DNA of 64,000 bases from Thermosulfurimonas sp. F29 (GTDB taxonomy: Bacteria; Desulfobacterota; Thermodesulfobacteria; Thermodesulfobacteriales; Thermodesulfobacteriaceae). Positions within the stretch are counted from its first letter, which is position 1. Each line of letters opens with the position of its first letter. The DNA is taken from the NCBI RefSeq assembly GCF_019688735.1, contig NZ_JAIFYA010000003.1:1-64000 (forward strand). Direction: 5' to 3'. The translations under genes were made by a program, and so were the position numbers. Below are positions 1 through 64,000 of the stretch, piece after piece. The notes under the pieces were generated by a model that saw nothing but the letters and a program-made list of their open reading frames with translations, was not told where the DNA came from and made no database searches.

Positions 1-7
1 TTTTTTG

Positions 8-1175
<1,168 letters not shown>

Positions 1176-1176
1176 C

Positions 1177-2031
1177 CTAAAAGGGCTCCCAGCGAGGCCA
1201 CTCGAATTCGTAAGACCAGACCGGAAGGATCCCCTTCTTTCGCGCGTACTCCTCTATCTCCCGGGGAAAGTCGTGAGCCACGAGCACCTTGATTACCGGA
1301 ACCCCTTTCTCCTTCTCAAACCGGAGAGCCATACGGTTGAAGCGTTCAATCTCCCTCTTGGAGGGGCGCACCTTGGCCTCCCCCAGGATGTAAACCCGTT
1401 CCCCGTTGCGCCGACCGGTCCCGATGATGTTGAACTGTACCAGCCGACCTCCCAGAATCACATACTCCCGAATCAACCGCCCCTCCACCTCCACCCCCTC
1501 CTTCTCCTTAAGTATGGATGGGAGTCCCACATAGGCGCGGTTCTCCAGGATGTAACCCACGGTGTCCGAAAGGGCCTCGAGCCGCGACCGGGTCTCCCGA
1601 TGCTCCCGATCCAGATCCTCCATCCGGGCCAGCGTGTTCTTCACCGCCTCGGTGAGATCCTGCACCGCCCGGGTAAGCTTATCCAGTCTCTCCTCCAGAC
1701 GATCCTGCCTCTCCTCAAGCCGCCTCTGCCCCTTCGCCAGCTCCGCCATCGCCTCCTCCAGACGATCCTGCCTCTCCTCAAGCCGCCTCTGCCCCTTCGC
1801 CAGCTCCGCCATCGCCTCCTCCAGACGATCCTGCCTGCCGGCAACCCTCGTCAGTATCTCATCCAGCTTACGGACCTCGTGGGAACGGCCGGTCTCGTCC
1901 CTCAAACGCTGCACCTCTTCCAGAAGAAAAAGCAAAATCTCCCGCAACTCCGCCGATTCCACTCTTTCCACCTTCTGTCTCAGGAGGGGTTCAAGCATGA
2001 CCTTACCTCCGGCCTTTTTATCCTTGGCCAT
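1177..2031 (-). CDS. Coiled-coil protein with repeated heptads and a PD-(D/E)XK-like C-terminus
   Basis: A 284-residue protein. Residues about 60-150 are a long charged coiled coil built on a 21-residue unit of the type RQDRLEEAMAELAKGQRRLEE, present in slightly more than two exact copies. The C-terminal part (about 165-284) is globular, with a strand followed by GEAKV, compatible with the ExK half of a PD-(D/E)XK nuclease core; many coiled-coil proteins with such C-termini are known in cyanobacteria, archaea and thermophiles. No signal peptide or membrane segment is seen. It is transcribed toward ychF with a one-base gap and diverges from the HNH gene. Nuclease activity is inferred only from the fold-like motif. 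Confidence 0.6.
   Translation of the reverse strand: MAKDKKAGGKVMLEPLLRQKVERVESAELREILLFLLEEVQRLRDETGRSHEVRKLDEILTRVAGRQDRLEEAMAELAKGQRRLEERQDRLEEAMAELAKGQRRLEERQDRLEERLDKLTRAVQDLTEAVKNTLARMEDLDREHRETRSRLEALSDTVGYILENRAYVGLPSILKEKEGVEVEGRLIREYVILGGRLVQFNIIGTGRRNGERVYILGEAKVRPSKREIERFNRMALRFEKEKGVPVIKVLVAHDFPREIEEYARKKGILPVWSYEFEWPRWEPF
1691..1836. repeat. 63-bp tandem repeat inside the coiled-coil gene
   Basis: The same 63-bp unit starts at 1691, 1754 and 1817 (third copy partial). The period is a multiple of three, so gain or loss of a unit lengthens or shortens the coiled coil by 21 residues without a frameshift. Confidence 0.9.
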
Positions 2032-2079
2032 CCGGGGTATATTCTCAAAAAATTATAACCCTTACCTTTCGGGAAAAAA

Positions 2080-2679
2080 ATGGCTGCGGACATCCTTCAG
2101 GATAAAGTTCTGGTGCTCAACAGGTACTACCAGGCCATCCAGATCACCACCGTGCTGCGGGCCATCTGCCACCTGGTCAAGGGCACGGCCAAGGTCATCA
2201 CCCCCGACTGGACCACCCATACTCTGGAGGAGTGGATCGAGGCCAGTCGTTTTTACGACAACGGGCGTCTGGTGCGCAGCCCCTCCCTCTCCATCGTGGC
2301 CCCGGAGGCCATATACCTCACCACATACGACCGGCTTCCCAAACTGGAGGTGGTCTTCAACCGGGCCAACCTCTTCATGAGAGACAACTACACCTGCCAG
2401 TACTGCGGAAAGTCCGTGCGCAATCCCAGGGATCGCACCATCGATCATGTGATCCCCCGCTCCCGCGGTGGGAAGACCGTGTGGACCAATGTAGTGCTCT
2501 GCTGCCGCAAGTGCAACCTGAAGAAGGGAGATCGCACCCCCCAGGAGGCCGGGATGCGCCTTCTCAAGAAGCCCGAACCCCCGAAGTGGCACAGTTTTCT
2601 TCTGGAGAAGTTCCCCGAGGAAAAGAGGGAGGTGTGGAAACCCTTTCTGGACTTTGCCGGTCTCTACCCCGAGGACTGA
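2080..2679 (+). CDS. HNH endonuclease family protein
   Basis: A 199-residue protein. The HNH module occupies about residues 100-155: CQYC, then DRTIDHVIPRSRGG with the catalytic-type His and Asp, N in TNVVLCC, and a closing CRKCN. The four cysteines (two CxxC pairs) should bind structural zinc. The N-terminal half (LNRYYQAIQ...) is the lead-in typical of the stand-alone HNH family widespread in bacteria. Its cellular role is unknown; it is not beside a restriction system. It diverges from the coiled-coil gene and its last 16 bases overlap the end of cheW tail to tail. Confidence 0.85.
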   Translation: MAADILQDKVLVLNRYYQAIQITTVLRAICHLVKGTAKVITPDWTTHTLEEWIEASRFYDNGRLVRSPSLSIVAPEAIYLTTYDRLPKLEVVFNRANLFMRDNYTCQYCGKSVRNPRDRTIDHVIPRSRGGKTVWTNVVLCCRKCNLKKGDRTPQEAGMRLLKKPEPPKWHSFLLEKFPEEKREVWKPFLDFAGLYPED

Positions 2680-3137
2680 AGCACCTCTTTGATGTTTAGA
2701 ATGACCAGGAGCCTTTCCGGAAGCTGACACACATGGCGCACGAACCGCCGTTCCACCCCTTCGATCCGCTCCGGGGGTTCCTCCACATCCTTGGCGGGCA
2801 CCTCCAGAATGTCTCCGATCCTTTCCACCAGAAGGCTCACCCGCTCCTCGTCCTCGTTCTTAACGATAAGGTTGTAGGCCCGGGCCCCTTCCAGGTGCAG
2901 CCCTATACGCTCGGCCAGATCCACGGTGGTGAGCACCTGACCCCGAAGATTGATGATCCCCTTGATGTAGGGAGGAGCCAGTGGGACCGGAGTGATCTCC
3001 AGCTTCCGATTGATCTCCACTACCTCGGATATGGGAAGACCGAAAAGATACTCTCCCAGCCAGAAGGTTACGAAGGTTTGGGTGTCTTCACCCAGCACCG
3101 GCCTGCTCTCGCTACTGGCTACGGGTAGCTCCGCCAT
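2664..3137 (-). CDS. cheW: Chemotaxis coupling protein CheW
   Basis: A 157-residue protein made of a single CheW domain (about 20-155): FVTFWLGEYLFGLPI, the conserved IKGIINLRGQVLTTVDL and a C-terminal VILNIKEVL. CheW links methyl-accepting receptors to CheA at the cell pole. It is the last gene of the motility block, overlapping the end of the DnaJ-like gene by 26 bases, which indicates translational coupling. No receptor gene is in this window, so CheW and CheA must serve receptors encoded elsewhere. Confidence 0.93.
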   Translation of the reverse strand: MAELPVASSESRPVLGEDTQTFVTFWLGEYLFGLPISEVVEINRKLEITPVPLAPPYIKGIINLRGQVLTTVDLAERIGLHLEGARAYNLIVKNEDEERVSLLVERIGDILEVPAKDVEEPPERIEGVERRFVRHVCQLPERLLVILNIKEVLQSSG

Positions 3138-4044
3138 GGCACCCCTCCATTATTTTGTAGAATTCATGAAGCAGGCTCAGGGCCTGCGGGGGATACTCGT
3201 CGGGAAACCATATCTCGAACTGAAGGACGAGGTTGCCCCGGCGACCGTCCGGATGAAAGGGACCCCGCTGGTTCAGCACCAGCCTGGCTCCGGAGGGAAG
3301 ACCCCGGGGGATCTCGATCTCCTCGGCACCCTCCAGGAGCTCCACCCGCACCCGCCCCCCCAGTGCCGCCTTCCAGAAGGGCACCGGCACCCGGCACACC
3401 AGGTCCTCCCCCTCAAGGAACCAGCGGTCGTCCTTCTGGACGAAGACCTCCAGAAACACATCCAGCGCGGGACCGTCGGGGGATCTGGGAAGGAAAAGGA
3501 AATCCCCCTCCCGCACCCCGGGAGGAATGGTGACCAGCACCTCCTTCTCGCCCCGGATCTGTCCCTTTCCCCGGCACCGGGGACAGGGAGTAAGCCATAT
3601 CTCCCCCTCGCCCCGGCACCGGGGACAGATGTGACGGTAGACTCCCCCGGACTCGGCAAGAAGTCCCTCGCCCCGGCACCACTCGCACACCTTCTTCTTC
3701 CCCCGGGGATCGAGGCCTCCCCCGCCGCAGTACTCGCAAGGTACCAGCTCGTCCGGGACCTTAACCCACCGTTCCGCCCCCAGGGCCACCTCCCTTATGC
3801 TTAATTCAATAAAAGAAAGAAAGTAATCACCCCGTCCGGGTCTCTCCCGGACCACCTGAACCCGACGACGGGCCTGATAGGCTTCCCTCAGCCGCTCGTA
3901 GGCCTCCTGAAGAGCCAGATAGCGTTCCGGATCCCCGCCCCGGTCCGGATGACAGTCCTTGACCCGGCGCAGATAGGCCCGACGAATCTCCTCCCATCCG
4001 GCCCGGGGCGAGACTCCCAGCACCTCGAAGGGATCCGGCTTCAT
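3112..4044 (-). CDS. DnaJ-like co-chaperone in the chemotaxis operon
   Basis: A 310-residue protein with an N-terminal J domain (about 4-60; HPD at residues 32-34), four CxxCxGxG-type zinc motifs (CEYCGGGG, CEWCRGEG, CPRCRGEG, CPRCRGKG; about 105-170) and a DnaJ-type C-terminal substrate-binding region to residue 290. The glycine/phenylalanine-rich linker of canonical DnaJ is missing. A separate canonical dnaJ lies at 33419-34483, so this is a paralogue. It overlaps cheA by four bases upstream and cheW by 26 bases downstream, placing it firmly within the che transcription unit. A role in assembling or stabilising chemotaxis proteins is my inference. Confidence 0.85.
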   Translation of the reverse strand: MKPDPFEVLGVSPRAGWEEIRRAYLRRVKDCHPDRGGDPERYLALQEAYERLREAYQARRRVQVVRERPGRGDYFLSFIELSIREVALGAERWVKVPDELVPCEYCGGGGLDPRGKKKVCEWCRGEGLLAESGGVYRHICPRCRGEGEIWLTPCPRCRGKGQIRGEKEVLVTIPPGVREGDFLFLPRSPDGPALDVFLEVFVQKDDRWFLEGEDLVCRVPVPFWKAALGGRVRVELLEGAEEIEIPRGLPSGARLVLNQRGPFHPDGRRGNLVLQFEIWFPDEYPPQALSLLHEFYKIMEGCHGGATRSQ

Positions 4045-6686
4045 GCCGCAGCCGCCTCCCCGGAAGCCTCACTGAGCAAGCGCTCCACCGCGGAGACCAC
4101 CGCCTGCCGATCCAGCTTGGTCTGAAACTCGTCGGCCCCCGCCTCCTTGGCCTTCCGATAAATGTCTTCCCCGGAAAGGCTGGTAAGGACCATCACGGGA
4201 AGCCCCCTGAATCGCTCCTCGCTCCGCACCTTCTTCACCAGCTCGATTCCGTTCATCCGGGGCATCTCTATATCCGCTATGAGAAGATCAAAGCGTTCGT
4301 GCTGTAACTTCTCCCAGGCGGAAAGCCCGTCCTCGGCGATCTCCACCTCGTAGCCCGCCGACTCCAGATAACTTTTCACCAGCTGGGCGTAAAAGCTGGA
4401 GTCCTCGGCGTAAAGGATCCGGCGGCCCTCCTCCACCTGAGGCCGCACGAACCACTCCGGATCGAACATCTCGATAATCTTGTAAATGTCCAGGAAAATG
4501 GTGGTCTTTCCGTTTATGATACGATTGCCGAGAATACCCTCGGTCTTGTAGATGTCCTCCTGGAGTTCCAGATCGGTCTCGATGCTGTCCAGGATCTGGG
4601 AGACCAGAATGGCCACCGTCTTCCCGCCTTCCTCAAAAAGAAGCAGGTTGTACTCCTCCTGCTCGGGAAGGGGCTGAATGGGAAGGTAGTTCTCCAGGCG
4701 GATGACCGGAACGGACCTCCCCTTGTACTGTACCACCTCCTTGCCCCCCACATACTCCAGGGCCTCGGCCCTGATCTTGTCGAGCCGCGAGACCAGGGAA
4801 AGGGGAATGGCGAACTGCTCCGCCGGATTAACATTGAAAAGGAGCACGAAGTGGGTCTCCTGAGTGGAGACGCGTTTTTTCTCCTCCTCCAGGGTCTTCT
4901 GGGCCTCCTCGGCCCGGAAGCCCACATGACGGGAAAGCCCCACCACATCCAGGATCAGCGCCACCTTCCCGTCTCCCATGATGGTGGCTCCGGCGTAAAT
5001 GGGGATCCCCTTGAGCAACCGATCCAAGGGTTTCACCACGATCTCCTCGGAGTCCCGGACCTCGTCCACCAGAAGCCCGAACTCCATGGTGCCGCTGGTG
5101 AGGATGGCCAGGCTGCGGGCCTGACCGTCCTCCCGGCCCAGAACCCTGGAGAGTCGCACTATGGGAATGATGTTTCCGCGCAGACGATAAAATTCGGAAT
5201 AACCGATCTTGTGGATCTCCTCCTCGCTTTCAATGTTAACCAGCTCCTTGAGGTTTACCTGGGGAATGGCGTAGCGTTCGCCCCCGGAGACCACGATCAG
5301 GGCCGGAACGATGGCCAGGGTCAGGGGGATCTTGATGCGCACCGTGGTGCCGGAACCCTTGACACTCCGAATCTCGATGCTTCCACCGAGGCGTTCGATG
5401 TTGGTCTTGACCACATCCATGCCCACGCCCCGGCCGGAGATGTTGGTAACCTTTTCCGCAGTGGAAAAACCCGGCCGAAAGATGAGGTTCAGGGCCTCGT
5501 GATCGCTCATGCGCTCGGCCTCTTCGGGAGTAATGATGCCCTTTTCCACCGCTTTCTTCTTCACCTTTTCGATGTCTATGCCCCGTCCGTCGTCCTCGAT
5601 CTCGATGATGACCTGGCCGCCCTCGTGATAGGCCCGCATGACCAGCGTGCCCACCGGGGGCTTGCCCACCCGGGTACGCTCGTCCGGAGGCTCGATCCCG
5701 TGGTCGATGGAGTTACGCACCAGGTGGGTGAGGGGATCCTTGATGGCCTCGATAATAGAACGATCCAGCTCGGTGTCCGCTCCCTCGATGTGAAGATTCA
5801 CCTTCTTTCCGGTGGAACGGGCCAGATCCCGCACGATTCTCGGGAACTTGTTGAACACATTCCCGATGGGCTGCATGCGGGTCTTCATGATGGCTTCCTG
5901 CATCTCGGTGGTGACCAGGGAGAGGGTCTGGGTGGCCTGCATGAGCTCGGAATCCACCTTTTGATTGGCCAGCTGCACCAGACGATTCCGGGCCAGAACC
6001 AGCTCCCCGGCCAGATTCATGAGGTGATCGAGAAGTTTTACATCCACGCGGATGTGGGTTTCCGTGAGGGTGACCTGGGGCGGGGCCTTGGGAGCCTCCT
6101 TCCGGGGAGGAGTCCCGGGAGCCGGTCGGGTCTCCTCGGCCTTTTTCTCCTCGGTCGGCTTTTCTTCTGGCTTCTCCTTGGGCTCTTCTTCCCCGGCCTT
6201 CGTCTCCTCTTTTTCCTCCTTCTTCGACTCCGCAGGGGGGGCTTCCTCGGCCACGGCGGGCTTTTCCTCCACGGCCTCTCCCTTGGCCCGGCGGGCCACC
6301 TTGTCGGCAAAGTTGCTCAGGGTCACCAGAAAATCGAGATAGGTGTCGTCCACCGGCTCCTGCTTGTGCTCTTCAATGTGGGCCACGATGGCCTTGATGT
6401 GATCCACCGCACGGAGCAACATGTCTATGATCTCCTCGTCGGCCACCACCAGCCCGTCGCGAAGTTTCGAAAGGATGTCCTCGGCGAAGTGCGCGATCCC
6501 CTCCAGCGTCTTGAACCCGAAAAAGCCCGCCGTACCCTTCAGGGTGTGCATGGTGCGGAAGATGCTCTTCAGGATCTCCGTGTTGGTGGGGTCCTGTTCC
6601 AGCTCCACGAACTCCTCGTCGAGCTTCTCAAGCCCTTCCTTGGCCTCCTCCAGGAAATCTTTGAGAACATCCTCCTCAAAGGACAT
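4041..6686 (-). CDS. cheA: Chemotaxis histidine kinase CheA with extra CheW-like and receiver domains
   Basis: An 881-residue hybrid CheA. Order: Hpt/P1 domain with phospho-acceptor His47 in HTLKGTAGFFGF; a Glu/Lys/Pro-rich linker (about 135-210) in place of a clear P2; dimerisation and kinase domains with NSIDHGIE, DDGRGID and GRGVGMDVV boxes (about 215-460); a CheW-like P5 domain; a second CheW-like segment (about 610-750); and a C-terminal receiver domain with phospho-acceptor Asp in LLIADIEMP (about 765-878). CheA phosphorylates CheY and CheB in response to receptors. The fused receiver may act as a phosphate sink. It follows cheR after a 12-base gap. Confidence 0.95.
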   Translation of the reverse strand: MSFEEDVLKDFLEEAKEGLEKLDEEFVELEQDPTNTEILKSIFRTMHTLKGTAGFFGFKTLEGIAHFAEDILSKLRDGLVVADEEIIDMLLRAVDHIKAIVAHIEEHKQEPVDDTYLDFLVTLSNFADKVARRAKGEAVEEKPAVAEEAPPAESKKEEKEETKAGEEEPKEKPEEKPTEEKKAEETRPAPGTPPRKEAPKAPPQVTLTETHIRVDVKLLDHLMNLAGELVLARNRLVQLANQKVDSELMQATQTLSLVTTEMQEAIMKTRMQPIGNVFNKFPRIVRDLARSTGKKVNLHIEGADTELDRSIIEAIKDPLTHLVRNSIDHGIEPPDERTRVGKPPVGTLVMRAYHEGGQVIIEIEDDGRGIDIEKVKKKAVEKGIITPEEAERMSDHEALNLIFRPGFSTAEKVTNISGRGVGMDVVKTNIERLGGSIEIRSVKGSGTTVRIKIPLTLAIVPALIVVSGGERYAIPQVNLKELVNIESEEEIHKIGYSEFYRLRGNIIPIVRLSRVLGREDGQARSLAILTSGTMEFGLLVDEVRDSEEIVVKPLDRLLKGIPIYAGATIMGDGKVALILDVVGLSRHVGFRAEEAQKTLEEEKKRVSTQETHFVLLFNVNPAEQFAIPLSLVSRLDKIRAEALEYVGGKEVVQYKGRSVPVIRLENYLPIQPLPEQEEYNLLLFEEGGKTVAILVSQILDSIETDLELQEDIYKTEGILGNRIINGKTTIFLDIYKIIEMFDPEWFVRPQVEEGRRILYAEDSSFYAQLVKSYLESAGYEVEIAEDGLSAWEKLQHERFDLLIADIEMPRMNGIELVKKVRSEERFRGLPVMVLTSLSGEDIYRKAKEAGADEFQTKLDRQAVVSAVERLLSEASGEAAAA

Positions 6687-6698
6687 GGCCCCCTCCTT

Positions 6699-7517
6699 CT
6701 AATCTTTTTTGCGAAAACAGACCGTCTTGCCCAGGACCTTTTTCTCCATGTCCGCCGGAAGTTCCGGCGGTATCTCCGTGGCCCCGAGAAGAATGTATCC
6801 TCCCGGAGCCAGGGCCCGGCAGAGGTTCTCCCACACCCTTTTTTTCATCGGTTGGGAAAAATAAATAAGGACATAGCGACAGAGAATCACATCGAACTGG
6901 TGCATCACAGGAAAAGGTTCCACCAAATTAATTCTTTTGAAGGTCACCATCCTCCTGATCTCGTCCGAAATCCTCCAGTGCGCGGCTACCTGTTTAAAAT
7001 ATTTTACCAGAAAAGTAACCGGTAATCCCCGGTTTACCTCAATCTGATTGTAAACCCCCTCCCGGGCCTTCTTGAGAGCCGACTCGGAGATGTCCGAGGC
7101 CAGGATCTCGATGTGCCAGCTCTTGACCAGATCCGGGAAATATTCCCTGAGTAAAATAGCAAGGCTGTAGGGCTCCTGGCCGGTGGAGCAGGCCGCGGAC
7201 CAGAAGCGAAGCCTCTTTTCCCTCTCCCGTTTTTTCTTCAGTTCCGGGATGATAACCCTGCGCAGGGTCTCGAAAGGATGCTGATCCCGGAAAAAGTAAG
7301 TCTCGTTGGTGGTAAGGGCATCCACGATCTGATCCAGAAGCTGGCGGGTGAGTTTGGTCCGGGCCACCTCGTAAAGCTTCTCGTGGTCGCGATAGCCCAG
7401 CGTGCGGGCCAGTTCGTCCAGACGGCTCTGGAGAAGATACTCCTTACCGCTTTTTATGGAGATACCGCTGGCTCGTTCCACCAGCATGGTAAAAAAATTG
7501 AATATCTCCGGCTTCAT
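6699..7517 (-). CDS. cheR: Chemotaxis protein methyltransferase CheR
   Basis: A 272-residue SAM-dependent methyltransferase of normal CheR length. A helical N-terminal domain (about 1-75) is followed by the catalytic domain with RVIIPEL, the SAM-binding FWSAACSTGQEPYSLAI (about 105-121) and the CRYVLIYF motif. It methylates glutamates of chemoreceptors for adaptation and opposes CheB. Its start codon overlaps the cheB stop by four bases. No TPR extension is present, so this is the simple stand-alone type. Confidence 0.95.
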   Translation of the reverse strand: MKPEIFNFFTMLVERASGISIKSGKEYLLQSRLDELARTLGYRDHEKLYEVARTKLTRQLLDQIVDALTTNETYFFRDQHPFETLRRVIIPELKKKREREKRLRFWSAACSTGQEPYSLAILLREYFPDLVKSWHIEILASDISESALKKAREGVYNQIEVNRGLPVTFLVKYFKQVAAHWRISDEIRRMVTFKRINLVEPFPVMHQFDVILCRYVLIYFSQPMKKRVWENLCRALAPGGYILLGATEIPPELPADMEKKVLGKTVCFRKKD

Positions 7518-8566
7518 CTCCTGCCCTTCCTCAGAAAAATCTCCTGCAACTTTTGCGGAATCTCCGAAAGGGGAAGCACCAGATCGGCCAGCCCCGCCTC
7601 CACCACGGCCCGGGGCATCCCGTAAACCGTGGAGGTCTTCTCGTCCTGAGCGATGACGAGCCCCCCTTTTTCCTTGATTTTACGGGCTCCCTCACGCCCG
7701 TCGTGGCCCATGCCGGTCATGACCACCCCCACCACCCCGCCGCCGTAAGCCTCGGCCAGCGACCGGAAGAGCGGATCCACCGCCGGACGACAGCCGTTTT
7801 CCGGGGGCCCCTGATGGAGGTGTATGTGCTTGGTCCGCCCTGAAGCACGCACCTCCATGTGGTAGTCGCCGGGGGCTATGTAAACCACCCCCTTGAGCAG
7901 GGGCTCGCCCTGGGTGGCCTCCTTCACCCTCAGGCTCGAGCGGTTGTTCAGGTTCTGAGCCAGCTGGGTGGTGAAAAGCGGAGGCATGTGCTGCACGATG
8001 AGTATGGGCACCGGGAAGGTGGCCGGAAGCCGCGGGATCACCTCCATGAGGGCCCGCGGCCCTCCGGTGGAAACCCCTATGCCCACCACCGAATAGACCC
8101 CGGGACGAAGGAGAGCCGGCCTGAAGACCGGCGGCTTCGGCGGACGGGGGAGCACCGGGGCCCTCGCCGCCGGCACCGCGGCCCGGATCTTCGGCACGAG
8201 CTCCTCCCGAATGCGGTGCAGGCTGTCGGTGAGGGACCCCCCTTTGGGCTTGGTCACGAAGTCGAAGGCCCCCAGGGAAAGGGCCTCGAGCGTCTCCTTC
8301 GCCCCCTTCTCGGTGAGAGTGGAAAACATGATCACCTTCGTTCGAGGCACCAGACGGCGGATCTCCCTCAGGGCGGAAAGACCGTCCATGACCGGCATCT
8401 CTATGTCCAGCGTGATCACATCCGGACGAAGGGCGCGGGCCAGCTCCACCGCCTCGCGCCCGTCCCGCGCCTGCCCCACCACCTGAAGGTCCGGCTCCCT
8501 GGAGAGTGCCTCCGAAAGGAGCCGCCTTATCACCGGGGAGTCGTCCACGATGAGAACCTTGATCAT
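7514..8566 (-). CDS. cheB: Chemotaxis response regulator methylesterase CheB
   Basis: A 350-residue two-domain protein. The N-terminal receiver domain has its phospho-acceptor at Asp54 (ITLDIEMP). After a proline-rich linker (about 128-152) comes the methylesterase/deamidase domain with the catalytic triad Ser166 (GVSTGGP), His193 (VQHMPP) and Asp289 (GMGHDG). CheB removes methyl groups from receptors when phosphorylated by CheA. It abuts cheY, whose stop shares its first base region, and overlaps cheR by four bases. Confidence 0.95.
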   Translation of the reverse strand: MIKVLIVDDSPVIRRLLSEALSREPDLQVVGQARDGREAVELARALRPDVITLDIEMPVMDGLSALREIRRLVPRTKVIMFSTLTEKGAKETLEALSLGAFDFVTKPKGGSLTDSLHRIREELVPKIRAAVPAARAPVLPRPPKPPVFRPALLRPGVYSVVGIGVSTGGPRALMEVIPRLPATFPVPILIVQHMPPLFTTQLAQNLNNRSSLRVKEATQGEPLLKGVVYIAPGDYHMEVRASGRTKHIHLHQGPPENGCRPAVDPLFRSLAEAYGGGVVGVVMTGMGHDGREGARKIKEKGGLVIAQDEKTSTVYGMPRAVVEAGLADLVLPLSEIPQKLQEIFLRKGRR

Positions 8567-8937
8567 CAGAAGGACTCCTCCAGAAGAAATCTGATCTTGG
8601 TCTCCAGCATCTCCCTATCGAAGGGCTTCATGAGGTACTCGTTGGCCCCGGCCATTATAGCGTCAATTACGCTCTTCTGCTGGTTTTCCGTGGTCACCAT
8701 CATGATCTTGATGTCGTTCCACTCCGGGTTGGCCCGAACGGTCTTCAGGAACTCGTAGCCGTTCATCACCGGCATGTGCCAGTCCAGAATGATGAGACGC
8801 ACATCCGGATTCTCCTTGAGCCGCTCCAAGGCCTGCTCCCCGTTTTCCGCCTCCACCACGGTAAAACCCATCTCCTCAAGATACTTCCTCTCGATCTGTC
8901 TGATGGATTTGGAGTCGTCCACCACCAGGGCTTTCAT
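8566..8937 (-). CDS. cheY: CheY-like single-domain response regulator (first copy)
   Basis: A 123-residue lone receiver domain. Acidic pocket DD at residues 7-8, phospho-acceptor Asp52 (LILDWHMP), Thr in VTTE and Lys in LMKPF. It begins the cheY-cheB-cheR-cheA part of the block, after a purine-rich ribosome site immediately before the ATG. It should carry the CheA signal, possibly to the FliM switch. A second CheY lies at 11157-11540 beside fliA; which of the two is the main motor-binding regulator cannot be told from sequence. Confidence 0.9.
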   Translation of the reverse strand: MKALVVDDSKSIRQIERKYLEEMGFTVVEAENGEQALERLKENPDVRLIILDWHMPVMNGYEFLKTVRANPEWNDIKIMMVTTENQQKSVIDAIMAGANEYLMKPFDREMLETKIRFLLEESF

Positions 8938-8986
8938 CTCTCCCCCCTTACCGGTCCCGGGGTTTGGTCCTTCTCAAATACCATCC

Positions 8987-9817
8987 CTATCCTTCCCTGG
9001 CCAGGATGATTCCCGGCTCGTAATAACTCCGTTCCAGTGTTATCTCCGGCCAGAATCCCCGTTCCGCAAGCTCGCGGCGCAACTCCAGAACCTCCTTCCG
9101 GGCCAGATTCAGGGCTTCGTCCCGGGAGAAAAAAAAGTTTACCCGTAAAATTCTTTCCGCCGAACTCCGGATGAAGGCCTCCATAAGACCCAGTTCGGAA
9201 AGGAAGACACGCACATAGAAAAACCTTTCCCCTCCTTCGATGTCCTCTTCCCTTCCAACCTCAAGGAACCCCCAAGAAAAGCGATCCGCGAAAAAGAAGG
9301 GAAGCACCATCTGTCCCTCCCGCCAGAAGCGAAGAAGCACGGCCTCCTCGTGCGGGGAAGGAGCCTCTCTTCGTCCCCCCACAGGATGTTTTTCCTCACC
9401 CTCCTCGGTTTTCTCGGAAAGAAGGTGCACCAGAAATCCCGCAAGGGTTTCCGGGGCCGGTCGTTCGGAGACCGCGGGAAGCTTTCCGGAAACGGCCACA
9501 GCCCTTCCCTGAAGAAATTGAAGTAGCCCGGTCAACTTCTCCTCCGCCCGTCCTATCCCGGGCCCCTCCACCAGTTGCAGGAGCACCGGTGGACCGGCGG
9601 AAAGGACCCGCACCCTTACCGTGGCCCCGGCACGGAAATCCGCCGGAAGGAGACTTCCGGCCAACCGGGCCTGAAAGCGTTCTCCTCCGGTCTCAAGCGT
9701 GAGCGTCTTGCCCTCCACTTCCACCACCCGCACCGTAAGTTCCCGCCCCGGCTGTCCCAGAAGGGAAAAGAGACTCTCAGGAAGATAGGTGACCGGGGCC
9801 GGAAGGGCAACCCTCAT
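8987..9817 (-). CDS. FliK-like flagellar hook-length control C-terminal domain protein
   Basis: A 276-residue protein. The N-terminal 70 residues look like a small beta domain (VRVVEVEGKTLTLETGG). The C-terminal part (about 185-265) has the pattern of the FliK/Flg_hook domain: strand FYVRVFLSELGLMEAFIR, then LRVNFFF, then a helix LELRRELAERGFWP. Hook-length control proteins measure the hook and switch the export specificity of FlhB. The gene lies in the flagellar block with overlapping starts, which supports a flagellar role, but the sequence is divergent and short for a classical FliK, and another FliK could exist elsewhere. Confidence 0.55.
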   Translation of the reverse strand: MRVALPAPVTYLPESLFSLLGQPGRELTVRVVEVEGKTLTLETGGERFQARLAGSLLPADFRAGATVRVRVLSAGPPVLLQLVEGPGIGRAEEKLTGLLQFLQGRAVAVSGKLPAVSERPAPETLAGFLVHLLSEKTEEGEEKHPVGGRREAPSPHEEAVLLRFWREGQMVLPFFFADRFSWGFLEVGREEDIEGGERFFYVRVFLSELGLMEAFIRSSAERILRVNFFFSRDEALNLARKEVLELRRELAERGFWPEITLERSYYEPGIILAREG

Positions 9818-10197
9818 GCATTCTCCTTAAATCTTTCCAGAGAAATAAGGAGTTCCACCTCGCCCTCGGAAAGGGAAAACTTCCGGGCGATCTCCGAAAC
9901 GGAACCTCCCTCACGCCAGGCCCGAAGCACTTCCTCCCTGAGCCTGCCTCGATCCCGGCCACCGTGCTCCCAGGCCCGGGCCCCGGCCTCAAGGGCCCTC
10001 CGCAGGCGTTCGTAAAGGCGTTTTTCCTCTTCCACATATCGGGCCAGATCCGCGGAAAGTTTCTCCAGAACGGCCAGGCGAGCGTCCAGATCCTGAACGG
10101 TTCTGATCTTCCGGAAACGCCAGAGCAAAAAAAGCACCAGCAGAAAGAGTAAAGCGTCCAGCACGATCTGTAGAACGAGATATTCCTGGGGGGTCAT
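9814..10197 (-). CDS. Small membrane-anchored coiled-coil protein with C-terminal helix-turn-helix (DUF6115-like)
   Basis: A 127-residue protein. Residues about 8-26 form one membrane segment (IVLDALLFLLVLFLLWRF), residues 35-80 a charged coiled coil, and the C-terminus (about 90-120) reads like a helix-turn-helix: VLRAWREGGSVSEIARKFSLSEGEVELLISL. This layout is seen in uncharacterised genes of flagellar operons in many bacteria. It overlaps the FliK-like gene and the tiny gene upstream by four bases each. Because a membrane-anchored HTH this small is unlikely to be a classical regulator, its function is open. Confidence 0.6.
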   Translation of the reverse strand: MTPQEYLVLQIVLDALLFLLVLFLLWRFRKIRTVQDLDARLAVLEKLSADLARYVEEEKRLYERLRRALEAGARAWEHGGRDRGRLREEVLRAWREGGSVSEIARKFSLSEGEVELLISLERFKENA

Positions 10198-10373
10198 ATC
10201 GTTATGTCTATGTGCCCTTCTCGGTCCTTTTCCTTCTTCCTGGAGGGGGATTCGGAAGAGGGCCGGGAGGGCTTTTTCTTTTCCGGCGGCCTCCTATCGT
10301 GACGCCGCTTCTCCGATTCCACCGGAGGCAGGAGAGGAGTTATGCCGGCCGGACGATCCACCCTTTCGGGCAT
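10194..10373 (-). CDS. 59-residue basic, proline-rich protein in the flagellar operon
   Basis: A small gene starting with ATG at 10373 and ending at 10194, its TGA overlapping the next ATG by the ATGA arrangement. The product begins MPERVDRPAGITPLLPPVE, then is rich in Lys, Arg, Pro and Ser, and ends GHIDITI. No membrane segment or domain is recognised. The translational coupling on its downstream side, and the short 13-base gap after the FliL-like gene, argue that it is real. Function unknown. Confidence 0.55.
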   Translation of the reverse strand: MPERVDRPAGITPLLPPVESEKRRHDRRPPEKKKPSRPSSESPSRKKEKDREGHIDITI

Positions 10374-10386
10374 CTAAAAACCCCGC

Positions 10387-11154
10387 TCACTCAAGAATGT
10401 ATCCGGTAACCTCCACATCGCTTACCCTTAAGTCCTCGGGGGCTCGTTCTCTCAGGGCCTTTAGCAGAGCCTGTTTTATGCGCTTGACGCCTTCCGGACT
10501 CCGCCAGTAGTAAAAGGGAATGTTCTTAAAGGTCTCGTAAATCACCCCCCGGAGGGGATTTTCCAGTTTTCTGGCCTTGAGCACCTCCTTCTGACTGCGA
10601 AAGTACAGCACCACCGAGGCCTTTATGAAAACCGGGGCCCCGCCCTCGCTCTGAAGGGGAATCAGGAAGTGCTTCAGCACCAGAACATGCTCCGGTCGCA
10701 CTTCAAGGGGCATGGTCCCCAGGGGGCCCCGGGAAGCCGGGGAAACAGCCGTTTTGCCGTAAGAAGAGACTGGGGTCTCCGAAACCGTCACGGACTTTCC
10801 GGATACGAGATTCCAGAGCACATAAGCCCCCGCCCCGATACCGGCAAGAGAGGCCAGAATGCCCGCCACCAGCAGAAAAAGACCCCGGCGTGAGGGCTTC
10901 TCCGGAGAAGGAACTCCCTCCCCCTCCTCGGACTCGAGAGCCCGGATCAGTTCTTCCGGCCTCTCCTCGGGTTCGGGGATCTCCGCCCCTTCTGGAAGGG
11001 GTTCCCCGCGAGCTCCCTCGTCCCCCGGAGTTTTCACCTCCCCAGGAATCTCCGCCTCGGACGAAGTCTCTTGGCCGGAGACGGCCTCCTCCCGAGGCGT
11101 TATCTCCTCCTGGGGAGCCGTCTCCTCCCCTTCCTTTTTCGCTTCCTCGGCCAC
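10387..11154 (-). CDS. FliL-like membrane protein (second copy) with long acidic N-terminus
   Basis: A 255-residue protein. The first 88 residues are Glu/Pro-rich and cytoplasmic, then comes a membrane segment (about 90-112, GLFLLVAGILASLAGIGAGAYVLW) and a C-terminal domain (about 155-255) with the FliL pattern: a strand containing HFLIPL, FIKASVVLYF, then helices with LKALRERAPEDLRVSDVEVTGYIL. FliL-type proteins surround the stator units in the inner membrane. The true fliL is at 20837-21304, so this is a paralogue lying between cheY and the two small unknown genes. Confidence 0.65.
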   Translation of the reverse strand: MAEEAKKEGEETAPQEEITPREEAVSGQETSSEAEIPGEVKTPGDEGARGEPLPEGAEIPEPEERPEELIRALESEEGEGVPSPEKPSRRGLFLLVAGILASLAGIGAGAYVLWNLVSGKSVTVSETPVSSYGKTAVSPASRGPLGTMPLEVRPEHVLVLKHFLIPLQSEGGAPVFIKASVVLYFRSQKEVLKARKLENPLRGVIYETFKNIPFYYWRSPEGVKRIKQALLKALRERAPEDLRVSDVEVTGYILE

Positions 11155-11156
11155 CC

Positions 11157-11540
11157 CTAACCTCCGAAGATCTTCTCCAGCTTCTCTTTAAGCGTCTCCG
11201 GTGTAAACGGCTTAACGATGTACTGGCTCACCTTGTACTTGGCCGCCTCAATAATGTTTTCCTTCTGGGCCTCCGCCGTAACCATGAGAAAGGGCGTATC
11301 CTTCAGTTTCTCGTCCGCACGGACCTTCTTGAGAAGCTCGAGACCACTCATCTTGGGCATGTTCCAGTCGGAAATGATGAGGTCCACGGGTTCCTTCTGG
11401 AGGATCTCCCAGGCCGTAGTGCCGTCGTCGGCCTCGATTATGTTCTTAAATCCAAGCTGAGAAAGGATGTTTTTGATGATCTTCCTCATGGTCGCAAAGT
11501 CGTCCACCACCAGGATTCTCATGTTCGGATCAAGCGGCAT
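11157..11540 (-). CDS. cheY: CheY-like response regulator (second copy)
   Basis: A 127-residue receiver domain with acidic residues at about 13-14 (VVDDFATMRK), phospho-acceptor Asp58 (LIISDWNMPKMSG), Thr in MVTAEA and Lys in IVKPFT. It is closer to classical enterobacterial CheY (FATMRKIIKNIL, SDWNMP) than the copy at 8566-8937, so it is the better candidate for binding the motor switch FliM. It sits between fliA and the FliL-like gene in the same transcription unit. Confidence 0.93.
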   Translation of the reverse strand: MPLDPNMRILVVDDFATMRKIIKNILSQLGFKNIIEADDGTTAWEILQKEPVDLIISDWNMPKMSGLELLKKVRADEKLKDTPFLMVTAEAQKENIIEAAKYKVSQYIVKPFTPETLKEKLEKIFGG

Positions 11541-11552
11541 GACTCCACCTCC

Positions 11553-12299
11553 TTAAAGTAAATCTGTGTAGTTTTCGCCCAGGCGCTCCTTTAGTTTGGC
11601 CCTCAGTCTGAGCAGGGCCTTGCTGTGGAGCTGGGAAATACGACTTTCGGTGTAGCCCAAAACCCGGCCGATCTCCTTCATGGTCAACCCCTCGTAATAA
11701 TACAGGGTTATAACCAATCTTTCCTTTTCGGGCAATTCGGATATGACCTGAGTCAGGGCCTCCCCCAGCTCCTTCCAGCCCAGTTTCTCAAAGGGGTCGT
11801 TTTCTTCAGAGTCGGCCAGAAAATCGGCGAGATCAAGATCCTCCGCATCCTCGAGCTTTCGCCGTAGGGCCTCCACATCGATGAAGGTAATCCCCCTTAC
11901 TTCATCGAGCAAACGATAGTATTCCTCCAGGGAGACACCGAGTTCCCGGGCCACCTCCTCGTCGTCGGGCGGCCGTCCCAGCCTGTTTTCGAGCTCCGCA
12001 AGCACCTTTTCCAGCCGGGCGGCCTTCTCTTTGACCGACCGGGGAACCCAGTCCAGGGTGCGCAATTCGTCCAGCATGGCTCCCCGGATGCGAAACTCCG
12101 CAAAGGTCTTGAATTGAATGTTGCGTTTGGGATCAAAGCGCCGGGCCGCCTCGATCAGCCCCACTATCCCCGCCGAAATAAGATCCTCCACATCGAGGGT
12201 GGGGGGAAGCCGTCCGGCCAGGCGTAAGGCTAAATATTTTACCAGGGACAGGTGCTCAAAAACCAGTTCCTCGGGGGTCTTCTGCAGATAGCTTTTCAT
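11553..12299 (-). CDS. fliA: Flagellar RNA polymerase sigma factor FliA (sigma28)
   Basis: About 248 residues. Regions 2 (HLSLVKYLALRLAGRLP, RFDPKRNIQFKTFAEFRIRGAMLDELR), 3 and 4 (LPEKERLVITLYYYEGLTMKEIGRVLGYTESRISQLHSKAL) are all clear. It directs late flagellar and chemotaxis promoters. I chose the ATG at 12299, which overlaps the flhG stop in an ATGA junction; an in-frame GTG at 12326 would add nine residues read from flhG sequence and is less likely. Clustering with flhF and flhG is typical. Confidence 0.92.
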   Translation of the reverse strand: MKSYLQKTPEELVFEHLSLVKYLALRLAGRLPPTLDVEDLISAGIVGLIEAARRFDPKRNIQFKTFAEFRIRGAMLDELRTLDWVPRSVKEKAARLEKVLAELENRLGRPPDDEEVARELGVSLEEYYRLLDEVRGITFIDVEALRRKLEDAEDLDLADFLADSEENDPFEKLGWKELGEALTQVISELPEKERLVITLYYYEGLTMKEIGRVLGYTESRISQLHSKALLRLRAKLKERLGENYTDLL

Positions 12300-13093
12300 G
12301 AGGTAGCCCGGAAGCTTTGAGACCACAGGGCCTCTAATCCTCCTTCGGATTTGGGTTTTAACCTGAGAAGTTTTTCACAGATCCTGCTCAAATCCTGGCT
12401 GACCGAGGCCTCGGGATAGACCTCCAGAAAAGGTTCCTGCCGGCGCACCGCCTTAGCCACGCAGGGATCACTCCGAAGGGCCCCCAGATAGGTAAGCCCC
12501 ACCGGTCCCAGGAAACGCTCCACCACCTGGGCGATTTGCTGATAAACGGCTTTGCCCTCCCTCTCATCCTTTACCATGTTCACCAGCAGATAGACCCGCT
12601 TAACCTGATGACGGAGAAAAAGAAGCTTGATCAGGGCGTAGGCGTCGGCCATGGCCGTGGGCTCAGGGGTGGTTATGACGATCCTTTCCTGAGCCACCAG
12701 GTTAAAAAAGAGCACATTGTCGGAAATCCCGGCCCCCAGGTCGAAAATGAAAAAGTCCACCCCCCGTGAAACCTCCTCGAATTGATCCTTGAGAGCCATC
12801 TTCTCGGAAGGATCGAGACGGGTCAATTCTACCACTCCGGAGCTGGCCGGAATGACCTCGAACCCGTAAGGGGTTTTGATAAGAATGTCCTTGAGGGTGC
12901 ACTCTCCGGAAAGGACATGGCGTATGTCCCTTTCGGGGGCCAGTCCCAGGAGGACATCGATGTTGGCCAGTCCCAGGTCGGCATCGAAAATCAGGGTGTG
13001 ATAACCCTTCTTTTCAAGAGCCAGAGCCAGATTGGCCACGAGATTGGTCTTCCCTACCCCGCCCTTTCCGCTCGATACCGAAAGGATCCGCAT
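12296..13093 (-). CDS. flhG: Flagellar number regulator FlhG (MinD-like ATPase)
   Basis: A 265-residue ParA/MinD family ATPase. The deviant Walker A motif is SGKGGVGKTN (about 8-17), followed by DADLGLANIDVLLGL and the Walker B region FFIFDLGAGIS. FlhG (FleN) works with FlhF to fix flagellar number and position. It lies directly downstream of flhF with a 24-base gap and overlaps fliA by four bases. The short C-terminal tail after the ATPase domain is poorly conserved. Confidence 0.93.
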   Translation of the reverse strand: MRILSVSSGKGGVGKTNLVANLALALEKKGYHTLIFDADLGLANIDVLLGLAPERDIRHVLSGECTLKDILIKTPYGFEVIPASSGVVELTRLDPSEKMALKDQFEEVSRGVDFFIFDLGAGISDNVLFFNLVAQERIVITTPEPTAMADAYALIKLLFLRHQVKRVYLLVNMVKDEREGKAVYQQIAQVVERFLGPVGLTYLGALRSDPCVAKAVRRQEPFLEVYPEASVSQDLSRICEKLLRLKPKSEGGLEALWSQSFRATS

Positions 13094-13117
13094 CCGGTCC
13101 CTCCTTATTTCGCAAAT

Positions 13118-14080
13118 CTATTTTAATTCATAAAGCCCATTAAGCCCACGCATAAAAATCCTCTCCAGAACCTCCGGGGTGGCCCGGGCCAGATCCTCGG
13201 GTACCCGGGGGCCGGAGGAGACGAAACTTATCTCCACGGCCTCATCCTCAAGAAGAAAGGTAAGGGGCAGCCCGCTCACCAGACGATCCACCCGGGTGAG
13301 GACCACCCCCTCCACCGGATATCTCCGGAGCTCCCCCAGGAATCGTTCGAGTCCCAGGGGATGCTCGGCCGCGTTCAGGACCGCCTGAAGCCGCGCCCCG
13401 GGTATTCTGTCCAGAAGATCTTCGAGCTCCTCCGGTCCGAAACCGGAGCCCCACCCCGGGGTATCCACCAGTAGGATCTCCTCCGGGGGCGCTTCCTGGG
13501 GCAGCGCCGCGTGAACCGGTATTTCCAGCAATTCACCCAGTCGCAGGGCTTCCGAGTGTGCCCCTATACGGTGACGATTAAGGGCCACCACCCGGACCCT
13601 CTGTCCCTTTCGATACCTGAACCAGGCCGCCACCTTGAAGACCGTGCTGGTCTTTCCGGATCCGGCCGGCCCCACGAAGATCAGACGGCGGGAAAGCGGC
13701 GAGGCCTTCCTCCGGGCCACTCGCTCCCGAATCCACCGCACGGGATCCTCCATTTCGGAGGCTATCCGTGGAGGCACCCCGACCTCGAGTAATTTCAAAT
13801 AACGACCCGCGGCAAGATTTCCGGAAAGGGCCTGCCGCAAGAGGGCCTTTATTTCCGAAAGCTCCTCCCGGAGGTCCTCCAGGTACCCATTGGAATTCTC
13901 CCGGGCCCCGGGGTTCTCCTCTAAGGGTTCCCGATCCACCGCGGCCACGATCTCGTAAAGGATCCGGCCTCCCTCCTCCACCCGTTTAGAGGAAAGAACC
14001 AGGGCCTCCTCACCGAGCTCCTCCTTGACCCGGGCCAGGACCTCCAGGGCATTTTCCCCGCGAAAACGCTTAATCCTCAC
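13118..14080 (-). CDS. flhF: Flagellar biosynthesis SRP-type GTPase FlhF
   Basis: A 320-residue protein. The N-terminus MRIKRFRGENALEVLARVKEELGEEALVLS is the FlhF signature. The NG-domain P-loop is VGPAGSGKTS (about 145-154), followed by NRHRIGAHSEALRLGELLEIPV and G3 DTPGWGSG. The G3 differs from the usual DTAGRS and G4 reads TRVD rather than TKLDE, so the GTPase core is divergent. FlhF places the first flagellar components at the pole. It overlaps the flhA stop by 11 bases. Confidence 0.9.
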   Translation of the reverse strand: MRIKRFRGENALEVLARVKEELGEEALVLSSKRVEEGGRILYEIVAAVDREPLEENPGARENSNGYLEDLREELSEIKALLRQALSGNLAAGRYLKLLEVGVPPRIASEMEDPVRWIRERVARRKASPLSRRLIFVGPAGSGKTSTVFKVAAWFRYRKGQRVRVVALNRHRIGAHSEALRLGELLEIPVHAALPQEAPPEEILLVDTPGWGSGFGPEELEDLLDRIPGARLQAVLNAAEHPLGLERFLGELRRYPVEGVVLTRVDRLVSGLPLTFLLEDEAVEISFVSSGPRVPEDLARATPEVLERIFMRGLNGLYELK

Positions 14081-16154
14081 GGCCCAACCTCACCGTCTCC
14101 ACGATTTCCACGGTAACCTCCGCGGGAATCTCGGCATGCGAAAGCACCGCCGCCTGGGGAATACTCCGTTCCACGAGGCGCCGCAGGTGACGCCGCACCG
14201 TGGGGGTGGCCAGGAACACGGGTTGTTTCCCGGCGCGGGTCATCCTTTCCGCCGCCTGGCTCAGGGCCGCCACGATGCGGCTTCCCACCCGGGGCTCGAT
14301 CATGAGAAAGGTGCCCTCGGCGGTGCGCTGGAGGGATTTGCGCAGGACCTCCTCGATGTCCTCCCCCACCGCAGCTACATAGAGCTTACCCGAAGAATCC
14401 AGATAGGGTTTGACGATGACCCGCGATAACCTCTGACGCACATATTCCGTGAGGGTGTCCGGATCCTTTATCCGCTCCCCGTAGTCGGCCAGGGTCTCCA
14501 TAACGGTAAGGAGATCCCGTATGGAAATACCCTCCCGAACCAGATTCTGAAGGACCTTCTGCACCACCCCGAGGTTCACCACATTGAGGGCCTCCTCCAC
14601 CACCTTGGGATACTGGCGGGAGAGACCGTCCAGGAGTTTCTGGACCTCCTGACGGGTGAGCAACTCCTCCGCGTGACGCTTGATCACCTCGGCAAAGTGG
14701 GTCACGATCACCGTGGACAGATTGACCACGATGTAGCCGGCGGCCTCGGCCTGGTCCTTTTTGTCCTCCGGGATCCAGCAGGCCGGAAGCCCGAAGGCCG
14801 GCTCCCGGGTGGGGATGGCCCCCTCTATCTCCGGAGGCTTCTCCTCCTGAGACATGGCCAGGAGATGCCCCGGGAGGACCTCACCCCGGGCCACCTCCAC
14901 CCCCTTTATCAGAATCACATACTCCGCCGGTTTCAGCTGTAGGTTATCCCGCACATGAATGGGGGGGATCACCACCCCCATCTCCAGGGCAAACTGCTTA
15001 CGGAGGTTCTTGATCCTTTCGAGGAGATCTCCTCCCTGCGTTTCGTCCACCAGAGGAATGAGGGCGTAGCCGATCTCGAGACTCAGGAGATCCAGAGGCA
15101 GGAGCTGCTCGATCTCCTCCGCCGGGGCGGGGGCCTCCGGGGCCTCCTCGGGTTTCTCCTCCGGGGGGAGTTCCCTTTTCAGACGGTAGGAAATGTAGGC
15201 CAGCCCTCCCACCCCGAAGGCCAGCACGGTAAAGGGAAGGGTGGGAAGACCGGGCAGCAGCCCCACGAAGAAGACCGCCACCGCGGCCATGGCCAGGGCC
15301 TCGGGACGGGCCGCAAACTGTCGGGCGAAGTCCCGGCCCATGCCGGACTCCGAGGCCGCCCGGCTCACGATGATACCCGCCGAGGTGGAGACGATGAGGG
15401 CCGGAATCTGCGAGACCAGCCCGTCACCGATGGTGAGCAGGGTGTAGGACTTGGCCGCCTCGGAGAGGGGTAGTCCCTTCTGAAGCACTCCGATCACCAG
15501 CCCGGCCACGATGTTGATGCTGGTGATGATGAGACCGGCCACGGCCTCCCCGCGCACGAACTTGCTGGCTCCGTCCATGGCCCCGTAGAACTCGGCCTCC
15601 TTGCGAATCTCCTCCCGACGGCGCCGGGCCTCGGCCTCGTCGATGAGTCCCGCGTTGAGGTCCGCGTCGATGGCCATCTGTTTGCCGGGCATGGCGTCCA
15701 GGGTAAAACGGGCGGCCACCTCGGCGATGCGCCCGGCTCCCTTGGTGATCACCACGAAGTTGATGATCACCAGAATGGCAAAGACTATGGCCCCCACCAC
15801 ATAGTTTCCGCCCACCACGAACTGCCCGAAACTCATGATCACCCGCCCGGCGGCGTAAGGCCCCTCGTGCCCGTGCAGGAGAATGAGACGGGTGGTGGCA
15901 ATGTTGAGGGATAGCCGGTAAAGGGTGGTCACCAGAAGAAGAGCGGGAAAAGCGGTGAAGTCCAGGGGTTTTTGAATGTACATGGACATGAGGAGGATGG
16001 TGAGGGAGACGGTGAAACTCAGGGCCAGAAAGATGTCCATAAGGCCCCGGGGTACAGGAAAGACCATGATGGTAAGGAGTCCCACCACCCCCGCGGCCAC
16101 CACCGCGTTTCCGGGATCGAAATATCGCTTCAGGGTCAGCGTTCCCTCCGCCAT
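14070..16154 (-). CDS. flhA: Flagellar export gate protein FlhA
   Basis: A 694-residue protein of full family length. Eight or so membrane segments fill the first 320 residues, with the FHIPEP-family cytoplasmic motifs between them (FVVITKGAGRIAEVAARFTLDAMPGKQMAIDADLNAG). The large C-terminal cytoplasmic domain (about 340-694) docks export chaperones. FlhA forms the nonameric ring of the type III flagellar export apparatus and conducts protons. It shares one base with the flhB stop and overlaps flhF. Confidence 0.96.
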   Translation of the reverse strand: MAEGTLTLKRYFDPGNAVVAAGVVGLLTIMVFPVPRGLMDIFLALSFTVSLTILLMSMYIQKPLDFTAFPALLLVTTLYRLSLNIATTRLILLHGHEGPYAAGRVIMSFGQFVVGGNYVVGAIVFAILVIINFVVITKGAGRIAEVAARFTLDAMPGKQMAIDADLNAGLIDEAEARRRREEIRKEAEFYGAMDGASKFVRGEAVAGLIITSINIVAGLVIGVLQKGLPLSEAAKSYTLLTIGDGLVSQIPALIVSTSAGIIVSRAASESGMGRDFARQFAARPEALAMAAVAVFFVGLLPGLPTLPFTVLAFGVGGLAYISYRLKRELPPEEKPEEAPEAPAPAEEIEQLLPLDLLSLEIGYALIPLVDETQGGDLLERIKNLRKQFALEMGVVIPPIHVRDNLQLKPAEYVILIKGVEVARGEVLPGHLLAMSQEEKPPEIEGAIPTREPAFGLPACWIPEDKKDQAEAAGYIVVNLSTVIVTHFAEVIKRHAEELLTRQEVQKLLDGLSRQYPKVVEEALNVVNLGVVQKVLQNLVREGISIRDLLTVMETLADYGERIKDPDTLTEYVRQRLSRVIVKPYLDSSGKLYVAAVGEDIEEVLRKSLQRTAEGTFLMIEPRVGSRIVAALSQAAERMTRAGKQPVFLATPTVRRHLRRLVERSIPQAAVLSHAEIPAEVTVEIVETVRLGRED

Positions 16155-17221
16155 CAGGAAATCCTCTTACCTTTCAGGCGGTAAACATAGGCCAGGACCT
16201 CGGCCACGGCCTGGTAGAGGTCCTCGGGGATGTACTCTCCCACCTCCACCCGGGCGTAGATGAGCCGGGCCAGCGGAGGATCCTCCACCACGGGCACCCC
16301 GGCCTCCCGGGCGACTTCCTTTATTTTTTGAGCCAGAAGCCCCTGCCCCTTGGCCACCAGCTCCGGTGCGGGCATCTTCCCGATCTCGTACCGCAGGGCC
16401 ACGGCCACATGTTCCGGGTTGGTGATCACCACATCGGCCTTGGGTACCTCGGCCATCATGCGTCTGCGAGCCATCTCCCGCTGGAGCTGCCGGATCCGGG
16501 AACGCACCAGGGGATCTCCCTCGGTCTGTTTCAATTCTTCCTTGAGTTCCTCCCGGGTCATGCGCAGCTTCCTCTCCACATCCCAGCGCTGAAAGAAGAA
16601 GTCCAGCACGGCCAGCACCGCAAGAGCCATAAGCAATTTCAGGACCAGATCCCGGGAGAGGAAATAAAGGGCCGCAGCCATGGTCCGCAGATCTTCCCCG
16701 GTGAGATTGAGGAGAAACTCCAGCTTTTTACGAATAACCAGATAGGCCACCGTCGAAATAATGACGATCTTGGCCAGGGACTTGACGAGCTCCACCAGGG
16801 CCGGAAGGGAGAAGAGCCGTTTAAATCCTTCCACGGGGTTGATGCGCTCGGCCTTTGGGGCCAGGGCCTCCCAGGCCGCCACCCCTCCGGTCTGAAGGAA
16901 GTGCGCCAGGAAGGCGACCAGCGTCACGATCAGCAGGAAGGGGGCCAGCCCCAGGGCGCCGTATTCCAGGGCGTACTTCAAGGAGAGGTAGGCCTCGGGA
17001 AGCTCAAGCGTGCGAAAGGGGATCCCCAGAAAGAACTCCAGGGCCATCCGTATCTGGAGAAACAGGAACCCCCCGGCCAGGATAAAGCCCAGGACGCTCC
17101 CCCCGAGGACCGCCACCGAGGCCACCTCACGGCTGCGGGCCACCTGACCCCGCTTGCGGGCCTCCTCCCGCCTTCGCGGGGTGGGCTCCTCGGTTCTCTC
17201 CTGAAGGGTTTCCTCGGGCAA
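16154..17221 (-). CDS. flhB: Flagellar export switch protein FlhB
   Basis: A 355-residue protein with a basic N-terminus (EEPTPRRREEARKRGQVARS), four membrane segments up to about residue 210 and a cytoplasmic domain. The autocleavage loop is NPEH at residues 268-271 instead of the usual NPTH: the scissile Asn-Pro and the His are kept, but the Thr is Glu. In characterised FlhB, self-cleavage after the Asn permits the switch from hook to filament export. The rest of FlhB-C (HVAVALRYEIGKMPAPELVAKG) is typical. Operon spacing is two bases to fliR. Confidence 0.95.
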   Translation of the reverse strand: MPEETLQERTEEPTPRRREEARKRGQVARSREVASVAVLGGSVLGFILAGGFLFLQIRMALEFFLGIPFRTLELPEAYLSLKYALEYGALGLAPFLLIVTLVAFLAHFLQTGGVAAWEALAPKAERINPVEGFKRLFSLPALVELVKSLAKIVIISTVAYLVIRKKLEFLLNLTGEDLRTMAAALYFLSRDLVLKLLMALAVLAVLDFFFQRWDVERKLRMTREELKEELKQTEGDPLVRSRIRQLQREMARRRMMAEVPKADVVITNPEHVAVALRYEIGKMPAPELVAKGQGLLAQKIKEVAREAGVPVVEDPPLARLIYARVEVGEYIPEDLYQAVAEVLAYVYRLKGKRIS

Positions 17222-17223
17222 CC

Positions 17224-18006
17224 CTAACCTCCGAAGGCCTTAAGCAAAACCGGAAAGAGTCTCACCGCGTGTTCAAAGGCCGGATAAAGGACCCGGGGCA
17301 CCAGCATCAGGGTTAGTCCGAAAAAGAAGAGTCCCAGCCCGACGGTAAGGGGAAAACTCACGATCATTATGTTTATCTGGGGCACGAAACGGGATACCAC
17401 CCCCAGTCCGATCTGCACCAGGAGCATGAAGGCGAGAAGCGGGGCCAGGATCTTGAGGGAGACCTCAAATACGGTCCGCCCCTCCTGCACGAGAAAGAGA
17501 AAGAGGCGGGGATTCGCCTTAAGGCTTCCGGGAGGAAGGTGGCGCAGGCCCTCCCCCAGAGCCAGAAGAAAGGGATGGTGCAGATCAAGCACCAGAAAGA
17601 GGAGAAAGGCCAGGAGATAGGTAAGCTGGGCCAGGATGGGGGCCTGAACGCCGGTCACCGGATCGATGACCTGGGCCACCCCGAAACCGATCTGCATTCC
17701 CACCAGCTCTCCCCCGAGCTGAATTCCGGCGAAGATCACCCTCAGGAGAAAGGCCAAGGAAAGGCCCAGAAGGGCCTCGATAACGAGGGTGAGAACCACC
17801 TCCAGGGGAGAGGCCGGGGGGGTGAGCGGGGCCGGAAGCACGAAGATCAGGGCCAGAGACAGGATCAGGGAAAAGGCCGCCCGCACCGGAGGAGGGGTCA
17901 CGCTCCCGAAAAGGGGCATGAAAAAAAGGAAAAAAGAGATTCGCACCAGAACCAGAACCAGACTGTAGGCCCAGGGAACCAGTTGAGCCAGAAGATCCCC
18001 CTTCAT
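17224..18006 (-). CDS. fliR: Flagellar export protein FliR
   Basis: A 260-residue hydrophobic protein with about six membrane segments, FVLPAPLTPPASPLE between them and the FliR motif GELVGMQIGFGVAQVIDPVTG (quoted in part) around residue 100. FliR joins FliP and FliQ in the export gate core. It overlaps fliQ by four bases and precedes flhB by two bases. Confidence 0.95.
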   Translation of the reverse strand: MKGDLLAQLVPWAYSLVLVLVRISFFLFFMPLFGSVTPPPVRAAFSLILSLALIFVLPAPLTPPASPLEVVLTLVIEALLGLSLAFLLRVIFAGIQLGGELVGMQIGFGVAQVIDPVTGVQAPILAQLTYLLAFLLFLVLDLHHPFLLALGEGLRHLPPGSLKANPRLFLFLVQEGRTVFEVSLKILAPLLAFMLLVQIGLGVVSRFVPQINIMIVSFPLTVGLGLFFFGLTLMLVPRVLYPAFEHAVRLFPVLLKAFGG

Positions 18007-18272
18007 TTTATAAAACCCGGGATGTTCAGGATGATGTTCTGGGTGAATTCCAGGAGTTTCCTCATCATCCAGGGGAAGGTCACGAGAAGGGCCACGAGGA
18101 CGGCCACGATCTTGGGAACGAAGGTAAGGGTCATCTCCTGGATCTGGGTTACCGCCTGAAAGATGCTTATGATGAGCCCCACCACCAGACCGGCGATGAG
18201 CATGGGGGCCGAAAGTAGAAGCGTAAGTTCCACGGTCTGGCGGGCCAGATAGACCACGGTCTGCTCGGTCAT
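18003..18272 (-). CDS. fliQ: Flagellar export protein FliQ
   Basis: An 89-residue protein with two membrane hairpins (about 15-38 and 50-72) and the FliQ motif ISIFQAVTQIQEMTLTFVPK. It packs with FliP and FliR in the export channel. It starts 13 bases after fliP and overlaps fliR. Confidence 0.95.
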   Translation of the reverse strand: MTEQTVVYLARQTVELTLLLSAPMLIAGLVVGLIISIFQAVTQIQEMTLTFVPKIVAVLVALLVTFPWMMRKLLEFTQNIILNIPGFIK

Positions 18273-18285
18273 GGTTGCCTCCTTC

Positions 18286-19020
18286 TCAGAAGAAACTTCG
18301 GGCGAGAGACCCCACCAGGATGTTCCAGCCGTCCACCAGGACGAACAGAAGCAGTTTCAGCGGAAGGGAAATCATCATGGGCGGTAGCATGAGCATCCCC
18401 ATGGAAAGAAGCACGCTCGAAACCACCATGTCGATGACTAGAAAGGGGATGTAGAGAAGAAAACCGATCTCAAAGGCCGTGCGCAGTTCGCTGATCATAA
18501 AGGCCGGGATGAGGGAGAGGGTGGAGACCTCCCCGGGGTTGCGGGGGCGTTTTTCCCCCCGGATCTTCACGAAAAGGGCCAGATCCTTCTCCCGGGTGTT
18601 TTTCAGCATGAACTGTCGAAAGGGCTTGAGGGCCTCCCGGAACATCTCCTCCTCGGTGAGCTGATGATCCAGGTAAGGCTGAATGCCCCGCTGATAGGCC
18701 TCCCGAAAGACCGGAGCCATTATAAAAAAGGTTAAAAAAAGGGCCAGAGAGATTAGCACCTGGTTGGGCGGGGTCTGCTGGGTCCCTAGGGCGTGACGGA
18801 GAAGGCTGAAGACCACCACCAGCCTGGTAAAGGAGGTGAGCATGAGGAGAAGGGCCGGCGCCACGGAGAGCACGGTGAGGAGAAGGAGGATCTGGAGCAC
18901 CGGGGCCACCTGCTCGGGCCCCTTGGCGGGCTCCAGGGAAAGACGCACCGCGGGGAGGGTTACCGCCAGGGCCGGAGGGCTCCACAGGAGGAAAAGGGTG
19001 AGCCACCTAAGTTTCTTCAT
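18286..19020 (-). CDS. fliP: Flagellar export protein FliP
   Basis: A 244-residue protein. A signal peptide (about 1-19, ending ALA) is followed by the conserved [22 protein letters not shown] and [19 protein letters not shown], the long periplasmic loop, and the C-terminal [19 protein letters not shown]. FliP forms the pentameric core of the export gate. It overlaps the end of fliO by 14 bases. Confidence 0.96.
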
Positions 19021-19264
19021 CCGGCCACTCCTTGAGAAAGGATATCGCCTTTTCCGAAAGGCCGAGAAGCAAAAGACTTCCCCGCACCCGGACGAGAACC
19101 AGACGATTCTTGAAGTCCAGAGGACGAATCTCCCGAATTTCTATCTCTCCGCTTCCCGCGGAAAGCCTGAGACGCCCCCGGCGCAGAAGGTAAAAGAATA
19201 CCAGAAACATTCCGAGCACCAGAAAAGTGGCCCCCAGAACCTTCAGATACACCGAAACCGGCAT
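19007..19264 (-). CDS. fliO: Flagellar assembly protein FliO
   Basis: An 85-residue protein with one N-terminal membrane segment (about 6-27) and a short cytoplasmic domain of the FliO type ([20 protein letters not shown], then [10 protein letters not shown]). FliO helps FliP assemble. The assignment rests on this pattern together with its position between fliN and fliP. Confidence 0.85.
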
Positions 19265-19266
19265 CT

Positions 19267-19851
19267 CTATTCCCCGAGTTTTCGTATCCTCTCCTGAGGG
19301 CTCAGGATCTCGGTAAGTCGCACCCCGAAACGATCGTTCACCACCACCACCTCGCCCCGTCCCATGAGCTTCCCGTTCACATAGATCTCCACCGGCTCCC
19401 CGGCCATCTTGTTAAGCTCGATGATGGATCCCTGGGTGAGTTTGAGGAGATCATTTATGGGCATCTTGGTGCGTCCTATCTCCACCCACACCTCAAGGGG
19501 TATGTCCAGGATGAACTCAAGATCCGGATGAGGTCCTTCGGCAGGTGCCTCCTTGAACTCCTTGAGCTCCGGCTGAGCCACTTCGATGGCTTCTCCGGCC
19601 GGCGCAGCCTCCTCCGGAGAATCCTCCGAAGAGGACGCGTCACTTCCTCCTTCACCGCCGGCTTCCTTTAAGGCCTCCTCCCACATGGCCATGAGGTCCT
19701 CCTCCGAGGACCCCTCTCCGGACTTCTCTCCCGAAGCCCCCTCTCCGGCGGTCTCTTCCCCGGCCTCCGGAGTCCCGGAGGGAACCTCCGATTCCTGAGA
19801 GGCCTCCTGACCGAGATCCTCCCGGGTTTCCTCTCTAAGATCTTCACTCAT
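19267..19851 (-). CDS. fliN: Flagellar motor switch protein FliN
   Basis: A 194-residue protein. The first 110 residues are an acidic, Glu/Ser/Pro-rich extension; the SpoA domain (about 115-194) has LDIPLEVWVEIGRTKMPINDLL and the glycine-rich GEPVEIYVNGKLMGRGEVVVV. FliN forms the bottom of the C-ring and receives export cargo. It lies between fliM (11-base gap) and fliO (2-base gap). The extension makes it longer than the usual 100-140 residues. Confidence 0.94.
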   Translation of the reverse strand: MSEDLREETREDLGQEASQESEVPSGTPEAGEETAGEGASGEKSGEGSSEEDLMAMWEEALKEAGGEGGSDASSSEDSPEEAAPAGEAIEVAQPELKEFKEAPAEGPHPDLEFILDIPLEVWVEIGRTKMPINDLLKLTQGSIIELNKMAGEPVEIYVNGKLMGRGEVVVVNDRFGVRLTEILSPQERIRKLGE

Positions 19852-19862
19852 GACGAATCCTC

Positions 19863-20840
19863 CTATTCCCTGAGCTGAATAAATTCCTTCACCCTGATGG
19901 CCTTGTATTTGCGGTAAATCCCCAGTTCCCCTTTTATCTTGGGAATGTTCTCAATGGTCACGGTGAGGGGTTCGCCCGCCTTCTCCTCAAGAATCAGAAC
20001 ATCTCCGGGCTCTAGCGAGAGAAGATCTCTAATCTTTATACCGGCATGCCCGAGATAGCCCCTGAGTTCCACCTCCGTGGAAAAAATTATCTCCTCGAGT
20101 TGCTTCTGCCAGTAGGGATCCGTGGTTTCCTCCACCTGATAGGGGGCGTAAAGCTTGCTCTTGATGGGCTGAAGGGTGCCGAAGGAATAACAGAAGGCGA
20201 TCTTTCCGGTGATGCCCTCGATGTCCACCTCGAAGTTACACACCACCACGATCTCTTCCGGCTGGAGGACCCGGGCGAATTGGGGATTGACCTCCCCGCG
20301 CACATACTTGCACCTGATGGGCTGAATCCCCTTCCAGGCCCGCTCGAGCTCCTGAAATATGTGATCCACCACCCGCCGGATGAGGCGCTGTTCGATGGTG
20401 GTAAACTCCCGCCCCTCCACCTTGATGAGCTTTCGTTCCCCTCCACCCAGGAAGCGTTCCACGAAGGCGAAGACCAGAGGAGCGTCGATCACCAGCAGGG
20501 CCTGCCCGCGCAGGGGTTCCAGACGGAAGATGTGAATGGAGGTGGGCACCGGGATGCGATTCAGAAAGTCGCGAAATCTTTCCATCTGGATGGGTTCGCT
20601 GTTTACCTCCACGATCTCCCGAAGAAGGGTGGAAAAGCCCATCCGGAGCCCCCGGGCCAGGTGTTCGTTGATGACCTCGAAACCGGGGATCTTGATCCGG
20701 GTTGAGACCGCATAGTGTCGAAAGTCGAAGGGACGAACCCCCTCCTCCTTGGGAGGCTCGGGGGTGGTGTCCACCGCCCCGCCCTCGAGGCCGGCCAGAA
20801 GGGCGTCTATCTCTTCCTGGGTGAGAACCTTGTCCATCAC
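19863..20840 (-). CDS. fliM: Flagellar motor switch protein FliM
   Basis: A 325-residue protein of full length. N-terminal LTQEEIDALLAGL is the CheY-binding helix, followed by the middle CheC-like domain (VRPFDFRHYAV to about 230) and a C-terminal SpoA domain (EVELRGYLGHAGIKIRDLLSL). FliM couples CheY-P to rotor direction. It overlaps fliL by four bases. The kept CheY-binding helix suggests a working chemotaxis switch. Confidence 0.96.
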   Translation of the reverse strand: MMDKVLTQEEIDALLAGLEGGAVDTTPEPPKEEGVRPFDFRHYAVSTRIKIPGFEVINEHLARGLRMGFSTLLREIVEVNSEPIQMERFRDFLNRIPVPTSIHIFRLEPLRGQALLVIDAPLVFAFVERFLGGGERKLIKVEGREFTTIEQRLIRRVVDHIFQELERAWKGIQPIRCKYVRGEVNPQFARVLQPEEIVVVCNFEVDIEGITGKIAFCYSFGTLQPIKSKLYAPYQVEETTDPYWQKQLEEIIFSTEVELRGYLGHAGIKIRDLLSLEPGDVLILEEKAGEPLTVTIENIPKIKGELGIYRKYKAIRVKEFIQLRE

Positions 20841-21304
20841 TGCACCACGAATTGGGTGAAGTAAACCCCCCGGACCGTACCGGGCCCGAGGAGCTGATTG
20901 AGCTTGTTCATTATCTCGAAACGAAGCTCGGACTTGCCCTCCGGGGCCAGGACCTCCTCCACCGTCTTCGAGGAAAGGACCATAATAATGGTGTCGTTGA
21001 TCTGGGGAATGCGGTTGTTGGCCTCGGAAAGGACCTTTTCGTCCTTAAGCTCCAGGGCGATCTTCACCCGAAGGTACCGGCGTCCGGTGGGATCGGCCAG
21101 ATTCACCACGAAGGGATTGAGCTGTAAAAAGGGACCCACCTCCGGCTCCTGGGGTTGAGCCTCCTGCTGCGTCTCCTCCGGCGGAGGGGCCGGTTTGGAA
21201 AAAAGCAGAAAGTAAGCCGCCACCCCGGCCCCCACCAGAAGCACCACCCCTATAACGATAAAAATAAGTAACTTCTTGCCCCCGCCTTTCTTCTCCTCAG
21301 CCAT
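20837..21304 (-). CDS. fliL: Flagellar basal body protein FliL
   Basis: About 155 residues. A lysine-rich cytoplasmic tip, one membrane segment (about 12-33, LLIFIVIGVVLLVGAGVAAYFLL), and the FliL domain (about 60-155) with YLRVKIALELKDEKVL and the C-terminal GVYFTQFVVQ. It controls stator engagement. I placed the start at the ATG at 21304, six bases after a GGGAGG ribosome site; TTG and GTG codons just upstream are alternatives. It heads the motility block. Confidence 0.93.
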   Translation of the reverse strand: MAEEKKGGGKKLLIFIVIGVVLLVGAGVAAYFLLFSKPAPPPEETQQEAQPQEPEVGPFLQLNPFVVNLADPTGRRYLRVKIALELKDEKVLSEANNRIPQINDTIIMVLSSKTVEEVLAPEGKSELRFEIMNKLNQLLGPGTVRGVYFTQFVVQ

Positions 21305-21330
21305 CACCAACCTCCCTGGTTTTGAATTTA

Positions 21331-21346
21331 TGCAAACCTCATACCA
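21331..21346 (-). promoter_or_regulatory. Candidate sigma54 (-24/-12) promoter for the fliL motility block
   Basis: On the minus strand the bases read TGGTATGAGGTTTGCA. This fits the sigma54 consensus TGGCACG-N4-TTGCW with the essential GG and GC at correct spacing and two mismatches. Predicted transcription start is about 21320, giving a leader of about 16 bases that contains the GGGAGG site of fliL. Sigma54 control of early flagellar genes is common. Confidence 0.6.
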
Positions 21347-21361
21347 AACCCCATCGGGCCT

Positions 21362-21886
21362 CTAAGGGGCCCGTCTTTCCCTCTTCTGCGTCAAAAAAAC
21401 GACAGAGGTGTCAGAAGACCCCCGGAAAGGCAAGGCCTTCTCGTGGTCGAGGAGGAATTCCTTCCAGTCCCTTCCCGCGGAAAATCCCCCGAGGTTCTTC
21501 TTTCCCACTATCCGGTGGCAGGGGAAGAGGAGAGGGAGGGGATTGGCGGCCAGGATCCTCCCCACGGCCCGGGCCGCCCCGGGCCGCCCCGCCTCCGCGG
21601 CCAGCCATCCGTAGGTGCGCACCTCTCCCCGGGGAATTTTGCGAAGGATCTCCAGACACCGGCGAAAAAAAGGAGATCCCTCCAGGAGGTAAGGACAGTC
21701 CGGATAGTCCCGGTGCCCCTCGAAATAGGCCTCAAACTCCCGGCGAAAGGGCGTGAGAAGGCCCCCCGGGGCCCGGGGAATCCCCTCAAAGTCCGCCCCT
21801 CCCAGAATAACGCGGCGGAGAACTCCGTTCTCAAAAAGAAGGGTAATCCTGCGGCCCCGGAATTCCAGATCGGCACAACAGCGCAT
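21362..21886 (-). CDS. ogt: Methylated-DNA--protein-cysteine methyltransferase
   Basis: A 174-residue Ogt/MGMT-type suicide repair protein. The active site PCHR is at residues 122-125 (acceptor Cys123), preceded by VRTYGWLAAEAGRPGAARAVG and followed by NLGGFSAG, all family hallmarks. It removes alkyl groups from O6-alkylguanine in DNA. It diverges from the macrodomain gene; a TATAAT lies on its strand a few bases upstream of the ATG. The C-terminal 20 residues are unusual for the family. Confidence 0.93.
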   Translation of the reverse strand: MRCCADLEFRGRRITLLFENGVLRRVILGGADFEGIPRAPGGLLTPFRREFEAYFEGHRDYPDCPYLLEGSPFFRRCLEILRKIPRGEVRTYGWLAAEAGRPGAARAVGRILAANPLPLLFPCHRIVGKKNLGGFSAGRDWKEFLLDHEKALPFRGSSDTSVVFLTQKRERRAP

Positions 21887-21927
21887 TCGAATTATATTAT
21901 AAACAAAATTTTTCGGGAGGTGGGGGT

Positions 21928-22494
21928 ATGGGCGTAAGGATACGGTTAGGGGAAAAGGTACTGGAGCTCGTCCAGGGGGACATTACCGAGCAGGACACCG
22001 AGGCCATCGTAAACGCTGCCAACGAACGGCTGATTCCCGGCGGAGGGGTGGACGGAGCCATCCATCGCAAGGGAGGGCCGAGCATCGCCGAGGAAGCCCG
22101 GAAGATAGGGCATTGTCCCACCGGGGGTGCGGTGGTCACCGGAGCCGGGCGTCTGAAGGCCCGCTATGTGATCCACGCGGTGGGACCCGTTTATCGGGAT
22201 GGACGAAGCGGAGAACCGGAGCTTCTCGAAAGCGCCTATCGGGAATCCCTCAGGAGGGCCCTGGAGCTGGGGCTCGATTCAGTGGCCTTTCCCTCCCTTT
22301 CCACCGGGGCCTACGGTTATCCACTTGAGGAGGCCGCCCCCATCGCCCTGCGGACCATAGCGGAGTTTCTCAAAGAGAACGAAAAGCCCCGTTTGGTGCG
22401 GATGGTGCTCTGGGGAGAGAAGGCCTTTTCCGCCTACAAGGAGGCCCTCGCCCGCCTTGCGGAAACCGAGGGGGGTTCCATCGAGGAATTTTAG
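21928..22494 (+). CDS. Macrodomain protein, probable O-acetyl-ADP-ribose deacetylase
   Basis: A 188-residue single macrodomain of the MacroD type. It contains VNAANERLIPGGGVDGAIHR, the catalytic-loop Asp/Asn, the GGAVVTGAGRL loop and SLSTGAYGYPLEEAA for ADP-ribose binding. Such enzymes hydrolyse O-acetyl-ADP-ribose or remove ADP-ribose from proteins. The ATG follows a clear GGGAGG site. It ends four bases into the tail of the J-domain gene, which is convergent. The neighbouring DNA repair gene is divergent and gives no firm clue to a shared role. Confidence 0.9.
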   Translation: MGVRIRLGEKVLELVQGDITEQDTEAIVNAANERLIPGGGVDGAIHRKGGPSIAEEARKIGHCPTGGAVVTGAGRLKARYVIHAVGPVYRDGRSGEPELLESAYRESLRRALELGLDSVAFPSLSTGAYGYPLEEAAPIALRTIAEFLKENEKPRLVRMVLWGEKAFSAYKEALARLAETEGGSIEEF

Positions 22495-23477
22495 AATCTG
22501 CGGCGGTAGCCCAGGGCCTCCATGAGTTCCTCGAAGATGCGCCGCAGGAGGATGAAGGCCTCCTTGCTTCCGCCGCGATCGGGATGAAGTTCCTTGGCCC
22601 GCTCCCGGAAGAGGCGCAGAAGCTCCCTTCGGCCCATTTTTTCTAAAGCCTCCGGGGAAAGCCCGAAGTAACGGGCCGCTCGAACCAGGACCTCCCGGCG
22701 GGCCCAGCGCCCGCTCCGGCTTTCCTCAAAAAAGCGTCTCTGGGCCTCGGTGGTGTCGAAGTAGAGAATCACATAACGGGAAAGATAGTCCCGCAGGACC
22801 TCCTCCTCGGAAAGCCCCATGCGGTAGGATTCGTCCCGGGCCGTCTCACACAGGGCCCGCAGAAAGGCCTCGTCGAGATCTTTCTGAAGACGGGCCTCGG
22901 GAAAATAACGGGTAAGAGCCCCGGGGAAGTAATCCCAGAGGGCGAAGGCGTGATAGATGTAGCTCACCACCTCCCGGGGACGCAATCTGTCCTCGTAGTC
23001 CCAGAGGAGCTGTTCGATCTCGTCCCGGCTTTTCTCCAGGAGTTGGTTCAGGAAGGGGAGGGGCTTTCGCAGCACAAGTTCCGAACGCCCGGACCCGAGC
23101 TTGAGAAAGACGAGCCTGCGGCAATCGAAGGGATGCAGGGTGGCCTGAAGACGCAACTGTTCCCTGCGACTGAAGCGCGGAGCACGAGGGCGGGAACGAT
23201 CCACATAGGGGCGAAGATACTCCCGGATTTCCGGTTTCACGAACCGGAAAAAGATCCGCTCCAGTTCCCACTGGTCGGTCTCCACCCCCAGGTCTCGAAG
23301 GGTCTCCTCCAGCTCCTCGGATACATAAAAGGCCTTGCCACCGGGGTAGCGAAGGTAAGCCGAAGGATCTTCCCCCAGGCAGAGGAGATCCCGCGCCTCC
23401 CAGCAAGCTCCTTTCTTTACGGAAACGCGAAGATAATAACGATAACCCTTTGCGGTACGCTTACGGGCGAGATACAA
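22491..23477 (-). CDS. Conserved protein with a C-terminal J domain
   Basis: A 328-residue protein. The first 260 residues have no domain I can name; the beginning (MYLARKRTAKGYRYYLRVSV, then CLGEDPSAYLRYPGGKAFYV) resembles J-domain proteins found in sulfate-reducing deltaproteobacteria. Residues about 268-325 form a J domain with HPDRGG and a final helix. Placing the J domain at the C-terminus is unusual compared with DnaJ. Partner Hsp70 and client are unknown. It is downstream of the ferredoxin terminator and so probably has its own promoter. Confidence 0.75.
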   Translation of the reverse strand: MYLARKRTAKGYRYYLRVSVKKGACWEARDLLCLGEDPSAYLRYPGGKAFYVSEELEETLRDLGVETDQWELERIFFRFVKPEIREYLRPYVDRSRPRAPRFSRREQLRLQATLHPFDCRRLVFLKLGSGRSELVLRKPLPFLNQLLEKSRDEIEQLLWDYEDRLRPREVVSYIYHAFALWDYFPGALTRYFPEARLQKDLDEAFLRALCETARDESYRMGLSEEEVLRDYLSRYVILYFDTTEAQRRFFEESRSGRWARREVLVRAARYFGLSPEALEKMGRRELLRLFRERAKELHPDRGGSKEAFILLRRIFEELMEALGYRRRF

Positions 23478-23494
23478 ATCAGGGTTTCAAATTC

Positions 23495-23523
23495 AAAAAT
23501 TAACCGGGGGGCCTGCGCCCCCC
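23495..23523 (-). terminator. Terminator-like hairpin after the ferredoxin gene
   Basis: On the minus strand a perfect 7-bp stem GGGGGGC/GCCCCCC with a four-base loop follows the ferredoxin stop codon and is followed by a T-rich run (TTAATTTTTG). It probably ends the dsrN-ferredoxin transcript. Confidence 0.6.
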
Positions 23524-23531
23524 GCAGTTTT

Positions 23532-23720
23532 CTAGACCTCCTGCACGGTGATGGAGCCCGTGGGACACACCTCCACACAGGTCTCACACCCCAGGCAGTC
23601 CTCCGGCCGGGCCACCACGGGCTTGCCGTCCTCACCCTCGTCGTAGACCTGGGCCGGACAGGCGTTGATGCACTCCTGATCCGCATCACAGGTGTCGTAG
23701 TTGATGGTGATCTCGAACAT
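23532..23720 (-). CDS. Ferredoxin with one [4Fe-4S] site and one Asp-substituted cluster site
   Basis: A 62-residue ferredoxin. The second site is canonical, CLGCETCVEVCP. The first site reads C11-x2-D14-x2-C17-x3-C21-P, with Asp in place of the second Cys. In Pyrococcus furiosus ferredoxin and Desulfovibrio africanus ferredoxin III an Asp here gives a cluster that can interconvert between 3Fe and 4Fe forms; that is family knowledge, not shown here. The ATG at 23720 follows a strong GGAGG site. It lies downstream of dsrN, the same arrangement as in dsr loci of sulfate reducers. Confidence 0.88.
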   Translation of the reverse strand: MFEITINYDTCDADQECINACPAQVYDEGEDGKPVVARPEDCLGCETCVEVCPTGSITVQEV

Positions 23721-23736
23721 AACCAACCTCCTTCCT

Positions 23737-25176
23737 TTAGATTTTAAAATTGGATTTACCCACCCCTCCGCTGAGGGAGAGGGTCCTGCCCCAGGCTCCA
23801 GCAGAGCTTTTCCCCCGCAGGACCTTCACCATCCCCTCCAGCCACAGGGGAGTTGCCACCGCATGGACATGAGTATAAGTGCCGAAAATCCTTTTGTAAA
23901 CCGCTCCGTCACATCGCCCGTCGAAACCGAAACCCCGCTCCACCTCCAGCACCAGCCGCACTCTCCCGGGATCCTTTATACGGGGAAGAGAATAGTGAAA
24001 TTCATGCCCATGAATGAGAGCCCCCACCGGATAGAAGGGGTTTTCCTCCCGCACCCGCACCACCGTGTACCCGTGTCCCACGGGCCTCTCGCGGACCTCA
24101 AAATCAATGGGAAGCAACCCGCACATGGGAAAGCTCCGCCCCTTCCAGGAGACCGTCTCCCCTAGATACATCAGTCCTCCGCACTCCGCATAGATGGGCA
24201 GTCCCTCCTCTCCGGCCTCGCGCAGATCCCGGAGAAAGGAACGATTTTCGGAAAGGGCCTCGGCCTGCGTTTCCGGGAACCCTCCACCTATGTAAAGGGC
24301 ATGAATCTCGGGCAAACGCGCATCCCGCAGGGCGTCGAGATAGACCAGCTTTGCCCCCAGAACTTCCAGGGCCTCAAGATTTTCCGGATAATAAAACTGA
24401 AAGGCCCGATCCCGCAAAACACCGATGCGCATTCCGGAAAGCTCGGAGGAGGCTTCCCACAGACCCTCCCCGGATATATTCAGGGGAGAGGCATCTCCGG
24501 CAATCTCCAGAACCCTATCCAGATCCAGGTTTTCCAGAAGGACCTCCTCCAGCATTCCGAAAAGCTCCTCCTCGGCCCGGAATTCCTGCCAGGGCACCAG
24601 ACCTAGATGTCTTTCCGGAAAAGGGAACCGGAGTCTGGGTAGAGCTCCCAAAACGGGTACCCCGGTGTAGTGTTCGATGGATCGGGTGATGATGGTTTCG
24701 TGTCGGACCCGGGCCACGCGGTTGAGCACCACTCCGCGTAAAACCACCCCCTCTTCAAAACTCTGGAATCCGTGAACCAGAGCCGCGAGACTCCGCGTAA
24801 CCTTGGTACAATCCAGAACCAGGATCACCGGAGCTCGAAGGAGACGGGCCAGACGGGCGGTACTGCACGAGCCCTCGAGATCCACTCCGTCGAATAGTCC
24901 CCGGTTGCCCTCCACCACCGCCAGATCCGCTCCCCGTGCCCCCACCGAAAAGAGCCTCAGAATCTGGCGGTCCGTCATGAGGAAGGGATCCAGGTTCCGA
25001 CAGGGATGCCCGGATGCCCGAGAAAGCCAGCCGGCGTCGATGTAATCCGGCCCTTTCTTGAAGGGAGCCACACGATACCCCCTCCGGGATAAGACCCGGA
25101 GGAGACCGAGGGTGAGAAGGGTCTTTCCCGCTCCCCCCTTCTGGGCCGATATGACAAGGCGTGGAATCGAAATCAT
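23737..25176 (-). CDS. dsrN: DsrN/CbiA-type amidase (siroheme or cobyrinate a,c-diamide synthase)
   Basis: About 479 residues. An N-terminal dethiobiotin-synthetase-like ATPase domain has the P-loop SAQKGGAGKT; the C-terminal glutamine amidotransferase domain has nucleophile Cys in YAECGGLMYL and His in HGHEFHYS. Homologues amidate cobyrinate (CbiA) or siroheme (DsrN). The position beside the dsr genes and the following ferredoxin, as in Desulfovibrio, favours DsrN, which makes siroheme amide for dissimilatory sulfite reductase; this is inferred from context, and no cobalamin genes are nearby. I prefer the ATG at 25176, six bases after AGGA, to a TTG 39 bases upstream. Confidence 0.82.
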   Translation of the reverse strand: MISIPRLVISAQKGGAGKTLLTLGLLRVLSRRGYRVAPFKKGPDYIDAGWLSRASGHPCRNLDPFLMTDRQILRLFSVGARGADLAVVEGNRGLFDGVDLEGSCSTARLARLLRAPVILVLDCTKVTRSLAALVHGFQSFEEGVVLRGVVLNRVARVRHETIITRSIEHYTGVPVLGALPRLRFPFPERHLGLVPWQEFRAEEELFGMLEEVLLENLDLDRVLEIAGDASPLNISGEGLWEASSELSGMRIGVLRDRAFQFYYPENLEALEVLGAKLVYLDALRDARLPEIHALYIGGGFPETQAEALSENRSFLRDLREAGEEGLPIYAECGGLMYLGETVSWKGRSFPMCGLLPIDFEVRERPVGHGYTVVRVREENPFYPVGALIHGHEFHYSLPRIKDPGRVRLVLEVERGFGFDGRCDGAVYKRIFGTYTHVHAVATPLWLEGMVKVLRGKSSAGAWGRTLSLSGGVGKSNFKI

Positions 25177-25186
25177 AATCGGTCCT

Positions 25187-25215
25187 ACTTTAGCTTCAAA
25201 TCTTCCCGAAGGCAA
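25187..25215 (-). promoter_or_regulatory. Candidate promoter of dsrN-ferredoxin
   Basis: TTGCCT and TAAAGT hexamers on the minus strand are separated by 17 bases, directly after the dsrP terminator. The predicted start of transcription is about four bases before the dsrN ATG. Confidence 0.4.
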
Positions 25216-25250
25216 AAATAAAAAAGCCCGGAGATCCTTCCTCTCCGGGC
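25216..25250 (-). terminator. Rho-independent terminator after dsrP
   Basis: A perfect 9-bp stem, GCCCGGAGA paired with TCTCCGGGC, with a seven-base loop is followed on the minus strand by a T run. It lies 33 bases past the dsrP stop and should end the dsrMKJOP transcript before dsrN. Confidence 0.85.
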
Positions 25251-25282
25251 ATAAAAGATTCTGAACATTGATTATTCAAAAT

Positions 25283-26440
25283 CTAGGCAGCACGAGCTTC
25301 CTTTACGGCCACGGCAATCTTGAAAAGCACGGTCATAATCAGAAAACCAACCGCCCAGATACCCAGCGAGATTAAAAGCTCTGGTACCGTGGGACGATAG
25401 GGAGTAACGGTCTCAAAAGGAGTGGGGGTAAAACCACCCGTAAGAAGCCCGATACCCTTGTCAATCCAGGCCCCGATAAAAAGCATGATACAGGCCAGAA
25501 CCAGGGTATTTATGTTCTTACGGGTCGCCGGGATTACGAGCAGTAGAGCCGCCCCCGCCATTAGCAGCCAGGCCATCCACATGAAAATCACCCACTCCGC
25601 ATGCCCCTCAAGTCCTCTAAAGAGATAAATGAGGGAGGCCTTATGTCCCGGAATGTTACTGTAAAAAGCGGTGAAGAGCTCACAACCGAAGAAGAAGATA
25701 TTGGCCAGAAGGGCATAGGTGATGATCTTACTCAGGGTATCGATGGCCATGGGATCCACACGAAAACGGGAGACCTTCTGAGCAATGAGAAGGGCAATGA
25801 GAAGAAGAGCCGGACCCGAACAGAAAGCCGAAGCCAGAAACCGGGGAGCCATAATGGCCGTAAGCCAGAAGTGTCTTCCGGGAAGACCGGCGTACAGAAA
25901 AGCCGTAACCGTGTGGATGCTAAACGCCCAGGGAATAGAAAGGTATATGAAGGGCACCACCCAACGGGGATACTTCACCCCCTTGTACTCCCCGTGAAGA
26001 GCCGCCCACCCGCAAATCACATTGAGCGCCAGGTACCCGTTAAGAACGATCATGTCATAAAAGAGCATGGAATGAGGAGTGGGATGGAGCAGGACATTAA
26101 AGAGCCGGTGCGTCTGTCCGATGTCCACAATAATGAAGAGAAGACACATAATTACCGCGGCGATGGCCAGAAACTCGCCGAAGACCGTAACCGGCCCGAA
26201 AACTTTATGATTATGAAGATAGTAAGGGAGCACCACCATCACTCCCGAGGCCGCCACCCCCACCAGAAAGGTAAACTGAGCCACATAAAACCCCCAGGAC
26301 ACATCCCGGCTCATCCCGGTGATACCCAGACCGTACTGGAGCTGGGCCAGAAAGGCCAGAAACCCTATAAGAATAAGTACCCCCAGAAAGGCCAGCCACA
26401 ACCAGTATTTTCTGCTCCCTACCAAAGCCTTTTCAAACAT
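25283..26440 (-). CDS. dsrP: Sulfite reduction complex membrane subunit DsrP (NrfD family)
   Basis: A 385-residue polytopic protein with about ten membrane helices, of the NrfD/PsrC family. Residues such as RDVSWGFYVAQFTFLVG and the HxxH-like loop TPHSMLFYD fit DsrP. It exchanges electrons between quinones and the periplasmic partners DsrJ and DsrO. It is the last gene of the dsrMKJOP operon, 27 bases after dsrO and just ahead of a strong terminator. Confidence 0.95.
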   Translation of the reverse strand: MFEKALVGSRKYWLWLAFLGVLILIGFLAFLAQLQYGLGITGMSRDVSWGFYVAQFTFLVGVAASGVMVVLPYYLHNHKVFGPVTVFGEFLAIAAVIMCLLFIIVDIGQTHRLFNVLLHPTPHSMLFYDMIVLNGYLALNVICGWAALHGEYKGVKYPRWVVPFIYLSIPWAFSIHTVTAFLYAGLPGRHFWLTAIMAPRFLASAFCSGPALLLIALLIAQKVSRFRVDPMAIDTLSKIITYALLANIFFFGCELFTAFYSNIPGHKASLIYLFRGLEGHAEWVIFMWMAWLLMAGAALLLVIPATRKNINTLVLACIMLFIGAWIDKGIGLLTGGFTPTPFETVTPYRPTVPELLISLGIWAVGFLIMTVLFKIAVAVKEARAA

Positions 26441-26467
26441 GGCTCACCCCTCGCTTTATTTTTCTTT

Positions 26468-27235
26468 TTAACCGATCAGGTAAAACACCGAAGGCCCGGT
26501 GCCAAGTTCAGCCTTACGGCGAATGGAAAACCTCGACCGGAGCAACCGGCTTATCTCGGAATTCTCGTCCTCAAGATCTCCGAAGATCAGCGCCTTGTGC
26601 TTGCAGGCCTCCACGCACGCCGGAATCTGCCCCTTCTCCAGCCTTTCGTAACAGAAGAGACACTTCTCCACCACACCCTTCATCCGGGTGGGAAACTCCG
26701 GATTGAAGTGCTCGATGTAGGGTCGGGGGTCCACCCAGTTGAAACTCCGGGCCCCGAAGGGACAGGCCGCCATACAGAACCGGCAACCAATGCAACGGTG
26801 ATAATCCATCATCACGATACCGTCTTCCCGCTTGAAGGTCGCCTGGGTGGGACACACCCGCACGCAGGGAGGATGTTCACAGTGGTTACAGAGCAGAAGA
26901 AAGGGTTTATGCGCAAGCAGGATATTGTTAAATTCATTGGGTTTGTCCGGAAATACATGCTCGAATTCATCCTTCCAGATCCACTTCACCTCCCGCTTGC
27001 GATCCGGGATGTGCGGAACATTGTGAATGTAATGACAGGCCTTTATACAGTCATTACACTCGGGATGTTCCCAGCACTTCTTTATATCAATGGCCATTCC
27101 CCACCGCCTGGCCGTAAGCGCACCCGGGGGTGGCGTATATGCCTTGGCCTTCACCTCCCGGTTGAAAAATCCCGGCACCCCCCCGGCCAGAGTCGCCGAA
27201 ATCGCCGCCAGCTTCAAAAATTTTCTTCTGTCCAT
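26468..27235 (-). CDS. dsrO: Periplasmic iron-sulfur protein DsrO
   Basis: A 255-residue ferredoxin-like protein. The N-terminus DRRKFLKLAAISATLAGG is a twin-arginine-type signal. Cysteine clusters follow: CWEHPECNDCIKACH, CNHCEHPPCVRVCP, CIGCRFCMAACP and CLFCYERLEKG...CVEAC, as expected for up to four [4Fe-4S] centres. DsrO passes electrons between DsrJ and DsrP on the periplasmic side. It is 30 bases downstream of dsrJ. Confidence 0.95.
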   Translation of the reverse strand: MDRRKFLKLAAISATLAGGVPGFFNREVKAKAYTPPPGALTARRWGMAIDIKKCWEHPECNDCIKACHYIHNVPHIPDRKREVKWIWKDEFEHVFPDKPNEFNNILLAHKPFLLLCNHCEHPPCVRVCPTQATFKREDGIVMMDYHRCIGCRFCMAACPFGARSFNWVDPRPYIEHFNPEFPTRMKGVVEKCLFCYERLEKGQIPACVEACKHKALIFGDLEDENSEISRLLRSRFSIRRKAELGTGPSVFYLIG

Positions 27236-27265
27236 TGTCTCCTTGCCTCCTACGTGAATTCTGCT

Positions 27266-27718
27266 CTATTCTTCGGTATTTTTCGTTCCTACCAGTTTAG
27301 GCGGCACATGAAACAATCGCAGTAACCTGGAGGCCCTGGGTTCCTCAAACTTCTTCGTCTCCGGAGGAATGTGGCAGTTCCAGCAATAGGGCTCCACCGC
27401 CGCAAACCTGTGACAGCGGTCACAGAACTTACTTTTATCGTGATGGCACTTCATACATCCGTTCTGCAGACTGATCCAAAAACGTTTCCCGTCCGAAGAG
27501 GTGTAAATCCGCATCCCCTCCCGAATAGCCTCGTTTCGCCACCGATTGAGAAGCTGCATGTGATGCGAGCGCATGTAAGCCTTGGACTCCACACAGCGCC
27601 CTTTGGGCAACTCCGGCTGAGGCGCCGCCACCGTCTTGGCGTGATTCCACCAGATGGGAAACGTCACGAACAGAACGAAGATAATAATCCCCGGAATCAC
27701 CTTGTCGCTGTTGTACAT
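27266..27718 (-). CDS. dsrJ: Triheme cytochrome c subunit DsrJ
   Basis: A 150-residue protein with an N-terminal membrane anchor (about 7-23, IPGIIIFVLFVTFPIWW) and three haem c motifs in the middle: CMKCH, CDRCH and CWNCH (about residues 84-115). This is the diagnostic DsrJ pattern. It takes part in electron transfer with DsrO and DsrP at the periplasmic face. It follows dsrK by one base. Confidence 0.95.
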   Translation of the reverse strand: MYNSDKVIPGIIIFVLFVTFPIWWNHAKTVAAPQPELPKGRCVESKAYMRSHHMQLLNRWRNEAIREGMRIYTSSDGKRFWISLQNGCMKCHHDKSKFCDRCHRFAAVEPYCWNCHIPPETKKFEEPRASRLLRLFHVPPKLVGTKNTEE

Positions 27719-27719
27719 T

Positions 27720-29336
27720 TTAGGCCTCCTCCTCGGCTCCTTTTAAGGGCTGAAAACGAAGGTCGGTGGTGCGTTTCTTTTCGCCCGGTATCACCAGGGC
27801 GTTACCCACCAGTTCGTGCACGCCGCCCACACTCACCGCCGGCACCCAGTATTTCATAAGGGGTGTGAGCGTAGCTCGATCAATGGCACAGATGCAGGCC
27901 AGATGATTGACCCCGTGTTTCTCGTGCACATATTCCACGGCGTTGGCCCGGGGGAAACCACCCCGCATCCGCATCTCCATGTATTCGTCGGTATTGAGAC
28001 CGGATCCGCTTCCGCAGCAGAAGGTCTTCTCCCGAATGGTGTTTTCGGGCATCTCGTAAAAGTTGTTGCAGACATGCCTGAGGATGAAACGAGGCTCCTC
28101 AAAGATACCCATGCCCCGGGAGGTGTTGCAGGAGTCGTGGAAGGTGACCACCAGGTGATCGTTCCGACTGGGATCGAGCTCAAGCTTTCCGTGAGCGATG
28201 AGGTCCGCGGTAAATTCACAGATGTGGACGATCTTGGTGCTTTTCGCGTGCTCAAAAACCGTACCGGTTATGGGAGATTTGGGCACCTCCAGGTTCTTCG
28301 GCGCAGGCCCGAGCATGGTGTCCTCGTACTGGTGCACCACCCGCCACATGTGCCCGCACTCACCGCCCAGAATCCACTTGACCTTCAGACGCTCCGCCTC
28401 GTGATAGATCTTGGCGTGAAGCTTCCGCATCATCTCGTGTGAAGTAAAAAATCCAAAGTTTCCACCCTCGGCCGCATAAGTACTCAGCGTCCAGTCCAGA
28501 CCGAGATAGTGAAAGAGAAGCACATAACCCATGAAGGTGTAGATTCCGGGGTCGGCAAAGAAGTCCGCCGAGGGGGTCACGAAGAGGATCTCCGCCCCCT
28601 TCTTATTGAGGGGCACCTCGGGACGAATGCCGGTTATCTCCTCGATGTCGTCCAGCAAAAATTCAATGTTTTCCTTGATGGTGTGCGGCTGAAGGCCGAT
28701 GTGGTTTCCGATCTCCGCGGAAAAGCGCACCGGCTTGAGAATCCAGTCGATGTTCACCCCGATCTCGTGCAGGATCTCCCGGGCCAGAATGGTGATCTCC
28801 GCCGTGTCGATCCCGTAGGGACAGAAGACCGAGCAACGGCGGCACTCCGTACACTGATAGTAGTAATAAAACCACTCCTTGATTACATCCTCGGTGAGCT
28901 TCCGGGCCCCGGCCAGCCGCCCGAAAAGCTTCCCGCTCCGGGTAAACTCCCCCTTGACCACCGAACGCATGAGCTCCGCCCGGAGAACCGGCATGTTCTT
29001 GGGATCTCCGGTCCCCAGGAAGAAGTGACACTTGTCCGCACAGGCACCGCAGCGCACGCAGATATCCATAAAAAGCTTGAAGGACCGGAATCGATTCATC
29101 CGATCCCGGATGGCGTTTAGCACGATCTCCTTCCAGTTCTCGGGAAGCTTCCAGTCCTCGTCGTGGGGCTGCCACTTGCGGGGATTGGGAAGCCCCAGGT
29201 CCTTCACCACCTCCGGTTCGCCGGCATAACAGTAGGTGCCCGGACGAAACTCCGGCTTGGTGTCCATCCAGTGTTTTTCCGGCATCCGATCGTAATTTAC
29301 TTCCTTCAAGAGCTCGTCTCTTTTAGGTAGCGCCAT
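27720..29336 (-). CDS. dsrK: Cytoplasmic iron-sulfur subunit DsrK (HdrD-like)
   Basis: A 538-residue protein of the heterodisulfide-reductase D type. Two [4Fe-4S] motifs near the N-terminal third are CVRCGACADKC and CTECRRCSVFC. Cysteine-rich CCG-type motifs near the C-terminus (HDSCNTSRG, FCCGSGSG, ACICAIDRA) form the special catalytic cluster site. DsrK with DsrM reduces the DsrC trisulfide in sulfate reducers, drawing electrons from menaquinol. No dsrC or dsrAB is in this window. Confidence 0.96.
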   Translation of the reverse strand: MALPKRDELLKEVNYDRMPEKHWMDTKPEFRPGTYCYAGEPEVVKDLGLPNPRKWQPHDEDWKLPENWKEIVLNAIRDRMNRFRSFKLFMDICVRCGACADKCHFFLGTGDPKNMPVLRAELMRSVVKGEFTRSGKLFGRLAGARKLTEDVIKEWFYYYYQCTECRRCSVFCPYGIDTAEITILAREILHEIGVNIDWILKPVRFSAEIGNHIGLQPHTIKENIEFLLDDIEEITGIRPEVPLNKKGAEILFVTPSADFFADPGIYTFMGYVLLFHYLGLDWTLSTYAAEGGNFGFFTSHEMMRKLHAKIYHEAERLKVKWILGGECGHMWRVVHQYEDTMLGPAPKNLEVPKSPITGTVFEHAKSTKIVHICEFTADLIAHGKLELDPSRNDHLVVTFHDSCNTSRGMGIFEEPRFILRHVCNNFYEMPENTIREKTFCCGSGSGLNTDEYMEMRMRGGFPRANAVEYVHEKHGVNHLACICAIDRATLTPLMKYWVPAVSVGGVHELVGNALVIPGEKKRTTDLRFQPLKGAEEEA

Positions 29337-29351
29337 GGTTCAACCCCTTCT

Positions 29352-30365
29352 TTAGGATTTCTTTTCGTAACAGTCCTCGTCTATGGGCTGCCCGGACTCC
29401 TCAAGCTTGTCCTTAAACTTCTCCTGCCACTCGCAGTAAGTCAGGAACTTAGGCGGAACACCCTCCCACCACGGATTGATGTGCCGCACCCGACGGTTGT
29501 CGTTGGGAAGGTTGCGGGTGGGGCTGAAAAAGACCCCCACCATGTGCACCAGCTTGCTGAAGGGGAAGTAGGCCACCAGCACGCTGATGAAGAAAAGGTG
29601 CACGAAGAAAATCAGACCTATCCCCTGCGGCACCTTGGGATGCAGGGTCACCAGCCCCATGGTGAGCTCCTTAACCGAAACGAGATCCACCCGGAGGAAG
29701 TACCGCATGAGCATTCCGGAAATCACCAGACCGAAGATGAGAAAGAGCGGAAAGTAATCCGAAGCGTGCGAAATGTAGTTCACCTTGGCGTCCACCAGGC
29801 GCCGGAGAAGAAGGAAGGTAAGACCGGCCAGAATGGCCACATCGGTCATGTAAAGATGAGGTAGCCCTATGTGAAAGAAACTATCCACCGCATCAAGGGT
29901 CTTAATAAAACCGGGCACCGGATAAGAAAAGAGCCGGAAGTGCCGAATTAGAATAATGAAGAAAGACCAGTGGAAAAGGATGGCCCCCAGCCAAAGCCAC
30001 TTACTGGAACCGTAGTAGAGTTTCCGGCCCCGAAGATCGGCCCGCAGATTCCGGAAAAGCGACCGGAAGGCCAGAACCTCCAGGGCCATGCGCAACACCA
30101 CCTCGAAGTTGTTGGCCGGACTCTCCAGACGGCTGTGCTTGATCCAGGGAAGACTCTTCTGCTGCCCGCAGGTGGTGGTGATCTTGAAAGGCACAGGAGA
30201 CTTGGCCCAGTTCACCATCCGGTAAACCAGACCGATGAGGAAGGTAAGAAAGGCTGCGTAGGGTACCACCACCCCGAAAAGGGTGTAGAGCTTTAATACA
30301 CCGACCCCCAACCAGACCAAAATAACCATCCCGATGACGGCCACCAATGCGGCTACCACATTCAT
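29352..30365 (-). CDS. dsrM: Membrane cytochrome b subunit DsrM
   Basis: A 337-residue protein with about six membrane helices of the NarI type and several membrane histidines (FHWSFFIILIRHFRLF, THLHPK-like loop ATLHP) that can bind two haem b groups. It oxidises or reduces menaquinone for DsrK. It is the first structural gene of dsrMKJOP, 12 bases after the RsbRD-like gene and 15 bases before dsrK. Confidence 0.95.
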   Translation of the reverse strand: MNVVAALVAVIGMVILVWLGVGVLKLYTLFGVVVPYAAFLTFLIGLVYRMVNWAKSPVPFKITTTCGQQKSLPWIKHSRLESPANNFEVVLRMALEVLAFRSLFRNLRADLRGRKLYYGSSKWLWLGAILFHWSFFIILIRHFRLFSYPVPGFIKTLDAVDSFFHIGLPHLYMTDVAILAGLTFLLLRRLVDAKVNYISHASDYFPLFLIFGLVISGMLMRYFLRVDLVSVKELTMGLVTLHPKVPQGIGLIFFVHLFFISVLVAYFPFSKLVHMVGVFFSPTRNLPNDNRRVRHINPWWEGVPPKFLTYCEWQEKFKDKLEESGQPIDEDCYEKKS

Positions 30366-30377
30366 AGATCCCGACCC

Positions 30378-30938
30378 CTAGTGAGTTTTTTCGTTATAAG
30401 AAGCCTCCGGCGGGAGGCTCCCCTCCCTCTCGTCATAAAGATAACCCGCCCTCTTGAGAAGAAGATAAAGCCGGCTCTTCCACTCCTGAAACTTTATCTC
30501 GTTGAGCCTTTCCCGGGCCTCCATGTATTGATTAAAAGCCCGAAGCATAAAAGCATCAATACGATCCTCTACCTCCAACAATGCCTCCGGACCATACTGG
30601 CGCAAAATCTCCTCCCCTACCACCTCCCGAACCGCTGACTTCAGAAAAAAGAGAAAAGCCAGCGCCTCCGACGGCCTGCGACTCTGAACCGCCTCGATCT
30701 TAATAATACGGTCCAGATAATAATCCACCCTCTCCCAGGAAAGATCTCCCGCCAGCTGATTTACCAGACCCTTTAGCCCCTCCTCCAGCCGATACCCGAG
30801 AGGATTCTCGAAACGATCGGTTTCCCTCTTCAAAAAGCGAACCGTCTCCCTCGGGAAAGTCTCATACACCTTTTCCCGCAACACCTTAAAGAGAGAACTC
30901 TCATGCGCCTTGAGGATACGGGCCGCTTTTAAGGTCAT
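30378..30938 (-). CDS. RsbRD N-terminal-like protein at the head of the dsr operon
   Basis: About 186 residues, all helical and without membrane segments. The layout (LKVLREKVYETFPRETVRFLKRETDRFENPLGYRLEEG) resembles the RsbRD/RsbR N-terminal globin-like domain, which is found just upstream of dsrM in many sulfate reducers. RsbR-type domains act as sensors in stressosomes; here no partner STAS or kinase domain is attached, so a sensing role for the dsr operon is inferred. The ATG at 30938 follows GGGGAAG; a TTG 39 bases upstream is better read as a -35 box. Confidence 0.65.
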   Translation of the reverse strand: MTLKAARILKAHESSLFKVLREKVYETFPRETVRFLKRETDRFENPLGYRLEEGLKGLVNQLAGDLSWERVDYYLDRIIKIEAVQSRRPSEALAFLFFLKSAVREVVGEEILRQYGPEALLEVEDRIDAFMLRAFNQYMEARERLNEIKFQEWKSRLYLLLKRAGYLYDEREGSLPPEASYNEKTH

Positions 30939-30947
30939 GGCTTCCCC

Positions 30948-30977
30948 TTTAAAAGCAAAAAGCCGGGAGTCTGTCAA
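30948..30977 (-). promoter_or_regulatory. Candidate promoter of the dsrMKJOP operon
   Basis: A perfect TTGACA at 30972-30977 (minus strand) is followed after 18 bases by TTTAAA. The predicted start of transcription is about three bases before the ATG of the RsbRD-like gene. The upstream region to 31064 is A/T-rich, which could act as an UP element. Confidence 0.5.
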
Positions 30978-31064
30978 GGGAGCTAAAAGACAGTAATTTC
31001 CAAAAAATCGAATTTTTGTCCAACTATTTGAAAAAATTCTATTTTTTTTGGAAAATTACACTTG

Positions 31065-32150
31065 CTAAAGTTTAAAAAGGTTTGAGAGGCGGCGGAAGGC
31101 GGAAAGGCGGTCCCGGTCGCCCACCCGGGTCCGCCGGAGGGTTTCCTCCAGAAAGGCCACCGTTTCGTCGTAGACCCTTCGGTCCACGGGAAAGGGATGG
31201 CCGTCTTTGCCTCCGTGGGCGAAGGCGTAGCGGGCCGGATCCTCCCGGGAGGCCTCCACATCGTAGAGGAGCTCGGACACCAGGGTGAGGGCCCGGAGGC
31301 TCCGGGGACCGAGCCCCCGGATGGCCAGAAGCTCGCGGAAGTCCCGCGGAGGCCTTTCGTAAGCGGCAAGCAGGACCTTTTCCAGACCCCGGGGGTGAAG
31401 ATCGGACTCCCGGAGATCGTGTCGGCCGGGGAGGGTCAGGGAGACCGCCCTCTTGATTTCGGCCAGGATCTTTTCCGGGGGCTCCCGGAGCATCTCGCAC
31501 AGGGCCTCCCGCACCGGGCGGCTCCTCCGGGCAGTGAGGTCGAGGACCACCTGCTCCCGCCGCAACGAGGCGATCCCCGTGTGGGGTTCCTCCACCGGAT
31601 CCCGGAGACTTCCCGAAAACCAGTGATAACGCCGGGCGTAGGAGGTGCTCTCGTTAAGTCCCTGTTGTATCACGGCCCACTCTCCGTCCACGGTGAAAAC
31701 GAAGGTGTGGTGGTAGAGCTGGTATCCGTCCTGAAGAGCGGTGTTGTCCACCTTGGCGGTGAGGCGGGAGATCTCGGGGAATTCCCTGAAGCTTTCCGGA
31801 AGCCCAACCCTTTCGGCCCAGGAAAGGATCTCCTGAGGGGTGCGCAGGCTGGCCCGGGCCTTTCCCCCGCAGACGAAAACCCCCGTTTCCCGGGCCAGGG
31901 GCTTCAGGGCCTCCTTTAGGGCACCGCACACCGTGGTGGTGAGACCGGAGGAGTGCCAGTCGAACCCGAGCACGCATCCGAAGGCCTGGAACCAGAAGGG
32001 ATCCGAGAGCCGCCGCAGGAGCTCGTTGCGCCCGAACTCCTCGAGAATGACCAGCACCAGGGCCCGGCTCAAACGCACCATCCGCTGAAAAAGCCAGCGG
32101 GGAGCCCTTCCCCCGTGAAGAGGGAGTTCGGCCACTCCGGTGCGTCTCAT
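31065..32150 (-). CDS. DUF763 family protein
   Basis: A 361-residue protein. Start and early sequence MRRTGVAELPLHGGRAPRWL are the DUF763 signature, together with CGGKARASLRTP and the histidine-rich region DGYQLYHHTFVF. The family is widespread in archaea and thermophilic bacteria and has no proven function; parts (helix-hairpin-helix-like LLAIRGLGPRSLRALTLVSELL) suggest nucleic-acid binding. I used the ATG at 32150, which overlaps the pyrF stop by four bases; a longer open frame upstream is only the shadow of pyrF. Confidence 0.85.
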   Translation of the reverse strand: MRRTGVAELPLHGGRAPRWLFQRMVRLSRALVLVILEEFGRNELLRRLSDPFWFQAFGCVLGFDWHSSGLTTTVCGALKEALKPLARETGVFVCGGKARASLRTPQEILSWAERVGLPESFREFPEISRLTAKVDNTALQDGYQLYHHTFVFTVDGEWAVIQQGLNESTSYARRYHWFSGSLRDPVEEPHTGIASLRREQVVLDLTARRSRPVREALCEMLREPPEKILAEIKRAVSLTLPGRHDLRESDLHPRGLEKVLLAAYERPPRDFRELLAIRGLGPRSLRALTLVSELLYDVEASREDPARYAFAHGGKDGHPFPVDRRVYDETVAFLEETLRRTRVGDRDRLSAFRRLSNLFKL

Positions 32151-32887
32151 CCCCCGTACCTTTCGGCAAAGGCCTCGGCCATCTCGGAAAGGATACGCTC
32201 GGCCACGCCCCGGGGATCCGGGGATTCCCGGATGGGACGGCCCACCACCAGGTAATCGGCCCCGGCGGAAATGGCCTCCCGTGGAGAGGCGATGCGCTTC
32301 TGGTCGTCGGCGAGGTGTTCGTCGAGCCAGTCCGGACGCACCCCGGGCACCACGGTAAGAAGGTGGGGATAGGCCTCCTTGACGCGGGCCACCTCCTTGG
32401 CCGAACAGACCACCCCGTGGACCCCGCAGCGGTAGGCCAGGCCGGCCAGACGCAGAGCCGCCTCTCCTATGTCCCGGGAGAGCTCGGGGGAATAGCCCAC
32501 CTCCATGAGATCGGCCCGGGAGAGGGAGGTGAGGATGGTGACGGCGAAAATCCTGAGCCCTCCCTCGGCGGCCCGGGCCGCTTCCCTTACCGCCCACCGC
32601 CCCGCCAGCATGTGCACGGTGAGCATGTCCGCCCCCAGCCGGGAGGCCGAGCGCACCGCCGCCGCCACCGTGGCCGGTATGTCGTTCAGCTTGAGATCCA
32701 GAAACACCTCCGCCCCGGCCTCTTCCCGGACCATCTCCACCGCCGCGGGCCCCTCGGCCACGAACAGCTCCAGCCCTACCTTGAAAACGCCCACCAGGCC
32801 CTTGAGCCTCCTCACCCAGCGCCGGGCCTCGGAAAGATCCGGCACATCCAGCGGAAAGACGAGCCTACTTACCACCCTTGCGTCCAC
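32147..32887 (-). CDS. pyrF: Orotidine 5'-phosphate decarboxylase
   Basis: A 246-residue TIM-barrel enzyme that makes UMP. The catalytic DxKxxD signature is seen in FLDLKLNDIPATV (about 63-75), and the phosphate site in VPGVRPD. The N-terminus overlaps the nrdR tail by 23 bases and starts with GTG; an internal GTG four codons on is possible. Genes nrdR upstream and DUF763 downstream are co-transcribed. Confidence 0.95.
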   Translation of the reverse strand: MDARVVSRLVFPLDVPDLSEARRWVRRLKGLVGVFKVGLELFVAEGPAAVEMVREEAGAEVFLDLKLNDIPATVAAAVRSASRLGADMLTVHMLAGRWAVREAARAAEGGLRIFAVTILTSLSRADLMEVGYSPELSRDIGEAALRLAGLAYRCGVHGVVCSAKEVARVKEAYPHLLTVVPGVRPDWLDEHLADDQKRIASPREAISAGADYLVVGRPIRESPDPRGVAERILSEMAEAFAERYGG

Positions 32888-33407
32888 GCCGACGCCTCCG
32901 CTTTATGATCTGATCCACCTCGTCCTCGACCCCGTCCTCCCCTCCACCCCGACGCTTTCTCTTTATCAGCTGGGCCACCTGTTCCACGAATTCGTTTACA
33001 TCCTGGAATTCCCGGTAAACCGAGGCGAACCGCACATAGGCCACCTCGTCCCATTCCCGGAGCTTATCCATGACCCGCTCCCCGATGTAGCTTGAGGGGA
33101 CCTCCCTCTCGCCGCTTTCAAAGAGTTCCCGTTCCAGAGCGCTCACGAAGTTCTCGATGGTCTCCTCGCTTACCGGGCGCTTGTGGCAGGCCTTACGGAT
33201 CCCGGCGAGCACCTTCTCGCGGGAAAAGGGTTCCCGACGGCCGTCCTTCTTGATCACCCGGGGCAGGGAAAGCTCCAGGCGCTCGTAGGTGGTAAAACGA
33301 AAACCGCAATTCGGACACTTCCGCCGACGGCGCACCACGAAACCCTCGCCCGTGGTGCGGGAATCCACCACCTTGGTGTCCTCTTTCTGGCAGGAGGGAC
33401 AGCGCAA
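32865..33407 (-). CDS. nrdR: Transcriptional repressor NrdR
   Basis: A 180-residue protein. Zinc ribbon CPSCQKEDTKVVDSRTT...CPNCGFRFTTYERLEL is followed by an ATP-cone domain (VIKKDGRREPFSREKVLAGI). NrdR represses ribonucleotide reductase genes according to ATP/dATP levels. A highly basic C-terminal tail (RRRRRGRKGGK type, about 165-180) extends beyond the usual 150 residues. It follows dnaJ by 11 bases. Confidence 0.95.
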   Translation of the reverse strand: MRCPSCQKEDTKVVDSRTTGEGFVVRRRRKCPNCGFRFTTYERLELSLPRVIKKDGRREPFSREKVLAGIRKACHKRPVSEETIENFVSALERELFESGEREVPSSYIGERVMDKLREWDEVAYVRFASVYREFQDVNEFVEQVAQLIKRKRRGGGEDGVEDEVDQIIKRRRRRGRKGGK

Positions 33408-33418
33408 GCTCCGACTCC

Positions 33419-34483
33419 CTAGCTCATCAGGGCCCGCAGTTCCTCGAACTTCTTCCGGGCCTCGGGGCTCAGCCGGGTGGGGACGGTGATCTGCACCTCC
33501 ACATAGAGATCACCCCGGGAGCCGTCCGGCCGGTAGAGTCCCTGGCCGCGCAGGCGAAACTTCTGACCGCTCTGCGTCCCGGGGGGAATCCGAAGCTTCA
33601 CCCTGCCCGTAAGGGTGGGCACGATCACCTCGCCACCCAGCACCGCCGTAAACAGGTCCACCGGATGTTTCAGGTAAAGATCATACCCTCTTCTTTCAAA
33701 ACGCGCATCCGGCCGCACCCGGATCTCCAGATAGAGATCCCCTGGAGGACCTCCGCGCTTGCCGGGGCGGCCCTTTCCCGGAATACGGATGCGGGTGCCG
33801 TCGTCGGCCCCCGGGGGGAGGGTAACCGAGACCCTCTCCCGGCGCACCACCGTGCCCCGTCCCCGACACTCCCTGCAGGGGCGGGTATAACGACGACCGA
33901 AACCGCCGCAGGAGGGACACACCTCGATGATGCGCACCGGCCCCCGGCGCATCTCCCGACGGCCGCGACCGCCACAGACCGAACACCTCTCCGCCGCGGA
34001 AAGGTCGTGGCCCTGACCGTGACAGGAGGGACAGGGCTCCTCAAAAGGGATCTCAAAGGTGAGGGGTTTGCCGGAAACCAGATCGGCCAGATCCACCTCC
34101 ACCCGATAAAGCACATCCGCCCCGGCTTCCGGGGCCTCCTCCCGCTCGTAGCCGAAAAGATCGGCAAAGAGGTCGGCAAAACTCCCGAAGGGATCGAAAC
34201 GCTCCATGAAGAGCCCGAAATCGTACGCGGATTCTCCCCCGGGAGTGGTGAAACGATAGGCCCGGGCCGCCTCGCGGAGACGGTCGTACTCGGCCCGTTT
34301 CTGGGGATCGGAAAGGATCTCGTAGGCCTCGTTGATCTCCTTGAAACGCTCGGCGGCTTCCTTATCCCCGGGATTGAGGTCGGGATGATACTTGCGGGCC
34401 AGACGACGATAGGCCCTCTTAATCTCCTCCTCGCTGGCGTCCGGGCTCACCCCCAGGATCTCGTAAAGATCCTTTTTAACCAT
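33419..34483 (-). CDS. dnaJ: Molecular chaperone DnaJ
   Basis: A 354-residue canonical DnaJ (type I). J domain with YHPDLN (about 5-68), short Gly/Phe-type linker, four zinc motifs [24 protein letters not shown] and CRECRGRG (about 140-210), and the C-terminal beta domains with [21 protein letters not shown]. It stimulates the ATPase of DnaK and binds unfolded proteins. It begins the dnaJ-nrdR-pyrF-DUF763 operon. Confidence 0.94.
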
Positions 34484-34554
34484 GATCGCTCACGCCCTTT
34501 TCCGGTAAAATGGGGTATAATTTTTCCGGTACTCCAACAGGGAAGATAAATCGC

Positions 34555-35790
34555 GTGATCGAATTTTCCAGCCCCGGGATTCGGGAGAGCGCGGAGACAG
34601 GCCGAAGGCTCGTCTTCACCGTAAGCGAGCTCACCGCCCGCATAAACGAACTTCTGGAGCGACACTTTCTCCTGGTTTGGGTGGAGGGCGAGATCTCCCA
34701 GCTCAAAAAGCACGATTCCGGGCATGTGTTCTTCTCCCTGAGGGACGGAAGGGCCCTTCTCAGGGTGGTGCTCTTTCGGGATCAGGCCCGGGAAATTCCC
34801 TTTCCCCTGCGGGAGGGCCTGCGAGTGCTTTGTTTCGGAAGGATCTCCGTCTATCCTCCCCGGGGGGAATATCGTCTCATCGCCAGGAGGGTGGAACCCC
34901 TCGGGGCGGGGGTTCTCCAGGCGGCCTTTGAGGCCCTCAAGGAAGAACTCCGTCGTTTGGGATATTTTGACCCGGAGCGCAAGCGTCCGCTCCCCTCCTT
35001 TCCGGAGAGGGTAGGGGTGGTAACCTCCCTTTCCGGGGCGGCGCTTCACGACTTCCTCCGGGTGGCCCTTTCCCGCTGGCCGGCCCAGATCCTCGTCCAT
35101 CCGGTTCGGGTCCAGGGGGAGGGGGCGGCCGAGGAGATCGCCGCGGCCATCCACCGTTTAAACGAAATCCCCGACCTGGATCTCATCGTGGTGACCCGGG
35201 GAGGTGGTTCCCTGGAGGATCTCTGGGCCTTTAACGAACGCATCGTGGCCGAGGCCGTCTACCGTTCGAGACTTCCGGTGGTCTCCGCGGTGGGACACGA
35301 GGTGGATTACACCATCTGTGACTTCGTGGCCGACCACCGGGCCCCCACCCCCACCGCCGCTGCGGCCCTCGTCTTTCCGGAAAGGGAAAGGCTGATCGAG
35401 GAGATCCGGCGAAGATACCGGAAACTCACCGAGACCATCCTCCGGCGCCTCGCTCACACCGAAAGGGAGCTTCACCACCTGCGCGGACGCCTTCGGGACC
35501 CGGGACGGGTGCTGGCCGAACGGAGCCGACATCTCCGGGAGCTTTCCCGGCGGCTTACCCGGAGCCTTCTCCACCTAGTAGCCACCAGGGAGACCGAACT
35601 TTCCTCCCTGGCGCGGCACCTGGAGGCGGTCTCCCCGCTTGCGGTGCTGGGAAGAGGCTACGGCCTGGTGCGCAGGGTTGCGGACCGGAGGATCGTGCGC
35701 CGGGCGGAAGAGGTTAGCCCCGGGGAAAGACTCGAAATCATTCTTTCCAGGGGTCGGATCCTCGCCAGGACGGAGGAGGTGGAACCGTGA
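34555..35790 (+). CDS. xseA: Exodeoxyribonuclease VII large subunit
   Basis: About 411 residues. N-terminal OB fold (FTVSELTARINELLERHFLLVWVEGEIS...HVFFSLRD), catalytic core (PERVGVVTSLSGAALHDFL, VTRGGGSLEDLWAFNE, VSAVGHEVDYTICDFVADHRAPTP) and a long helical region. With XseB it degrades single-stranded DNA. I chose GTG 34555 after CAGGGAAG; the ATG at 34510 lies upstream of a TATAAT box (34516-34521) that would be the promoter. It overlaps the peptidase gene by four bases. Confidence 0.88.
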   Translation: MIEFSSPGIRESAETGRRLVFTVSELTARINELLERHFLLVWVEGEISQLKKHDSGHVFFSLRDGRALLRVVLFRDQAREIPFPLREGLRVLCFGRISVYPPRGEYRLIARRVEPLGAGVLQAAFEALKEELRRLGYFDPERKRPLPSFPERVGVVTSLSGAALHDFLRVALSRWPAQILVHPVRVQGEGAAEEIAAAIHRLNEIPDLDLIVVTRGGGSLEDLWAFNERIVAEAVYRSRLPVVSAVGHEVDYTICDFVADHRAPTPTAAAALVFPERERLIEEIRRRYRKLTETILRRLAHTERELHHLRGRLRDPGRVLAERSRHLRELSRRLTRSLLHLVATRETELSSLARHLEAVSPLAVLGRGYGLVRRVADRRIVRRAEEVSPGERLEIILSRGRILARTEEVEP

Positions 35791-36623
35791 GAGGCCGGGC
35801 CGGAGGGCTCCTGATCTCGATCCTCCTTTTGCTGACGGTAAGGACGCCGGCAGACGCCCTGAAGGGCTATCCCGGAGAGGCCCTTCTCGTCCCGGCCCGG
35901 GCCGGAGAAACCCGGGCCCGTTTTCTGGGGCACGAGTTTTTCCGGGTGATTCTGGCCGGAAGACCCTACTTTCCGGTGGCGGTTCCGCTTTCGGCCCGAC
36001 CCGGAACCTTTACCCTCGAAATCGAAGGGCGCCGGAGTCGCCGCCTGACCCTGCGTATCCTCCCCAAAACCTACCCGGTGGAACGCCTGACCCTCCCCCG
36101 ACGCATGGTGACCTTTCCGCCGGAGATCCTGGCCCGGGTACGCCGGGAGCTGGCCCTCCTCCGCGGGACGCTTGCGGTCAACCGGGGCGGGATCTGCCGA
36201 TGGAAGGAACCCTTCGAGCTTCCCGTGCGGGGCCGGGTGAGCAGCCCCTTCGGACTGCGCCGGATCCTGAACGGCGAACCCCGCAGCCCTCACGGAGGAG
36301 TGGACTTCGCCGTGCCCGCGGGCACCCCGGTACGGTCCGCTCAGGAGGGCCGGGTGGTCCTCACCGGGGAATTCTACCTCCCGGGACGGGTGGTCATTCT
36401 GGATCACGGCTGCGGGGTGTATACTTATTACGCGCACCTTTCCCGTATTCTGGTGAGAAGGGGAGAGGCGGTGAGAAGGGGAGAAGTCATAGGCCTTTCC
36501 GGGGCAAGCGGTCGGGCCACCGGCCCTCACCTTCACTTCGGTCTCTACCTTTCCGGGGTAAAGGTGGATCCGGTCTCGTTTGTTAAGCTCATTCAATACC
36601 TCACCGGGGAGGAGAAGAGGTGA
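35787..36623 (+). CDS. M23 (LytM-type) peptidase, probable peptidoglycan hydrolase
   Basis: A 278-residue secreted protein. A signal peptide spans about residues 1-24. An N-terminal beta domain (PVAVPLSARPGTFTLEIEG) is followed by the M23 zinc peptidase domain: HGGVDFAVPAGTPV, YYAHLSRI and GPHLHFGLYLSG hold the zinc and catalytic His/Asp residues. It should cut or regulate peptidoglycan. Its stop marks the left edge of the TumE islet, which starts immediately after. Confidence 0.93.
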   Translation: MRGRAGGLLISILLLLTVRTPADALKGYPGEALLVPARAGETRARFLGHEFFRVILAGRPYFPVAVPLSARPGTFTLEIEGRRSRRLTLRILPKTYPVERLTLPRRMVTFPPEILARVRRELALLRGTLAVNRGGICRWKEPFELPVRGRVSSPFGLRRILNGEPRSPHGGVDFAVPAGTPVRSAQEGRVVLTGEFYLPGRVVILDHGCGVYTYYAHLSRILVRRGEAVRRGEVIGLSGASGRATGPHLHFGLYLSGVKVDPVSFVKLIQYLTGEEKR

Positions 36624-36634
36624 GCGCGAGAGTA

Positions 36635-36934
36635 ATGGAATTAGAAGAGAAACTAAAGCCAATACTTGCAGCTTTAAATATCGGAAATTTACAGGAAATT
36701 ATAGAAGACTATCTCTTCACAGAAATTTTGAGCAGAATTTCAAAATTTAAAGAAGAAATCAGTTTTTTTGAAAAAAAATATCAAAAAAATTTCGAAGAAT
36801 TAAAGCAAGAATATGAATCACAGCCGGAAGATTTTGAAGTTTATGAAGATCTTATGGCCTGGGAATTTGCTCTGGAGGGGTACAATTACTGGAGCAAAAA
36901 ACTACAAGAATTGAAAGAATGTTTTACAAATTAG
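36635..36934 (+). CDS. Small helical protein, likely antitoxin partner of TumE
   Basis: About 99 residues, strongly A+T-rich. It is helical and acidic/lysine-rich (MELEEKLKPILAALNIGNLQ, FFEKKYQKNFEELKQEYES, VYEDLMAWEFALEGY). Similar small proteins often sit directly before TumE-type toxins in archaea and thermophiles. I cannot see a DNA-binding domain. The last 16 bases overlap tumE, as usual for toxin-antitoxin pairs. The ATG at 36635 is preferred; a GTG at 36620 overlapping the M23 stop is possible. Confidence 0.6.
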   Translation: MELEEKLKPILAALNIGNLQEIIEDYLFTEILSRISKFKEEISFFEKKYQKNFEELKQEYESQPEDFEVYEDLMAWEFALEGYNYWSKKLQELKECFTN

Positions 36935-37284
36935 TAAAGCAATTTGAAAGCATAATCAAAGAATATAAAATTAAAGATTATGTCAAATTTGGCACTGCTC
37001 AAAAATTAATTGCAGAAATAAAATTTATCGATGACTCAGTTTTATATATAAAAGAGTATATTTTTACAGATGGACGAAGAAAATATGCTTTTCATTGGCA
37101 AAATAAAAAAGGACAAATGATTATAAGATGGGACAATTCTCCACATCATTCTTACTTAAAAACTTTTCCACATCACAAACACTTGGGAGGCGAAATTCAA
37201 GAATCCAAAGAAATATACCTCCCAGAAATTTTCAATTTTATATACAAAAGAATTTCAAATTTAAAAAATGGCGCAGAGACTTGA
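36919..37284 (+). CDS. TumE-family (DUF6516) toxin-like protein
   Basis: A 121-residue protein. The TumE signature is clear: a strand segment (LYIKEYIFTDGRRKYAFHWQ), then IIRWDNSPHHSYLKTFPHHKHLGG, rich in His with Asp-Asn. Family members are toxins of TumE-TumA-type modules. The final residues NGAET and the stop at 37284 lie inside xseB, so the original C-terminus may have been lost on insertion. G+C is far lower than either flank. Confidence 0.75.
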   Translation: MFYKLVKQFESIIKEYKIKDYVKFGTAQKLIAEIKFIDDSVLYIKEYIFTDGRRKYAFHWQNKKGQMIIRWDNSPHHSYLKTFPHHKHLGGEIQESKEIYLPEIFNFIYKRISNLKNGAET

Positions 37285-37504
37285 GGAACGCCTCCGGCAA
37301 CTGGAGGAGATCGTAAGAAAACTGGAGTCCCCGGACCTTCCCCTGGAGGAGGCGCTGGCGCTTTACGAGGAGGGGGTGCGGCTGGTAAGGGCTTGCGAGA
37401 GGAGCCTCCGGGAGATGAGGGAGCGGGTGGAGGTCCTGGTGGAGAGCGAGGAAGGATTTGAGACGATCAGTCTGGAGGAGGCTCTAAGGAGAAATCGTTC
37501 ATGA
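37268..37504 (+). CDS. xseB: Exodeoxyribonuclease VII small subunit
   Basis: A 78-residue helical protein with the XseB pattern: LEERLRQLEEIVRKLESPDLPLEEALALYEEGVRLV. It binds XseA in a 1:several ratio. It overlaps ispA by four bases. Its ATG lies right at the end of the A+T-rich islet, 17 bases before the tumE stop, so the islet supplies its upstream sequence. Whether xseB is still well expressed is open. Confidence 0.93.
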   Translation: MAQRLEERLRQLEEIVRKLESPDLPLEEALALYEEGVRLVRACERSLREMRERVEVLVESEEGFETISLEEALRRNRS

Positions 37505-38400
37505 GTCCTGAGGCCCTGAAGGAACTTCTCTCCCGGAAACGCAGTCTGATAGACCGGAAACTCTCCGAAATCCTTCCGGAGAGAGAGGAACCGGGGGGGA
37601 GGGTGATTTCCGCCATGCGGTACAGTCTTTTTGCCGGAGGCAAACGCCTCCGGCCCATCCTGTGTCTCCTCGGGGCCGAGGCCTGCGGAGGCCGGGGAGA
37701 GGATTTCCTCCTTTTCGCCTGCGGGCTGGAGTGCCTCCACACCTATTCCCTCATCCACGATGACCTTCCGGCCATGGACGACGACGATTTGCGCCGGGGA
37801 ATTCCCACCTGCCACCGGGCCTTTGACGAGGCCACGGCCATTCTGGCCGGAGACGGTCTTCAGGCCCTGGCCTTCGAACTCTTCACCCATCCGGATCTTC
37901 TGGCCCGCACCTCTCCGGAACGGTTGCTGCGGGCCATCCACCTAGTGGCCCGGGCCGCGGGTATTCACGGAATGGTGGTGGGCCAGATGGCCGACCTCCT
38001 GGCCGAGAATCGCAGGGTTTCCGAGGAGGAACTGGCCTACATTCACCGGCATAAGACCGCGGCCCTGATCGCGGCCTCGGTGGTCTCCGGGGGGATACTG
38101 GCCGGGGGAAACGAGGAAGCCCTCCGGGCCCTTCAAAGGTACGGGGAGGCCCTGGGGCTGGCCTTTCAGATCGTGGACGACATCCTGGATGTCACCGGTG
38201 ACGAAAGGGAACTGGGCAAACCCGTGGGATCGGACGAGCGCCGGGGCAAGGCCACCTATCCGGCCCTGGTGGGTCTTTCAGCAGCCCGGAGGCGAGCTGA
38301 GGAGCTGGTGGAGCGGGCCGTAGCGGCCCTTTCCGTCCTCGACGAAGGGGCCGACCCCCTGAGGGCCCTTGCCCGGTATGTCCTTTCCCGTAAAAATTAA
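37501..38400 (+). CDS. ispA: Polyprenyl (farnesyl) diphosphate synthase
   Basis: A 299-residue isoprenyl synthase. First aspartate motif DDLPAMDDDD and second DDILD are present, and the KGG-type AFDEATAILAGDGLQALAFE surrounds the chain-length region. It makes farnesyl or geranylgeranyl diphosphate for quinones and cell wall lipid carriers. It sits in the classical xseB-ispA-dxs order. Confidence 0.94.
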   Translation: MSPEALKELLSRKRSLIDRKLSEILPEREEPGGRVISAMRYSLFAGGKRLRPILCLLGAEACGGRGEDFLLFACGLECLHTYSLIHDDLPAMDDDDLRRGIPTCHRAFDEATAILAGDGLQALAFELFTHPDLLARTSPERLLRAIHLVARAAGIHGMVVGQMADLLAENRRVSEEELAYIHRHKTAALIAASVVSGGILAGGNEEALRALQRYGEALGLAFQIVDDILDVTGDERELGKPVGSDERRGKATYPALVGLSAARRRAEELVERAVAALSVLDEGADPLRALARYVLSRKN

Positions 38401-38405
38401 ATCTC

Positions 38406-40271
38406 ATGAGCCGCATTCTTCCCCGAATCAACAGTCCGAAGGACCTGAAGGAACTCTCCCTCACGGAGCTGAAGAAGCTCGCCTCGGAGTTGCGGGAAGT
38501 CATCGTGGAGACGGTGGCCCGAAACGGGGGACATCTCGCCCCCAACCTAGGGGTGGTGGAGCTCACCCTGGCCCTGCACTATGTGTTTGAGTCCCCGCGG
38601 GATCGCATCGTCTGGGATGTGGGCCACCAGTGCTACGCCCACAAACTGATCACCGGCCGCAGGGATCGGTTCCACACCCTCCGCCAGTATGGAGGGATCG
38701 CCGGTTACCCCAGGCGCTCCGAAAGCCCTCACGACATCGTGGAGACCGGCCACAGCAGCACCTCCATCTCCGCCGGGCTGGGGCTGGCCACCGGGATCCG
38801 TCTTGCGGGTAAGGAGGGCCGGGTGCTCGTGGTCATAGGGGACGGCTCCATGACCGCGGGGCTCGCCTTTGAGGGGTTGAACAACGCCGGGCACCTCCGG
38901 GAAGATCTCGTCGTGATTCTGAACGACAACGAGATGTCCATCTCCCCCAATGTGGGGGCGCTCTCCTCCTATCTGTCCCGGAAGATGACCGGGCGGCTGG
39001 CCCGCCGGATCAAAAAGGACATCGAGGGGATCATGGAGAGGCTTCCCGGGGGGGAACACTTCCTGCACATGCTCCGCAAGAGCGAGGGGCTCCTCAAGAG
39101 CGCGCTCACCCCGGGAATGCTCTTTGAGGCCCTGGGTTTCGAGTATGTGGGGCCGGTGGACGGACACGATCTGGCCGGACTCATCAAGCTCTTTGAGAAC
39201 ATCCGGGAGATGCGCGGCCCCCTTCTCGTGCATGTGCTAACCAAAAAGGGAAAGGGGTATCTCCCCGCGGAAACCGACCCGGAGACCTTCCACGGAGTGG
39301 GCCCCTTCGATCCGAAGACCGGCCGGCTCAGGAAAAGTTCCGGGCCTCCCTCCTACACCGAGGTCTTCAGCCGCACCATGCTGCGCCTCGGGGAAGCAGA
39401 ACCGCGCCTGGTGGCCATCACCGCGGCCATGCCCACCGGAACCGGGCTCAAGGCTTTCGGGGAACGCTTTCCGGAAAGGTTTTTCGATGTAGGGATCTGC
39501 GAACAGCACGCGGTGACCTTCGCCGCGGGGCTGGCCCTGGAGGGACTCATTCCGGTCTGCGCCATCTACTCCACCTTCCTCCAGAGGGCCTTTGATCAGA
39601 TCATCCACGATGTGGCCCTCCCCAATCTCCATGTGATCTTCGCCATAGATCGGGGAGGAATCGTGGGGGAGGACGGACCCACTCATCAGGGCCAGTTCGA
39701 CCTCTCCTACCTGCGCCTAATCCCCAACATGACCGTAATGGCCCCCAAGGACGAAAACGAACTCCAGCACATGCTCTACACCGCCCTTTCCCTTCCGGGG
39801 CCGGTGGCCGTAAGATACCCCCGGGGCTCCGGGGCGGGGGTTCCTCTGGACGACGAATTCCGGGAAATTCCCCGGGGAAAGGCCGAGCTTTTAAGGGAGG
39901 GAACGGACCTCCTCATCCTGGCCGTAGGCAATATGGTCCATCCGGCCCTGAAGGCCGCGGAAAAATTGGACCGGGAGGGGATCTCCGCGGCGGTGGTGAA
40001 CGCCCGGTTCGTAAAACCCCTGGACGAAGAACTCATCAGCGACCTTGCCGCACGGATCAGGCGAGTGGTCACCGTGGAGGAGAATGTTCTGGCCGGAGGC
40101 TTCGGCTCGGCGGTGGCCGAGTGCCTGGCCGACCGGGGGATAAAGACTAACCTAAAACGCATCGGCCTTCCCGACCGGTTCATCGAGCACGGTTCCCCGC
40201 AAATTCTGCGGGAAAAGTACGGCCTTACCGGGGAAAAAATCGCCCGGCAAATTCTCGGCTGGCTTTCTTGA
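38406..40271 (+). CDS. dxs: 1-deoxy-D-xylulose-5-phosphate synthase
   Basis: A 621-residue thiamine-diphosphate enzyme, first step of the MEP isoprenoid pathway. N-terminal VGHQCYAHKLITGR, GHSSTSISAGLGLA and the TPP/Mg loop GDGSMTAGLAFEGLN are followed by the transketolase pyrimidine domain (DVGICEQHAVTFAAGLA, IDRGGIVGEDGPTHQG). Full length. It follows ispA by five bases. Confidence 0.96.
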   Translation: MSRILPRINSPKDLKELSLTELKKLASELREVIVETVARNGGHLAPNLGVVELTLALHYVFESPRDRIVWDVGHQCYAHKLITGRRDRFHTLRQYGGIAGYPRRSESPHDIVETGHSSTSISAGLGLATGIRLAGKEGRVLVVIGDGSMTAGLAFEGLNNAGHLREDLVVILNDNEMSISPNVGALSSYLSRKMTGRLARRIKKDIEGIMERLPGGEHFLHMLRKSEGLLKSALTPGMLFEALGFEYVGPVDGHDLAGLIKLFENIREMRGPLLVHVLTKKGKGYLPAETDPETFHGVGPFDPKTGRLRKSSGPPSYTEVFSRTMLRLGEAEPRLVAITAAMPTGTGLKAFGERFPERFFDVGICEQHAVTFAAGLALEGLIPVCAIYSTFLQRAFDQIIHDVALPNLHVIFAIDRGGIVGEDGPTHQGQFDLSYLRLIPNMTVMAPKDENELQHMLYTALSLPGPVAVRYPRGSGAGVPLDDEFREIPRGKAELLREGTDLLILAVGNMVHPALKAAEKLDREGISAAVVNARFVKPLDEELISDLAARIRRVVTVEENVLAGGFGSAVAECLADRGIKTNLKRIGLPDRFIEHGSPQILREKYGLTGEKIARQILGWLS

Positions 40272-40326
40272 CAGGACTTCCCCTTCTGGGCTAGCCTTTC
40301 TTAAAACGGGGTGCAAGGAGGGGGGC

Positions 40327-42327
40327 ATGTGCACTTTCGTCCTTCTGGGGCAAAGCGGGGCCGGGAAGACCGCACTGGCCAAGGCGATGCTTACCCTGGC
40401 CGGAGAGTCCTTTAAACCTCCCCGGGAGGGTCCCACCCTTTCGGTCCGTCCCTATCACCTGCGGTGGCGGAAAATTCCCTATTACTTTCTGGACACCCCG
40501 GGGGACGACAACTTCCTTGCGGATACCCGGTTCGCCACCTGGGCCGCGGATCTGGCGGTGCTGGTGGTGGATGCCACCTCCCCGGTCAAGGTCCAGCTGG
40601 AAAAGGCCTACCGGGCCGCTCGGGAGGAGGGGCTTCCGGTCCTGGTCTTCGTGAACAAACTGGACCAGGAAAAGGCCCGTCTGGAGGACACCCTGTGTGA
40701 ACTCCAGGAAAAACTGGAAATATGCCCGGTTCCGGTGGCCTATCCCCTGGGGGAGGAACACCGTCTGAGGGGCATAATCGACCTCCTCAAGCTCAAGGTC
40801 TACATTCCGGAAGGCCACGAGGTCCGGGTGGAGAAACTTCCTGAGGATCTGGTGGCTCTTGCCGAGGGGCTGCGCAAAAACATGGTGGAGTTCGCCGCCG
40901 AGGGGGAGGACGAACTTCTCGAAAAGTACCTTGAGGAGGAACACCTGGAGCCGGAAGAGATCATGCGCGGCCTCAAAAAGGGCGTGCTCTCGGGCAAGAT
41001 CGCTCCGGTGTGCGTGGGTTCGGTGGCCCGTCTGGTAGGGGTGGCCCGTCTGCTCGACGCCGTACACGAGCTGGGGCCCTCTCCCGAGGAACGCGGGCCC
41101 CGCATTCTCGAGGGGCCTGAGGGGGTTCGCGAAGCGGAGCCCTCCGCCGGGGCCCCGGCCACGGTCATAGTTTACAAGACCCGGGTGGACCCCTACGCCG
41201 GGAAACTCTCCCTGGCCCGGGTGCTCTCCGGAACGCTTTCCGCGGAGGGGGAGCTTTTCAACGCTTCCCGCCGGAAGCCGGAAAAGTACGCCCATCTCGC
41301 CGTGGCTCAGGGGGAGGAACTCCGGGAGATCGCGCGGGCCGAACCCGGAGCCCTGGTGGTGTTTCCCAAGCTTGCCGAAGCCCGCACCGGAGACACGCTG
41401 CGGGCGGATAAGGACACGGCCCTACTCCCTCCGCCGGAAATACCCGCTCCGGTGCTCACCTATGCCCTCCACCCCGAAACCCGGACCGACGAGGACAAGA
41501 TCGGGCCGGCGCTGGCCAAACTGAAAGAAGAGGATCCCTCCCTGGTCATCTCCAGGGACGAGGAGACGCGGGAGCTCCTCATCTCCGGACTGGGACAGAT
41601 CCACCTGGAAAAGTCCGTGGAAAAACTTCGCGAGCGCTACGGGGTGAAGGCCCGCCTGGATCTACCCAGGATTCCCTATCGGGAAACCATCAAGAAACCG
41701 GCTCAGGGCGTTATCTACCGGCACAAGAAACAGACCGGCGGACGGGGCCAGTTCGCCGAGGTCCACTTTCATGTCTTTCCCCTTCCCCGGGGAGAGGGTT
41801 TCGAATTCGTGGAGACCCTAACCGGGATGAATGTGCCCCGCAATTTCGTTCCGGCGGTGGAGAAGGGAGTGCGGGAGGCCATGGAGCGGGGACCGCTTGC
41901 CGGCTACCCCGTGGTGGATGTAAAGGTCCAGTTTTACGACGGCAAGTCCCACGAGGTGGACTCCTCGGACATGGCCTTCAAGATCGCCGCCTTTCACTGC
42001 TTCAGGAAGGCCCTGGAGCAGTGTCAGCCCGTGCTGCTCGAGCCCGTAATGGAACTGGAGATCGAGGTGCCGGAGGAAAGCCTGGGGGATGTAATCGGGG
42101 ACCTCAACGCCCGTCGGGGACGGGTACTGGGTATAGAGAGCCTGGGCTCGCACCAGAGGATCCGGGCCCAGGCTCCCCTGGCCGAACTCTTGCGTTATGC
42201 CCTGGATTTGAATAGTCTTACCGGAGGCCGGGGCACCTTTCGCATGCGCAGATCCCACTACGAGGAGGTTCCCCCGGCCATAGCCCAGAGGATCATCGAG
42301 GAGGCGCAGGCGAGCCGTAGCTCATGA
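40327..42327 (+). CDS. Elongation factor G-like GTPase (non-canonical)
   Basis: A 666-residue EF-G-like protein with G1 GQSGAGKT (about 8-15), G3 DTPGDD (residue 60 Asp replaces the usual His of DTPGH), and G4 NKLD, then EF-G domains II to V (IPYRETIKKPAQG and KKQTGGRGQFAEVHF in domain IV). The loss of the catalytic-site His distinguishes it from the main FusA and resembles the EF-G-like/EF-G2 group of thermophiles; its ribosomal role is not settled. It overlaps mogA by four bases. Confidence 0.85.
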   Translation: MCTFVLLGQSGAGKTALAKAMLTLAGESFKPPREGPTLSVRPYHLRWRKIPYYFLDTPGDDNFLADTRFATWAADLAVLVVDATSPVKVQLEKAYRAAREEGLPVLVFVNKLDQEKARLEDTLCELQEKLEICPVPVAYPLGEEHRLRGIIDLLKLKVYIPEGHEVRVEKLPEDLVALAEGLRKNMVEFAAEGEDELLEKYLEEEHLEPEEIMRGLKKGVLSGKIAPVCVGSVARLVGVARLLDAVHELGPSPEERGPRILEGPEGVREAEPSAGAPATVIVYKTRVDPYAGKLSLARVLSGTLSAEGELFNASRRKPEKYAHLAVAQGEELREIARAEPGALVVFPKLAEARTGDTLRADKDTALLPPPEIPAPVLTYALHPETRTDEDKIGPALAKLKEEDPSLVISRDEETRELLISGLGQIHLEKSVEKLRERYGVKARLDLPRIPYRETIKKPAQGVIYRHKKQTGGRGQFAEVHFHVFPLPRGEGFEFVETLTGMNVPRNFVPAVEKGVREAMERGPLAGYPVVDVKVQFYDGKSHEVDSSDMAFKIAAFHCFRKALEQCQPVLLEPVMELEIEVPEESLGDVIGDLNARRGRVLGIESLGSHQRIRAQAPLAELLRYALDLNSLTGGRGTFRMRRSHYEEVPPAIAQRIIEEAQASRSS

Positions 42328-42812
42328 AGGCCGGAGTGCTGACCGTAAGCGACCGTAGCGCCCGGGGAGAGCGGGAGGACCTTTCGGGAAGACGCCTCAC
42401 GGAGCTCCTCGCCGCGGCGGGGTTTACCGTTTCCCGGTATCGGGTGGTCCCGGACGAATACGAGGAGATCCTGACCGTTCTTATCGACTGGTCCGAGCGG
42501 GAGGGGCTGGATCTGATCCTCACCACCGGGGGCACGGGGCTTTCCCCCCGGGATGTCACCCCCGAGGCCACGCGGGCCGCGGTGGAAAGAGAGGTGCCGG
42601 GGATCGCCGAGGCCCTGCGTCTTAAGGGACTGGCGCACACCCCCTACGCCATGCTTTCCCGGGGGATGGCGGGGATACGCAAACGCACGCTCATCGTAAA
42701 CCTCCCCGGAAGCCCCCGGGCCGTGGAGGAGGCCTGGGAGGTGCTGGAACCGGTGCTAAGACACGCCCTGGAAAAGATCAAGGGGTCGGAGGCGGAGTGT
42801 GGACGAGGTTAA
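42324..42812 (+). CDS. mogA: Molybdopterin adenylyltransferase MogA/MoaB
   Basis: A 162-residue MoaB/Mog family enzyme. Conserved VLTVSDRSARGEREDLSG, LILTTGGTGLSPRDVTPEAT and NLPGSPRAVEEAW are present. It adenylylates molybdopterin, needed for molybdenum and tungsten enzymes. It overlaps the start of selD by 14 bases, so molybdenum cofactor and selenium genes are co-transcribed; formate dehydrogenases often need both. Confidence 0.92.
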   Translation: MKAGVLTVSDRSARGEREDLSGRRLTELLAAAGFTVSRYRVVPDEYEEILTVLIDWSEREGLDLILTTGGTGLSPRDVTPEATRAAVEREVPGIAEALRLKGLAHTPYAMLSRGMAGIRKRTLIVNLPGSPRAVEEAWEVLEPVLRHALEKIKGSEAECGRG

Positions 42813-43845
42813 GCTCACCCGGATGGTCAAGGCGGCGGGCTGAGCGGCGAAGCTTCCGCCGGCGGAGCTGGCGGAGATCCTGGCTTCCCTTAGGCTCCCC
42901 CGTGTCCCGGAACTTCTCCTGGGAATAGAACACGGGGCCGACGCCGCGGTTTACCGGATGAACGAAAACCTGGCCCTGGCGGTCAGCGTGGACTTCTTCA
43001 CCCCGGTGGTGGACGATCCCTATCTCTTCGGGCAGATCGCCGCGGCCAACGCCCTTTCCGACCTCTACGCCATGGGGGCCCGTCCCGTCCTGGCGCTCAA
43101 CATCGTGGGGTTTCCAAAAAAGGGGCTGGATCGTGCGATCCTGCGCCGCATCCTCCAGGGCGGAGCCGACAAGGTGGCCGAGGCCGGAGCGGCCCTGGGG
43201 GGAGGCCACAGCGTGGACGATCCGGAGATAAAGTACGGACTGTGCGTGATCGGGACGGTTTCCCCGAAAAGATTCGTCTCCAACTCCGGGGCCCGTCCCG
43301 GGGACAGACTCATCCTCACCAAGCCCCTGGGCACCGGCATCCTCACCACCGCACTCAAGGGCGGGCTTCTCTCCCCGGAGGATCCGGCCTACGAACACCT
43401 GATAGAGACCATGGTCACCCTCAATCGGGCCGCCGCCGAGGCCATGATGGAGGTGGGGGTTAACGCCGCCACGGACATAACCGGTTTCGGCCTCCTGGGC
43501 CACGCCCTGGAGATGGCCGAGGCCAGCGGGGCAACGCTGAGTTTCCGCCTCTCCAGGATCCCCATACTTCCGCGGACCATGGAATATCTGAAGATGGGCA
43601 TGTCCCCCGAGGGAGACCTGGCCAACCAGAGCTTCTGTGAAAAGAAGGTCCGGGTGTTTCCCGGCGTGGATCCCCTGCGACTGGCGGTGCTCTACGACGC
43701 CCAGACCTCAGGGGGACTCCTTCTATCCGTGCCCCCGGAAAAGGCCGAACTTCTGCACCGCAGACTTCTCGAGAAAGGAGTCGTAGAGGCCGCTCTCGTC
43801 GGAGAGGTTAAGGAGGGCCCCCCGGCCCTCGAAGTGCTCCCTTAA
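42799..43845 (+). CDS. selD: Selenide, water dikinase SelD containing selenocysteine (UGA)
   Basis: About 348 residues including Sec. From GTG 42799 the protein begins VDEVKLTRMVKAAG, then an in-frame TGA at 42841-42843, then AAKLPPAELAEIL. In SelD the active-site residue at this place is Cys or Sec followed by a Lys (here G-U-AAK), so TGA is read as Sec at residue 15. Downstream, GADAAVY, ANALSDLYAMGARP and GILTTALKGG are typical SelD. It makes selenophosphate from selenide and ATP. A hairpin follows the TGA. Confidence 0.9.
42841..42875 (+). promoter_or_regulatory. Candidate bacterial SECIS element behind the selD UGA
   Basis: Starting about eight bases after the TGA, AGCTTCCG pairs with CGGAGCT (one bulge), with a CCGG loop about 16-20 bases past the UGA. 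This is the position expected for a bSECIS recognised by SelB. Folding was done by eye. Confidence 0.55.
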
Positions 43846-43846
43846 A

Positions 43847-44335
43847 TTATTCGGCCAGGTACTCCCGGATCTTCTTTTCCAGATACTTCGGGCCCGCGTA
43901 ACCCACCAGGCGCTTTACCACCTGGCCCTCCTTGTTGATGATGAAGGTGGTGGGGGTTATGTAAACATTTCCGAAGGCCTCCATGATTTTCTCGCTGGCA
44001 ATACCCACCGGATAGGTGATCCCCTTGGCCCTTACGATCTGGGGAAGAAGGGGGGAGGCCTCCTCGTCCACCATGAGACTGATGATCACCAGCCCCCTGC
44101 CCTCGTACTTCCTGTAGAGTTTGGCCAGCTCCTTGAGCTCCACCATACAGGGCGGACAATGGCTGGCAAAGAAGTTCACGATGACCACCTTGCCCCGAAA
44201 GTCCGAAAGCTGGTAATCCTTTCCGTCAAGCCCGGTAAAGCGGATGTCCGGAGCCTTTTTGGGATAAGAAAACCCCATTCCCACCAGAAAGACGAGGCCA
44301 ACCATCAGCCACAGGGTCGCAAGCCTTTTCATCAT
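43847..44335 (-). CDS. TlpA-like thiol-disulfide thioredoxin
   Basis: About 162 residues. A membrane anchor or signal (about 5-23) precedes a thioredoxin fold with active site CPPC at residues 60-63 (VNFFASHCPPCMVELKELA) and the cis-proline TPTTFIIN. It likely reduces or forms disulfides in exported proteins, for instance during cytochrome c maturation (DsrJ needs this), which is inferred. Start ATG 44335 forms an overlap with the creatininase stop. Confidence 0.88.
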   Translation of the reverse strand: MMKRLATLWLMVGLVFLVGMGFSYPKKAPDIRFTGLDGKDYQLSDFRGKVVIVNFFASHCPPCMVELKELAKLYRKYEGRGLVIISLMVDEEASPLLPQIVRAKGITYPVGIASEKIMEAFGNVYITPTTFIINKEGQVVKRLVGYAGPKYLEKKIREYLAE

Positions 44336-45054
44336 CTCCCCTCTCCTGCTTCGACGAGATCTTTTATTACAGATTTTAATCCCTCGGCCAGGCGTCGGGC
44401 AAGTCTTTCCCCTTTTTCCGGGGAGGCCCGGCGGGGATCTCCCCACACTCCCCCGGGCCAGAAACGGCGTTTTTCCGGAACCAGAAGGTGGCGGGGGAAG
44501 GCGGGATATTCGGCCTCCGGGGGTTCTCCCACCAGATCGGGGTAAAAAAATTGAATGAGGGCAGTTTCCCATTCCCCGGCGTGGGAGTCGCCGGGAGTCT
44601 CCACGAGGTCCGCGGCACATTCCCGGAGGAGATCCAGGATGGAGACCACGGCCACCCGAACCTCGGGATCCTCAGCGAGAAAGGTCTCCCCGGCATCCAG
44701 GAGAAAGGCCATGTGGGTGCCTCCGGCGTGCCCGGAGGCCAGAACGAAAAACCGGAATCCCTGCCGGCGGAAACCGCGCAGGAGATCCAGGGCGAGGGCC
44801 CGGAGGGTCTCCCCCCGCAGGGATACGGTGCCCGGGTGATCGGAGGTGCTGCGGCACAGGCCGTAGTAAACCGGAGGAGCCACGAGAAAGGGGAGGCTCC
44901 GGGAGGCCAGTTCCGCCACCCGGTAGATGGTATAGACATCGGTGGCCAGGGGAAGATGGGGGCCGTGTTCCTCCACCGAACCGAAGGGGATAAGGATCGG
45001 GAGGTCTCTGGGAAGGCGTTCCACCTGCGGAAAGGAGAGGTGCTCGAGAAGCAT
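44332..45054 (-). CDS. Creatininase family amidohydrolase
   Basis: About 240 residues. The family motif PFGSVEEHGPHLPLATD supplies metal ligands, with the later GHAGGTHM (GNGGN-like site) and SHAGEWETAL (HAGE/xxS). Relatives cleave amides of creatinine or act in cofactor maturation (mycofactocin, F420-like); the real substrate here is unknown. I used the ATG at 45054 after GGAG. It overlaps the TlpA-like gene by four bases. Confidence 0.83.
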   Translation of the reverse strand: MLLEHLSFPQVERLPRDLPILIPFGSVEEHGPHLPLATDVYTIYRVAELASRSLPFLVAPPVYYGLCRSTSDHPGTVSLRGETLRALALDLLRGFRRQGFRFFVLASGHAGGTHMAFLLDAGETFLAEDPEVRVAVVSILDLLRECAADLVETPGDSHAGEWETALIQFFYPDLVGEPPEAEYPAFPRHLLVPEKRRFWPGGVWGDPRRASPEKGERLARRLAEGLKSVIKDLVEAGEGR

Positions 45055-45060
45055 GTCTCC

Positions 45061-45089
45061 AGTGTAAGCCCGGCCCGGGGGCCCTGCAA
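45061..45089 (-). promoter_or_regulatory. Promoter with predicted start at the creatininase ATG
   Basis: TTGCAG and TACACT are 17 bases apart on the minus strand. The TACACT box ends six bases before the ATG at 45054, so the predicted transcription start coincides with the start codon (leaderless mRNA). Confidence 0.45.
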
Positions 45090-45112
45090 GTCCCGAAATT
45101 AGGGAGTAAAAT
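45084..45112 (+). promoter_or_regulatory. Candidate miaB promoter, divergent and sharing its -35 region
   Basis: On the plus strand CTGCAA and TAAAAT are spaced by 17 bases. The predicted start lies three bases before the miaB ATG at 45122. Its -35 hexamer occupies the same six bases (45084-45089) as the -35 of the opposite promoter. Confidence 0.35.
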
Positions 45113-45121
45113 AAAAGGGCC

Positions 45122-46459
45122 ATGAAAAGGGTTTTTCTCAAGACCTTCGGATGCCAGATGAACGAATACGATTCCGAGCGCATGCTCGCGCTCCTGGCCG
45201 GGGAATATGTACCCTGCGAGGCCCCGGAGGAGGCCGACCTCATCCTGATCAACACCTGCTCGGTGCGTCGCAAGGCCGAGGAAAAGGTTTACAGTCTGGT
45301 GGGGCGTTTCAGGCATCTCAAGGCCCGGCGTCCGGAGGTGGTGGTGGGGGTGTGCGGGTGCGTGGCCCAGCAGGAGGGGGAGAGACTGGTGAAACGGATG
45401 CCTCATGTGGACCTGGTGCTGGGCACGCAGAATGTGCACCGGCTGCCCGAGGCCCTGCGGGAGATCGAGAAAGGACGGCGGCCCCTGGTGCTCACCGAGA
45501 TGCGGAGGGACTTCGTGCCCCCCCTGATTCTGCCCTCCCCGGACGGACGGCGTCCGGTGAAGGCCCAGGTGACCATCATGCAGGGGTGCGACAACTTCTG
45601 TTCCTATTGCGTGGTCCCCTATGTGCGGGGCCGGGAGGTCAGTCGTCCCCCCGAGGACATCCTGAAGGAGATCGAATGCCTGGTGGAAAGGGGGGTAAGG
45701 GAGGTCACCCTTCTGGGACAGAATGTGAATTCCTACGGGAAAAAGGAACCGGGGTTCCCCACTTTTGCCGAGCTCATCCGACTGGTAGCGGAAATCCCCG
45801 GACTGTGGCGCATCCGTTTCACCACCAGCCATCCCAAGGACCTCTCCGAGGATCTCATGCGGGCCTTCGCCGAGGTGGACAAGCTCTGCGAGCACCTGCA
45901 CCTTCCGGTCCAGTCCGGCTCCACGCGGATTCTCAGGCGCATGAACCGGGGCTACACCCGGGATGAGTATCTGGAGAAGGTGCGCCGTCTCAGAGAAATC
46001 TGCCCGGAGATCGCCCTTACCACGGACATCATCGTGGGGTTCCCGGGAGAGACGGAGGAGGACTTCCGGGAAACGCTCTCCCTCCTGGAGGAAGTGCGCT
46101 TCGACGAGATCTTTTCCTTCAAGTACTCGGACCGACCTTACGCCCGGGCCAGGGAATTTTCGGACAAGGTTCCCGAGGAGGTCAAGGCGGAAAGACTCGA
46201 GAGAGTGCACGAGCTTCAGGCCCGAATCACCCAGGAGATCAACCGGAGTTACATCGGAAAGACCGTGGAGGTTCTGGTGGAGGGGCCCAGCGAGACCCGG
46301 CCGGAGCTCCTTACCGGGCGCACCCGCACCAACCATGTGGTCAACTTCTCGGCCCCGGAAGGGCTGGATTTGAAGGGTGCGCTGGTTTATGTTTTGATTA
46401 AGGATACGGGGAAACACTCCCTGCGGGGGGAATACCTCAAAACCGTAAAAGGCCCCTAA
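45122..46459 (+). CDS. miaB: tRNA-2-methylthio-N6-dimethylallyladenosine synthase MiaB
   Basis: A 445-residue radical SAM methylthiotransferase. N-terminal MTTase domain with FGCQMNEYDSERM and NTCSVRRKAEEK, radical SAM cluster CDNFCSYCVVPY (about 157-168), and a C-terminal TRAM domain (about 375-440, LLTGRTRTNHVVNF). It methylthiolates i6A37 in tRNA. It precedes bfn by ten bases, likely one operon. Confidence 0.95.
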   Translation: MKRVFLKTFGCQMNEYDSERMLALLAGEYVPCEAPEEADLILINTCSVRRKAEEKVYSLVGRFRHLKARRPEVVVGVCGCVAQQEGERLVKRMPHVDLVLGTQNVHRLPEALREIEKGRRPLVLTEMRRDFVPPLILPSPDGRRPVKAQVTIMQGCDNFCSYCVVPYVRGREVSRPPEDILKEIECLVERGVREVTLLGQNVNSYGKKEPGFPTFAELIRLVAEIPGLWRIRFTTSHPKDLSEDLMRAFAEVDKLCEHLHLPVQSGSTRILRRMNRGYTRDEYLEKVRRLREICPEIALTTDIIVGFPGETEEDFRETLSLLEEVRFDEIFSFKYSDRPYARAREFSDKVPEEVKAERLERVHELQARITQEINRSYIGKTVEVLVEGPSETRPELLTGRTRTNHVVNFSAPEGLDLKGALVYVLIKDTGKHSLRGEYLKTVKGP

Positions 46460-46469
46460 GGAGGCCGCC

Positions 46470-46988
46470 ATGAAAGTCAAAATGAAGATCCAGGCGGTGG
46501 CCATGGATCCGGTCACCAACAGTCCGGTGATGATCCTCCGGGAGGAGGGAGGCGAAAGAGGGCTTCCCATCTGGATCGGCATCCTGGAAGCCACGGCCAT
46601 CGCCAGCAAGCTGGAGAACATTCAGTTTCCCCGGCCCATGACCCACGATCTCCTCAAGAACATCCTGGATCAGCTTCAGGTACGGGTACCCAGGATCGAG
46701 ATCTGCGACCTGCGGGACAACACCTACTACGCCCTTATCACCCTGGACCTCGGCGGCCGCGAAATCCAGATCGACGCCCGCCCCAGCGACGCGGTGGCCC
46801 TTGCGTTGAGGACCGGAGCCGAGATCTATGTGCACGAGGAGGTGCTGGCCAAGAGCGAGGCCCTGGCCGAGGAGGCCCGCAAAAAGGCCGAGGAGACCAC
46901 CGTAACCGCCACCTCCGAGAAGGACAAGGAAAAGCTCAAGGATCTCCTGGAGCGCCTGGATCCCCAGGCCTTCAAGTACAAGATGTGA
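46470..46988 (+). CDS. Bifunctional nuclease family (DUF151) protein
   Basis: A 172-residue protein. BFN/DUF151 hallmarks: NSPVMILREEGGERGLPIWIG, ATAIASKLE and DARPSDAVALALRTGAEIYV. Plant relatives have DNase and RNase activity; bacterial function is not settled. The last 25 residues are a helical charged tail. It is one base upstream of the small membrane protein gene. Confidence 0.9.
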   Translation: MKVKMKIQAVAMDPVTNSPVMILREEGGERGLPIWIGILEATAIASKLENIQFPRPMTHDLLKNILDQLQVRVPRIEICDLRDNTYYALITLDLGGREIQIDARPSDAVALALRTGAEIYVHEEVLAKSEALAEEARKKAEETTVTATSEKDKEKLKDLLERLDPQAFKYKM

Positions 46989-46989
46989 C

Positions 46990-47181
46990 ATGCTTTTTCA
47001 CCGAAAGAAACGGGAAAAGCTTGCGGACTGGTTGCTTAAAATTGCTGAGTACATCTTTGTCGCTCTGGTGGTAAACTCGTTTCTTCCAAGCTCTAAAGGC
47101 AGTCTTCTCCGTACACTTTTAGGTATAGGGGTGGTAGGGGTTTTATTGGGGCTGGCTCTGAGCCTTGTCCCCGAAGAATAA
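46990..47181 (+). CDS. 63-residue two-helix membrane protein (DUF6722-like)
   Basis: A 63-residue protein. A basic start (MLFHRKKREKLADWLLK) is followed by two membrane segments (about 20-31 and 41-58, GIGVVGVLLGLALSLV) and an acidic end. The shape resembles DUF6722 small proteins. It is visibly less G+C-rich than its flanks and is followed by a second tiny membrane gene with a strong ribosome site. Function unknown. Confidence 0.6.
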   Translation: MLFHRKKREKLADWLLKIAEYIFVALVVNSFLPSSKGSLLRTLLGIGVVGVLLGLALSLVPEE

Positions 47182-47190
47182 GGAGGCCCT

Positions 47191-47292
47191 ATGGATAATT
47201 TTGTGGTCTTGCTAATAGGAATAACTTTGATAGCGGTTATAAGTTCTCTGTGGATTTACCTGGAGGAGCGCAGATCCGGGAGCCATGTTTGA
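47191..47292 (+). CDS. 33-residue single-pass membrane protein
   Basis: A 33-residue product, MDNFVVLLIGITLIAVISSL then WIYLEERRSGSHV. It has one membrane helix and a basic tail, an AGGAGG site four bases before the ATG, and lies nine bases after the previous tiny gene. Its TGA overlaps the start of the PHP gene (ATG at 47285). The good ribosome site is the main reason to accept so short a gene. Confidence 0.5.
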   Translation: MDNFVVLLIGITLIAVISSLWIYLEERRSGSHV

Positions 47293-47932
47293 CCTTCACT
47301 GTCATTCCATCTTCAGCGACGGGGAACTGATCCCGGCGGAGCTCCTGCGGCGGGTGGCGGTGCTGGGCTACGAGGCGGTGGCCATTACCGATCACGCCGA
47401 CGGCTCGAATCTGGATCTCATCGTGCCCAGGATCAGGCGGGTGGCGGAGGAACTCAATCCGCATTCTCCGTGTCGTCTCATTCCCGGCATAGAGATAACG
47501 CATGTCCCCCCTCCTCTTATTCCCGAGCTGGTCAAGCGGGCCCGGAAGCTCGGGGCGGAGATCGTGGTGGTGCACGGAGAGAGTCCGGTGGAACCGGTGG
47601 CTCCGGGGACCAACCGGGCGGCGCTTGAGGCCGGGGCCGACATTCTGGCCCATCCCGGGCTCATTTCGGAGGAAGAGGTGCGCCTTGCCGCGGACAAAGG
47701 AGTGTTTCTGGAGCTATCGGGGCGCAGGGGACACTGTCTCGCGAACGGCCATGTGGCCCGACTGGCCCGGGAGCTGGGGGCACCGCTCATCATAAATTCC
47801 GACGCCCACGCCCCCGACGACCTCATGACCCGGGAGAGGGCCTTCCTGGTGGGTCGCGGGGCCGGGCTCTCCGAGGAGGAAGTAAAGGACCTCTATGCCC
47901 GGGCCAGAGCAAGATTCCTACGCGTTTCTTGA
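47285..47932 (+). CDS. PHP-domain phosphoesterase (histidinol phosphatase-like)
   Basis: A 215-residue single PHP domain. Metal-binding motifs DLHCHSIFSDGE (residues 3-14), AITDHADGSN, PGIEITH, VVHGES, ADILAHPG and NSDAH are all present. PHP enzymes hydrolyse phosphate esters, for example histidinol phosphate or nucleoside bisphosphates; the substrate here is not clear and no his genes are nearby. Its end overlaps the next gene by 38 bases. Confidence 0.88.
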   Translation: MFDLHCHSIFSDGELIPAELLRRVAVLGYEAVAITDHADGSNLDLIVPRIRRVAEELNPHSPCRLIPGIEITHVPPPLIPELVKRARKLGAEIVVVHGESPVEPVAPGTNRAALEAGADILAHPGLISEEEVRLAADKGVFLELSGRRGHCLANGHVARLARELGAPLIINSDAHAPDDLMTRERAFLVGRGAGLSEEEVKDLYARARARFLRVS

Positions 47933-48347
47933 AACGCTCCTTCGCAAACGGGGCTATCCGGCAGAGGTTCTAAAGGAAGCCCCCGTGGTGAAGTTAAACC
48001 TGGGCTTTGCCCCGGAGGAGATACGGGCCGGGCTGGTGGTGTACGGGGAGGGGCGCGCCCTTCTGGTGGCGGATTACGCCCCGGGGGCGGTGCGTTCCCG
48101 GGAAAGGGCCCTTACGGCCTACGCCCGGCTGGCCTTTCCCCGGAGGCCGCCTCCCTTCGTACTTCAGACCAACGGCCGGGAGTTCGCCCTGGTGGAAACC
48201 GTCAGGGGCCGGGAGGTGGCCTTCGGAGGGCCGGAAATACTCCCCCCTTACGGGGAACTGCTGAAGACCCCCTCCCCTCCCCCGGTGGAAAAGCGGCGGC
48301 TGGCCGTGGAGGAAAAAATCCTCTTCATCCACTCCACCGGAGGCTGA
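47895..48347 (+). CDS. HsdR N-terminal-domain-like protein (stand-alone)
   Basis: A 150-residue protein. The core resembles the type I restriction HsdR N-terminal nuclease domain: VVKLNLGFAPEEIRAGLVVYGEGRALLVADYAPGAV, then helix AYARLAFP and FVLQTNGREFALVET. No HsdM, HsdS or helicase accompanies it, so it is not a restriction system here. Stand-alone members of this family are common in deltaproteobacteria and have no proven function. AGGA precedes the ATG. Confidence 0.6.
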   Translation: MPGPEQDSYAFLETLLRKRGYPAEVLKEAPVVKLNLGFAPEEIRAGLVVYGEGRALLVADYAPGAVRSRERALTAYARLAFPRRPPPFVLQTNGREFALVETVRGREVAFGGPEILPPYGELLKTPSPPPVEKRRLAVEEKILFIHSTGG

Positions 48348-48351
48348 CCCC

Positions 48352-49140
48352 CTAGGCGGCAGGCGGGAGCCTGCCCAGAAGCTCCCTGAGGCGGGAAAGA
48401 CTCGGGGCCACCGCCTCCTCCGCGTGGGCCTCCACGGTGAGGACGGGTCTCAGGCCCTTTTCCGCCACGAAGGAAAGAATCTCGAAAAAGGGAATGGTCC
48501 CTTCCCCCAGGGCCAGGTGTTCGTCCCACTCTCCCCGGTTGTCGTGAAGGTGTATCTCCGAAAGATAGGGGTAAAGCACGGGGAGCCAGTCCTCCCATCG
48601 GCTCCGGGAAAAGGCCTGGGCGTGACCGGGATCGAAACACCAGGTAAGCCCCGGATGGACCTCAAAAAAAGGTTTCAGGACTTCCACCGAGGGTTCGAAG
48701 ACATTCTCCAGGGCCAGGGTCAGGCCCAGCTCCCGGGCCTCGGCAAGGAGTCTCTCGATAGCCCCGTGCAGGCTCTCCTGCCAGCGGGCCACCTGCTCGC
48801 GGTGATACCCCGGATGATAACCGCTGTGGAGCACCACCGTTTCCGGATCAAAAAGGGCGGCCACCCGCAGGGCCTCCCGGAGCCTCCGGATACTGGCCTC
48901 TCTTACCAGGCTATCCAGGGCCCCGGGAGACAGATCACAGAAGGGGGCGTGCACATTGCAGCGCACCCCGGCCTCGCGAAGCTCCCCGGCCACCCGCCGA
49001 AAATCCTCGAAACAGAAACGATCGAAAACCCCTCTGTCCAGGGACACCTCCACGGCAAGGCCCCTCTCCTTAACCAGGGGCAGGTACCTCTCCACCAGCA
49101 GGTCAAAGGGCACCGAGACGAAGACGCGCCATTCCCTCAT
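48352..49140 (-). CDS. Sugar phosphate isomerase/epimerase family TIM-barrel protein
   Basis: A 262-residue AP-endonuclease-2/xylose isomerase-like barrel. Characteristic strands: VRCNVHAPF, VVLHSGYHPG, LALENVFE, WCFDPGHAQAF and EIHLHDNRGEWDEHLALGEG, ending in VLTVEAH. These His/Asp/Glu residues bind metal. The substrate is unknown. It overlaps the aminotransferase gene upstream by four bases, so the two probably act in one pathway, perhaps sugar or cell surface related. Confidence 0.82.
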   Translation of the reverse strand: MREWRVFVSVPFDLLVERYLPLVKERGLAVEVSLDRGVFDRFCFEDFRRVAGELREAGVRCNVHAPFCDLSPGALDSLVREASIRRLREALRVAALFDPETVVLHSGYHPGYHREQVARWQESLHGAIERLLAEARELGLTLALENVFEPSVEVLKPFFEVHPGLTWCFDPGHAQAFSRSRWEDWLPVLYPYLSEIHLHDNRGEWDEHLALGEGTIPFFEILSFVAEKGLRPVLTVEAHAEEAVAPSLSRLRELLGRLPPAA

Positions 49141-50243
49141 CGATAGAACTCCCGAATGGTTTCGGCCACCAGGGCTATTTCCTCGTCGGTGAGGTAGGGG
49201 TGCATGGGAAGGCTGAGCACCTCCCGGGCGGCCTTTTCGGTCTCGGGAAGGCTGCCCTCCCCAAACCCCAGATCCCTGAAGATGGGCTGGAGGTGCAGGG
49301 GATGCGGATAATAAACCATAGTGGGAATCCCCCTTTCCGAAAGCCGGGCCCGGAGCTCGTCGCGCCCGGGAACCCTCACGGTAAACTGCGCCCAGGAGGA
49401 CCTGTATCCGGGCGGGACATGGGGAAGAACGAGGCCGGGGATGTCGGCCAGGGCCCTACGGTACTTCCCGGCCACCCTTTCCCTGAGCCGCAGTTCCTCC
49501 TCGAAGTGGCGGAACCTCACCCGGAGGATGGCCGCCTGGATCTCGTCCAGCCTCCCGTTTATGCCGGCGTATTCGTAATAGTAGTTTCGGGTCTGGCCGT
49601 GCATCCGCAGGGCCCTCACCCTTTCGGCCAGGACCTCGTCCCCGGTAAAGACCATCCCCCCGTCCCCGGCACCCCCCAGGGGTTTGGCGGGAAAGAAGGA
49701 AGTGGCGGCAGCCCGTCCGAAACTTCCCGAGCGACGGCCCGCGAACTCCGCCCCGAAGGACTGGCAGGCGTCCTCCACCAGCACCACCCCGTATTCCCGC
49801 GAGAGCCTCTCCAGGGCCTCGAAATCCGCCGGGAGACCGAATAGGCTCACCGCAATCACCGCCGAGATCTCACCGGGATGACGACGCAGGGCCTCCTCCA
49901 CCGCCTCGGGAGAGAGGTTGTAGGTGCGGGGGTCTATGTCCACGAAGTGAGGAACCAGACCGGCCCGGCGGATGGCCTCCGCGGTGGCCACGAAGGTAAA
50001 GGAGGGGGTGATGACCTTCGAGCCCGGAGGAAGCTCCAGGGCCTTCAGGATGAGGAGCAGGGCGTCGGTGCCGGAGGAGACCCCCACGGCCCGGGACACT
50101 CCCACGAAACGGGCCAGTTCCTCCTCCAGGGCCGCCACCTCCGGCCCCAGGATGTAGCGGGTGCTGCGCAGCACCCGCACCACGGCCTCCTCGATCTCCC
50201 CTCCGTACCGTTCGTAGCCCCGGGCCAGGTCTATGAATTTCAC
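49137..50243 (-). CDS. DegT/DnrJ/EryC1/StrS family PLP aminotransferase
   Basis: A 368-residue sugar aminotransferase type. GVSSGTDALLLIL, VITPSFTFVATAEAI, VDIDPRTYNL, EDACQSFGAEFAG and the PLP lysine in SFFPAKPLGGAGDGGMVFT (SF-x3-K) are family marks, and the C-terminus has MVYYPHPLHLQPIF. Such enzymes transfer amino groups to nucleotide-linked keto sugars. The start is GTG. No glycosyltransferase or nucleotide-sugar gene lies next to it in this window. Confidence 0.88.
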   Translation of the reverse strand: MKFIDLARGYERYGGEIEEAVVRVLRSTRYILGPEVAALEEELARFVGVSRAVGVSSGTDALLLILKALELPPGSKVITPSFTFVATAEAIRRAGLVPHFVDIDPRTYNLSPEAVEEALRRHPGEISAVIAVSLFGLPADFEALERLSREYGVVLVEDACQSFGAEFAGRRSGSFGRAAATSFFPAKPLGGAGDGGMVFTGDEVLAERVRALRMHGQTRNYYYEYAGINGRLDEIQAAILRVRFRHFEEELRLRERVAGKYRRALADIPGLVLPHVPPGYRSSWAQFTVRVPGRDELRARLSERGIPTMVYYPHPLHLQPIFRDLGFGEGSLPETEKAAREVLSLPMHPYLTDEEIALVAETIREFYR

Positions 50244-50264
50244 GCCCCAAAGGTTACCACCCTT

Positions 50265-50292
50265 TTGAAGCCCCGAAAATCCTTGCTATATT
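50265..50292 (+). promoter_or_regulatory. Candidate promoter of the midA-like operon
   Basis: TTGAAG and TATATT are 16 bases apart on the plus strand in the gap between the two divergent genes. The predicted leader to the ATG at 50321 is about 22 bases. Confidence 0.5.
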
Positions 50293-50320
50293 TTCGGCAG
50301 GGGGTAAAACGGGTCGGGTA

Positions 50321-51412
50321 ATGCTTCTCGAGATACTGGCCGCAGAGTCTCCCGTGCCGTTCGTGCGCTACATGGAGCTCTGTCTCTACCACGAGCGCTA
50401 CGGCTACTACGCCCGGGGGCCCAGACTGGGACGCCGGGGCGACTACTTCACCTCTCCCACGGTACATCGCGTCTTCGGGGCGGCGCTGGCCGTGCAGATC
50501 CTGGAGATCCACCGTTTACTCGGAGCACCCGAAGAGTTCGCGGTGGTGGAAGCCGGAGCCGGGGAAGGGTATCTAGCCCTGGACATCCTGGAATACCTGG
50601 AGAGGAAAGGAATCCGGTGGCCCTACTGGATCGTGGAGCCCCTCCCCAACCTTCGCGCCCTTCAGGAGGAAACCCTGCGTCGATTCTCCGGAAGGGTGCG
50701 GTGGTTTGAGGACTGGGCGGAACTCCCCTCCTTCTGCGGGGTCTTCCTTTCCAACGAGCTCTTCGACAGTCTCCCGGTCCACCTTGTAGAAAAGACCCGG
50801 GAGGACCTGCGGGAGGTCTATGTACGGGTGGAAGGGAATCGGATCCGGGAGGAGCTCGGGGCCCTTACCCGCACCGAGATCCTGGAACGGGTGCTGCCCC
50901 ACGCCCTCTCCTGGCCGGAGGGCTATCGCACCGAGGTCTGTCTGGAGTACGAGGGGATCTATCGGGAACTCTCCAAAAAACTCACCCGCGGGGCGGTAAT
51001 CACCGTGGATTACGGTTATCCCCGGGCGGATTATTACCATCCGGGGAGAACCCGCGGGACCCTTCTGGCCTATTACCGCCACCGGGTGGTGGAAAATCCC
51101 TATCTCCGGCCCGGCCATCAGGACCTCACCGCCCATGTGGACTTCACCGCTCTCCGCGAGCTGGGAGAGAGGTTCGGGTTCCTGAACCTGGGATTCACCC
51201 AGCAGGGGGCCTTCCTGGCGGCCCTCGGGGTGGAAAGACTCCTTTCCGAGGTCTCCGACAACACCTTCCGGGATCGAGAGGCCCTCAAACTCCTCGTCCT
51301 TCCTGAGGGTCTGGGAGCCAGTCACTGGGTCCTGGTACAGGGCCGGGGCCTTCCCCCGGGAAAGCCTCTCAGAGGTTTCACTTTAAGCAATCGAATTCAC
51401 CTGTTAGGATAG
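50321..51412 (+). CDS. MidA/NDUFAF7-type SAM-dependent methyltransferase
   Basis: A 363-residue protein. FVRYMELCLYHERYGYYARG, GDYFTSPTVHRVFGAALA, the SAM site VVEAGAGEGYLALDIL and FLSNELFDSLPVH are typical of COG1565. Human NDUFAF7 methylates an arginine of complex I; the bacterial substrate is mostly unknown. It leads a plus-strand run with the unknown 435-residue protein, tgt and yajC. Confidence 0.88.
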   Translation: MLLEILAAESPVPFVRYMELCLYHERYGYYARGPRLGRRGDYFTSPTVHRVFGAALAVQILEIHRLLGAPEEFAVVEAGAGEGYLALDILEYLERKGIRWPYWIVEPLPNLRALQEETLRRFSGRVRWFEDWAELPSFCGVFLSNELFDSLPVHLVEKTREDLREVYVRVEGNRIREELGALTRTEILERVLPHALSWPEGYRTEVCLEYEGIYRELSKKLTRGAVITVDYGYPRADYYHPGRTRGTLLAYYRHRVVENPYLRPGHQDLTAHVDFTALRELGERFGFLNLGFTQQGAFLAALGVERLLSEVSDNTFRDREALKLLVLPEGLGASHWVLVQGRGLPPGKPLRGFTLSNRIHLLG

Positions 51413-51417
51413 AGAAC

Positions 51418-53833
<2,416 letters not shown>

Positions 53834-53889
53834 TCGGAATTCCGGAGCCAGGACTTTACGAAAGAAAACTTTTTGGGTAAAAAGATTCC

Positions 53890-54366
53890 ATGATGAAAAG
53901 GGCTTTTTTTCTGCTTATCTGCTGGATGATCCTTTATACTCCTCCAGTCAGGGCGTTCACCCCTCAGGAAGAAAAGCTCGTTATGCGCGACCTTTCCGAG
54001 ATAAAGGCCACTCTGCGCGTCTTCATGGAGCAGACCAATAAACGCTTCGAGGAGATGTACACCTACATGAACAAACGCTTCGAAGAAATGTACACCTATA
54101 TGAACAAACGCTTTGAGGACATCAATAAACGATTCGAGGATATCAATAAACGATTCGATCAGCTCTACACCTTTCTCTGGATTGTAACGGGGATTTTTAC
54201 TTCTTTTACTCTGGGAGTAATAGGTTTCGCCTTATGGGACAGACGGACCATCATTCGAAAGGCCAGGGAAGAGGCTCTGGATCAGATTATTGCCGTGCTC
54301 AGGGATCTGGCCCGGGAGGACGAAAGGGTGGCCAACATCCTCCGCAAGCACGGCCTGGTCTTTTGA
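53890..54366 (+). CDS. Small exported membrane protein with repeated NKRFEE heptads
   Basis: A 158-residue protein. A signal sequence (about 1-22, ending RAF) precedes a coiled coil built on repeats NKRFEEMYTYM (two copies) then NKRFEDI (two copies) and NKRFDQL, followed by one membrane helix (about 97-117) and a charged cytosolic tail. This looks like the DUF-type coiled-coil proteins that vary in repeat number. It lies between tgt and yajC, but a function in either context is unsupported. Confidence 0.65.
   Translation: MMKRAFFLLICWMILYTPPVRAFTPQEEKLVMRDLSEIKATLRVFMEQTNKRFEEMYTYMNKRFEEMYTYMNKRFEDINKRFEDINKRFDQLYTFLWIVTGIFTSFTLGVIGFALWDRRTIIRKAREEALDQIIAVLRDLAREDERVANILRKHGLVF
54037..54162. 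repeat. In-frame 33-bp and 21-bp tandem repeats in the coiled-coil gene
   Basis: Two near-identical 33-bp units (54037-54069, 54070-54102) are followed by 21-bp units from 54103 that encode shorter heptads beginning Asn-Lys-Arg-Phe. All periods are multiples of three, so slippage would change coil length but keep the frame. Confidence 0.85.
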
Positions 54367-54444
54367 AAGATTGGATGGATCTTACCGTCCGAAAGCCGGT
54401 TCCCCCAACCTCGAAAAGTACAATCTAAAAAAGGAGGTAAGAGC

Positions 54445-54858
54445 ATGCATACATCGAAAGCTTTAGCGAGGTTCGAATTCTGGAAAGTATTCCGCTCCCT
54501 CTCCGTCTCCGGTTTTGTTCCGGTAATCCTGGCCGGAATTAACCCCGCACATCCGGTTTACGCCATGGGGGCTCCGCCGGCGGAAGGAGCCCACGGAGGG
54601 CCGGCCGGTCTGGTGGCCACCTTTCTGCCCCTCGTTCTCATCTTCCTGGTCTTTTACTTTCTCCTCATTCGTCCCCAGCAGAAGCGGGCCCGGGAACATC
54701 AGAGATTCATAGAGAACCTCCGTAACGGCCAGAAGGTGATCACCGCCGGAGGTCTCATCGGACATGTGGTAAAGGTGGAGGGGGACGAGGTTCTCCTTGA
54801 GGTGGGCAAGGATGTGAAGGTCCGGGTGCAGAAGAACTACATAGCCGGGCCGGCCTAG
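54445..54858 (+). CDS. yajC: Preprotein translocase subunit YajC
   Basis: A 137-residue protein, longer than usual because of an N-terminal extension or signal sequence (about 1-40). The YajC core is [22 protein letters not shown] (quoted in part) with the following [20 protein letters not shown]. It assists SecDF in protein export. A strong AAGGAGGT site lies before the ATG, and a TACAAT box at 54419-54424 may be its -10. The stop is tail-to-tail with trmFO. Confidence 0.9.
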
Positions 54859-56186
54859 GTCTCTCCTATTTCCTCAAGCCACCGGGAAAGGACGGCGAGG
54901 GCCCTTTCGGCCATGAGCCGATAGCGCTCGCGCTTGGGAATCTTTTTTCTCCTCCGCGGAGGCAGATCCAGGGGCGGGAAGAGCCCCCAGTTGATGTTCA
55001 TGGGCTGGAAGTGGCGGGGGTCGGCCTCCATGAGGTATCGGATAAGGGCTCCGTGAGCGGTCTCCGGCGGGGGCACCACCGGTTCGAGCCCGCGCACGAT
55101 CCGGGCCGCATTAAGACCGGCTATAAGTCCCATGGCCGTGGACTCCACATAGCCCTCCACCCCGGTGATCTGCCCGGCCAGAAACACCCGGGGGGCCTTT
55201 TTCAGCTGCAGGGTGGGAAGAAGCACCCGGGGAGCGCACACGAAGGAGTTCCGGTGTATGGAGCCGTAGCGGGCAAATTCGGCCCGTTCCAGCCCCGGAA
55301 TCATCCGGAAGACCCTCTCCTGTTCCGGATACTTGAGTTTGGTCTGGAACCCCACCAGGTTGTAGAGGGTGCCCTCCCGGTTTTCCGGACGCAGTTGCAC
55401 CACCGCATAGGGTTCCTTCCCGGTGCGGGGATCGACCAGTCCCACCGGCTTCATGGGACCGTAACGAAGGGTTTCCGGCCCCCTTTCGGCCATGACCTCG
55501 ATGGGCAGACACCCCTCGAAGTACCGGGGCTCCTCAAAGTCCTTGAGGGGAACCTTCTCGGCGGAAAGCAGGGCCTCCACGAAGCGTTCGTATTCCTCCC
55601 TGGTAAGCGGACAATTCACATAGGCCCCTTCTCCCTTTCCGTATCGGTCGGCCCGGAAGACCCTATCCCAGTTGATGGAGTCGGCGTAAACGATGGGGGC
55701 GATGGCGTCGTAAAAGTGGAAGTAATCCTCGCCGGTGAGTCGCCGCAGGTCCTCGGCCAGGGCCTCGGAGGTAAGGGGTCCGGTGGCCACGATGGTGAGT
55801 CCCTCCGGGGGGATCTCGGTAACCTCCTCCCGGACGATCTCCACCAGGGGTTCGCTTTCCAGTTTTTCCGTCACATAGCGGGCGAAGCGCTCCCGATCCA
55901 CGGCCAGAGCCTTTCCCGCGGGGACCTCGCTGGCCAGCGCCGCCTCCATGATGAGGGACCCCATTCGCCGCATCTCCTCCTTGAGAAGCCCCACGGCGCT
56001 GGTCAATTCCCGGGAACGCAGGGAATTGGAACAGACCAGCTCGGCCAGGTTTCCGGTGCGGTGGGCCGGGGTGAGCCGTCGGGGACGCATTTCGTAAAGC
56101 CGCACCCGCACCCCACGGCGGGCCAGCTGCCAGGCCGCCTCGGATCCGGCCAGCCCCCCTCCTATGATGATCACCGCTTCAGACAT
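54855..56186 (-). CDS. trmFO: Methylenetetrahydrofolate--tRNA-(uracil-5-)-methyltransferase TrmFO
   Basis: About 443 residues. FAD-binding [20 protein letters not shown] at the N-terminus, then [28 protein letters not shown] and [20 protein letters not shown] identify TrmFO. It makes ribothymidine at U54 of tRNA with folate as the carbon source. I used the ATG at 56186, which overlaps the ggt stop by eight bases; an in-frame start 30 bases upstream lies inside ggt. Confidence 0.95.
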
Positions 56187-57639
56187 GGGCCACCACTCCT
56201 GCCCTCCGGGTATCACCGGCCCCGGAAAGATCGCTTCCCGCCAGGTGTACTCCCCCGAAATAGAGGTTCTTTTCCGGCCAGAGATTTAACGGTTGAGCAA
56301 TTTCGGAAAGAAAATCAGAGAAACCGGGCTCAGCCTGAAAAGTGCCTTCCTCGAAATGGAGTCTCGGGGCTGAGACGGCCTCCTCGGGGGAAAGTCCAAA
56401 GAAGGACAGATTGATCACCACCTGGAGGAGGGCCGAACGGATCCTCTTGCTCCCGCCCGAGCCTAAAACGAAACGCTTTCCGGAAATTTCTAAAAGACTC
56501 GGAGCCATCATGGAGGGGACGCGTTTGCCGGCCGGATAAGAGAAAAAACCCCGGGGATGAAGATCTTCCTCCCCCAGAATATTGTTGAGAACCAGACCGG
56601 CCTCCGGAAAGATAACGCCCGCTCCTTCCCCGAAAGTCAGGGTTATACCACAGAGGTTCCCTTCCTCGTCGGCTACACTCAGATGGGTAGTCCCTTTAGA
56701 GCCCCCCTTAAGCCACCGGAAGACCCCTTCGGGATGCGCCAGGAGTTCGTTGCGTACGCCGGCCTGAAACTTGAGGGCCCCGGCCAGAGCCTGCAGGTGG
56801 GCTTTCCCGAGATATTCTCCTTTCCCGAAGTGTTCTCCGAAAAACTCAAGCGCCAGGGCCACCAGACTTCCTCCGAAAGAAGGCGGGGGATTGGTTAGAA
56901 AATGTCCCCGGGGAAAACGGTACTCCAGGGGTTTACGCCGATAAACATGGTAAAAGGAAAGATCCTCCTCGGTGAGGAGGCCCCCGCGGCCCTTGAGAAA
57001 ACTTACGAGTTTACGGGCCAGTTCTCCCCGATAGAGTTCCTGAGCACTACGAGGGAAATCTTTCAAAAAATTCGCCAGAGCGGGATTTTTGAGCCTGGTG
57101 CCCGGAGCCGGGGGTTTCCCCGAGGGATAGAAAAGTTTCTCCGCCAGCGGATCCCTCCGGAAAATGGGCTCAAGGATACCGAAACAGGCTGCCTGTAGGC
57201 TATCCACCTCAAAACCATCCCGAGCCAGGCGTACGGACGGCGAAACCACCTCGGCCCAGGGAAGGATTCCCAGGTCCTCCTTAAGGATCTTGAGTCCCAG
57301 AGGGGTACCCGGCACGGCTACCGAAGCCGCCCCTACGAAAAAATCCTGAGTGGAAGAGGTGAAACGAAGGGTCACTTTCTTGAAATCCGATTTCTCGGGG
57401 AAAGAGGCCAGGCCCAGGCCCGGAACATTCACGAAGAAATCGTAGATGAAGGCTTGCCGGGTTTGCCCTACATAGGCCACGGCGTAACCGCCTCCGGCGA
57501 GTCCCGTGAGCCCGGCCTCCGCTACCCCGGCGGCCAGGGCCGCGGCCACCGCGGCGTCAAAGGCGTTCCCTCCGGCCCGCAACACCTCCACCGCGGCCCG
57601 GGCCGTCTGCGCGTTTCCGCAGGCCACCACTCCCCTCAC
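56179..57639 (-). CDS. ggt: Gamma-glutamyltransferase family protein
   Basis: About 486 residues. N-terminal [28 protein letters not shown] (quoted in part), the large-subunit region, and the self-processing nucleophile Thr in [13 protein letters not shown]. Autocleavage before this Thr makes the two-chain enzyme. I placed the start at GTG 57639, which overlaps the gshA stop as GTGA and follows GGGGGAG; the larger open frame upstream is the shadow of gshA. No signal peptide is visible at this start, which is unusual for a periplasmic enzyme. Confidence 0.82.
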
Positions 57640-58742
57640 AGCCAGAACTCCCCCTGCGTAATCGCCACCACCTCCCGCAGGTCTCGCCCCTCCAGGTGAA
57701 GGTTGAGCTGACGGTGGGCACCGGTGCCTTCCTCCACCACCCTTTCCAGGGCCCGAACATAGTCTCTCTCCCCGGTCTCGGCGAATCCGCCGGCACACCG
57801 GAAGAGGAACTCCCGGAAGATCTCCCGAAAGGTATTTCTCCGGCCCGTGGCCGGATCCACGAAGTAGCCGTCCAGACCGTGCCGGGCGGCCTGCCACTTG
57901 TTGTAGCGCAAAACCTCCATGGGCACCGCGGGGGGATCGGACTTTTCGGCGAGCACCGCGGCGGCAAAGGCCCGGGCCAGGGCCGCCACCCCCAGGACCT
58001 CGGAAAAACGCCCCGGCAGATCGCACACCCGAAGCTCCACCGTCCCGAATTCGGGATGGGGACGCACATCCCACCAAAGATCCCGGGGCTGAAGGATGAT
58101 CCGGTGGGCCAGGAGAAGGTCCACCAGGTTCTCGAATTCCCGATAGTTCTCGAAATCCCGGGGATAGCCGGCCAGCGGCAGGGCCTCGAACAGCTTGCTC
58201 CGATAGGAATAAAAGCCGGTGTATTCCCCCTCGTAGAAGGGAGAAGAGGTGGTGAGGGCTAGGAAGAGCGGAGTGTAGAGACGGAACCAGCGGAAGACCC
58301 GCAGGGCCTCCTCCGCCGAGGGCATTCCCAGGTGGATGTGCAGCCCCTGCGAGATGAAACGCCGCCCCACGATCTGGAGTTCGTCCCGGAGGGCCTCGTA
58401 GCGGGGATCCTCCCACACCTTCTGTTCCGCGGCCCGGGAGAAGGGATGAAGGCTGGCCGCGTAGAGGAGGTAGCCCTTTTCCTCGGCCAGATTTCGCAAC
58501 CTGGTGAGGGCCCCGCGCAGCCATTCCTCCGCCCGGGAAACGGACGGACACACCGGGGTCACGATCTCGATCATGGAGCGAATGAACTCCGGCTTCACGA
58601 ATTCCGCAAGGTCCGCCTCCCTCCTGACCAGGTTTAAAAGGACGGGCCCTCCGGGGGCAAGCTCCAGGCTTTCCTTCCGCAGGATCTGAAACTCGATCTC
58701 TATTCCCAGGGTAAGGGGCTCACTCCTGGCAAAGGGGAGCAT
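57636..58742 (-). CDS. Carboxylate-amine ligase, YbdK/GCS2 type (glutamate-cysteine ligase-like)
   Basis: A 368-residue GCS2-family ligase. LTLGIEIEFQIL, QGLHIHLGMPSAEEAL and FGTVELRVCDLPG are typical. Members join glutamate to an amine with ATP, as in gamma-glutamylcysteine synthesis; weak activity has been reported for YbdK, so its substrate may differ. It sits between the M20 hydrolase and ggt, which suggests gamma-glutamyl or small thiol metabolism. Confidence 0.85.
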   Translation of the reverse strand: MLPFARSEPLTLGIEIEFQILRKESLELAPGGPVLLNLVRREADLAEFVKPEFIRSMIEIVTPVCPSVSRAEEWLRGALTRLRNLAEEKGYLLYAASLHPFSRAAEQKVWEDPRYEALRDELQIVGRRFISQGLHIHLGMPSAEEALRVFRWFRLYTPLFLALTTSSPFYEGEYTGFYSYRSKLFEALPLAGYPRDFENYREFENLVDLLLAHRIILQPRDLWWDVRPHPEFGTVELRVCDLPGRFSEVLGVAALARAFAAAVLAEKSDPPAVPMEVLRYNKWQAARHGLDGYFVDPATGRRNTFREIFREFLFRCAGGFAETGERDYVRALERVVEEGTGAHRQLNLHLEGRDLREVVAITQGEFWL

Positions 58743-59898
58743 GGGCCTCCTCCCTGAGGGCCAGATGGGCCACCTCGAAGTAAAAACGCGCCCCTATGGG
58801 GAGAACCCTTTCGTCGAAGTCGAAGCGGGGGCTGTGAGCCGGCACATCTTCCCATCCCTTCTTTCTGGCCCCGAAGCGCACGAAACATCCCGGCACATGT
58901 TTAAGATAAAAAGAAAAGTCCTCCCCTCCAAGGCTGGGATGGGGCATCCGGACGAGCCCCTTTTCCCCCACCACCCGCCGCGCGGCCTCCCGGGCCAGCT
59001 CGGTCTCACGGGGGGTGTTTATCACCGGTGGATACCCCTCAAAGATTTCCAGTTCTCCGGCGACCCTGTAGAGTTCCTCCACCCCCCGCACCAGCCGGGC
59101 GAGTCCCTGATGGATCCTTTCCCGGATCCGCGCTTCGGTGGAGCGGATGGTCCCCTCGAGCCGGGCCTCCTCCGCAATCACATTGAAGGCCGTGCCGGCC
59201 TCAAACCTCCCCACGGTAACCACCGCGGGATAGGCGGGATTGACCTCCCTGGCCACAAGGGCCTGAATGGCGGTTACCAGGAAAGACCCGGCCACCACGG
59301 CGTCCACGGCCTCGTGGGGCCAGGCCGCGTGTCCTCCCCGCCCCTTAAGCCGGATCACGAAGCGATCCGTGTAGGCACAAATGAGTCCCTCGTTTACGGC
59401 TATCTCCCCCACCTCAAAGTGCCGGTCTATGTGTCCTCCGAAGATGGCTACCACTCCCTCCAGCACTCCGGCCTCGATCAGGGCCCTGGCCCCGCCCCCG
59501 CTTTCCTCGGCGGGCTGAAAAAGGAGTCGCACCCCGCCCCGTGCAGGAGGGTCCCGGGCCAGCAGACGGGCCGCCCCCAGGAGCATGGCCACATGGCCGT
59601 CGTGCCCACAGGCGTGCATCACCCCCGGCACCCGGGAGGCGAAGGGAAGACCGGTCTCCTCCTGAAGGGGGAGGGCGTCCATGTCCGCACGGAGGGCCAC
59701 CCAGGGAGGCCCCTCCCCTATTTCACAGAGCACCCCCGTGCCCGCCACCCTGCGGGCCCGCAGACCCAGCTCGGCGAGCTTTTTCTCGATGAAGGCGGCG
59801 GTCTTCTCCTCCTGAAAGGCCGGTTCCGGAAACCGATGGATGTGCCTTCGGATGGCCACCAGCCACCGAAAAAACGCCTCCTCCGCACTCTCGCTCAT
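58720..59898 (-). CDS. M20-family amidohydrolase
   Basis: About 392 residues from the ATG at 59898. Motifs VALRADMDALPLQEETG, MHACGHDGHVAMLLGAA, LFQPAEESGGGARA and GGEDFSFYL give the metal ligands and catalytic Glu of M20D amidohydrolases (hippurate or N-acyl-amino-acid type). The preceding in-frame TTG-like extension overlaps the pilQ end and lies upstream of the probable promoter. It leads the gshA-ggt-trmFO string. Confidence 0.9.
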   Translation of the reverse strand: MSESAEEAFFRWLVAIRRHIHRFPEPAFQEEKTAAFIEKKLAELGLRARRVAGTGVLCEIGEGPPWVALRADMDALPLQEETGLPFASRVPGVMHACGHDGHVAMLLGAARLLARDPPARGGVRLLFQPAEESGGGARALIEAGVLEGVVAIFGGHIDRHFEVGEIAVNEGLICAYTDRFVIRLKGRGGHAAWPHEAVDAVVAGSFLVTAIQALVAREVNPAYPAVVTVGRFEAGTAFNVIAEEARLEGTIRSTEARIRERIHQGLARLVRGVEELYRVAGELEIFEGYPPVINTPRETELAREAARRVVGEKGLVRMPHPSLGGEDFSFYLKHVPGCFVRFGARKKGWEDVPAHSPRFDFDERVLPIGARFYFEVAHLALREEAHAPLCQE

Positions 59899-59902
59899 GG
59901 GC

Positions 59903-61687
59903 TCAGTATAGTCCGGATATGTCGGAGGAGACAATCCGTGGGGTGATGAACACGATCAACTCGTTTTTGGAAAAGGAACGCTGACGATTCTTGAAAAGCT
60001 CCCCGGCTCCCGGAATTCTGGAGAGGCCGGGAACTTTGTTGCTGGCATTGGAGAGGTTCCGCTCTATTATCCCTCCGATCACCACGGTATCTCCGTTCTG
60101 AACGATCACCCTGGTCTTGGCGTAACGGGTCACGATGGAGGGGACCCCGTTCACCTGCCGGCTAAAATCCGGGGCATTCTTCTCAATCTCCAGTTCCAGG
60201 GTAATTCGATTATCCGGGGTTACATGGGGAACCACCTTCAACCGCAGGGTGGCATCCATGAATTCGGTGGTGGCTACCCCCTGTTCATTCAATTTAAGAT
60301 AGGGGATGCGGAATCCCTGTTTGATCTCGGCCTCCTGATTATCCTCGGTGATAACCCGGGGAGCGGAAATGACCCTGGCCACTCCCTCACTCTCCAGAGC
60401 CGAGAGCTGCACATCCAAAAAAAGGGCCGACTCGTGACTCACATGACCGAAGGTAAAGCCCAGCCGGGAGGTCCCGGCCACGCCCAGATCCACTATGGCT
60501 CCGGGATCAATCCCGATGTTCACGGTTCCGGGCTGGACACCGGTGGCCTGGGAAGCGCTCAAATCGTTGTCCAGACTCAGTCCGGTCTGGGGCGAAATAC
60601 CGGTGAAGGTATGCTGGCTCAGGCGCCAGCCCGCCCCGGACCAGCGAATCCCCAGCCTGTGCTCGTAATTATCCTGAACCTCCACGATCCGGGCCTCGAT
60701 GAGGACCTGCTTGGTGGGCTGATCGATGCGATTGATGAGCTCCCGGGCCTCCCGGATGACCTTGGGCACATCCTTCACGATAACTTGATTGGTCCTTTCC
60801 TCGTAGGTCACATCCCCGCGATCCGAAAGGATCTTTTTGATCTGTTCGGCCACATCCTTGGCTCGAGCGTAGTTCACCTGAAAGTAAACCATCTTCAAGG
60901 GGGCTACATCCTCCTCCCGGGCCTGTTCCTCCTTTATCTCCCTGATCCTTCGGGCCTCGTCCCGCAGCTCTTTCAGGGGGGCCACCCGCACGATGTTACC
61001 CACCCTGACCATTCCCAGCCCCTTACTGGCCAGAACGGTATCCAGCACCTGATCCCAGGGCACATTCTCCAGGCGCAGGGTCACCGTGCCCTTTACGCTA
61101 TCACTGACCACCACATTGAACCCCCCGACCTTGGCCAACAACCTCAGTACCGCATGAATATCCGCATTTTGAAAATCCACCGATATGGGGGTTCCGGTAT
61201 ACTTGCTTCGGGTAAGCGGTACCTCTATGGCACTCTCTTCTATTCTGGGCAGAGAAATTCGTTCATACCATTCCTTGGACTTACTCTGTTGTGCGACGGG
61301 AGAGGAAGGGGTTTCAAGCTCCCTAAGGGTAAGAATAAGCCCCCTTTTTTCGGGCCTAACCCTGTAGGCCACCGGTTTTTCGGTAAAAAGTTCCACTCTT
61401 ATCCCCCGGTCCTCCGCCGCGATATCAATGCTCTTTATCAGGCTTTTACGGATATTTCCGATCCATTTGGTATCGGCGATACGGGTGTCCTCGAGCTTGA
61501 GCACCACCCCTTTCTTACCCTCTCGCGCAGAAACTGTATATACGGGTAGTCGATCAAAGGAAAAAATGATACTCACGCCCTTGGGAAAGGGAGAAACTTC
61601 CACATTTTGTAAAAGATGATAGGCGGCCTGAGCCACCCCTCCCCCCAGGAAGATAAAGGCAACCACAATCAGTTTAAGGAACCTCAT
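59903..61687 (-). CDS. pilQ: Type IV pilus secretin PilQ
   Basis: A 594-residue outer-membrane secretin. Signal peptide about 1-21, AMIN-type beta domain (about 25-125), STN/N domains (ISVDFQNADIHAVLRLLAKVGG) and the secretin core with VLIEARIVEVQDNYEHRLG, VISAPRVITEDNQEAEI and VVIGGIIERN...KVPGLSRIPGAGELF. It forms the pore for type IV pili. It overlaps pilP by 14 bases and ends the pilMNOPQ cluster. Confidence 0.95.
   Translation of the reverse strand: MRFLKLIVVAFIFLGGGVAQAAYHLLQNVEVSPFPKGVSIIFSFDRLPVYTVSAREGKKGVVLKLEDTRIADTKWIGNIRKSLIKSIDIAAEDRGIRVELFTEKPVAYRVRPEKRGLILTLRELETPSSPVAQQSKSKEWYERISLPRIEESAIEVPLTRSKYTGTPISVDFQNADIHAVLRLLAKVGGFNVVVSDSVKGTVTLRLENVPWDQVLDTVLASKGLGMVRVGNIVRVAPLKELRDEARRIREIKEEQAREEDVAPLKMVYFQVNYARAKDVAEQIKKILSDRGDVTYEERTNQVIVKDVPKVIREARELINRIDQPTKQVLIEARIVEVQDNYEHRLGIRWSGAGWRLSQHTFTGISPQTGLSLDNDLSASQATGVQPGTVNIGIDPGAIVDLGVAGTSRLGFTFGHVSHESALFLDVQLSALESEGVARVISAPRVITEDNQEAEIKQGFRIPYLKLNEQGVATTEFMDATLRLKVVPHVTPDNRITLELEIEKNAPDFSRQVNGVPSIVTRYAKTRVIVQNGDTVVIGGIIERNLSNASNKVPGLSRIPGAGELFKNRQRSFSKNELIVFITPRIVSSDISGLY
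59905..59934 (-). promoter_or_regulatory. Promoter inside the 3' end of pilQ with predicted start at the M20 ATG
   Basis: TTGTCT and TATACT are spaced by 18 bases on the minus strand, mostly within the pilQ coding end. The TATACT box ends six bases before ATG 59898, so the predicted start of transcription equals the first base of the codon. Confidence 0.5.
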
Positions 61688-62195
61688 GGGCTTCCTCCGT
61701 AGGTCTTAGGGATATTTTTATCTCTCTGACTTTCTCGCGTCCCAGAAAATCCACCACTCTTTCCCTGACCATAATAAAATCCTTCCCGATTCTGGTAATA
61801 TAGCCCTGATTGGGGCCTATGCGCGTTCCCACCGACACGAAATATCCCTTTCCGGAAGGATCCTCTATCAGCGCCCACCTTCGGCCATTCTTTTTTACTA
61901 TTCCGGTGAGCCGGAGTTCCTGAAGGGTCCACCTTTCCAGGGGGGATAAGGCTACGCGCTTTTTCCTGCCCCGGCTTCTCTCCCTGAAAAAGGGTTCAAA
62001 GGGGTTCGAAAAACCGCGAAGACGGGTATGGTAAGTCTCCGCCGCCAGAATCTTTTCCCATCGTGCAAGTTCCTGATCCTTGAGAATGATACCTTTTTTG
62101 GAAGTCGTTCTCTTCACGGATAAAGGTCTCTTTTCTTCTCTTTTACAATTTCCAAGAAACAGACACATCACCAAAATCAGAATAACAAATCTCAT
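61674..62195 (-). CDS. pilP: Type IV pilus assembly lipoprotein PilP
   Basis: A 173-residue lipoprotein. The signal ends at the lipobox LGNC (Cys17). The C-terminal beta domain (about 85-170) has LRLTGIVKKNGRRWALIEDPSGKGYFVSVG, quoted in part, typical of PilP. It links PilNO in the inner membrane to PilQ. The gene lies where G+C falls from PilQ-like to the A+T-rich pilMNO. Confidence 0.88.
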   Translation of the reverse strand: MRFVILILVMCLFLGNCKREEKRPLSVKRTTSKKGIILKDQELARWEKILAAETYHTRLRGFSNPFEPFFRERSRGRKKRVALSPLERWTLQELRLTGIVKKNGRRWALIEDPSGKGYFVSVGTRIGPNQGYITRIGKDFIMVRERVVDFLGREKVREIKISLRPTEEAHEVP

Positions 62196-62809
62196 CTCTT
62201 TTTCCTTTTATTTATCACCTTTCCTGTATATCTATAAGTATGAAACACACATCTTGCGGAAAGATAAAATTTTTCTGCCTCACCTTCTCGCATCTGTAGA
62301 TCCATAGAGTTCAAAGTAATAATACGGGGCAGGTGTTCAACCTTTTCCCAGAAAAGAACCAATTCTTCAAAAGTTCCTTTTAATTCAATACCGAAAGGAA
62401 TAGTATTATAGTAATCATGAGCAATTTCCGGCTGAGGAGTAAAGGAGACAACCTCCAGACCAGAATGTTTAGCCTGCTCGGATACTCGACTCAACAGTTC
62501 CGGAATCTCCTTTTCATTGGGAAGCGTATAAACCAATTTCTTAAAAAAGATCTTTCTTCTTGCCAGTTTAGCCTCAAGTAATGGTTTCTGTTTCGATATT
62601 TTTTGATATTTAGCAATTTCCTTTCGCAGTTTATCATTTTCTTTCGTCAAATTTTCAATCTTTTTTACCGAAGGAATTACAAACCAATAAACATAAACAA
62701 ACACAGGAAGAATTATACTAATAATAGCCAGAATGAATCTCTGTCGGAAATTTAGAGGCTCTATTTGTTTAACAAACCAGGATTTTAATTTATAAAAATA
62801 ATCACGCAT
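62192..62809 (-). CDS. pilO: Type IV pilus assembly protein PilO
   Basis: A 205-residue protein: a short cytosolic start, one membrane helix (about 24-46, FILAIISIILPVFVYVYWFVI), a coiled coil (VKKIENLTKENDKLRKEIAK), and a ferredoxin-like periplasmic domain (TLPNEKEIPELLSRVSEQAKHSG, quoted in part). It pairs with PilN. It is markedly A+T-rich and overlaps pilP by four bases. Confidence 0.88.
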   Translation of the reverse strand: MRDYFYKLKSWFVKQIEPLNFRQRFILAIISIILPVFVYVYWFVIPSVKKIENLTKENDKLRKEIAKYQKISKQKPLLEAKLARRKIFFKKLVYTLPNEKEIPELLSRVSEQAKHSGLEVVSFTPQPEIAHDYYNTIPFGIELKGTFEELVLFWEKVEHLPRIITLNSMDLQMREGEAEKFYLSARCVFHTYRYTGKVINKRKKR

Positions 62810-62817
62810 ATTGCACC

Positions 62818-63354
62818 TTAAAATTCAAGATTAATTTTAAACTCGATCAAATTGTAACCTTTTATCTCTTTTTGTTTGGTATATAATAAGTCAGTGCGCT
62901 TGAAAAGTTTCTTACTCTCTAATGCCTTAAGATAAACAGCAACATTTTCATAATCAAGCGCAAATCCAGAAACAATAGCTCTATTATTATGAAGAGAAAA
63001 ATTCACCAAATACATTTTACCTATAGGCACAGAAAGCATAATTTCATCAAAAATCTTTAAAAGTTGACCGCGCTTCCTTTTTAAATCAATGATAGTTTGA
63101 ATACGATTTTTAAGTTCATCGTCTTCCTTTTTAAGTTTTTCGATCTTTTTTATTAAAATTATGTATCGAGCTCTTTCACGCTGAAGCAACTCTTTTTCTC
63201 GATTTTTATCGTTAATTTCCCTTTGAATCGCTAAAAAAGAAAATATAACCAAAAATAAACATAAACATGCAGATAAAAAATAAATCTTAAGCCAATCTAT
63301 TCGAAGAACAAATTTTCTCTTCTCTCGCTCTTTTACAAAATTAATTTTAATCAT
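62818..63354 (-). CDS. pilN: Type IV pilus assembly protein PilN
   Basis: A 178-residue protein. The N-terminal IKINFVKEREKRKF is the PilM-binding type tail (INL motif of PilN), followed by one membrane helix (about 24-46), a coiled coil and a small periplasmic fold. It overlaps pilM by four bases and precedes pilO by eight. A+T-rich like pilM and pilO. Confidence 0.86.
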   Translation of the reverse strand: MIKINFVKEREKRKFVLRIDWLKIYFLSACLCLFLVIFSFLAIQREINDKNREKELLQRERARYIILIKKIEKLKKEDDELKNRIQTIIDLKRKRGQLLKIFDEIMLSVPIGKMYLVNFSLHNNRAIVSGFALDYENVAVYLKALESKKLFKRTDLLYTKQKEIKGYNLIEFKINLEF

Positions 63355-64000
63355 GCTATAAACTCTCGGATGGCCTGAGCGACAGCAAAGGCGCCAATTC
63401 TATTAATATAAGAAATATAATTTTCATCAAAATTACCAGAAAAAGAAAGTTTAGAATTCAATGTTATACCCTTTACTTCTATTTTAAATTGATCTCTTAT
63501 AAAATCAGAAAATCCCGGTATATTACTGCCACCTCCGATAATGAATATCTCTTTAGGAACCATGTAATATTTACCTTTAAAAATATTAAAACTATTTTCA
63601 ATTTCCTCCACAAGATTACGCAAGAATTCCGTATATATTTCTTTTATCGCATAACCTCTTTCATCGTCGGGAAAGGAAAACTGAAGCTTTTCCGCCTCAT
63701 CAAGAGGAACATCCAATTCTTGAGAAATATTTTTTAAAATATAAGACAAACCATAGGCAATCTCTCTGGAAAATAGTGGTCCAAGCTTATCAATAAATAC
63801 CGTCAAAGTTTTAGAAAATCCTATATCGATGACTAATCTAATATTAGGCCCATATAAAAATTCAAGTAAATTAGAAATCGCAAAAACATCTACATCTATA
63901 GCGTTAACCGTGAGGTTTAGTTCAGAAAAAATTTCTAACAAGGTATCAACATTCTCCTTCTTAGCTGTAGCAAAAATTATCTCATATTTGTCTTTTTCTT
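63351..64000 (-). CDS. pilM: Type IV pilus assembly ATPase-like PilM (partial, 5' end beyond the window)
   Basis: The reading frame is open to the last base of the window, so the beginning is missing. The visible part has KDKYEIIFATAKKENVDTLL, NAIDVDVFAISNLLEF, RLVIDIGFSKTLTVFI and IFIIGGGSNIPGFSDFI: the actin-like PilM fold with phosphate-binding loops. PilM binds the PilN tail at the cytoplasmic face of the pilus machine. G+C is very low here. Confidence 0.88.
   Translation of the reverse strand, partial: EKDKYEIIFATAKKENVDTLLEIFSELNLTVNAIDVDVFAISNLLEFLYGPNIRLVIDIGFSKTLTVFIDKLGPLFSREIAYGLSYILKNISQELDVPLDEAEKLQFSFPDDERGYAIKEIYTEFLRNLVEEIENSFNIFKGKYYMVPKEIFIIGGGSNIPGFSDFIRDQFKIEVKGITLNSKLSFSGNFDENYISYINRIGAFAVAQAIREFIA

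Follow-up and report, generated by a model that had tools for sequence, protein, structure and literature searches.

The gene dsrT and the operon dsrTMKJOP are already known, and the known DsrT proteins, which come from sulfate reducers and from green sulfur bacteria, share with the protein described here the place directly before dsrM and an RsbRD_N domain, the predicted fold of a Chlorobaculum copy also being similar. In the literature, dsrT is placed adjoining dsrM (PMC10504309), PMC5812927 lists it after dsrC and before dsrM in Thermodesulfovibrio yellowstonii, and the function of its product is given as unknown (PMC11406059); excerpts of PMC6018796 and PMC8359478 report that green sulfur bacteria need dsrT for the oxidation of sulfur compounds. 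Beyond the Dsr systems, the N-terminal domain of RsbR (2bnl) shares with DsrT its domain family, a similar predicted fold and a long helix after the globin-like part, and pXO2-61 and pXO1-118 are, like DsrT, free-standing sensor domains lacking an output domain, with no sequence link shown. The ligand expected of a pXO2-61-type sensor domain is a fatty acid or a comparable molecule, and DsrT resembles this type in predicted fold only. The two proteins are cited as auxiliary sporulation-control proteins in an excerpt of PMC8396549, whereas DsrT goes with a respiratory complex. Our literature search found no paper joining DsrT with RsbR, with the proviso that reference 8 of PMC10504309 may already describe the homology, none joining RsbRD with dsrM, and none mentioning DVU1291.

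The DNA analysed is a stretch of 64,000 nucleotides from Thermosulfurimonas sp. F29, referred to in its entirety as the window. A first-pass annotation, made from the sequence alone, had described an open reading frame at 30378-30977 as an RsbRD-like sensor-domain protein leading a dsrMKJOP operon. The frame does contain a real gene, bearing an RsbRD_N domain and lying ahead of dsrM, and this gene is, with near certainty, dsrT of dsrTMKJOP, a name which the annotation had missed. Its reading as a new gene is ruled out, dsrT having been named in several papers, and the window copy is an ordinary member of the known family. The genes of the operon are as follows.

30378..30938, minus strand: probable coding region of dsrT, ATG start, 186 aa
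30378-30977, minus strand: dsrT in the first-pass version, TTG start at 30977, which gives the 199-aa numbering
29352..30365, minus strand: dsrM (NF038037)
27720..29336, minus strand: dsrK (NF045796)
27266..27718, minus strand: dsrJ (NF038038)
26468..27235, minus strand: dsrO (NF045797)
25283..26440, minus strand: dsrP (NF045798)

The dsrM, K, J, O and P genes lie directly downstream of dsrT and all exceed their NCBIfam cut-offs, with intergenic gaps of 12 (T-M), 15 (M-K), 1 (K-J), 30 (J-O) and 27 nt (O-P). The operon position claimed in the annotation thus stands, with dsrT first and 12 nt upstream of a complete dsrMKJOP, and the spacing suggests that dsrT is co-transcribed with the five genes. 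The ATG at 30938, which is preceded by GGGGAA, is probably a better start than the TTG at 30977. Four further elements flank the operon.

30972..30977, minus strand: TTGACA, candidate -35 box, seen in the sequence and not called by promoter scans
30948..30953, minus strand: TTTAAA, weak candidate -10 box (by eye), with an 18-nt spacer and 9 nt before the ATG
30993..31059, no strand assigned: AT-rich inverted repeat separating dsrT from the DUF763 gene that precedes it, giving as RNA an AU-rich hairpin with z -3.0
25226..25250, minus strand: terminator-like stem and T run directly after dsrP, 9 pairs of which 7 are G-C, six T

A promoter with a perfect TTGACA had been proposed to precede the gene. 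The hexamer exists at 30977-30972, but it overlaps the TTG start, the candidate -10 box is weak, and promoter scans of the region did not call the site upstream of dsrT. Since the TTG of TTGACA is the start codon of the first-pass reading frame, the promoter and start readings are mutually exclusive. Among four members of the window's family viewed by eye, three (L092, L093, L094) have TTGACT, a 16-nt spacer and TATAAA shortly before dsrT, and in the fourth (L091) the TTGACT is not followed by a good -10 box; the arrangement in three of the four makes a promoter at the window site plausible and, if it is real, the leader in the window would consist of a few bases only. The inverted repeat farther upstream possibly serves as the terminator of the DUF763 gene, which is as likely as its being an operator. 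A shared operator was considered for this palindrome, and both its AU-rich hairpin and the occurrence of the exact pattern at one genome site only count against it. A DUF763-like gene (by eye) also precedes dsrT in L091, L092 and L094, and a different gene does so in L093.

At the other end of the operon, the terminator-like stem behind dsrP suggests that the natural unit is probably dsrTMKJOP, which the stem at 25226..25250 would close. A 66-nt segment containing it and a second hairpin has a folding z of -4.6, although terminator-like sites as a class are not enriched in the region (9 observed against 8.5 expected in shuffles). Behind the operon, with the stem in between, lies a gene of the cobyrinate a,c-diamide synthase family (23737-25215, 435.8 bits), which is dsrN-like.

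Two segments of the DsrT protein were delimited, both on the minus strand.

30618..30920, minus strand: RsbRD_N domain (PF14361), residues 20-120 in the 199-aa numbering
30450..30590, minus strand: long C-terminal helix, residues 130-176, from the model and conservation, with no STAS domain behind it

The RsbR-type N-terminal domain proposed for the protein is well supported by a Pfam search, in which PF14361 (RsbRD_N) matches at E 6.8e-11 and scores 43.2 bits where 24.3 is the cut-off, and nothing else in the 2.35-Mb genome matches this family. For comparison we assembled an alignment and profile, A1, from DsrT proteins of the window's phylum only; its 39 sequences were chosen from 77 ORF matches, leaving out genes retrieved twice, near duplicates, L088 (with an unclear start) and proteins in which RsbRD_N is joined to STAS; a second alignment, A2, of 30 sequences was chosen likewise and includes six of the eight Chlorobi copies described below. 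All 39 proteins of A1 match PF14361 at E up to 0.01. One protein at a contig edge (L002, G102) has the top RsbRD_N score among the matches listed, yet scores 16 bits with the A1 profile, and was left out of the DsrT counts. The Pfam matches of the window protein include no DNA-binding, kinase or STAS domain; weak matches to SLIDE, a DNA-binding model (0.0047), and to Sigma70_r2 (0.0077), in one of the 39 members each, are probably due to chance. Conservation of the long C-terminal helix has a mean of 0.58, other helical regions ranging from 0.45 to 0.70, so that the helix is conserved to much the same degree as the sensor part. A plasmid collection gave no match.

AlphaFold models were obtained for the window protein (pLDDT 90.8, pTM 0.81) and for DsrT of Chlorobaculum thiosulfatiphilum (pLDDT 92.6, pTM 0.82), and both consist of helices throughout, the last of them long. 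The comparison with RsbR, suggested as a check by the first-pass annotation, yields a resembling fold: the RsbR N-domain (2bnl_B) matches the window model with a Z of 11.5 (rmsd 3.3, 126 aligned) and the Chlorobaculum model with a Z of 12.8 (rmsd 3.1, 119 aligned). Scores for pXO2-61 and pXO1-118 (3pmc, 3pmd) are 11.9 and 11.0 with the window model and 11.1 and 11.7 with the Chlorobaculum model, and globin-coupled sensors and phycobiliproteins are found lower down. The matches at Z 9-13 are mostly globin-like chains, but the tool cautions that such values can also arise between helical proteins that are not related. The resemblance is weak in Foldseek, where the best E is 0.14 and nothing is found at 0.001 or better. 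By sequence, DsrT by itself matches no solved structure at an E of 1 or lower, the best E with the DsrT profile is 0.55, and none is found for DsrK or for DsrM. The Pfam match, the two models from distant sequences and the mostly globin-like match lists together suggest a fold resembling a non-haem, globin-like sensor domain of the RsbR type.

We then surveyed 297 genomes of the window's phylum, taking matches at E up to 0.001, and found RsbRD_N in 185 and DsrM in 167. Linkage was counted with the 150 RsbRD_N matches listed and the first 140 DsrM matches, the latter being 139 over the cut-off and one below it (G167), with weaker DsrM matches dropped. Among these matches, RsbRD_N is directly upstream of DsrM and on the same strand at 128 of 140 DsrM places, and dsrT is present in most dsr loci of the phylum; neither of the two findings that the annotation named as counting against the idea, absence from other dsr loci and a different predicted fold, is thus seen. 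The remaining 12 places comprise three that adjoin, two at contig ends, three with dsrT elsewhere and four with none. In G269 the dsrT-dsrM pair is split across both ends of a one-contig genome, and in G024 and G062 a diverged dsrT copy is directly upstream of dsrM. In G070 and G091 dsrT is near a contig end and DsrM starts another contig, making adjacency ambiguous. Three genomes of family f56 (G177, G224 and G286, with loci L196, L077 and L078) have dsrT away from dsrM. By eye, dsrT of L077 and L078 is on the contig that carries dsrA and has a flavin-reductase-like gene next to it, and dsrM is beside a CO dehydrogenase-like gene in G224 and G286.

The contig of one further genome (G113, 76% complete) stops at dsrM, and DsrT was not found in that genome. 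Three genomes of family f32 (G030, G067, G229; L062, L065, L066, L192) contain DsrM, DsrP and DsrA but nothing that the DsrT profile matches; each has a weak RsbRD_N match (E 1.0e-6 to 1.7e-4), outside the matches listed by position. A second pair of cytochrome-b and DsrK-like genes stands directly before dsrM in f32 (by eye). A tie between DsrT and the N-terminal segment of DsrK was also considered and was rejected, the segment being present both with DsrT and without it (L192 being an example of the latter).

One genome of the survey appears to separate the membrane complex from the sulfite reductase. In G287, a single contig and 99% complete, the order is dsrC-dsrT-dsrMKJOP (L081 2073-7486, G287:C1), with M and P assigned by family match and C, K, J and O by eye. 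The search covered DsrA, and the best score in this genome, 46 bits, is below the cut-off, so that G287 apparently has the membrane complex without the sulfite reductase.

Chlorobi, which are described as sulfur oxidisers in an excerpt of PMC10504309, were reached through a chlorosome gene, and 10 of 80 loci were chosen (Chlorobaculum tepidum is not among the loci). Eight of the ten Chlorobi-titled genomes have DsrM and the same eight have DsrT, while the two without DsrM, one of which is Chlorobium ferrooxidans, have no DsrT match. The A1 profile, built from the window's phylum only, picks out the gene next to dsrM in all eight DsrM-bearing genomes, and in all eight dsrT overlaps dsrM by 4 nt. 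DsrT of C. thiosulfatiphilum scores 26.2 bits with PF14361, for which the cut-off is 24.3. In Chlorobi the protein is shorter and has no NPVG loop, and the window's family differs from known DsrT in lacking a cysteine that is found in 29 of 39 members, with no other substantive difference. With dsrT kept in sulfur-oxidising Chlorobi and in G287, which has no DsrA match over the cut-off, DsrT seems to follow DsrMKJOP rather than DsrAB.

What does DsrT do for this complex? Its kinship with RsbR, and the stressosomes mentioned in the first-pass annotation, invite the idea that it serves a stressosome (RsbR-RsbS-RsbT) as sensor arm, with an output that acts on the Dsr system. The RsbR-type N-terminal domain and the similar predicted fold speak for it, and proteins joining RsbRD_N to STAS do occur here and there in the phylum (L003, L009); in both of these loci (G018:C31 and G182:C50, respectively) a second STAS match is beside the RsbRD_N-STAS protein, as in a stressosome pair. 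However, DsrT differs from stressosome RsbR in that it ends after the long helix with no STAS domain, by Pfam and in the model, in the lack of a STAS partner in the window genome, and in its linkage to dsrM. PF01740 is found in none of eight genomes (the window genome and seven family members) and in 8 of 20 genomes elsewhere, PF13466 (STAS_2) is likewise found in none of the eight, and matches to the kinase family PF13581 in the window genome are confined to frames of at least 358 aa, which are not RsbT-sized; one family member (G227) has a PF13581 match in a 130-aa frame. With the A1 profile the RsbRD_N-STAS proteins score 37-38 bits against 61 or more for DsrT proteins. We regard a stressosome role as the least credible of the readings considered and reject it for the window's family, there being no STAS domain in the protein or in any of the eight genomes. 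Scarcely more credible is a globin-coupled type of sensor that would detect gas or redox state through bound haem, haem having been put forward as a possible ligand. The structural matches to the DsrT models do include globin-coupled sensor domains, but the top matches include the RsbR N-domain, pXO2-61 and pXO1-118, which are not known to bind haem. No alignment column has histidine in more than 5 of the 39 DsrT proteins, and 6 of these proteins are devoid of histidine; with no conserved residue to hold haem, conserved haem ligation in DsrT is unlikely, and the haem sensor was rejected on this ground.

A sulfur-handling partnership with DsrC or DsrK through a conserved cysteine in the long helix was also weighed. 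Cysteine occupies the residue-154 place in 29 of the 39 proteins, and dsrC is directly before dsrT in L081 (by eye) and in T. yellowstonii, according to the available part of PMC5812927. Against this, the window protein has no cysteine, and four aligned family members have tyrosine at the same place, so that the cysteine was not accepted as a functional residue and the proposal is improbable. Control of expression, by a DsrT that senses a signal and acts through an unnamed partner on dsrMKJOP transcription or translation, is a more serious candidate, although we still consider it rather unlikely. An excerpt of PMC10504309 states that DsrT may, from homology, regulate dsrMKJOP expression, and excerpts of PMC13047784 and PMC9326234 restate a regulatory role; moreover, RsbRD_N is a regulatory family, dsrT heads the operon, and the genetic data from Chlorobi would also fit an expression role. 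The domains through which such control might act (DNA-binding, kinase or STAS) are lacking from the Pfam matches of the window protein, however, a STAS partner was not found in the window genome and seven family members, and dsrT accompanies DsrM alike in the window's phylum and in Chlorobi.

We rank ahead of expression control, and give about an even chance to, the reading in which DsrT is a cytoplasmic accessory factor acting directly on the assembly or activity of DsrMKJOP by protein contact. It is favoured because of the linkage to dsrM, the gene overlap in Chlorobi, the presence in both phyla and the arrangement in G287; the linkage, the Chlorobi copies and G287 together tie DsrT to the membrane complex, and not to DsrAB or to one metabolic direction. 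The f32 genomes (3 of 140), with DsrM, DsrP and DsrA and no match to the DsrT profile, count against a direct-contact role. DsrT is not an obligatory linked subunit, since in three genomes dsrT is away from dsrM. Purified DsrMKJOP of Desulfovibrio is said to contain five subunits, with DsrT absent. Nor is a stoichiometric subunit suggested by Desulfurivibrio alkaliphilus, in which dsrT expression is below that of most sulfur genes according to the available part of PMC13047784.

A plausible course of events under the direct-contact reading is that DsrT, predicted to be a soluble all-helical protein composed of a haem-free, globin-like RsbR-type domain and a long conserved helix with no output domain, would be made next to DsrM, dimerise through the long helix and contact the DsrMKJOP complex on its cytoplasmic side, where it could help the complex to assemble or set its activity; the sensor domain would perhaps respond to a small bound ligand. 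A more specific form, which we put forward only tentatively and hold to be slightly more probable than expression control, is that DsrT is a dedicated ligand sensor, in which the non-haem domain binds a cytoplasmic small molecule and the long helix gates or licenses DsrMKJOP assembly, an RsbR-type sensor having moved from gene regulation to the control of a respiratory enzyme.

The reading offered by the first-pass annotation is thus retained in its RsbR-type domain, its similar predicted fold, its operon position and its presence at dsr loci, and set aside as regards the stressosome and haem. DsrMKJOP supplies the final step of sulfate respiration with electrons, and DsrT accompanies this complex across the window's phylum and Chlorobi. 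The confident predicted fold, the lack of stressosome partners in the window's family and the linkage to dsrM sharpen what has been a vague "regulatory" label, and with this sharper hypothesis a possible binding of DsrT to DsrM or DsrK, and a possible ligand of its pocket, become direct questions.
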